Shown here one piece after another: positions 1-22,123 of a stretch of DNA of 22,123 nt. A program made the translations under genes and the position numbers. Within the stretch, counting starts at the first letter, position 1. The number at the start of each line of letters is the position of its first letter. The notes under the pieces were generated by a model, which was not told where the DNA came from, made no database searches, and worked only from the letters and a program-made list of their open reading frames with translations. Origin of the DNA: a virus; the IMG/VR virus record IMGVR_UViG_3300035703_000430, positions 1 through 22,123 of that record; one strand, given 5' to 3'.

Positions 1-8
1 CGTGAGAA

Positions 9-134
9 GGGGATGGCCAGGGGGTCGGGAGGGGGATGAGAGGGGGATGCTCATCCCCCTTTTCCATTTTCTGCTGTCGTTTCAATGGGGCATCCATCCC
101 CTTCCACATCCCCTTCTGATCCCGACGACATCCC
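9..134. repeat. Clustered GGGGATG / CATCCCC motifs in the leader region
   Basis: GGGGATG is read directly on the plus strand at 9-15, 33-39 and 43-49. Its reverse complement CATCCCC is at 52-58, 95-101 and 107-113, and a shortened CATCCC is at 129-134. Two of the copies (43-49 and 52-58) also form the stem of the terminator-like hairpin. Such clusters before an early phage operon can be operator or iteron sites, but no protein binding them is identifiable here. The 1-170 stretch has no convincing gene of its own. Confidence 0.5.
41..64 (+). terminator. Candidate Rho-independent terminator ahead of the early operon
   Basis: An inverted repeat of 9 bp (41-49 with 52-60, AGGGGGATG against CATCCCCCT) can fold into a hairpin with a short loop and is followed by a T-run (60-63). 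It could end a plus-strand gene lying left of the window, or act as an attenuator in the leader of the early operon. The centre is only 2 nt, so the real stem must be shorter, about 7 bp with a 6-nt loop. Confidence 0.5.
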
Positions 135-182
135 ACACCAAGCTTTTGCATTGTTTCCCTGTAACCATCAGTGGAGACCGAT

Positions 183-392
183 ATGCAGACAAAAATCTGC
201 CTCACCCAAAAGGAACTCGCCAGGCGTTGGACGATTTCCCACCGCACCTTGGAGCGCTGGCGCTGGACCGGTGAGGGGCCGAGTTTCATGAAGCTTGGTG
301 GCCGGGTGATCTACCGGCTCGAGGACGTTCTATCCTTTGAACTGGCCCACTTGCATCAAGGCGAGGCCGTCCAGGCGGCACGGGTGGCATGA
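183..392 (+). CDS. Excisionase-type helix-turn-helix DNA-binding protein
   Basis: A 69-residue protein with a MerR-superfamily winged helix-turn-helix of the HTH_17/excisionase type. The LTQKELARRWTISHRTLERW segment (about residues 7-26) is the HTH, followed by the typical wing (GPSFMKLGGRVIYRLEDVLSFE). Such proteins bind phage att or operator DNA as recombination directionality factors or early regulators. ATG at 183 is preferred over the in-frame GTG at 171 because GGAG at 173-176 is spaced 6 nt from it. The stop overlaps the next start. As the first gene of the early operon it may regulate early transcription or excision. No integrase is present in the window, so an Xis role is an inference. 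Confidence 0.75.
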   Translation: MQTKICLTQKELARRWTISHRTLERWRWTGEGPSFMKLGGRVIYRLEDVLSFELAHLHQGEAVQAARVA

Positions 393-703
393 TGCAGCCT
401 GACATCCGCGACGACATTGGCTTTTTTGCTTGGGTTTCTTTGGCGCCTCCGGGTGCGGCCGTCAGTTACCATCGTGGCTTTCTCGCGGTGGATGCGGTCT
501 CGCTCGTCTCCAAGCTTCCGGCATCGCAGCAGCGCAGCTTGCGGATGATCGCGTCCGCCGCTTGGCGCGCCTCAGAACAGAACCTTGTTCATCTCGTTCA
601 AGAGCGCCTCGGCCCGGATCTCTTCGATTACCGCGCCATCGCGCGTCCGCGCCCTGATCCCAACACATCCCCAACCACTCGCCCGCTGCGGGCGGATGCA
701 TGA
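389..703 (+). CDS. Hypothetical phage protein, early operon
   Basis: A 104-residue protein that I do not recognise. It is mixed alpha/beta in appearance, with a basic, proline-rich C-terminal tail (about residues 85-104: ARPRPDPNTSPTTRP). There is no signal peptide, membrane segment or metal motif. Its ATG overlaps the stop of the HTH gene (ATGA), and its own stop overlaps the next ATG, which supports a genuine, translationally coupled gene. The alternative ATG one codon later (392) is equally possible. Its position suggests a role in early regulation or DNA metabolism, but nothing in the sequence shows this. Confidence 0.6.
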   Translation: MMQPDIRDDIGFFAWVSLAPPGAAVSYHRGFLAVDAVSLVSKLPASQQRSLRMIASAAWRASEQNLVHLVQERLGPDLFDYRAIARPRPDPNTSPTTRPLRADA

Positions 704-1215
704 CCAACTTCCAAGACATGGAGACGAGAGTGACTTATCCAAAGAACACCCTGAGCGTGGATGATATGCTCAACCTGCCGACTGGCGAGATGGCGCAAAT
801 GCCGGTCGAATTGCTGGCCGCGTTGCAGGCGGAACTTGATAATGCTGCCAGGCAATTGAAGTCCGCGACGCTGCGGCTCAACACAGCCTTTGAGGTGCGC
901 TATGCGACCCGGGCTGCCGAAGCGCGCCGTGCCTGCGGCAAGGACACCGGCACGGTCCGCTTGGTGGACGGCGACTACGCGGTGGTGGCTGATCTGCCCA
1001 AACGCGTCGACTGGGACCAAGAAAAGCTCGCCCAAATCGCCCAGAACATCGCATCGGCAGGGGAGGATCCTACCGAGTTCATCGACACGAAGTTGTCGGT
1101 TTCTGAGCGCACGTATGGCGCGCTTCCTGAGGCTTGGCGCAAGGGGTTTGAGCCGGCGCGTACTGTCAAAATGGGTGCGTTGAAGGTGGTCTTGGAAGCG
1201 AAGGGGACTGCCTGA
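700..1215 (+). CDS. Hypothetical phage protein with a helical N-terminal half
   Basis: A 171-residue protein of unknown function. Residues about 35-75 are rich in Ala, Leu, Glu and Arg (LLAALQAELDNAARQLKSAT...) and look like a long helix or coiled coil. A compact segment with VRLVDGDYAVVADLPKRVDWDQEKL follows. It directly precedes, and overlaps by one base (TGATG), the Sak4-like ATPase, so it may work with the recombination module. There are no catalytic motifs, no cysteine clusters and no export signal. Start 700 is chosen for its ATGA overlap with the upstream stop; a GTG lies at 730. Confidence 0.65.
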   Translation: MTNFQDMETRVTYPKNTLSVDDMLNLPTGEMAQMPVELLAALQAELDNAARQLKSATLRLNTAFEVRYATRAAEARRACGKDTGTVRLVDGDYAVVADLPKRVDWDQEKLAQIAQNIASAGEDPTEFIDTKLSVSERTYGALPEAWRKGFEPARTVKMGALKVVLEAKGTA

Positions 1216-1961
1216 TGGCTATTTCTCTCGCATCCCTGTGCATGACCTCGGCGCTGACACCGCCGCGCATCCTGATCCACGGCGTGGCCGGGGTCGGCAA
1301 GTCCACCTTCGCGGCCGATGCAGATCGGCCGGTGTTCATCATGACCGAGGACGGGCTCGGAAAACTGCAGGTGCCACATTTTCCACTGGCGACGAGCTAT
1401 GCGGACGTGGCCGGGGCCCTGGACGCTCTGCTGACCGAGGACCACGAGTTCGGCACGGTGGTCATCGACAGCGTCGACTGGCTGGAGCCGCTGATCTGGG
1501 CTGAAGCCTGCCACCGCAACGGCTGGGCGTCCATTGAAACCCCCGGCTTCGGGAAAGGCTACGCCGAGGCGCTGACTGTCTGGCGGGAGTATCTCGACAA
1601 GCTGAACGCGCTCCGGGACCAGAAAGGCATGGCGGTCATCCAGATCGCCCATACCGACATCAAGCGCTTCGACAGCCCCGAGCACGAGCCTTACGACCGC
1701 TATGTGATCAAGCTGCAGGCCCGCACCTCGGCGCTGCTGCAGGAGCATTCCGACGTCGTCCTCTTCGCCAACTACCAGATCTCGGTCGCCAAATCCGATG
1801 TCGGCTTCAACAAGAAGGTGACCCGGGCGCTCGGGTCCGGTGCGCGCGTCATGCACACCGAGGAGCGCCCCGCCTTCCTCGCCAAGAACCGTTACGGCCT
1901 GCCCGACACACTGCCCCTCAGCTGGGCCGAGTTCATGGCGGCCATGCCTCAATCTGAATGA
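1215..1961 (+). CDS. Sak4-like RecA-fold ATPase (AAA_24 family), phage recombinase
   Basis: A 248-residue P-loop ATPase. The Walker A motif GVAGVGKST is at residues 23-31 and the Walker B-like strand TVVIDSVD at 81-88. This layout, with a short N-terminus and a RecA-like core, matches the phage AAA_24/Sak4 group, single-strand annealing or RecA-like proteins often encoded next to an SSB. That is the case here: the next gene is a DUF669-type ssDNA-binding protein. The likely role is annealing or strand exchange during phage replication and recombination. The start overlaps the previous stop by one base (TGATG). Another member of the AAA_24 ATPases with a different role is possible. Confidence 0.85.
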   Translation: MAISLASLCMTSALTPPRILIHGVAGVGKSTFAADADRPVFIMTEDGLGKLQVPHFPLATSYADVAGALDALLTEDHEFGTVVIDSVDWLEPLIWAEACHRNGWASIETPGFGKGYAEALTVWREYLDKLNALRDQKGMAVIQIAHTDIKRFDSPEHEPYDRYVIKLQARTSALLQEHSDVVLFANYQISVAKSDVGFNKKVTRALGSGARVMHTEERPAFLAKNRYGLPDTLPLSWAEFMAAMPQSE

Positions 1962-1982
1962 TCGCCCTGAAAGGACAAGACC

Positions 1983-2477
1983 ATGGCACGTTTCGATACG
2001 TCCTTTGACGCCACCAGCGTCGAGCCCACCACCGCCCAGGAGCTTTTGCCGGCGGGCAAATACCGCGCCCAGATCGTTGAGAGCGAGATGCGCGTCACCA
2101 AGAATGGCATGGGCCAGTTTCTCTGGCTGATGCTCGACATCCTTGAGGGCGAGCACAAGGGCCGGAAGATCTTCGACCAGCTGAACCTCGTAAACCCGAA
2201 CCCGACCACGGTGGAAATCGCACAGCGCACGCTCTCGGCTATCTGCCACGCGACGGGCAAGATGCATGTCAGTGACAGCGAGGAACTGCACCTGATCCCG
2301 ATGACGATCCAGGTGAAGGTCAGGCCGCCGAAGAATGGCTACGGCGAGAGTAATGCCGTCGCCTACCTGCCGCCCGAACGCGGCGCGGTGGCTCGTGCTG
2401 CCAAACCGACGCCCGCTGCGCCGACACCTGCGGACCCGCCAAAGATGGCGTCTGCGCCCTGGAACAAGAAGGGCTGA
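1983..2477 (+). CDS. DUF669-type phage single-stranded DNA-binding protein
   Basis: A 164-residue protein resembling DUF669 (PF05037), a phage family proposed to act as SSB. The N-terminal body (about 1-130) has the features I associate with it: an LLPAGKYRAQIVESEM strand region, TKNGMGQFLWLMLDILEGEHKGRKIFDQLNL, and a later IQVKVRPPKNGYGESNAVAYLPPE. A disordered Ala/Pro linker follows (about 131-155), ending in APWNKKG. The Trp-containing tail is reminiscent of, but not the same as, the acidic SSB tip. A good ribosome binding site (AAGGAC) lies 7 nt upstream. It is paired with the Sak4-like ATPase and probably coats ssDNA and loads or stimulates it. Confidence 0.8.
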   Translation: MARFDTSFDATSVEPTTAQELLPAGKYRAQIVESEMRVTKNGMGQFLWLMLDILEGEHKGRKIFDQLNLVNPNPTTVEIAQRTLSAICHATGKMHVSDSEELHLIPMTIQVKVRPPKNGYGESNAVAYLPPERGAVARAAKPTPAAPTPADPPKMASAPWNKKG

Positions 2478-2483
2478 GATCTC

Positions 2484-2518
2484 GCGCCGCCCTGACCTCG
2501 TGACAGCCGGGGCGGCGC
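2484..2518 (+). other. Intercistronic stem-loop
   Basis: GCGCCGCCC (2484-2492) and GGGCGGCGC (2510-2518) form a perfect 9-bp GC stem around a 17-nt loop, in the 65-nt gap after the SSB gene. There is no T-run, so a classical terminator is unlikely. It may protect the upstream mRNA or partly attenuate transcription, lowering expression after the SSB gene. Confidence 0.5.
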
Positions 2519-2542
2519 CCAACCCCATCTGAGGATACTCCC

Positions 2543-2917
2543 ATGACTGACCTAAACAACGCGGCCGCCGAGGGAAACCTTGGGGCCGTGATCAGCCCCG
2601 GCTTGCCTGATGATCAGCGCCGGTTGATCGAACTCGACGACGCCATTGCCAAGATCCGCACCCAGATCGCGACGGCCGATCTTTCGCGGCAGCGGGGTCA
2701 CAAACCCATCGATCCAGATTGGTTCCACCGGGCTCGCACAGCGCTTCGCCATCTGAGCCGCGAGCGGGCGGAACTTCTGGCCCAAGGCACCGGGCGTCGC
2801 CGCCGCGAAAAACTGAAGGACGCGCTGATCGGAGTTCTGCGCGAGCGCCATGATCCGGAAACCTGGAGCGGCATTCTGGCTGAGGCGCAGGCCCGCAGTG
2901 AACGGGAGGGTCTGTGA
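2543..2917 (+). CDS. Hypothetical helical phage protein
   Basis: A 124-residue, highly charged and mostly helical protein that I do not recognise. Residues about 25-95 (RRLIELDDAIAKIRTQIATADL..., RTALRHLSRERAELLAQ, RRRREKLKDALIGVLRERHD) look like two or three helices with coiled-coil character. A GAGGAT ribosome binding site precedes the ATG. The stop overlaps the nuclease start (TGATG), so the two are probably co-translated and may interact. No catalytic motif, export signal or zinc site is visible. Confidence 0.7.
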   Translation: MTDLNNAAAEGNLGAVISPGLPDDQRRLIELDDAIAKIRTQIATADLSRQRGHKPIDPDWFHRARTALRHLSRERAELLAQGTGRRRREKLKDALIGVLRERHDPETWSGILAEAQARSEREGL

Positions 2918-3858
2918 TGGCCGAGCTTCCCGAGGCCCCAACGCCAACGCTGACGGCGATCTATGCTGATTATGAGGCCCGCCAGGGTGATGGTTTCCGC
3001 GATCACCTCGGCGCCTCGATCATCGGCAAATCCTGTGCCCGGGCGCTCTGGTACGATTTCCGCTGGATCACGCCAGCACGCCATTCCGGCCGTCTGCTGC
3101 GCCTCTTCGAGACCGGCCAGCTGGAAGAAGACCGGCTTGTGCGCAATCTGCGCGCCACCGGCGCGACGGTGCTCGAGGTCGATCCCGAAACCGGCCGCCA
3201 GTTCCGCGTCGAGGCCCATGGCGGCCATTTCGGCGGATCGCTCGATGGCGTGGCCATCGGCATCCTCGAGGCCCCGAAGACCTGGCATGTGCTCGAGTTC
3301 AAGACCCATGGGGTTAAGAGCTTCACTGAGCTGACCGCCAAAGGCGTGGTGCTGGCCAAGCCCCAGCATGCCGCGCAGATGCAGATCTACATGCACCTGA
3401 CGGGGATCACCCGTGCGCTGTATGTGGCGGTTTGCAAGGATACGGACGCACTGCACATCGAGCGCATCGAGGCTGACAGTGCCATGGCCGAACGCCTGTT
3501 GGACAAGGCCGGGCGCGTCATCTTCGCCCAGCACCCGCCCACGCGGATTAGCGAGGACCCGGCATGGTTCGAGTGCCGGTTCTGCGATCATCATGCCGCC
3601 TGTCACGAGGGTGGTGGGGCGGCTGTGACCTGCCGGTCCTGTTTGCACTCAACCCCAATTGAGGGCGGCTGGCACTGCGCCCGTCACGACCGGATGCTGA
3701 CAGCGCTCGAACAGCGCGCAGCCTGCAACCGCCATCTCTTTATCCCCGATCTCGTCCCGGGCGAGGTCATCGATGCGGGCGACGATATCGTCACCTACCG
3801 CACGGCCGATGGCTCGACCTGGGCAAACGACGCCCGCAACAAGGAGGCCGCACAATGA
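2917..3858 (+). CDS. PD-(D/E)XK nuclease, Cas4/AddB-like with probable Fe-S cluster and extra zinc site
   Basis: A 313-residue RecB-family nuclease. The catalytic core is GGSLDG (Asp110) and HVLEFKTH (Glu127, Lys129), followed by a conserved QMQIYMHLTG helix (about 154-163). Cys40 (GKSCARALWY) together with Cys220-x2-Cys223-x5-Cys229 reproduces the four-cysteine 4Fe-4S layout of Cas4 and AddB. A second cluster, Cys239-x2-Cys242 and Cys254-x2-His257, could bind zinc. The likely role is ssDNA end processing for recombination with the Sak4-like ATPase and SSB. ATG 2917 is preferred over GTG 2914 because of the TGATG junction. No Cas1, Cas2 or CRISPR array is nearby, so this is a phage replication nuclease rather than an adaptation gene. 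Cluster identity is inferred from spacing only. Confidence 0.85.
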   Translation: MAELPEAPTPTLTAIYADYEARQGDGFRDHLGASIIGKSCARALWYDFRWITPARHSGRLLRLFETGQLEEDRLVRNLRATGATVLEVDPETGRQFRVEAHGGHFGGSLDGVAIGILEAPKTWHVLEFKTHGVKSFTELTAKGVVLAKPQHAAQMQIYMHLTGITRALYVAVCKDTDALHIERIEADSAMAERLLDKAGRVIFAQHPPTRISEDPAWFECRFCDHHAACHEGGGAAVTCRSCLHSTPIEGGWHCARHDRMLTALEQRAACNRHLFIPDLVPGEVIDAGDDIVTYRTADGSTWANDARNKEAAQ

Positions 3859-4460
3859 GAGCGGCAAGTATTCGTGTTGGTCAGAAATTTGGTCGGCTCA
3901 CAATTATCGCAGATAGCGGCATTCGGAGCGGAAGGGGCGAAATCTCCTGGCTTTGTGTGTGCGATTGTGGGGCCGAGCACCGCGCCACCACCGGGAATTT
4001 GAAATCCGGGAGTGTTCGTTCCTGTGGATGCCTCGCACGCGAGATGTCTTCCGTGCGGCAAAAACAAAAGCGTCGCCTGCCAAACACCTGCCGGTTCCGA
4101 GATTGCGAAGCGACGATTGAGAAAGGCGCGAAGGGATACTGCGGCAAGCACGCCCAGAGAATTCGTCGATATGGCGACCCAAGTTACGTCGCGCCAAGCT
4201 CGGTCGTTCGGGAGCATATGCGTGCCGCCCAGTTGCGCCGCTTTCCGGCAGTGAAGCCATCAACTTATCGAAAGCTTTTCGGTCGCCACGAACATCGCGT
4301 GGTTGCCGAGGAAAAGCTCGGCCGGACCCTGAGGCCGGATGAGCACGTACACCATCGAGATCACAACCGGCAGAACAACGCTCCGGACAATCTGGAAGTG
4401 CTGCATGCGCGCGAACACCTGGCTTTGCACGCCGCGCTGAGGAGGAAGCCAAAATGCTGA
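3855..4460 (+). CDS. HNH endonuclease, free-standing homing type
   Basis: A 201-residue HNH nuclease. An N-terminal Cys-rich module (CVCDCG at 34-39, SCGC at 56-59) is followed by a second zinc-type module (Cys79, Cys84, Cys96, His99, then RIRRYGDP). The HNH_3 core is at about 145-190: EHRVVAEEKLGRTLRPDEHVHHRDHNRQNNAPDNLEVL, with His166/His167 and Asn179 as likely catalytic or metal residues. Such genes nick or cut DNA and often behave as mobile genes inside phage genomes. It sits precisely between the nuclease and helicase genes, overlapping each by a few bases. Its codon use looks less GC-rich than the neighbours (for example AGT ATT CGT GTT GGT near the start), consistent with recent insertion. 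The helicase ribosome binding site lies within its 3' end. Confidence 0.85.
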   Translation: MRAASIRVGQKFGRLTIIADSGIRSGRGEISWLCVCDCGAEHRATTGNLKSGSVRSCGCLAREMSSVRQKQKRRLPNTCRFRDCEATIEKGAKGYCGKHAQRIRRYGDPSYVAPSSVVREHMRAAQLRRFPAVKPSTYRKLFGRHEHRVVAEEKLGRTLRPDEHVHHRDHNRQNNAPDNLEVLHAREHLALHAALRRKPKC

Positions 4461-6190
4461 CTTTGAGACCCTATCAGGAGGCTGCCATTGCGGCCATCTA
4501 CAAGTACTACGGCGAGAATACTGGAAATTGTTGCGTTGTGATCCCGACCGCTGGGGGCAAGAGCCTGGTCATGGCCGCCTTCATTGAGGGCGTGCTGAAG
4601 GCATGGCCCGACCAGCGCATCCTGATCGTGACCTATGTCCGCGAGCTGATCGCCCAGAACCATGCCGAGATGATGGGCCTCTGGCCCGAGGCCCCGGTCG
4701 GCATCTATTCGGCGGGCTTGGGCAAGCGCGAGGCTCGGGCGCAGATCCTCTTTGCAGGCATCCAGTCGATCCACCGCCGCGCGGCTGAGATCGGCCACAC
4801 GGATCTCGTGCTGATCGACGAGGCACATCTCATCCCCGACAGTTCCAGCACCATGTACCGCCGGTTTTTGGACGGCCTAACCCGCATCAACCCCGCGCTC
4901 AAGGTCATCGGGCTGACCGCCACGCCCTTCCGGGTCGACAGCGGCATGTTGCATGAGGGCAAGAACGCGCTTTTCACGGACATCGCCTATGAGGCACCGG
5001 TGCGCGATCTGATCGACGCTGGCTATCTCAGCCCGCTCGTGTCGAAGCAGCCCGCCACGCGCCTCGATGTTTCGAAGGTCGGTACCCGTGCGGGCGATTT
5101 CATCCAGCGCGATCTGGCTGCTGCCGTCGATCAGGAGGCCGTCACGCGGGCAGCCGTTACCGAGATCATCGCACATGGTCGCGAGCGGAAATCCTGGCTG
5201 GCCTTCTGCTCGGGCGTCGAGCACGCCCGCCATGTGGCCGAGGAGTTCGGCCGCCAAGGCATCATCTGCAGCACAATCTTTGGCGACACGCCGAAGGAGG
5301 AGCGCGATGCCATCATCGCCGCCTTCAAGCGCGGCGAAATCCGCGCGCTGGCCTCGATGGGCGTGCTGACTACCGGCTTCAACGCCCCCGCTGTTGATCT
5401 GATCGCGCTCCTGCGTCCCACCAAGTCCGCAGGGCTCTATGTGCAGATGGTGGGCCGCGGCACGCGCCTCGCCCCCGGCAAAGAAAATTGCCTAGTCCTC
5501 GATTTTGCGGGCAATGTCCGCCGCCACGGGCCGATCGATCTGGTGCGGCCGCGGCGGCCCGGTGAGGCCGGTAGCGGCGAGGCCCCGACCAAGGTCTGCC
5601 CGGAATGCGACAGCATCATCGCGCTTGCGGCGACGGAATGCCCTGACTGCGGCTACGTCTTTCCAGCCCGGAAGGTGAAGATCGCACCCACGGCGGCCAC
5701 GCTTCCCGTGCTGTCGCCTAAGATGCAGTGGCTGCCGGTTCATGGCGTGTCCTACAGCCGCCACGACAAGCTGGGCGGGCTGCCCTCACTGAAGGTGACC
5801 TATAGCTGCGGTCTGAAATCCTACAGCGAATGGGTCTGCATCGAGCATCAGGGCTATGCCCGGCAAAAGGCGGCGGAGTGGTGGCGCAAGCGCGCCCCGG
5901 GCTGTCCGGTGCCGCTCACCGTCGATCAGGCCATCGCTGAAGCCGCGCGTCTTGCTCGCCCCAGCGCAATCTCGGTCCGACCTTCGGGTCGCTATGTCGA
6001 AATCTCAGGCCACAGGTTTGACCCATGCGCGAACTCCACACCGGCCTCTGCGCCGTCTGCCACCGGCAACCTCGTGTGTTTGGCTGGTTCAACCCACACT
6101 ATCGGCTCGCCGACCCGCGGCGCGACACCAGCCGCAAGCACCTCTGCAGTCGGGCCTGCCAGGATATCTGCCATGGGAGGAAGGGCATGA
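4454..6190 (+). CDS. DEAD/DEAH-box superfamily 2 helicase, RadD-like
   Basis: A 578-residue SF2 helicase. Motif I PTAGGKS is at 31-37, motif II DEAH at 122-125, motif III TATP at 156-159, and motif VI QMVGRGTR at 332-339. A zinc ribbon follows (Cys383-x2-Cys386, Cys397-x2-Cys400), as in RadD-type helicases, and then a YSRHDKLGG...LKVTYSCG domain typical of phage relatives. It probably unwinds branched DNA during replication or recombination. The ribosome binding site AGGAGGAAG lies inside the upstream HNH gene. The last 55 or so residues (from about 525) are read out of frame with the next gene and are low-complexity Ala/Ser/Thr. The functional protein may effectively end near RYVEISGHRF, with the tail an extension after loss of an earlier stop. 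Confidence 0.92.
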   Translation: MLTLRPYQEAAIAAIYKYYGENTGNCCVVIPTAGGKSLVMAAFIEGVLKAWPDQRILIVTYVRELIAQNHAEMMGLWPEAPVGIYSAGLGKREARAQILFAGIQSIHRRAAEIGHTDLVLIDEAHLIPDSSSTMYRRFLDGLTRINPALKVIGLTATPFRVDSGMLHEGKNALFTDIAYEAPVRDLIDAGYLSPLVSKQPATRLDVSKVGTRAGDFIQRDLAAAVDQEAVTRAAVTEIIAHGRERKSWLAFCSGVEHARHVAEEFGRQGIICSTIFGDTPKEERDAIIAAFKRGEIRALASMGVLTTGFNAPAVDLIALLRPTKSAGLYVQMVGRGTRLAPGKENCLVLDFAGNVRRHGPIDLVRPRRPGEAGSGEAPTKVCPECDSIIALAATECPDCGYVFPARKVKIAPTAATLPVLSPKMQWLPVHGVSYSRHDKLGGLPSLKVTYSCGLKSYSEWVCIEHQGYARQKAAEWWRKRAPGCPVPLTVDQAIAEAARLARPSAISVRPSGRYVEISGHRFDPCANSTPASAPSATGNLVCLAGSTHTIGSPTRGATPAASTSAVGPARISAMGGRA

Positions 6191-6411
6191 TCGACCCCAC
6201 CCCGAACGAGGCCGAGGCGATGACCGTCGGCGGCCAAATGGGCGGCGCGTATCTCGAGAGCATCGGCAAATCCGATCTCGCCACCCTGACCGAGACCGAA
6301 TGGGACCGCTTCATCGATGCGGTCGTCACTGGATATTGCGACCACCTGCGTGAGCTTGCGGTCAAGGACCGCAAACGCCTCGACGCCATGACCCCCGAGG
6401 TGCCCTTCTGA
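6025..6411 (+). CDS. DUF6511-type phage protein with zinc-finger-like cysteines
   Basis: A 128-residue protein resembling DUF6511, a small family I associate with alphaproteobacterial prophages. The N-terminus has a zinc-like set (Cys9-x2-Cys12 ... Cys41-x3-Cys45, then Cys49) around FGWFNPHYRLADP. The C-terminal half, with PTPNEAEAMTVGGQMGGAYLESIGKSDLATLTETEWDRFIDAVVTGY, looks helical. It begins 166 bases before the helicase stop, in another frame, and its own stop overlaps the primase start (TGATG). The first residues are well formed, so ATG 6025 is credible despite the long overlap. Its function is unknown; the context suggests an accessory to the helicase or primase. Confidence 0.8.
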   Translation: MRELHTGLCAVCHRQPRVFGWFNPHYRLADPRRDTSRKHLCSRACQDICHGRKGMIDPTPNEAEAMTVGGQMGGAYLESIGKSDLATLTETEWDRFIDAVVTGYCDHLRELAVKDRKRLDAMTPEVPF

Positions 6412-8681
6412 TGGCTGACACATCCTTCATGGCGCGCTTCGGCGCGCGGCTTGTCACCAATGGCTACGCCATTCTGCCCATCGGCCCGGGAACGAAGAAG
6501 CCCGGCCGCTTCCAGCGCGGGGCATGGGCGGATTACCCGGAATGGAACCGCCATGCCGAACGCGGCACGACCGAGGTTGAGGTGGCCACATGGTCCAGCT
6601 GGCCCGATTGCGGCATCGGGATCGTCGGTGGTGCCGTGGCGGCGGTGGATATCGACATCGCCGAGGACGCTGAACTGGCTCTCCGGATCGAGCGGCTCGC
6701 CCGGGAACGTCTCGGCGACACACCCGCATTGCGGATTGGCCGTGCCCCGAAACGTATGCTGGTCTATCGCACGGCAGCGCCTTTCCGTGGCATCAAGCGC
6801 CATCCGCTGGAGGTGCTCTGCCTTGGGCAACAGTTTGTGGCCTATGCCATCCACCCCGACACAGGCGCACCCTATGCTTGGCCCGAGGAGGGGCTGGCGG
6901 ACCTCGACATCACCGAATTGCCCGAAATCTCGGCCGAAGCTGCCACCGCTTTCCTCGACGAGGCCTATGCGTTTCTGCCAGAAAACCTGCGGCAGCGCGG
7001 GCTGGCTGCCCTATCGCCGCCCGCGGAAGTCTCACGCAGCCACAGCCAGATCGGAACCTTGCCGGCAATCGAGGCGGCGCTCGCCTGGCTGCCCAATGCA
7101 GAACTCGACTATGACAGCTGGATGCGGGTTGGCATGGCGGTGAAAGGGGCGCTTGGCGAGGCCGGGGCTGATCTCTTTGCTGATTGGTCAGCGCAGACGG
7201 CCAAGGATGTGCCCGCGACCACGATGAAGGCCTGGGCCAGCTTCAAGCCCGACCGGATCGGAGCTGGCACGATCTACCATCTCGCCATTGAACGCGGCTG
7301 GCAGCCTGAACCTGATCTTCGCCTGGACGGCAGTCTGCCCGATGGTGGAGACCATCCGGCGGCCGGTTTGCTGGCGAGGCTGGATGTTGCTGCGGCTGCC
7401 ACCGCAGTCTCTGCGCCCACACCTGCGTATGCGCTGGCCATCCCTGACGGGCTGGTCGGCGATCTGACGGATTACATGCTGTCCACCGCCCGGCGCCCGC
7501 AGCCGCTTTTGTCGCTTGGGGCCAGCCTCTGCGCTATCGGTGCCCTGATGGGGCGGAATTACCGCACCGAGAGCAACCTGCGCTCGAACCTCTATGTCGT
7601 GGGCATCGCGGACAGCGGATCGGGCAAGAACCACGCCCGTGAAATCATCAACGAGACCTTCTTCGAGGCGGGGCTGGCCCATCATCTCGGCGGCAACAAG
7701 ATCGCTTCCGGCGCGGGGCTTCTGACCGCGCTGCACCGCCAGCCCGCGATCCTGTTCCAGATCGACGAGTTCGGCATGTTTCTGTCGGCCGCCGCCGACC
7801 GTAAGCGCAGCCCGCGCCACATCACCGAGATCCTCGACAACATGACTGAGCTTTACACGGCAGCGGGCGGGATCTTCCTCGGCGCGGAATACGCAAATCG
7901 TGACGGCACGAACGAGCGACGCGACATCAACCAGCCCTGCCTTTGCGTCTATGGTACCACGACGCCCTTGCACTTCTGGGGAGCGCTGCAGGGGGCAAAC
8001 GTGGTCGACGGCTCGCTGGCCCGTTTTCTGATCCTGCCGAGCGATGAGGACTATCCGGATGAAAACATCGCCGTTGGCATCCGGCAGGCGCCGCCGACCT
8101 TGATCAATGGGCTGCAGCTCATCGCGTCGAGTGGGGGCGGGAAAAAGGGCAACCTAACGGGCAAGACCGCGGATCAGAACACTGCCGTGCACCCGATGAT
8201 TGTGCCGATGACCGAGGAGGCTCGGGCCCGGTTCCGCCAGCTCAGCATCGAATTGACGGAGGAATTGCGGGCCGCCGCTGGAACGGCCTTCACGGCAATC
8301 CTCGCCCGCATCGGAGAAAACGCCCTGAAGCTTGCGCTCATCGTGGCGGTGGGTCGTGATCCAGTAAGGCCCCAGATCGAGATCACGGCGGCGGATTGGG
8401 CCATCGGTTTCGTGCGGCACTATGCACAGCGCACGATGGAAGCGGTCGAGCGGCATGTCGCGGACACCGAGACCGAGGCACACCTGAAGCGGCTGAAGGA
8501 GATCATTCGCGCGTCAGGGGCCAAGGGCATCACCAAATCCGAGATCACTCGGGCCTCGCAATGGCTGAAATCGCGCGACCGAGACGAGATCCTGCTGACC
8601 CTGATTGAGAGCGGGGACATCACCACCGGCATGCGGGATACCGGAGGGCGCAGGGCCATGGTCTACCGGTTGCTGACGTGA
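6411..8681 (+). CDS. Bifunctional primase-polymerase / helicase fusion
   Basis: A 756-residue replication protein. Residues about 10-190 form an archaeo-eukaryotic Prim-Pol domain: GTKKP (27-31), the VDIDIAED metal site (79-86) and QFVAYAIHPDTGAPYAW (141-157). A PriCT-2-like linker follows (about 215-300, DYDSWMRVGMAVKGALGE ... AWASFKPDRIGAGTIYHLA). The C-terminal part is a P-loop helicase/ATPase with Walker A ADSGSGKNH (400-408) and Walker B ILFQIDEFGMFL (447-458). It can be expected to make primers and drive unwinding at the phage origin. The stretch immediately downstream (8682-9073) is an iteron-like region it may act on. The start overlaps the preceding stop (TGATG). The DUF3987-type C-terminal assignment is from memory of the family. 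Confidence 0.92.
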   Translation: MADTSFMARFGARLVTNGYAILPIGPGTKKPGRFQRGAWADYPEWNRHAERGTTEVEVATWSSWPDCGIGIVGGAVAAVDIDIAEDAELALRIERLARERLGDTPALRIGRAPKRMLVYRTAAPFRGIKRHPLEVLCLGQQFVAYAIHPDTGAPYAWPEEGLADLDITELPEISAEAATAFLDEAYAFLPENLRQRGLAALSPPAEVSRSHSQIGTLPAIEAALAWLPNAELDYDSWMRVGMAVKGALGEAGADLFADWSAQTAKDVPATTMKAWASFKPDRIGAGTIYHLAIERGWQPEPDLRLDGSLPDGGDHPAAGLLARLDVAAAATAVSAPTPAYALAIPDGLVGDLTDYMLSTARRPQPLLSLGASLCAIGALMGRNYRTESNLRSNLYVVGIADSGSGKNHAREIINETFFEAGLAHHLGGNKIASGAGLLTALHRQPAILFQIDEFGMFLSAAADRKRSPRHITEILDNMTELYTAAGGIFLGAEYANRDGTNERRDINQPCLCVYGTTTPLHFWGALQGANVVDGSLARFLILPSDEDYPDENIAVGIRQAPPTLINGLQLIASSGGGKKGNLTGKTADQNTAVHPMIVPMTEEARARFRQLSIELTEELRAAAGTAFTAILARIGENALKLALIVAVGRDPVRPQIEITAADWAIGFVRHYAQRTMEAVERHVADTETEAHLKRLKEIIRASGAKGITKSEITRASQWLKSRDRDEILLTLIESGDITTGMRDTGGRRAMVYRLLT

Positions 8682-8715
8682 TCCAGGGGCTTCCTTCAAT
8701 AACGGGGTTTCTGCA

Positions 8716-8952
8716 ATTGAAAGAAGTCGGGGGTCAAATGACTGTAAAGAAACGGCATTTTGACTTCCTTCACTTCTTTCAATCTTTCAAGAGGATCCCT
8801 GTATGTGTGTATCCTCGCGCGCGCGGTTAAAATAAGGATGAGGTACCTCATGAAATAATTGAAATATTGAAAGAAGTTATATTATATATATAGATCAACA
8901 CCTTAGGGGCCAACTTATTTCAAAAGCCCCCGTTGAAGGAATTGAAAGAAGT
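8716..8952. repeat. ATTGAAAGAAGT iterons, four exact and several degenerate
   Basis: Exact 12-mers are at 8716-8727 (+), 8772-8783 (-), 8866-8877 (+) and 8941-8952 (+). A near copy, TTGAAATAAGT on the minus strand, is at 8913-8923. In three of the four, a half-copy sits directly upstream in the same orientation with an 8-nt period: CTTGAAAG before the minus copy, ATTGAAAT at 8858-8865, and TTGAAGGA at 8933-8940. The related TTGAAGGAA occurs inverted at 8691-8699 and direct at 8933-8941. The plus-strand copies are 150 and 75 bp apart. The 8-nt tandem half-site suggests a protein that contacts two adjacent sites. Confidence 0.85.
8838..8851. repeat. 14-bp perfect palindrome within the origin-like region
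   Basis: ATGAGGTACCTCAT is its own reverse complement. It lies between the second and third exact iterons, 26 nt before the A/T run. It is a plausible site for a dimeric DNA-binding protein (repressor or initiator). No promoter assignment is made. Confidence 0.6.
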
Positions 8953-9073
8953 TCCGGGCGGCCCGCTCGCCCCGCGCCTGACATGATCAGACCACCCTTC
9001 GGGGCCTGGCGAGATCGCAGCCTTCACCGGCCAGCCCTCCCGCCACGCTCGCCAAAGCGAAGAGGAGGTCTCC

Positions 9074-9547
9074 TTGACCCAATCGACAATCCTGGCCCTG
9101 GATTTGGGCACTACCACCGGCTGGGCCCTGCGTGGCCATGACAGCCTGATCACCACGGGCACGGCCAGCTTCAAACCCGGTCGCTACGATGGCGGCGGCA
9201 TGCGCTATCTGCGCTTTACCAATTGGCTGACGGAACTCGACCGGCTGTCCGGACCCATCTCGGCGATCTTGTATGAAGAAGTCAGGCGGCACGCGGGCAC
9301 TGACGCCGCCCACGTTTATGGCGGCCTCATGGCCTCACTGACCGCGTGGGCTGAGTTGCGGGGAATTCCCTATGCTGGAACGCCGGTGGGCACGATCAAA
9401 CGCCATGCCACCGGCCACGGAAACGCGCCCAAGCAAGCCATGATCGCAGCCGCCCGTGCGCGGGGTTACAGCCCGGCGGACGACAACGAAGCCGACGCCA
9501 TCGCCATCCTGCACTGGGCTCTGGAGAACCAGGGAGGTGCAGCATGA
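9074..9547 (+). CDS. RuvC-like Holliday junction resolvase (TTG start)
   Basis: A 157-residue RNase H-fold nuclease of the phage RuvC-like group. The first strand LALDLGTTTGWAL carries Asp10. ILYEEVRRH (65-73) supplies Glu68 or Glu69. The C-terminal helix ADDNEADAIAILHWAL (135-150) supplies Asp137 and Asp141, completing the four acidic residues expected in RuvC. It would cut Holliday junctions or branched replication intermediates before packaging. The start is a TTG preceded by a strong AGGAGGT at 9063-9069, with only 4 nt spacing; no ATG is near. This is the first gene after the origin-like region, and its stop overlaps the next ATG. Confidence 0.88.
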   Translation: MTQSTILALDLGTTTGWALRGHDSLITTGTASFKPGRYDGGGMRYLRFTNWLTELDRLSGPISAILYEEVRRHAGTDAAHVYGGLMASLTAWAELRGIPYAGTPVGTIKRHATGHGNAPKQAMIAAARARGYSPADDNEADAIAILHWALENQGGAA

Positions 9548-9744
9548 GGCTCTACCCAAAAGGCTACGGCGGCCAGCGCCGGGACCCGGAACAGGTGAAG
9601 CGCGAAGGCTGGCACGAACAGGGGCTGCTTGCGGTCCGTATCGACGACCAGAGGTTAACCTGGCCTCAGCGTGAACTGGTCGAACAACTTGGCACCAAGC
9701 TCTACGGCAAGCGGGCCTCGACCAAGGAGACACATCATGGTTGA
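9544..9744 (+). CDS. Small hypothetical phage protein
   Basis: A 66-residue basic protein that I do not recognise (MRLYPKGYGGQRRDPEQVKREGWHEQGLLAVRIDDQRLTWPQRELVEQLGTKLYGKR...). A ribosome binding site, GGGAGGT, precedes the ATG, which overlaps the resolvase stop (ATGA). The 3' end overlaps the next gene by 8 nt. The tight packing supports a real gene. No motif gives a function. Confidence 0.7.
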   Translation: MRLYPKGYGGQRRDPEQVKREGWHEQGLLAVRIDDQRLTWPQRELVEQLGTKLYGKRASTKETHHG

Positions 9745-10117
9745 TCGCACCTGGACCGCCGACGATGTCGCGGATCACTTCGAGGAAGCATTCCGCACCC
9801 TGCGCAAGCTGCCGCCGGTGAGGGTGCAGGGATACTTCAACGCTTGGCCGCAGATCGTGCGGTCGGAAAAGGAGATCCTCGCGATGGAGCCGGAGCCGAT
9901 GCGGGTTTGGCCTTCGACCTCTGCGATCACCCGGCTTGAGCAGACCTTCGACTGGGTCCTGTGGGTTGAAGAGGACGAACGTCGCCTGATTTGGTGGAGG
10001 GCCGCCCGTCGTCCCTGGAAGGAGATCACCTACGAGTTGGGCGTTGATCGCAGTACTGCTTGGCGGCAACACAAGCTCGCGCTCACCAAGATCGCAGCGC
10101 GGCTCAATTCATATTGA
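9737..10117 (+). CDS. DUF6362-type helix-turn-helix protein
   Basis: A 126-residue protein resembling DUF6362 of alphaproteobacterial prophages. The C-terminal end, WWRAARRPWKEITYELGVDRSTAWRQHKLALTKIAARL (about 84-121), reads as a sigma-70 region 4-like or resolvase-like HTH. The recognition helix is around VDRSTAWRQHKLAL. The N-terminal half is helical with FRTLRKLPPVRVQGYFNAWPQI. ATG 9737 is chosen because AAGGAG lies 8-9 nt upstream; the frame is open further 5' without a better start. It may be a late-gene regulator or an Nu1-like DNA-binding protein. It is the last early-type gene before the gap that carries the IHF-like gene's own signals. Confidence 0.75.
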   Translation: MVDRTWTADDVADHFEEAFRTLRKLPPVRVQGYFNAWPQIVRSEKEILAMEPEPMRVWPSTSAITRLEQTFDWVLWVEEDERRLIWWRAARRPWKEITYELGVDRSTAWRQHKLALTKIAARLNSY

Positions 10118-10146
10118 CCAAATTGCGTGCGATGGTTTCAAGTGGC

Positions 10147-10177
10147 TTGCCCAAACTAACCATAACCGCACTACAAT
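10147..10177 (+). promoter_or_regulatory. Candidate promoter for the IHF-like gene
   Basis: TTGCCC (10147-10152) and TACAAT (10172-10177) resemble -35 and -10 boxes with a 19-bp spacer, slightly long. The pair lies 30 nt upstream of the ATG at 10208, in the 90-bp gap after the DUF6362-type gene. A GAGGGG ribosome binding site follows. Only the -10 box is a good match. Confidence 0.35.
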
Positions 10178-10207
10178 AACGGATGAAGGGGCAGGGGAGG
10201 GGAATTA

Positions 10208-10495
10208 ATGCTGAGAAGCGAACTTGTTGCAAAGCTTGCCGAAGAAAATCCAGGGCTTTCACGCGCAGTGCTTGAAACAGTCGTGAGAGGCGTTTTTGAC
10301 GCCATCACAGAACAACTGTCTTCAGGTGGCCGGGTGGAATTGCGTGGTTTTGGGGTGTTCAGTGTGCGTAAGCGCGATGCCCGGATCGGCCGTAATCCAC
10401 GCTCGGGGGACGCTATCCCGGTCGCAGAGAAGTCAGTACCGCACTTTAGGATTGGTAAGGATCTTCGAGATCGACTCAATGCTGCAGATGCATAA
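10208..10495 (+). CDS. IHF-beta-like DNA-bending protein (HU/IHF family)
   Basis: A 95-residue HU/IHF-family protein. The sequence follows IhfB along its whole length: MLRSELVAKLAEENPGL at the start, VELRGFGVFSVRKRDARIGRNPRSGDAIPVAEKSVPHF in the DNA-binding arm (about 44-81), and GKDLRDRLN at the C-terminus. IGRNP is the arm tip that carries the intercalating proline. It bends DNA, as for lambda integration, excision, packaging at cos, or origin function. It is probably a phage copy distinct from the chromosomal ihfB. It may form a heterodimer with host IhfA, or a homodimer. The gene has its own ribosome binding site and candidate promoter and ends at a palindrome and terminator. Confidence 0.9.
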   Translation: MLRSELVAKLAEENPGLSRAVLETVVRGVFDAITEQLSSGGRVELRGFGVFSVRKRDARIGRNPRSGDAIPVAEKSVPHFRIGKDLRDRLNAADA

Positions 10496-10511
10496 AGTGT
10501 TGCAACACTTT
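10494..10511. repeat. 18-bp perfect palindrome over the IHF-like gene's stop
   Basis: AAAGTGTTGCAACACTTT reads the same on both strands. It begins inside the stop codon (TAA, 10493-10495) and is followed by TTCC. As RNA it gives a 7-bp stem with a 4-nt loop and a modest U-run, so it may be a weak terminator. As DNA it has the symmetry of a dimeric operator. A stronger terminator lies 50 bp downstream, so the palindrome may serve another purpose. Confidence 0.6.
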
Positions 10512-10557
10512 TCCTTTCGACATCTGCAACAAATCCATGCTATCTGAAAGGCATGAT

Positions 10558-10595
10558 GGGGAGAGTGTGTCGGAAAGACGTCTCTCCCCGTTTTT
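10558..10595 (+). terminator. Rho-independent terminator after the IHF-like gene
   Basis: GGGGAGAG (10558-10565) pairs with CTCTCCCC (10582-10589) around a 16-nt loop, followed by GTTTTTGTT. The T-run lies on the plus strand only, so it ends plus-strand transcription coming from the resolvase/IHF genes. It separates them from the convergent VRR-NUC gene, which has no terminator of its own visible here. Confidence 0.8.
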
Positions 10596-10600
10596 GTTGG

Positions 10601-11233
10601 TTACTTGCGCTCGATGAGCCGAAGGACTCGAGCGGGAACGCCGATTGAGCGCAGGAACGCAATTTCTTCGTGTTGGTCCGGACTGATGCGCTCTTTCGGT
10701 TTCTTGACCTCAACCAGTCGCGAGAAAGAAACTCCGGTTTGGCCGCGTTTCTTGGCAAACAGGAATAGGTCTGGAGTTCCGAACTTTCCAAACCGTTCGG
10801 GTGAGAGATGGCGACGCAGGATCTGGTCAAGACGCTTCGGGCCCAAGGCGGCAAATAGATGGGCAACTGAGGAGCCGTCCGGAAGCCAAAAGTGATGCGT
10901 GTCTTTGTCCAGGCCCAAGGCTTTTCTGCCAGCATCGATCTGTTCGACTGACAGTTCGAAAACTTTCTCGGCATCTGAACCGAAAGCGTAATCCACGGCG
11001 CGCCAAATATTTGGCCCCAACCGGCAGCCATGAAACGTGTGACCATCCATTTTGCGCCGCCGCCAGCGGATCAGAACCACGTCTTCCGGGATCGCGCGTT
11101 CATCGCTGAGACCGTCAGGATCGACCAAGTATCTTACCCGTCCATCCACATTAATAGGGTCGCGAACGATATGGCTGATACGGAGCGCCGGCGCTTTGTT
11201 AATCTCGGTGTCGAAGGTAGGGGCTTGAGCCAT
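10601..11233 (-). CDS. VRR-NUC domain nuclease
   Basis: A 210-residue protein with a C-terminal VRR-NUC (PD-(D/E)XK) domain. GTPDLFLF holds Pro154-Asp155. LVEVKKPKERISPDQ holds Glu175-x-Lys177 and Gln187. A final strand, VPARVLRL, follows. The N-terminal 140 residues match nothing I recognise; they are mixed alpha/beta with WRRRKMDGHTFHGCRLGPNIW. Phage VRR-NUC proteins act as structure-specific nucleases, and some as resolvases. It lies on the minus strand, convergent with the early plus-strand genes and divergent from the methyltransferase, so it is transcribed separately. That layout suits a lysogeny-expressed accessory gene (moron) with a possible anti-phage role, but this is only inference. 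Base composition looks less GC-rich than the flanks. Confidence 0.8.
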   Translation of the reverse strand: MAQAPTFDTEINKAPALRISHIVRDPINVDGRVRYLVDPDGLSDERAIPEDVVLIRWRRRKMDGHTFHGCRLGPNIWRAVDYAFGSDAEKVFELSVEQIDAGRKALGLDKDTHHFWLPDGSSVAHLFAALGPKRLDQILRRHLSPERFGKFGTPDLFLFAKKRGQTGVSFSRLVEVKKPKERISPDQHEEIAFLRSIGVPARVLRLIERK

Positions 11234-11464
11234 TTCTGAGTTCTCTCGTGTGTACGCGTATATGAGACGATGAGGATCAGTGGCACTGCAAGAGGCAAAA
11301 CAAAGCTGAACTCGGTGACCGGTTTTTCAGAAAAACTGTCTCCTCTCAAAATGTTGCGCCTCGTAACTCATTGAAATTGAACGGGTCCCTCCTGTTCGTG
11401 ACCGTATTCGGGGGGGCGAGGCCCGAGGGTTTCCCAGTGACACCCCCGAAAACACCCGTTTCGT

Positions 11465-11480
11465 TTCGCTTCGAAGCGAA
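11465..11480. repeat. 16-bp perfect palindrome TTCGCTTCGAAGCGAA
   Basis: The sequence is its own reverse complement. It lies 121 bp upstream of the methyltransferase start and is preceded by TTTCGTTTCGC-like sequence that recurs around 11548. It could be an operator for a dimeric regulator of the divergent genes, possibly the ParB-domain part of the methyltransferase itself. No direct evidence of binding. Confidence 0.6.
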
Positions 11481-11526
11481 CCCCAAGAAAACAAAGGCCT
11501 GACGGTCTGACACAACCCGCCTGAAC

Positions 11527-11552
11527 CGAAACGGGGATCCGACCCCATTTCG
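11527..11552 (+). promoter_or_regulatory. Leader hairpin upstream of the methyltransferase
   Basis: CGAAACGGGG (11527-11536) and CCCCATTTCG (11543-11552) can form a 10-bp stem with one A-C mismatch and a 6-nt loop. It lies 48 nt before the ATG at 11601. There is no T-run, so it is more likely a leader structure or an inverted binding site than a terminator. Confidence 0.4.
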
Positions 11553-11600
11553 TTTCGCGGACCTTTGGTTCGCGCATCAAGCATCCTCAAGGACATTCCC

Positions 11601-12833
11601 ATGGACGTTGTCGACCTGCCGCTCGAGCAGATCATTCCCTATGCGCGCAATCCGCGGCGCAACGAGCAGGCAATCGCGACGGTCGCGGCCTCGATCCAGG
11701 AATTCGGGTGGCGCCAGCCTATCGTTGTCGACGAGGCGATGGTGGTTCTCGCTGGGCACACGCGGCTGGAAGCGGCGCGCAAGCTCGGCTTCAAGACCGC
11801 GCCGGTGCATGTCGCCAAGGGGCTGACTGTCAGCCAGGCGCGTGCTTTTCGGATCATGGATAACCGCTCGAGCGAGAATGCCGAGTGGGACAAGGACCTG
11901 CTGAACCTCGAACTGTCGGACCTGCTGGAGGCTGATTTCGATCTCGGGCTGACGGGCTTCACAGACGACGAGTTGAACGCGCTAATGTCCAGCCTCGAGG
12001 AGGGCACCGGTCCGCAGGAGGGTGAGGACGATGTTCCGGAAACCCCTGAGGATCCGATCAGCCGCCCGGGCGATCTCTGGATCCTTGGCAACCACCGGCT
12101 GCTCTGTGGCGACAGCACGGTCGCGACGGATGTCGAGCGCCTGCTCGGCACTGTAAAACCGCTCCTGATGGTGACAGATCCACCCTACGGCGTGGAATAC
12201 GATCCGAGCTGGCGCAACCAGGCAGGTGCGGCAAAGACCAAGCGCACCGGCAAGGTGCTGAATGACGACCGCGCCGATTGGCGTGAGGCCTGGGTGCTGT
12301 TTCCGGGGGATGTCGCCTATGTCTGGCACGGTGCCTTGCACGCAGCGACAGTGGCCGAAAGCTTGGAGGTCGCAGGCTTCACCATCCGGTCCCAAATCAT
12401 CTGGGCCAAGGATCGGCTGGTACTGAGCCGGGGTGATTACCACTGGCAGCACGAGCCCGCTTGGTATGCCGTGCGCAAATCCGGCAAGGGCCATTGGGCG
12501 GGGGACCGCAAGCAAACCACGCTCTGGCAGATTGCCAACAAGGATCAAGACGAAAAAACCGTGCACGGCACGCAGAAGCCCGTCGAATGCATGCGGCGGC
12601 CGATCCTGAACAACTCGAGCCCGGGTCAGGCGGTCTATGAGCCCTTCATGGGATCGGGCACAACACTGATCGCAGCCGAGACGACTGGACGGGTCTGTTA
12701 CGGCATCGAACTGAACCCGGCTTACGTCGATGTGGCGGTTGCGCGCTGGCAGAAGTTCACCGGCAAGCAGGCGTTGATTGATGGTAGCGACACCACTTTC
12801 GATGCGCTGAAGGCAGAGCGCGCGGCCGCATGA
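11601..12833 (+). CDS. ParB-domain / DNA (N4 or N6) methyltransferase fusion
   Basis: A 410-residue fusion. The N-terminal ParB/sulfiredoxin-like nuclease domain (about 1-130) carries NPRRNEQAI and VVLAGHTRLEAARKLG (GHTR at 52-55). The C-terminal DNA methyltransferase carries catalytic DPPY (TDPPYGVEY, 192-200) before the AdoMet-binding FMGSGTT (349-355). This is the beta-class order typical of phage adenine or N4-cytosine methylases. No restriction enzyme is beside it, so it is an orphan methylase, perhaps shielding phage DNA from host restriction or mimicking host methylation. ATG 11601 with AAGGA 7 nt upstream is preferred to a TTG at 11565. Its 3' end overlaps the next start (ATGA). The target sequence cannot be read from the sequence. 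Confidence 0.92.
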   Translation: MDVVDLPLEQIIPYARNPRRNEQAIATVAASIQEFGWRQPIVVDEAMVVLAGHTRLEAARKLGFKTAPVHVAKGLTVSQARAFRIMDNRSSENAEWDKDLLNLELSDLLEADFDLGLTGFTDDELNALMSSLEEGTGPQEGEDDVPETPEDPISRPGDLWILGNHRLLCGDSTVATDVERLLGTVKPLLMVTDPPYGVEYDPSWRNQAGAAKTKRTGKVLNDDRADWREAWVLFPGDVAYVWHGALHAATVAESLEVAGFTIRSQIIWAKDRLVLSRGDYHWQHEPAWYAVRKSGKGHWAGDRKQTTLWQIANKDQDEKTVHGTQKPVECMRRPILNNSSPGQAVYEPFMGSGTTLIAAETTGRVCYGIELNPAYVDVAVARWQKFTGKQALIDGSDTTFDALKAERAAA

Positions 12834-13057
12834 AGCAGTCCCGCCTCATGTCGTTGGTCGAGTCCGTCGCCAACGTGATCGTCGGTTATGGCGTCGCCGT
12901 CGTGACGCAGATCCTGATCTTTCCTGTGTTCGGACTGCAGACGACCTTGGGTCAAAACCTTGCAATGGGCGGAGTCTTCACAATCGTAAGCCTGGCAAGA
13001 TCGTTCTTGCTGCGTCGGCTCTTCGAGGCCATCCGGGTGGCGGGCGCGCGAGGTTAG
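12830..13057 (+). CDS. DUF7220-type small membrane protein
   Basis: A 75-residue protein with two hydrophobic segments. One is at about 12-34 (VANVIVGYGVAVVTQILIFPVFG) and one at about 41-57 (GQNLAMGGVFTIVSLARSF). Each is bordered by charged residues, giving a likely two-helix inner-membrane hairpin with a basic C-terminal end. It resembles the DUF7220 family that follows phage ParB/methylase genes. Its role is unknown. A holin is conceivable from size and topology, but it is far from any endolysin and sits with DNA-modification genes. The start overlaps the methylase stop (ATGA). Its 3' end overlaps the minus-strand gene by 4 nt. Confidence 0.75.
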   Translation: MKQSRLMSLVESVANVIVGYGVAVVTQILIFPVFGLQTTLGQNLAMGGVFTIVSLARSFLLRRLFEAIRVAGARG

Positions 13058-13272
13058 ATCAGGCCAATGCCTTTCAAGCATGTCGCCACATCCAGCAGCT
13101 GGAGAGTTGGCACCACAATCGTGATGGTGAAACTGTCGGCTGAGGTGCTGCAGTGAACGTCGCGCTCCTCCAGCAGGGTCAGTTCGATCTCGTCGAGAAC
13201 GGTGGCAATGCGGGTGCGGTCAAAATGGTCGGGCAGGTTCCGGATGGTGAGCCGAATGCTGGTGGTTTCCAT
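13054..13272 (-). CDS. Small hypothetical protein, minus strand
   Basis: A 72-residue protein that I do not recognise, with alternating strands and helices (METTSIRLTIRNLPDHFDRTRIATVLDEIELTLLEERDVHCSTSADSFTITIVV...). This resembles a small ferredoxin-like alpha/beta fold. GGAG 8 nt before its ATG supports the start. It follows the 13278-13490 gene on the same strand with a 5-nt gap, so the pair form an operon. It is convergent with the DUF7220-type gene. Function unknown. Confidence 0.6.
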   Translation of the reverse strand: METTSIRLTIRNLPDHFDRTRIATVLDEIELTLLEERDVHCSTSADSFTITIVVPTLQLLDVATCLKGIGLI

Positions 13273-13277
13273 GTGGG

Positions 13278-13490
13278 TTACTCCGCGTGTTCGCCTTCGG
13301 TGAAGGCGCTGTCGGTGATGCGCTTCAGAAGCTCGGCGTAATAATCAAGGTTGCCGACATGCCCCCAATGGACCTCGTCGGGATAGGTGTTGAAGTGCGC
13401 GTCGCTCAGCGCTTGAAGCCGAGCAAGCATCGCGTCGATCGCAGCTTTCTTTGCGATGAAGGCGTCTTGGGCAGTGGGGCGTTGGCTCAT
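13278..13490 (-). CDS. Small hypothetical protein, minus strand
   Basis: A 70-residue protein, mostly helical (AQDAFIAKKAAIDAMLARLQALSDAHF), with the C-terminal motif PDEVHWGHVGNLDYYAELLKRITDSAF. I recall similar small proteins in rhodobacterial prophages but no function. AGGA lies about 9 nt before the ATG. It is the first gene of a two-gene minus-strand operon inserted between the methylase and packaging modules. It is read away from the terminase operon, which fits a separately regulated, possibly lysogeny-expressed pair. Confidence 0.65.
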   Translation of the reverse strand: MSQRPTAQDAFIAKKAAIDAMLARLQALSDAHFNTYPDEVHWGHVGNLDYYAELLKRITDSAFTEGEHAE

Positions 13491-13605
13491 CTCAATGCGT
13501 CCTGAATTGCGTTTTCTGCTGTCTTGAGCTTCGCTCTAGTGGGCCCGCACATCCAGTGAATTAGACGCGATTCCATATAGTTAATCGAAGGTTCGGGAGC
13601 CGCGC
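13491..13605. promoter_or_regulatory. Divergent promoter region ahead of the late operon
   Basis: This 115-bp gap separates the minus-strand pair from the terminase genes and must start both transcripts. TATAGT (13576-13581) is a fair plus-strand -10 box 25 nt before the terminase ATG, but no good -35 box lies 16-18 bp upstream. Late phage promoters often rely on an activator or antitermination, so a poor -35 is not surprising. No clear lambda-like cos site or terminase-binding repeat is evident. Confidence 0.35.
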
Positions 13606-14202
13606 ATGTCGACAGCCACACAGCCCATCGGCGTGATCGCGCGGCTTCTGGATCTCTCGGAGCGGCGCATACAGCAGCTGAGCCGCGAGGGTGTGATCCC
13701 GAAGGCGGAGCGCGGCCAGTATGACTTGATCGGGTCTGTACGCGGCTATGTCCGGTACTTGCGTGATCAGGCGCTAAGGGCGCAGGCCGGTGCGCCTGAT
13801 TATGCGGCCGAACGTGCCCGCTTCATTCGGGCGCGGGCGGATCTTGCCGAGATGGAGGCAGAGGAAAAGCGCCGCTCGCTGATTGCAGCGGATGAGATTG
13901 AGGCGGCTTGGATTGCCGTGCTCGCGCTTTTGAGAACCCGCCTCTTGGCGCTGCCGGATCGGCTGGCCCCTCAGGCCTTTGACCAACCCACCGTCGGAGA
14001 TACCCGGAACCTGATCCGCGCCGCCATCCGCGAGGTGCTCGATGATCTCGCGCAGCCAGACATTGAACTTGAAGCCGACATTGACCTTGCAGGGGTCACC
14101 GATCCTGAAGCGGACGGTGGCGAAGGCGCTGGCGGTTCTGAAGCCACCGCCAGACCTGACCATAAGCGATTGGGCCGATCAGAACCGACGGCTGAGCTCT
14201 GA
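13606..14202 (+). CDS. Terminase small subunit, Nu1-like
   Basis: A 198-residue protein (lambda Nu1 has 181). The N-terminal winged HTH, GVIARLLDLSERRIQQLSREGVIPKAERGQYDLIGSVRGYVRYLRD (about 9-54), is the Nu1-type DNA-recognition domain. A long charged helix follows (about 66-100, AERARFIRARADLAEMEAEEKRRSLI). A helical C-terminal part and an acidic, Gly-rich tail (about 155-185) come next, the tail probably contacting the large subunit. It would recognise the packaging site and load the large terminase. Its last 161 bases overlap the reading frame of the large subunit, so the tail may be partly a by-product of that overlap. Confidence 0.88.
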   Translation: MSTATQPIGVIARLLDLSERRIQQLSREGVIPKAERGQYDLIGSVRGYVRYLRDQALRAQAGAPDYAAERARFIRARADLAEMEAEEKRRSLIAADEIEAAWIAVLALLRTRLLALPDRLAPQAFDQPTVGDTRNLIRAAIREVLDDLAQPDIELEADIDLAGVTDPEADGGEGAGGSEATARPDHKRLGRSEPTAEL

Positions 14203-16057
14203 GGCCAGCGCCGAGCCGGGCCAATGGCGCACGAGCCGCGCGGAATACCAGCGCGGGATTATGGACGCGATCTCGGATCCGGCGGCGGAAACCGTCGTGA
14301 TCATGTCGAGCAGTCAGATCGGCAAGTCGGAGTCGATCTTGAACATGGTCGGCTACCACATCGACCACGATCCGGCGCCGATCATGGTGGTGATGCCCAC
14401 CGAGCGGGACGCAGAAACCTGGTCGAAGGATCGCTTCTCGCCGATGGCACGCGATACGCCCTGCCTACAAGGCAAGATCGCCGATCCGCGCTCGCGGGAC
14501 GGCAACAACAAGATTTTGCACAAGCGGTTCCCGGGTGGGCATCTGACCATCGTCGGCGCCAATGCGCCGTCGGGGCTGGCGAGCCGCCCGATCCGACTGC
14601 TCTTGTGCGACGAGGTCGACCGCTATCCGTTCAGCGCGGGGGCAGAAGGCGACCCGGTTAATCTCGCGAAAAAGCGGACCGTGACATTCTGGAACCGCAA
14701 GATCGTGCTGGTCTCGACGCCGACCAACAAGGGTGCGAGCCGGATCGAGGCGGCATTCGAGGAAAGCGATCAGCGCAGGTTCTGGGTGCCGTGCCCTCAA
14801 TGCGGCCATGAACAACTCCTGACCTGGGAACAGGTCAAATGGGACAAGGATGAGAGTGGCGGCCACAGGCCTGAAACTGCACGCTACCACTGCGCTGACT
14901 GCGACGCGCCCTGGAAAGATGACGCCCGCTGGGCGGCCATCTCCAAGGGCCGCTGGATCGCTGATGCGCCGTTCAACGGGACGGCGGGCTTCCATCTGAA
15001 CGAGATCTATTCGCCCTGGGTGCGGCTCGAGGCCATGGCCAAGGCGTTTCTATCAGCGCGCGCCGGTGGGGACGAGACGATGAAGACCTTCATCAACACG
15101 TCGCTTGGCGAGACCTGGATGGAAAGCGGCGAGGCGCCGGATTGGCAGCGGTTGCAGGGGCTCAAGGAAGATTGGCGTGCGGGCACGGTGCCGGTGGGCG
15201 GATTGTTCCTGACCGCTGGGGCCGACGTGCAGAAGGACCGGATCGAGGTTGACGTTTGGGCTTGGGGCAAGGGCCTGCAAAGCTGGCTGATCGACCACAT
15301 CGTCATCGACGGCGGCCCGGGCGATCCCGCCTGCTGGCAGAAACTGACTGACCTACTTGGCAGGACTTGGGTTCACGCCAGCAGCACGCCGATGACCATC
15401 GCGCGGCTGGCGATCGACACGGGCTATGAAACGGCAGCCGTTTACGCGTGGGCGCGTCAGGTGGGCTTTGGACAGGTAGCACCTGTTAAGGGCGTGGAAG
15501 GGTTCAATCGGGCAAGCCCTGTGACGGGGCCAACATTTGTCGATGCGACGATCGCGGGCAAACGTCTTCGCCGCGGTGCAAGGCTTTGGACCATCGCCAC
15601 TTCGACGTTCAAGGCCGAGACCTATCGCTTCCTGCGGCTGGATCCGCCGGATGAGGCGGGACCGTCGCCCCAGTGGGGCGGCGTAAGCCCGCCGAAACCT
15701 AGCCCGGTGGGTGGGGAGAGGTTTTCTCCCGGCTTTCTCCATCTGCCGGGCTGGGTCGACGCTGAATGGCTGAAACAGCTCACGGCCGAGCAGCTGGTCA
15801 CGGTCAAGAACAAGCGCGGCTTTGCCAAGCTCGAATGGCAAAAGCTGCGGGAACGCAACGAGGCACTCGACTGCCGTGTTTATGCCCGCGCTGCCGCCTG
15901 GATCCTCGGCGCAGACCGCTGGTCGGACGCTCGGTGGGAAGAGTTGGCCGCACAGTTTGCTGTCTCTGAAGCCAAGGGCGCCCACTCTGCCGGGGGCACG
16001 CAACCTGTACGCAAGGCACAGGTGCGCCGCGTTGCGCGGTCAACATACATGGGATGA
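14042..16057 (+). CDS. Terminase large subunit, lambda GpA family
   Basis: A 671-residue packaging motor and nuclease (lambda gpA 641). The conserved start of the family appears at PPPDLTISDWADQNRRLSSEASAEPGQWRTSRAEYQRGIMDA (36-76). A Walker A-like SSSQIGKS is at 89-96, and Walker B LLLCDEVDR at 187-194. A zinc-type CPQCGH ... CADCDAPW pair comes next, then the nuclease half with GADVQKDRIEVDVWAWG. Near residues 538-565 an extra stretch (SPQWGGVSPPKPSPVGGERF) interrupts the expected PGFLHLPGWVDAEW region and is coded by palindromic DNA. The ATG at 14042 lies 161 bases inside the small-subunit gene; a GTG at 14117 is an alternative closer to the conserved start. The stop overlaps the gpW-like start (ATGA). 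Confidence 0.93.
   Translation: MISRSQTLNLKPTLTLQGSPILKRTVAKALAVLKPPPDLTISDWADQNRRLSSEASAEPGQWRTSRAEYQRGIMDAISDPAAETVVIMSSSQIGKSESILNMVGYHIDHDPAPIMVVMPTERDAETWSKDRFSPMARDTPCLQGKIADPRSRDGNNKILHKRFPGGHLTIVGANAPSGLASRPIRLLLCDEVDRYPFSAGAEGDPVNLAKKRTVTFWNRKIVLVSTPTNKGASRIEAAFEESDQRRFWVPCPQCGHEQLLTWEQVKWDKDESGGHRPETARYHCADCDAPWKDDARWAAISKGRWIADAPFNGTAGFHLNEIYSPWVRLEAMAKAFLSARAGGDETMKTFINTSLGETWMESGEAPDWQRLQGLKEDWRAGTVPVGGLFLTAGADVQKDRIEVDVWAWGKGLQSWLIDHIVIDGGPGDPACWQKLTDLLGRTWVHASSTPMTIARLAIDTGYETAAVYAWARQVGFGQVAPVKGVEGFNRASPVTGPTFVDATIAGKRLRRGARLWTIATSTFKAETYRFLRLDPPDEAGPSPQWGGVSPPKPSPVGGERFSPGFLHLPGWVDAEWLKQLTAEQLVTVKNKRGFAKLEWQKLRERNEALDCRVYARAAAWILGADRWSDARWEELAAQFAVSEAKGAHSAGGTQPVRKAQVRRVARSTYMG
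15644..15730. repeat. Hairpin-rich insertion inside the large terminase gene
   Basis: Three inverted repeats lie in close succession within the coding frame. CCGCC/GGCGG is at 15644-15648 and 15655-15659. CGCCCC/GGGGCG is at 15666-15671 and 15675-15680, extendable to 8 bp with a G-T pair. GGGAG/CTCCC is at 15714-15718 and 15726-15730. The encoded peptide is Pro/Gly/Ser-rich and out of character with the rest of GpA. The frame is kept. The GGGGAGAGG/CTCCC end resembles dispersed palindromic elements of proteobacteria. Confidence 0.6.
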
Positions 16058-16281
16058 GTTTGGGCATGGCGGATCTAACGACACTGAAACTCCGCCGAGA
16101 GACCCTGACTTCGCAGCGCGCCTCGGGCGTCGCCCGCGTCAGCTATGACGGTAAGACGGTCGACTACCGGTCTTTGGCCGAGATCGACCGGGCCATTGAG
16201 GTTTTGGACCGTGAGATTGTGATGTGCGAAGGGCGGCGGATCGTGCGGCAGGTCCGCGTGACGACTGCCAAGGGGCTCTGA
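16054..16281 (+). CDS. gpW-like head-tail joining protein
   Basis: A 75-residue protein in the position and size range of lambda gpW (68 residues), between the large terminase and the portal. DLTTLKLRRETLTSQRASGVARVSYDGKTVDYRSLAEIDRAIEVLDREI has the gpW-like order of a helix, a short hairpin (ARVSYDGKTVDY) and a second helix. gpW joins filled heads to tails by plugging the portal. The ATG overlaps the terminase stop (ATGA); a second ATG at 16066 is possible. It is assigned mainly from fold pattern and gene order. Confidence 0.82.
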   Translation: MSLGMADLTTLKLRRETLTSQRASGVARVSYDGKTVDYRSLAEIDRAIEVLDREIVMCEGRRIVRQVRVTTAKGL

Positions 16282-16286
16282 CACAA

Positions 16287-17795
16287 ATGGGGATGTTTGA
16301 CCTCTTTCGCCGCCGCAAGCCGGGCGGTCCTGAAGCCATGCGCGCGCGGCTTGAAGGCGCGATGGCGAAGCGGCGCTTGCGGGGCTGGAACCCACCTCTC
16401 GAGAACATCAACGCGCTCGTGGCTTCGGGTGGACCCAGACTGCTGGCGCGCTCGCGCGAACTGGTGGTGACCAACGGCTATGCGGCGAACGCCTGCGAGG
16501 CCTTTGCGGCTAACCTTATCGGCGACGGTATCAAGCCGTCATCGCTCATCACGGATGCCGCACTGCGGGACCAGGTCCAGAAACTCTGGCTCGCCTGGAC
16601 GGATGAGGCGGACGCCGATGGTCTGACCGATTTCTACGGGCTGCAAGCCATGGTCGCACGCGAGATGTTCGTGGCGGGCGAATGCTTTGTGCGCCTTCGG
16701 CCCAGACGGGCGGAGGACGGGCTCCTGGTCCCGCTCCAATTGCAGCTTCTCCAATCCGAGATGCTGCCGTTTGAAAAGACGGAGACGGACCAAAACGGGA
16801 ACCTCATCCGCTGCGGGATCGAGTTCGACCTGATCGGGCGGCGGGTGGCTTATCACTTCCGTCGGCGCCATCCAGGTGACAGCACGGACCAGCGCATGGC
16901 TTTGCCAGACACTGTCCGCGTGCCGGCCGAGGAAGTCTTGCACATCTACCGACCCATTGATGCGGGTCAGATCCGGGGTCTGCCGCATGTGGCACCGGCC
17001 ATGGTACGGCTGTTCTTACTCGATCAATACGATGACGCCGAACTCGACCGCAAAAAGACCGCCGCGATGTTCGCGGGCTTCATCACGAAGACCGCACCCG
17101 AGGACCCGATGATGGGGGAGGGGGCGGCTGATCTTGATGGGGCAGCCATTGCGAGCCTCGAGCCCGGAACCATGCAGGTACTGCTGCCGGGTGAGGATGT
17201 GAAGTTCTCAAGCCCCGCTGATGTTGGTGGTGGCTATGAGGCGTTCCAGTACAGAACACTCTTAGCGGTCTCGGCCTCGCTGGGTCTGCCCTATCATCTC
17301 GTCACGGGCGATGTCCGGCAGGCGAACTACTCGTCCTTGCGTGCCGAACTCGTCGAGTTCCGGCGGCGGATTGGCCAATTGCAGCACGGTATCATGGCGC
17401 ATCAGCTGTGCCGTCCCATTTGGCGGCGCTGGCTGGAGACGGCGGTGCTGTCGGGCGCGCTCAATACAGACCCCGCTGACGCGCGCGCGGTGCAATGGAT
17501 CCCGCCAAGGTGGGACTGGGTTGATCCATTGAAAGACATCCAAGCGCAGGTTCTTGCGATGGGAGCGGGCATTACCTCGCGGCGCAAGGTGGTCGAGGCC
17601 ACAGGCTATGACATCGAAGAGGTCGACCGCGAAAACGCCGCCGACGCCGCACGGGTCAGAGAGATGGGGCTCAGTTACAAAACGAGCCCCGGTGAGACGC
17701 AGGGGTCAAGGGCCACGCCAGTCCAAGAACTCAATCCAAATCCTAACCCCGGACCGTCCGGGGATAGGACCGATCCAGATACTCTCGAGGAGTAA
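16287..17795 (+). CDS. Portal protein, lambda gpB family
   Basis: A 502-residue portal (lambda gpB 533). Family hallmarks are an N-terminal basic stretch (MGMFDLFRRRKPGG), WNPP near 39-42, LLARSRELVVTNGYAANACEAFAANLIGDGIKP, VAGECFVRLRPRR, EEVLHIYRPIDAGQIRGLPHVAPAM, and GLPYHLVTGDVRQANYSSLRAELVEFRRRI. This dodecameric ring is the DNA entry and exit channel, the dock for terminase and gpW. The C-terminal 40 or so residues are Pro/Asn-rich and probably disordered. ATG 16287 lies 6 nt after the gpW stop. Upstream GTG starts would add an implausible Arg-rich leader overlapping gpW, so they are rejected. Confidence 0.93.
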   Translation: MGMFDLFRRRKPGGPEAMRARLEGAMAKRRLRGWNPPLENINALVASGGPRLLARSRELVVTNGYAANACEAFAANLIGDGIKPSSLITDAALRDQVQKLWLAWTDEADADGLTDFYGLQAMVAREMFVAGECFVRLRPRRAEDGLLVPLQLQLLQSEMLPFEKTETDQNGNLIRCGIEFDLIGRRVAYHFRRRHPGDSTDQRMALPDTVRVPAEEVLHIYRPIDAGQIRGLPHVAPAMVRLFLLDQYDDAELDRKKTAAMFAGFITKTAPEDPMMGEGAADLDGAAIASLEPGTMQVLLPGEDVKFSSPADVGGGYEAFQYRTLLAVSASLGLPYHLVTGDVRQANYSSLRAELVEFRRRIGQLQHGIMAHQLCRPIWRRWLETAVLSGALNTDPADARAVQWIPPRWDWVDPLKDIQAQVLAMGAGITSRRKVVEATGYDIEEVDRENAADAARVREMGLSYKTSPGETQGSRATPVQELNPNPNPGPSGDRTDPDTLEE

Positions 17796-17799
17796 CCCC

Positions 17800-18798
17800 A
17801 TGAAATCCTGGTACACGATCTGCGCCCGGGGCCCCGGCTTGCAAGGATCCCGCACGGAAGTGCTGATCTATGACGAAATTGGCGCTTATGGCGTCACAGC
17901 GAAGGGCTTTCTGGCGGAGTTGGGTGCACTGCCCGATGATGCGGCCATTGATTTGCGCCTAAACAGCCCCGGTGGCTCGGTCTTTGATGCGGTGGCGATC
18001 TACAATGCGCTGAGACGCCATCCGGGCGAGGTCACTGTTTGGATTGACGGCATTGCCGCCTCGGCCGCGAGCTACATCGCCATGGCGGGCGACACGATCG
18101 TCATGCCAGAAAACGCCTTCCTGATGATCCATGATCCTTCAGGACTTGTGATGGGCACTGCCGAGGATATGCGGTCCACCGCCGAGGCGCTCGATAAAGT
18201 CAAGGTCAGCTTGATACAGGGCTATGCGACCAAGTCCGGGAAGCCCGATGACGAAATCGCCGCCCTGATGGCGGCCGAGACTTGGCTTGATGCAACGGAG
18301 GCTTTGGATCTTGCCCTGATTGACCGGATCGCAGAGCCCGTGAAGCTCGCCGCCTCCTTTGATGTGGCACGCTTCCGCAATGCGCCGCCGGAATTGGTCG
18401 AGGCGGCAGGTGAACCCGATGAACCTGCAGCCCCCGAGCCCCAGCCCGAGGGTGTTGCAGACGCCAACACCCAAGCGGACCATGACCCCCCAGCTGCGGA
18501 ATTGCCAATCATGGCAGCAAGTGAGCCCACAATGGCTGATGCTACTGCCGTCCGCGCTGAGGCGATGACCCACGCACGCGCGGTCATCGATCTCTGCCGC
18601 CTTGCAGGCCAGCCGCAGATGGCGGGCCGGTTCCTAGAGCAGGACACGAGCCTTGATACGGTCCGCAGCCGCCTTCTCGCGGCCAAGGCGGACGCCACCC
18701 CCGAGATCACCTTGAGCGCCCACGCCCAGCCTGGACGCGCAGCCTCCCTCCATCCCTGGGGCGAGGTCATCGCCCGCACCTTCAAGACGAAAGGATAA
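17800..18798 (+). CDS. ClpP/S49-like prohead protease with C-terminal scaffold
   Basis: A 332-residue protease-scaffold fusion in the place of lambda gpC. The ClpP-like domain (about 1-190) has DLRLNSPGGSVFDAVAIYNAL (51-71), the nucleophile Ser88 in DGIAASAASYIAMAG, and His111 in MIHDPSG. An acidic, Ala/Pro-rich linker (about 200-255) leads to a helical region (about 262-315) expected to act as scaffold, as in lambda C/Nu3. It would guide procapsid assembly and trim head proteins. ATG 17800 is preceded by GAGGAG and lies 4 nt after the portal stop. A frame open further upstream overlaps the portal and is not used. Confidence 0.92.
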   Translation: MKSWYTICARGPGLQGSRTEVLIYDEIGAYGVTAKGFLAELGALPDDAAIDLRLNSPGGSVFDAVAIYNALRRHPGEVTVWIDGIAASAASYIAMAGDTIVMPENAFLMIHDPSGLVMGTAEDMRSTAEALDKVKVSLIQGYATKSGKPDDEIAALMAAETWLDATEALDLALIDRIAEPVKLAASFDVARFRNAPPELVEAAGEPDEPAAPEPQPEGVADANTQADHDPPAAELPIMAASEPTMADATAVRAEAMTHARAVIDLCRLAGQPQMAGRFLEQDTSLDTVRSRLLAAKADATPEITLSAHAQPGRAASLHPWGEVIARTFKTKG

Positions 18799-18804
18799 GC
18801 TTCC

Positions 18805-19176
18805 ATGACCATGCTCACTGAAGGCCAACACGCAGGTGGCTTTCTCGTCTGGGAAAGCTTCAGCGACTATACCCGAGAAACCGTGACCATTGCTTCGGGC
18901 GCAGGCAACCTCGAACCTGGTTCCGTTCTTGGCAAGATCACCACGGGTGGCAAATACACCCGCCTTGCACCTGCCGCCACCAACGGCAGTCAAAACCCTG
19001 CCGGCATCCTTTGGGCCGGTGTCGACGCGACTGCGGCTGACGCCCTCGGCGTCGTGATTTTGCGCGGCCCCGCCATCGTCAACCGCCACGAGATCGTTTG
19101 GCCCGAGGGCGCGACCCAGGCGCAGATCACCGCGGGCACCACGGCACTGGCGGTGCTCGGCATTGTCCTGCGCTGA
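18805..19176 (+). CDS. Head decoration protein, gpD-like
   Basis: A 123-residue protein (lambda gpD 110) matching the head-decoration family. It has TEGQHAGGFLVWESFSDYTRETVTIASGAGNLEPGSVLGKI at the N-terminus, and PAGILWAGVDATAADALGVVILRGPAIVNRHEIVWPEGAT in the body. Trimers of gpD-type proteins stabilise expanded capsids at three-fold sites. It lies between the protease/scaffold and the capsid genes, as in lambda. AAAGGA precedes the ATG at 18805; a second ATG two codons later is also usable. Confidence 0.9.
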   Translation: MTMLTEGQHAGGFLVWESFSDYTRETVTIASGAGNLEPGSVLGKITTGGKYTRLAPAATNGSQNPAGILWAGVDATAADALGVVILRGPAIVNRHEIVWPEGATQAQITAGTTALAVLGIVLR

Positions 19177-19223
19177 GCGCGCTGGGTCGGCCCTCAAGAC
19201 ACTCACATTAAGGAGGTTGGCAT

Positions 19224-20237
19224 ATGGCCACCATGGATATCTTTGAAGGCGATGCCTTCTCCGTCATTGAGCTCACGCGTGCTTTGGAGAATATTCCCTT
19301 CAAGCCTGCGACCTTGTCCGGCTCAGGTCTTTTTGGCGAGCGTGGGGTGCGCACGCGCACGGTCGTGATCGAAAGCCGGGATGGGACCTTGTCACTTATC
19401 CCGTTCTCCGAGCGTGGATCATCCTATGACCAGCAATCCCCAGAAAGCCGTCAGGTCCGTGCCTTTGTCTGTCGGCAGTTCAAAAAGCAGGATGTGCTGT
19501 GGGCGTCCGAGATCCAAGGCATCCGCGAGTTCGGCTCGGAAAGCGTGACGCAGCAGGCGCAGGCTGAAGTTGCGCGCCGGATGCGGCGACTGAGATCGGA
19601 TGCCGAGGCGACCTTTGAGTATCATCTGCTGAATGGCATCCAGGGGTTGGTGAAGGATCCGCGCGATGGCTCGGTGGTCATCAACTTTGCCAATGAGTTT
19701 GGCATTACGCCTGCCGCCGAAATTGATTTTGACCTCGACAACGCCACGCCTGCATCTGGTGCTTTGCGCAAGCGCTGTCAGGCCTTGATTGAGAGCGTGG
19801 AGGAAAGCCTGGGTGGGCTTGCCGTGGGGCCTGTGCAATTGCGCGCGGAGTGTGGTTCGGCCTTCTTTGCCGACCTGGTCGCCCATAAGGAGATCCGGGA
19901 GACCTATCTCAACACGGCCGCTGCCAATGAGTTGCGGGGCAGGGCGGTGGATGAGTTCACCTTTGGTGGCATCACCTTCCGCCGTTATGGGGGCAGTAGC
20001 ACGATCGGGGTGCCGACGGACAAGGCGTTCTTCTATCCGCAGGGCATTGAGGGGCTTTTTGAGATCTACTTTGCCCCGGCGGATACATTTGAGACGGTCA
20101 ATACGATTGGGTTGCCGCTTTATGCGCGCATGATCCCCGATCGCGACCGCGACGAATGGGTCCGCCTTGAGATCGAGAGCAACCCCCTGCCAATCTGCAC
20201 GCGTCCGCAGGTCCTGCGCGTGGGCCGGCGGACCTGA
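19224..20237 (+). CDS. Major capsid protein, gpE-like
   Basis: A 337-residue protein, close to lambda gpE (341). MDIFEGDAFSVIELTRALENIPFKPATLSGSGLFGERGVRTRTVVIESRDGTLSLIPFSERGS is the familiar N-terminus of the E family. VDEFTFGGITFRRYGGS and GLPLYARMIPDRDRDEWVRLEIESNPLPICTRPQVL form the characteristic C-terminus. It builds the HK97-fold shell. A strong AAGGAGG ribosome binding site 8 nt upstream suits the highest-level product of the late operon. Its stop overlaps the next start (TGATG). Confidence 0.95.
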   Translation: MATMDIFEGDAFSVIELTRALENIPFKPATLSGSGLFGERGVRTRTVVIESRDGTLSLIPFSERGSSYDQQSPESRQVRAFVCRQFKKQDVLWASEIQGIREFGSESVTQQAQAEVARRMRRLRSDAEATFEYHLLNGIQGLVKDPRDGSVVINFANEFGITPAAEIDFDLDNATPASGALRKRCQALIESVEESLGGLAVGPVQLRAECGSAFFADLVAHKEIRETYLNTAAANELRGRAVDEFTFGGITFRRYGGSSTIGVPTDKAFFYPQGIEGLFEIYFAPADTFETVNTIGLPLYARMIPDRDRDEWVRLEIESNPLPICTRPQVLRVGRRT

Positions 20238-20548
20238 TGACGGCCTTCGCGGACGCGCTGGAGGTGCTTTTTGCGGATAAGAACATCGCCGTCGAGGTCT
20301 GGTACCGCGACGGGGCAGGGGCCTTCACACGGGCGCGGGGCATCCTGCGTCGCCCCGACGAAATTACGGAGTTTGGCGCGACGCGGCTTCTCTCAGACAC
20401 CACCCGGATCGACGTCCGGGTGGCAGACATCCCCAATCCCCGACCGCAGGAGCAGATCCTGATAGGAGATGAGACATTTTTGATTGAGGGTGAGCCGCGC
20501 CGAGATCGGGAGCGGCTCATCTGGACAATGACCCTCTGCCCCGCGTGA
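20237..20548 (+). CDS. Head-tail joining protein, gpFII-like
   Basis: A 103-residue protein (lambda gpFII 117) directly after the major capsid gene. Its pattern of beta-strands (VEVWYRDGAGAFTRARGILRRP, TRIDVRVADIPNPRPQEQILIGDETFLIEGEPRRDRERLIWTMTL) fits FII-type connectors that lock the head to the tail. The assignment rests on strand pattern, length and gene order. The start overlaps the capsid stop (TGATG), and its stop overlaps the next start. Confidence 0.8.
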   Translation: MTAFADALEVLFADKNIAVEVWYRDGAGAFTRARGILRRPDEITEFGATRLLSDTTRIDVRVADIPNPRPQEQILIGDETFLIEGEPRRDRERLIWTMTLCPA

Positions 20549-21174
20549 GTGCGATGCATCTGAGCCTCAACATTGATCCTGACATTGTGGCGCTCATGCG
20601 GGAAGAGATTGCCACCGGCGAGCATGCGGTGTCGACGGCGATCCGCGAAGCCAGCACGCGCCTGAAGTCAGCTTGGCGCGGCCAGATTACGGGCGCGGGG
20701 CTTGGCACCAGATTGGCGCGCAGCATTCGGTCCGAGCAATATCCAAAGGGCAAACCCAGTCTGAACGCGGCGGCTCTGGTCTGGTCGAAGGCTCCGATGA
20801 TCATCGGCGCGCATGACACTGGCCCTCTCATCCAATCGAAAAGCGGTCTATGGCTCGCGATCCCAACGCCCGCGGCCGGTAAGTCCGCGCGTGGCGGTAG
20901 GATCACGCCCGGCGAATGGGAGCGCCGTACCGGCTTGAGGTTGCGGTTTATCTATCGACGCCAGGGGCCGAGCCTCTTGGTGGCTGAGGGGCGGCTCAAC
21001 ACCAAAGGCCGGGCTGTGGCGTCGCGCTCCAAGACCGGTCGGGGCCTCCTGACCGCACCAATCTTTTTGCTCGTGCCGCAGGTAAAGCTGGCCAAGCGGT
21101 TGGATTTGGCGAGGGCCGCCGAGGCGGAGTTGGGACGTGTGCCGGGAGCGATTGTGGCAAGCTGGGTGGCGTGA
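20545..21174 (+). CDS. DUF6441-type minor tail protein, gpZ-like
   Basis: A 209-residue protein (lambda gpZ 192) in the Z position, resembling DUF6441. It has a long N-terminal helix (IATGEHAVSTAIREASTRLKSAWRGQITGAGLGTRLARSIRSEQYP), strands such as APMIIGAHDTGPLIQSKSGLWLAIPTP, and a C-terminal LLTAPIFLLVPQVKLAKRLDLARAAEAEL. The GTG at 20545 overlaps the preceding stop (GTGA); an ATG at 20554 is possible. It probably shapes the tail end that joins the head. Its function is inferred from position. Confidence 0.78.
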   Translation: MSAMHLSLNIDPDIVALMREEIATGEHAVSTAIREASTRLKSAWRGQITGAGLGTRLARSIRSEQYPKGKPSLNAAALVWSKAPMIIGAHDTGPLIQSKSGLWLAIPTPAAGKSARGGRITPGEWERRTGLRLRFIYRRQGPSLLVAEGRLNTKGRAVASRSKTGRGLLTAPIFLLVPQVKLAKRLDLARAAEAELGRVPGAIVASWVA

Positions 21175-21228
21175 AAGCCATACAGCCCGCTGCATCCATA
21201 AACGATTTGAGCGGTTTGCAAGAGAGAT

Positions 21229-21304
21229 TGGTAGGCCCGGAGGGACTCGAACCCCCAACCAAGGCGTTATGAGCGCCCGGCTCTAACCATTGAGCTACAG
21301 GCCC
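21229..21304 (-). tRNA. tRNA with CAU anticodon (tRNA-Ile2 or elongator tRNA-Met), antisense in the late operon
   Basis: A complete cloverleaf on the minus strand. The acceptor GGGCCTG (5') pairs with CGGGCCT (3') with two G-U pairs. D-arm GCTC/GAGC, anticodon stem GGGCG/CGCCT around loop CTCATAA (CAT), and T-arm GGGGG-TTCGAGT-CCCTC follow. Discriminator A is followed by an encoded CCA. The body is 73 nt plus CCA. It is not an initiator: there is no 1-72 mismatch and no GGG/CCC base of the anticodon stem. The D-arm and variable region (TTGGTTG) look closest to tRNA-Ile2, where C34 is changed to lysidine, but elongator Met cannot be excluded. It sits between phage structural genes and is read against them, so it needs its own promoter. 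None is obvious upstream (beyond 21304). Confidence 0.92.
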
Positions 21305-21348
21305 AGCCGAGCGCCTCTGTGATCGATTTTTTGTCAGAGAACAACCCA

Positions 21349-21774
21349 ATGCCCACCCAACGCGAAATCATCTTAACCGCCTTGGCAGATGCCTTTCGCA
21401 CGATCCCGCATGTGCCGGTTCTGCGCGGCGAGGTGCTGCCTGAGCGCATCCCATCCGCAGGGCTGCTGATCCTGCGCGACGGCAACCCGGGCGATCCGGA
21501 GGTCACACTGTCCCCGCTGCGCTATCACTACCAGCAGCGGGCGGAACTTGAGGTCATCGTGCAGGCAAGCGGTGATCGTGATACACGATTTGACCAACTC
21601 ATCGCCCGGATAGGTGCCGCCATCGCTGTTGAGCGTACATTGGGTGGGCTCTGCGACTGGGTCGAGCCGGCAGCACCTGAGCCTGTCGATCTCGCTGTTG
21701 AAGGGGCAACCAGCCTAAAGGCAGCCGTTGTGCCCATCATCCTACATTACTCGCTGGCCGATCCACTTGGCTGA
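21349..21774 (+). CDS. Tail terminator / minor tail protein, gpU-like
   Basis: A 141-residue protein (lambda gpU 131) with the alpha/beta pattern of tail-terminator proteins. It has QREIILTALADAFRTIPHVPVLRGEVLPERIPSAGLLILRDGNPGDPEVTLSPLRYHYQQRAELEVIVQA, DTRFDQLIARIGAAIAVERTLGG and ATSLKAAVVPIILHYSLADPLG. It would cap the tail tube at the head-proximal end. ATG 21349 is used because family members usually begin near MPTQRE; a GTG at 21319 would add ten residues. No strong ribosome binding site is visible. It is the last phage structural gene seen. The tail-tube (V) and later tail genes are absent from the window, and its 3' end overlaps the antisense bactofilin by 28 bases. Confidence 0.8.
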   Translation: MPTQREIILTALADAFRTIPHVPVLRGEVLPERIPSAGLLILRDGNPGDPEVTLSPLRYHYQQRAELEVIVQASGDRDTRFDQLIARIGAAIAVERTLGGLCDWVEPAAPEPVDLAVEGATSLKAAVVPIILHYSLADPLG

Positions 21775-22121
21775 GCGGGTTCCGGGGGCGGGGTTATCAT
21801 TCTCAGATGGCCCTCGATCATCGCCCCGGCTTCCACGGCCAGTTTGGAGTAATGAACTGAGCCGTTGATTTGACCGGAATGTGCAACCCGGACATCCTCC
21901 GCGATCACAGCGCCAACCACGACGCCTTCAATCGTTGCCTGCTTGGCCTCAATGTCGCCCTTTACATTGGCCCAATGCTCAATCGTCACGATCTCACCGG
22001 TGATGTTGCCGACAACACGCGCTTGAACCACCAAGGGGCCTCTGCTGGTAATATCACCCGTGACTTCGAGATCCGGTGCGAGGACGGAAGGTTTTGCCGT
22101 GCTTGGTGTGAGAGTGGTCAT
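21747..22121 (-). CDS. Bactofilin (polymer-forming cytoskeletal protein)
   Basis: A 124-residue protein with the bactofilin (PF04519) pattern. A short, disordered N-terminus precedes a right-handed beta-helix of regular short strands: LEVTGDITSRGPLVVQARVVGNITGEIVTIEHWANVKGDIEAKQATIEGVVVGAVIAEDVRVAHSGQINGSVHYSKLAVEAGAMIEGHLRM (about 18-108). A Pro-rich tail follows (PPPEPAQPSGSASE). Bactofilins polymerise without nucleotides and act in cell shape, peptidoglycan and polarity. The gene is convergent with, and overlaps by 28 nt, the tail-terminator gene, in the place where the tail-tube gene is expected. It could be a cargo gene or mark the right host boundary of a truncated prophage. Its ATG is 2 nt from the window edge, so upstream signals are not visible. 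Confidence 0.88.
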   Translation of the reverse strand: MTTLTPSTAKPSVLAPDLEVTGDITSRGPLVVQARVVGNITGEIVTIEHWANVKGDIEAKQATIEGVVVGAVIAEDVRVAHSGQINGSVHYSKLAVEAGAMIEGHLRMITPPPEPAQPSGSASE

Positions 22122-22123
22122 TC

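Follow-up and report, generated by a model that had tools for sequence, protein, structure and literature searches.

A putative iteron origin downstream of a phage primase-helicase gene, and the correspondence between its repeat word and the wing of the encoded protein

The primase-helicase gene and the repeat array

The window, which is the whole stretch of 22,123 nucleotides analysed here, is a 22-kb fragment of an alphaproteobacterial phage with a replication/recombination module. The module encodes SSB, a Sak4-like protein, a Cas4-type exonuclease, a helicase, a primase and RuvC, and is followed by terminase, portal and head genes. Positions 11565-12833, downstream of the replication module, encode a ParB-like domain fused to a DNA methyltransferase (PHROG 498, ParB-like families). 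An earlier note on this DNA, made from the letters alone, had placed an iteron-like array directly after the primase-helicase gene. The stop codon of this gene was found at 8681, and the array lies in the interval between it and the start of the ruvC-like ORF at 9074. The features are listed below.

6411-8681, + strand: primase-helicase gene, 756 aa, proposed initiator (Pfam/PHROGs, AlphaFold models)
8454-8678, + strand: codons of the C-terminal winged helix, residues 682-756, proposed iteron-binding domain (model, PDB fold matches)
8637-8654, + strand: wing-tip codons, residues 743-748 (DTGGRR), covarying with the AAGT repeat half
8689-8727: iteron cluster I, 8689-8700 (-, two mismatches) and 8716-8727 (+, exact), positions conserved in relatives
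8763-8790, - strand: iteron cluster II, a tandem of three units at 8-9 bp spacing, the exact copy being 8772-8783
8851-8877, + strand: iteron cluster III, which faces cluster II, with three units at 8-bp tandem spacing, the exact copy being 8866-8877
8877-8892: pure A/T run, proposed unwinding element, a conserved A/T island in relatives
8913-8952: iteron cluster IV, 8913-8923 (-, one mismatch), half-site 8933-8940 (+) and exact copy 8941-8952 (+)
8985-9055, + strand: conserved structured element, within the ~80 nt of 8980-9061 between the repeats and ruvC, covarying stem 9002-9012 with 9040-9050
9074-9547, + strand: RuvC-like Holliday-junction resolvase gene (PHROG 159)

By Pfam, the ORF at 6411-8681 contains Prim-Pol (AEP), PriCT_2 and DUF3987 domains, and a P4-type TOPRIM primase domain is not present; the AlphaFold model adds a C-terminal winged helix. 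When an SF3 helicase was looked for in the helicase region, Pfam returned DUF3987, and part of this region is of low confidence in the model. The C-terminal 112 residues had a mean pLDDT of 87.6, the last 75 of them forming the winged helix, and strands 737-744 and 747-754 of the full-length model place the wing tip at residues 744-747. The best PDB structural matches in the fold search were winged-helix proteins (Z 9.6-11), many of them DNA-binding. The P4 origin-binding domain was absent among the matches listed, which is uninformative either way, and the modelled winged-helix fold alone does not establish function. Compared by sequence with solved structures, the winged helix gave weak RPC39/Rpc34 winged-helix matches only, while Pfam gave no match to this domain for the window protein and a weak Rpc34 match for one relative. 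No full-length relative was found in phage records, where the best-ranked matches reach 24-42% identity over one half to three quarters of the window protein's length.

The repeated 12-mer ATTGAAAGAAGT occurs in four exact copies, at 8716 (+), 8772 (-), 8866 (+) and 8941 (+), as had been claimed. At up to two mismatches, eight matches were obtained in the window, seven of them inside the 264 bp of 8689-8952; this is far beyond the chance level for the whole window in dinucleotide shuffles (mean 0.58, maximum 3). At up to one mismatch, the word was found nowhere else in the record. The inverted copy TTGAAATAAGT at 8913-8923 (-) differs at one position across 11 bases, and half-copies at 8783-8790 (-), 8859-8866 (+) and 8933-8940 (+) each lie 8-9 nt 5' of a full copy (three of the four full copies), in agreement with the earlier note except that it gave the distance as 8 nt. 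The 16-nt A/T run had been located exactly (8877-8892). The steps of 150 and 75 bp between plus copies were also correct; relatives keep the 75, and the 150 varies (141-151). Two further inverted copies (8689-8700, 8763-8774) had been overlooked, as had the facing arms of clusters II and III, each 19 nt long (8772-8790 and 8859-8877), 95% complementary and 68 nt apart. The A/T island (about 80-85% A+T) at cluster III is conserved in position across relatives. In many relatives a loosely conserved CAAnnnnTTAGG element stands 3' of the A/T run, at 8893-8910 in the window. Neither DnaA boxes nor exact IHF sites were found in the window; a DnaA box is common in plasmid origins and is not obligatory there.

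The structured element at 8980-9061 accompanies every iteron class. Nine of the genomes or records searched have a single copy each, and a genome with three such prophages has three. Its stem has 94% standard pairs and a covariation score of 0.289, where shuffles scored 0.166 ± 0.016 and slid controls no more than 0.10. With 26 G-U pairs versus 2 A-C mismatches, the element looks like RNA of the ruvC sense strand and probably belongs to the ruvC leader. It is overlapped by an alternative hairpin, CC[AG]GACC / GG[TC]C[CT]GG. Rfam gave no match at threshold in the repeat/hairpin region, and a snoRNA identity suggested by an Rfam match there was rejected, its score being at chance level.

Repeat words and wing classes in relatives

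Scans with the window primase and four diverged relatives yielded 175 distinct primase-plus-downstream loci. In most of them the slot 3' of the primase holds an array of nearly identical layout, with 8-9 bp tandem units in facing arrays and an A/T island beside the second array. Loci with a DTGGRR or ETGGRK wing keep TTGAARGAAGT at near-constant offsets from the primase stop, which in the DTGGRR group are about 7 (-), 34 (+), 81 (-), 90 (-), 184 (+), 231 (-) and 259 (+). The earlier note had proposed to look for the 12-mer behind the same primase-helicase in related prophages. The exact 12-mer is missing in more than half of them, which for this exact word is the outcome that the earlier note had named as counting against an origin; mostly another repeated word is found instead at similar positions. 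Most other loci have a different word in much the same layout, TTGAARGATYT in the majority. Diverged lineages use TTGAGGAATTT, TTGAGGGATTT, TTGACGGAAGT or TTGACGAATTT, and the clearest alternative array, in locus L238, consists of eleven nearly perfect TTGAGGGATTT copies.

Some loci depart from this arrangement in their own ways. In L071 and L169, iteron copies (such as TTGACGGAAGT) lie within the 3' end of the primase coding sequence. L317 (3001-5600) has a diverged primase, with helix DRTRFLTRRDREE and wing KTGTKPL, followed by repeats of the unrelated word AAAAGCGTAAA. Primases with the C-terminal tail GPWRDASGRK... (L002, L008, L013, L018, L054, L103 and L112) are followed by few recognisable repeats despite a TK-class wing.

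Loci were classed by wing and, separately, by the counts of two 3' half-words. With both sets of classes defined after inspection of the data, the wing xTGGR[RK] (GR class) went with TTGA..GAAGT in 73 of 74 loci, and the wing xSST[KR]Q and similar (TK class, for example L003) with TTGA...ATYT in 95 of 100, with five ties. The one clear exception, L031, has a GR wing and B-like sites. Five of five new loci agreed, these being close relatives of the earlier set. On a FastTree tree of primase residues 1-680, the wing class changed 23 times and the word 22 times; among 16 independent supported contrasts the word followed the wing in 15 and opposed it in 0 (sign test, p = 6e-5). On the tree of the downstream RuvC, wing and word each changed 22 times, and 6 of 6 contrasts were concordant.

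The signal is concentrated at the wing. Information about the word was 0.74-0.94 bits per residue column at 743-748 versus at most 0.45 bits at residues 1-680, and the top-scoring residues of the whole protein were 743-746, 748 and 755, the last behind the wing. Pairs of opposite class can be 95-97% identical over residues 1-742, with the HTH up to 100% identical, and differ at the wing. Across about 170 relatives the word and a few wing-tip residues thus vary together, suggesting a readable code for origin recognition, and it is well supported by this covariation that the wing tip (743-748) would set the 3' half, AAGT versus ATYT.

For the recognition helix, SQW-type helices were found with TTGAA, RK.QF and RRTQFLDQR helices with TTGAC, and RRTQF.DKR helices with TTGAG or TTGAA. 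All of the five main HTH/wing combinations found obey this two-part rule. As helix-linked changes on the tree number about two to four, the helix half of the code is a suggestion, and the data weakly support the recognition helix as setting the base after TTGA.

The proposed origin and its alternatives

We propose, with a probability of about 0.86, that 8689-8952 is the phage replication origin, at which the primase-helicase's own C-terminal winged helix would bind the iterons, its helicase part would melt the A/T run and its Prim-Pol part would prime. The array is best read as the earlier note read it, as an iteron origin equipped with an A/T unwinding element. This reading gains strength from the relatives, whose replacement words vary together with the DNA-binding wing of their own primase, and that wing is thereby indicated as the binder. 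The winged helix of the protein encoded upstream is predicted to bind 11-bp TTGAARGAAGT sites (cf. TTGAAAGAAGT), read in two parts, with the wing tip specifying the 3' half and, more tentatively, the recognition helix the base after TTGA. Facing arrays II and III, with tandem units every 8-9 bp, may load helicase subunits as two rings, one on each side. After that the helicase part could open the A/T island (8877-8892) and leave priming to the Prim-Pol part.

The GC-skew inflection that the earlier note had recommended looking for was seen locally and only partly at larger scale. All 69 loci with sufficient flank had higher skew downstream of the site than upstream, and in 52 it changed sign; these loci share genes and so are not independent. 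In the window the cumulative G-C minimum falls at 7976. Whole prophages were mixed, about 4 of 7 having the cumulative minimum within 4 kb. GC skew is only suggestive as a sign of replication start here. Together with the missing DnaA box, the exception L031 and the sparse sites behind the tailed primases, the mixed skew of whole prophages counts against the proposal.

The array might instead be mainly an operator or autoregulatory site, through which the primase or another protein controls transcription of the primase or ruvC, with replication starting elsewhere. Its position upstream of ruvC, adjoined by a structured leader, would fit such a role, but at least seven sites over 260 bp together with an A/T island far exceed the needs of an operator, and the covarying binder is the replication enzyme itself. 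Sigma-70-like promoters and terminators were looked for and not found, the absence of a promoter being weak evidence. We regard an operator as quite improbable. It is scarcely credible that the array serves plasmid-like partition, incompatibility or copy control (like P4 crr) and is not the start site. Iterons often serve in copy control, and the ParB-like/methyltransferase fusion at 11565-12833 would be in keeping with such a site; against this, the record has no second iteron cluster with the word, and the cluster has its own A/T island.

It also seems highly improbable to us that another host or phage protein binds the repeats and that the covariation with the primase wing reflects physical linkage only. 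Tens of bases separate the wing codons from the first site, and wing and repeats are exchanged together as one block, so linkage explains part of the covariation. Two findings argue that it is not the whole story: the remainder of the gene parts from the word at least 15 times, the wing never, and the rule persists in lineages of only 60-65% identity whose recognition helices differ greatly. Sites as far as 300 bp away also keep pace with the wing.

If the primase-helicase is the binder, this would locate an origin and identify a binding domain for the family, which occurs in many Rhodobacterales and other alphaproteobacterial prophages. Initiator pairs about 95% identical, with different wings and different words, make initiator-origin specificity directly testable and form a natural mutational series for it. 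More tentatively, and with rather less than even confidence, the origin code may be modular and two-part, with the wing-plus-origin block swapped some 20 times under otherwise unchanged primases. Such switching of origin type, if true, could perhaps spare co-resident prophages from replicon incompatibility, or evade Odn-type nucleases that mimic origins; Odn is the origin-directed nuclease of PMC8263062, which also covers the Vibrio PLE RepA/ori modules. At least two relatives occur in each of five genomes of the first set, where 5 of the 7 pairs are of mixed class, too few for a test; a second copy of the family was present in only one of 395 family genomes. Genomes with two or three such prophages, often of different origin class, are L003/L017/L053, L009/L012, L018/L039 and L020/L021. 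Ruegeria intermedia and Thalassovita autumnalis are examples of bacteria with both classes.

Comparison with known systems

No earlier origin description for this primase-helicase family was found in the literature searched, most subscription papers lying outside it. The general kind, an iteron origin with a self-encoded initiator, is already known, and the wing-word correspondence is the new part. The best reading is that the initiator would be the primase-helicase itself, as with P4 alpha, SaPI Rep and pRN1 ORF904; publications describe this scheme for these three and also for Cch2 and PLE RepA.

According to the available part of PMC7581432, SaPI Rep and SCCmec Cch2 are initiator helicases that bind short iterons via a C-terminal domain, and, as in the window, the iterons lie directly downstream of the initiator's own gene. 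Unlike the window protein, Cch2 is there described as belonging to a different helicase family, without a Prim-Pol domain and with three 5-nt iterons in the origin; that part of the paper reports no wing-word code for Cch2 or SaPI. P4 alpha resembles the window protein in uniting primase, helicase and C-terminal winged helix, and its winged helix binds origin repeats (cited in PMC4234260), whereas its primase is of TOPRIM type and that of the window is an archaeo-eukaryotic Prim-Pol with DUF3987. In Vibrio PLE RepA the DNA-binding domain covaries with the iteron origin, the cognate pairing being established by experiment and module exchange inferred; RepA differs from the window protein in its RepA_N family, semi-palindromic iterons of about 30 bp and N-terminal DNA-binding domain (PMC8263062).

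Similar in architecture are pRN1 ORF904 and Bordetella phage BPP-1/BIP-1, which likewise combine Prim-Pol and helicase, with a C-terminal winged helix in ORF904, and have an origin, proposed or tested, 3' of the gene (PMC4234260). Their helicase is of the SF3 type, whereas Pfam assigns DUF3987 to that of the window protein. For Prim-Pol/winged-helix initiators a large stem-loop downstream of the gene was proposed, and the bound motifs were 'not yet identified' (PMC4234260). Downstream of the BPP-1 primase (L468, 808-911) lies an inverted repeat that we found to be built from arrayed copies of a 9-bp unit, GAGGCAAAC. These inverted arrays resemble the facing clusters II and III and are the likely counterpart of the published BIP-1 'stem-loop'. 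Together with the 19-nt arms of clusters II and III, they suggest that the stem-loop and iteron readings may be one thing, and the wing-word result may supply the missing motif for Prim-Pol/winged-helix initiators, those of BPP-1 and pRN1 included.

Follow-up and report, generated by a model that had tools for sequence, protein, structure and literature searches.

An antisense CAU-anticodon tRNA gene in the slot between two phage virion genes, a candidate tRNA moron

The purpose of phage-encoded tRNAs is a long-standing question. In the available part of one report (PMC11555353), tRNA-Tyr of phages T5 and SP15 is set against retron-Eco7 and phage tRNA-Lys against PrrC170, and growth in the face of retron-Eco7 is rescued when a T5-like tRNA-Tyr is driven by a strong promoter. 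The locus described here resembles these systems, as that part presents them, in its grouped tRNAs and in a phage tRNA with a putative promoter of its own, but here a short antisense array, with a putative function only, occupies a cargo slot among tail genes. According to the available part of a second report (PMC10865867), tRNA-dependent lysogeny is established in mycobacteriophages; the likeness lies in a phage tRNA of a host isotype with an apparently single gene copy, whereas the arrays described here hold up to four isotypes and no link to an integrase locus was found. Phage tRNAs with variant anticodon loops (PMC10264068) are likewise phage-encoded tRNAs in an arms-race setting, but the anticodon loops of our phages are identical to those of the hosts. 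The locus shares with phage morons and lysogenic conversion loci its presence or absence between otherwise collinear virion genes, its foreign content and, if the putative promoter is real, a promoter of its own; unlike in these, the cargo here is RNA, in one fixed orientation and order.

Phage tRNAs, morons and counter-defence by tRNA are already known. In a superficial literature search, no precedent was recognised for a recurrent, ordered and always antisense tRNA array that swaps with toxin-antitoxin cargo at one virion-gene junction. The nearest deposited phages belong to the Rhodobacter phage cluster RcC (RcKemmy, PMC8601537), which carries homologues of both bordering genes, hereafter Z and U, at about 47% and 50% identity. 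In RcKemmy, Z and U overlap and the slot is empty, unlike in the DNA analysed here, and no such tRNA array was found among deposited phages with Z and U genes.

A CAU tRNA gene antisense to the structural operon

The window is the whole stretch of viral DNA that was analysed, with a length of 22,123 nucleotides. By ARAGORN, a single tRNA gene was found in the window, at 21229-21304 on the minus strand, with the CAU anticodon (CAT in the DNA) at 21269-21271 and an encoded CCA, and Rfam model RF00005 matched positions 21304-21232 with 65 bits (E 2.6e-12). The left border of the surrounding slot is a Z-like DUF6441 gene (PF20039, phrog_6367; 20545-21174, plus strand), and the right border is a U-like tail terminator gene (phrog_4204; 21349-21774, plus strand). 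The likely start of U is the ATG at 21349, the ORF list giving GTG at 21319; its relatives align from residue 1. The slot spans 21175-21348, Z and U overlapping by a few bases in relatives with an empty slot. The terminase, portal, protease, decoration and major head genes lie upstream of Z, all on the plus strand. As both Z and U are on the plus strand, the window tRNA is antisense to the structural operon. The first-pass annotation had described a complete CAU tRNA with CCA on the opposite strand between the Z-like and U-like genes, and this description was borne out by ARAGORN, by RF00005 and by the strands of the neighbours; the gene is real.

An assembly chimera was ruled out by the presence of the same junction in independent metagenome contigs (L337 and others). 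In addition, U of L344, a contig of 22264 bases, is 99% identical to that of the window, with a matching tRNA stretch adjoining. A host-junction artefact was also ruled out, by phage genes on both sides, by the recurrence of the junction and by the hosts' own Ile2 gene. The same observations dispose of the possibility, raised at first pass, that the tRNA is the only copy of a host tRNA disrupted by phage insertion: phage genes flank it, and 283 of 295 genomes of the host family match the phage tRNA at E ≤ 0.001. As genome completeness is not given for this set, the 12 genomes with no match carry little weight.

A CAU anticodon may stand for tRNA-Ile2 or for elongator tRNA-Met, and the first-pass annotation was right to put this question. 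In each of eight genomes with related prophages, a single gene resembles the phage tRNA at 88-99% identity, the other matches being 74-79% identical. A pattern search for the CAU anticodon arm and alignment of full genes gave three CAU classes in the hosts, fMet (CGCGGG...), elongator Met (GGCTAGG or GGCGCGG...) and the class of the phage tRNA (GGGCCTG...). These labels rest on resemblance to E. coli tRNAs, the second class being, as we take it, similar to E. coli elongator Met. Bacteria need three CAU tRNAs, namely fMet, elongator Met and Ile2. As three classes are required and the second looks like elongator Met, the GGGCCTG class was assigned to Ile2. By this comparison the window tRNA is almost certainly tRNA-Ile2, distinct from the hosts' fMet and elongator-Met tRNAs. 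Of the two identities proposed at first pass, Ile2 was upheld in 8/8 hosts, and elongator Met was ruled out by the host class comparison with its full-gene alignment.

The host Ile2 gene appears to be single copy. In one family genome (G036), a chromosomal tRNA is identical to the phage tRNA at 76/76 positions and adjoins ORFs that resemble, by eye, PurM and PurN; the nearest other hosts differ by one base (A26 for C26). The acceptor-stem pairs C4-G69 and C5-G68, a feature associated with E. coli TilS, are present in the window allele, and 11 of 12 phage alleles retain both. According to the available part of PMC12514573, the acceptor stem is used by TilS, but the enzymes differ.

Cargo slot and ordered tRNA arrays

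Relatives of Z were collected as the best 80 loci per search, more matches being in existence, from two viral-contig searches and one genome-contig search. The viral set comprised 136 loci after 22 duplicates were dropped, with L083 and L084 left out. Among the matches listed, Z and U overlap or abut in 14 of these viral loci, 108 carry an insertion and in 14 U was not found; the 80 genome loci, again among the matches listed, include 70 with an insertion, 10 without U in the locus and none with an empty slot. In deposited phages with both genes, U directly follows Z in 15/15, two of them judged from annotation and the rest from match coordinates. The 178 filled slots hold 244 ORFs of at least 100 aa, which fall into 142 families. 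Five slots hold no such ORF, and four of these are tRNA slots. Among the families listed, slot proteins match ParE, HipA, YhaV/PrlF, HigB-like Gp49, PIN_10 and SocA/Panacea, and also RelA_SpoT, Abi_C, viperin and QueC; these toxin-antitoxin and defence matches refer to family representatives and stand without a background rate, and many proteins match nothing. The slot of L006, the nearest relative of the window by Z and U, carries a GNAT protein and a TacA1-like partner, and that of L002 carries an HTH_3 protein and a Gp49 toxin. Judged from these comparisons, the Z/U junction is a hypervariable cargo slot and the tRNA is one of its states. As in a moron, some relatives have the tRNA and others lack it at a single site flanked by conserved phage genes.

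None of the first 80 viral loci gave a tRNA call with ARAGORN. An exact search with the 76-mer yielded three more contigs with the arrangement of the window. A degenerate Ile2 pattern matched 60 viral contigs; both the CAU tRNA and U were identified in 37, which together with the window gave 38 records, the remainder being other phages, contig ends or fragments. All 67 tRNAs in the 38 records lie opposite to U. Ile2 stands alone in 19 records, with Leu in 9 and with Leu and Ser in 10, and the same order, counted from U, recurs in 19/19 multi-tRNA records. The 5' end of Ile2 is located 40-47 nt from the start of U in 31/38 records, and the distance in the other seven is 345 (four records), 430, 433 or 3480 nt. 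A Leu-based pattern matched 23 contigs, four of them new, of which one was an unrelated array and three were new slot arrays; in the latter 11/11 tRNAs are antisense, and two arrays include a fourth tRNA, Thr(UGU). Altogether, in 41 records 78/78 tRNAs are antisense to U, in the order Ile2(CAU), Leu(UAA), Ser(UGA) and Thr(UGU) from U, for a sample biased by having been found through searches for Ile2 and Leu. A U search starting from L315 gave 5 loci. In the less biased Z searches, Ile2 was found in 4/122 viral loci with both genes, and another slot tRNA in 1/70 genome loci (an antisense Thr(CGU) in L220), both among the matches listed. The antisense position noted at first pass held, as one state of a conserved slot and not as an isolated case. 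Late antisense transcripts might titrate or block the tRNA, as proposed at first pass; that the orientation is conserved suggests tolerance of, or a preference for, the antisense position. A general antisense bias of the slot was ruled out, as the longest ORF lies on the minus strand in 96 and on the plus strand in 77 of the 173 slots with an ORF of at least 100 aa; in its fixed orientation the tRNA differs from the protein cargo.

Other contents accompany the tRNAs in some slots. The slot of L220 (5618-9890) contains a transposase-like gene pair and a large minus-strand ORF besides the antisense tRNA-Thr(CGU), and that of L329 (3486-7128) contains Leu and Ile2 tRNAs, a LysE-type transporter, a peptidoglycan-binding protein and a RES/Xre toxin-antitoxin pair. 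In L300 and L317, a Leu(UAA)-like stretch just beyond Ile2 matches the pattern and received no ARAGORN call.

A tree of Z and U was built with 96 rows that passed a length filter, comprising all 23 tRNA-bearing, all 13 empty and 60 of the 161 otherwise filled loci. The tRNA label needs 8 changes on this tree, 7 of them forced by well-supported branches. The window groups with L006 and L002, both with protein cargo, and then with the tRNA-bearing L337. tRNA arrays and toxin-antitoxin cargo are exchanged at this site. The set offers a clean natural comparison, with one site, one orientation, one order, one to four tRNAs and empty or differently filled siblings on the same tree.

An apparently single-copy host gene and a phage copy of the same isotype could also reflect tRNA-dependent lysogeny, in which the phage integrates into the only tRNA-Ile2 gene of the host and its own copy replaces the destroyed gene. 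Integrases were found in some tRNA-bearing records, of the tyrosine type in 1/19 and of the large serine type in 2/6, and a tyrosine integrase was found in 9/24 tRNA-free relatives, all of these records being possible fragments. This explanation would not account for the Leu, Ser and Thr tRNAs or for the fixed slot, and eight host genomes with related prophages keep the Ile2 match, those prophages being without Ile2 tRNA. The array tRNAs of L478 share no stretch of at least 12 nt with three integrase-bearing loci; an 11-nt Leu match was seen, and the published core is about 10 bp, a length that such a comparison could miss. We consider lysogeny of this kind very doubtful here.

Upstream elements, allele variation and codon usage

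A putative promoter of the tRNA is located at 21316-21344 on the minus strand, consisting of TTGTTC, a 17-nt spacer and CACAGA at a conserved position. In the window, the TTGTTC hexamer shares bases with the Shine-Dalgarno-like AGAGA of U, which lies on the opposite strand. Among tRNA upstream regions dereplicated at 80% identity, a TTG starts between -43 and -37 in 16/16, against a mean of 2.0 and a maximum of 7 in 2000 shuffles, the motif having been seen post hoc. CA is common 17 nt after the TTG hexamer, and the second hexamer is weak. The element was found again as TTGTTT-17-CATGAA in L478/L479, an independent lineage outside the discovery set; the upstream region of L480 is nearly identical to that of L310 and has no independent weight. 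Host Ile2 genes carry different upstream sequences, of the TTGAC...TGCTA type. Between 20900 and 22123, no sigma-70 promoter match was obtained with the E. coli consensus, and a scan for intrinsic terminators gave no terminator-like site; a terminator of its own is frequent in a moron and not obligatory.

That the TTG is a mere part of the ribosome-binding site of U is disfavoured by two observations: records with U at a distance of 345 nt to 3.5 kb still have the TTG, and an antisense promoter-like pattern, which was chosen once the data had been inspected, lies upstream of U in 15/27 distinct tRNA-bearing, 4/156 otherwise filled and 0/12 empty loci. The TTG element suggests that the tRNA may have its own promoter.

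The overlap of the putative -35 element with the U ribosome-binding site in the window, together with the tight spacing in 31/38 records, would also fit a regulatory element, in which the divergent promoter and antisense tRNA govern how U is expressed or act as an insulator of the late operon, the tRNA itself being of minor importance as a product. The array persists, however, in the 7/38 records with U 345 nt to 3.5 kb away, and relatives with an empty slot do without it, so that we regard such a role as highly improbable.

Next, the phage alleles were compared with each other and with those of the hosts. In the 12 phage Ile2 alleles, 99.2% of helix cells are paired, and three pairs are changed on both sides, for instance U7-A66 in the L152 group; the close relative L337 has one C4-C69 mismatch. 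This mismatch and the Leu-like stretches of L300 and L317 left uncalled by ARAGORN indicate that some copies may be decaying. Five of the 12 phage alleles have an identical counterpart among 38 host alleles, whereas those of L152 and L086 differ from the known host alleles. For Leu and Ser, identity to the closest host gene in the comparison is 77-96%. The published signature of evasion, a changed anticodon loop, is absent, as phage and host loops do not differ in the Ile2, Leu and Ser alleles that were compared.

Identity or near-identity to the host allele (5/12 identical), in a slot that accepts almost anything, is what would be expected of a neutral passenger, that is, of host tRNA fragments that recombination has brought into the slot and that are tolerated there; part of the host-like identity could be due to recent transfer rather than selection. 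Against a mere passenger, the upstream elements are unlike those of host genes, order and orientation are constant, the changes in Ile2 preserve pairing, and the Leu alleles, though diverged from the host genes in the comparison, are still called as tRNAs. Neutral carriage is therefore quite improbable in our judgement.

All four array tRNAs read A-ending codons, and codon compensation was examined as another explanation, in which the tRNAs raise the decoding of AUA, UUA, UCA and ACA, codons rare in GC-rich hosts and commoner in the phage. The raw comparison was positive: the 24 tRNA-bearing phages use more ATA, TTA and TCA than the 115 tRNA-free phages (Mann-Whitney p 0.008, 0.0002 and 0.0004). 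Among the same viral relatives, all included, the GC content of tRNA-bearing phages is lower (62.0% vs 65.9%, 24 vs 115), and once GC enters the model the excess of ATA is gone (tRNA coefficient -0.004, SE 0.005). Within the mixed clade, 14 tRNA-bearing and 19 tRNA-free phages show 3.3% vs 5.0% ATA, 1.0% vs 1.1% TTA and 12.9% vs 13.2% TCA. In the window, ATA accounts for 7/332 Ile codons in 23 genes, like in GC-rich hosts; the host values are 10/893, 18/825 and 28/911 in three hosts of 66-67% GC, and 43/503 in a fourth of 59% GC. The remark made at first pass, that help with AUA would be odd in so GC-rich a phage, thus agrees with the codon counts. Having failed both the GC model and the within-clade test, codon compensation appears unlikely.

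Possible role of the tRNA arrays and other observations

The explanation that we favour, if by a narrow balance of confidence, is that the window tRNA represents a self-promoted, functional copy of the single-copy host tRNA-Ile2, carried as a moron that tops up the tRNA supply, probably against depletion, in a cargo slot of phages of Rhodobacterales. The tRNA would be transcribed from its own promoter within the 44-nt interval that separates it from U, pointing away from U; with such a promoter, it could be made in the lysogen or in early infection without the late operon. Antisense placement would spare the late mRNA from cuts by RNase P and RNase Z between Z and U. Sense tRNAs would be excised and the late mRNA cut, so that only antisense arrays may survive. 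The product, joined in longer arrays by tRNA-Leu(UAA), Ser(UGA) and Thr(UGU), is predicted to supplement host tRNAs of low copy number whose codons are rare and end in A, presumably as an insurance against systems of the host or of rival prophages that destroy or block tRNAs.

The presence of toxin modules at the same site raises a further and wider idea. A GNAT protein with a TacA1-like partner, as in L006, is of the kind that acetylates charged tRNAs. The slot might then be a socket of an arms race, in which toxin-antitoxin or defence modules of sister phages, directed at tRNAs or translation, are opposed by tRNA arrays that let other phages, this one included, grow in cells guarded by such modules; we hold this to be a decidedly speculative view. 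If it were true, the array would be an antidote for the prophage stage and early infection, matched to low-copy tRNAs for A-ending codons. A direct match between Ile2 and GNAT toxins is weakened by the preference of ItaT, a GNAT toxin, for Ile-tRNA(GAU) over the AUA-reading tRNA, as stated in the available part of PMC9177977.

The slot is rich in uncharacterised, toxin-antitoxin-like and defence-like genes. Many slot families of at least 100 aa have no Pfam or PADLOC match and stand beside toxin-antitoxin pairs, and the slot (loci L002-L241) is a possible source of new defence genes. In L488 (NZ_CP061501.1, plasmid pRA03), the virion genes run up to DUF6441 and are followed by a recombinase, an ATP-binding protein and repABC plasmid genes; here the slot appears as a phage-plasmid junction.

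Downstream of the slot, a bactofilin gene (PF04519, E 4.8e-21) is located at 21747-22121 on the minus strand of the window, convergent with the end of U and antisense to the virion genes. Bactofilin is also found in L082, L337 and L306 at varying identity (98% in L337). It may be a neighbouring insertion, separate from the tRNA slot, and its presence in relatives suggests that insertions also occur at a second point, between U and the gene for the tail tube. Elsewhere in the window, a ParB-like nuclease domain and a DNA methyltransferase are fused in one ORF (11565-12833, plus strand). Finally, two deposited phages, OP858991.1 (Synechococcus phage) and PP438413.1 (Nostoc phage), carry this Rhodobacter-type head-tail module at about 54% identity, and their stated hosts are therefore worth checking.
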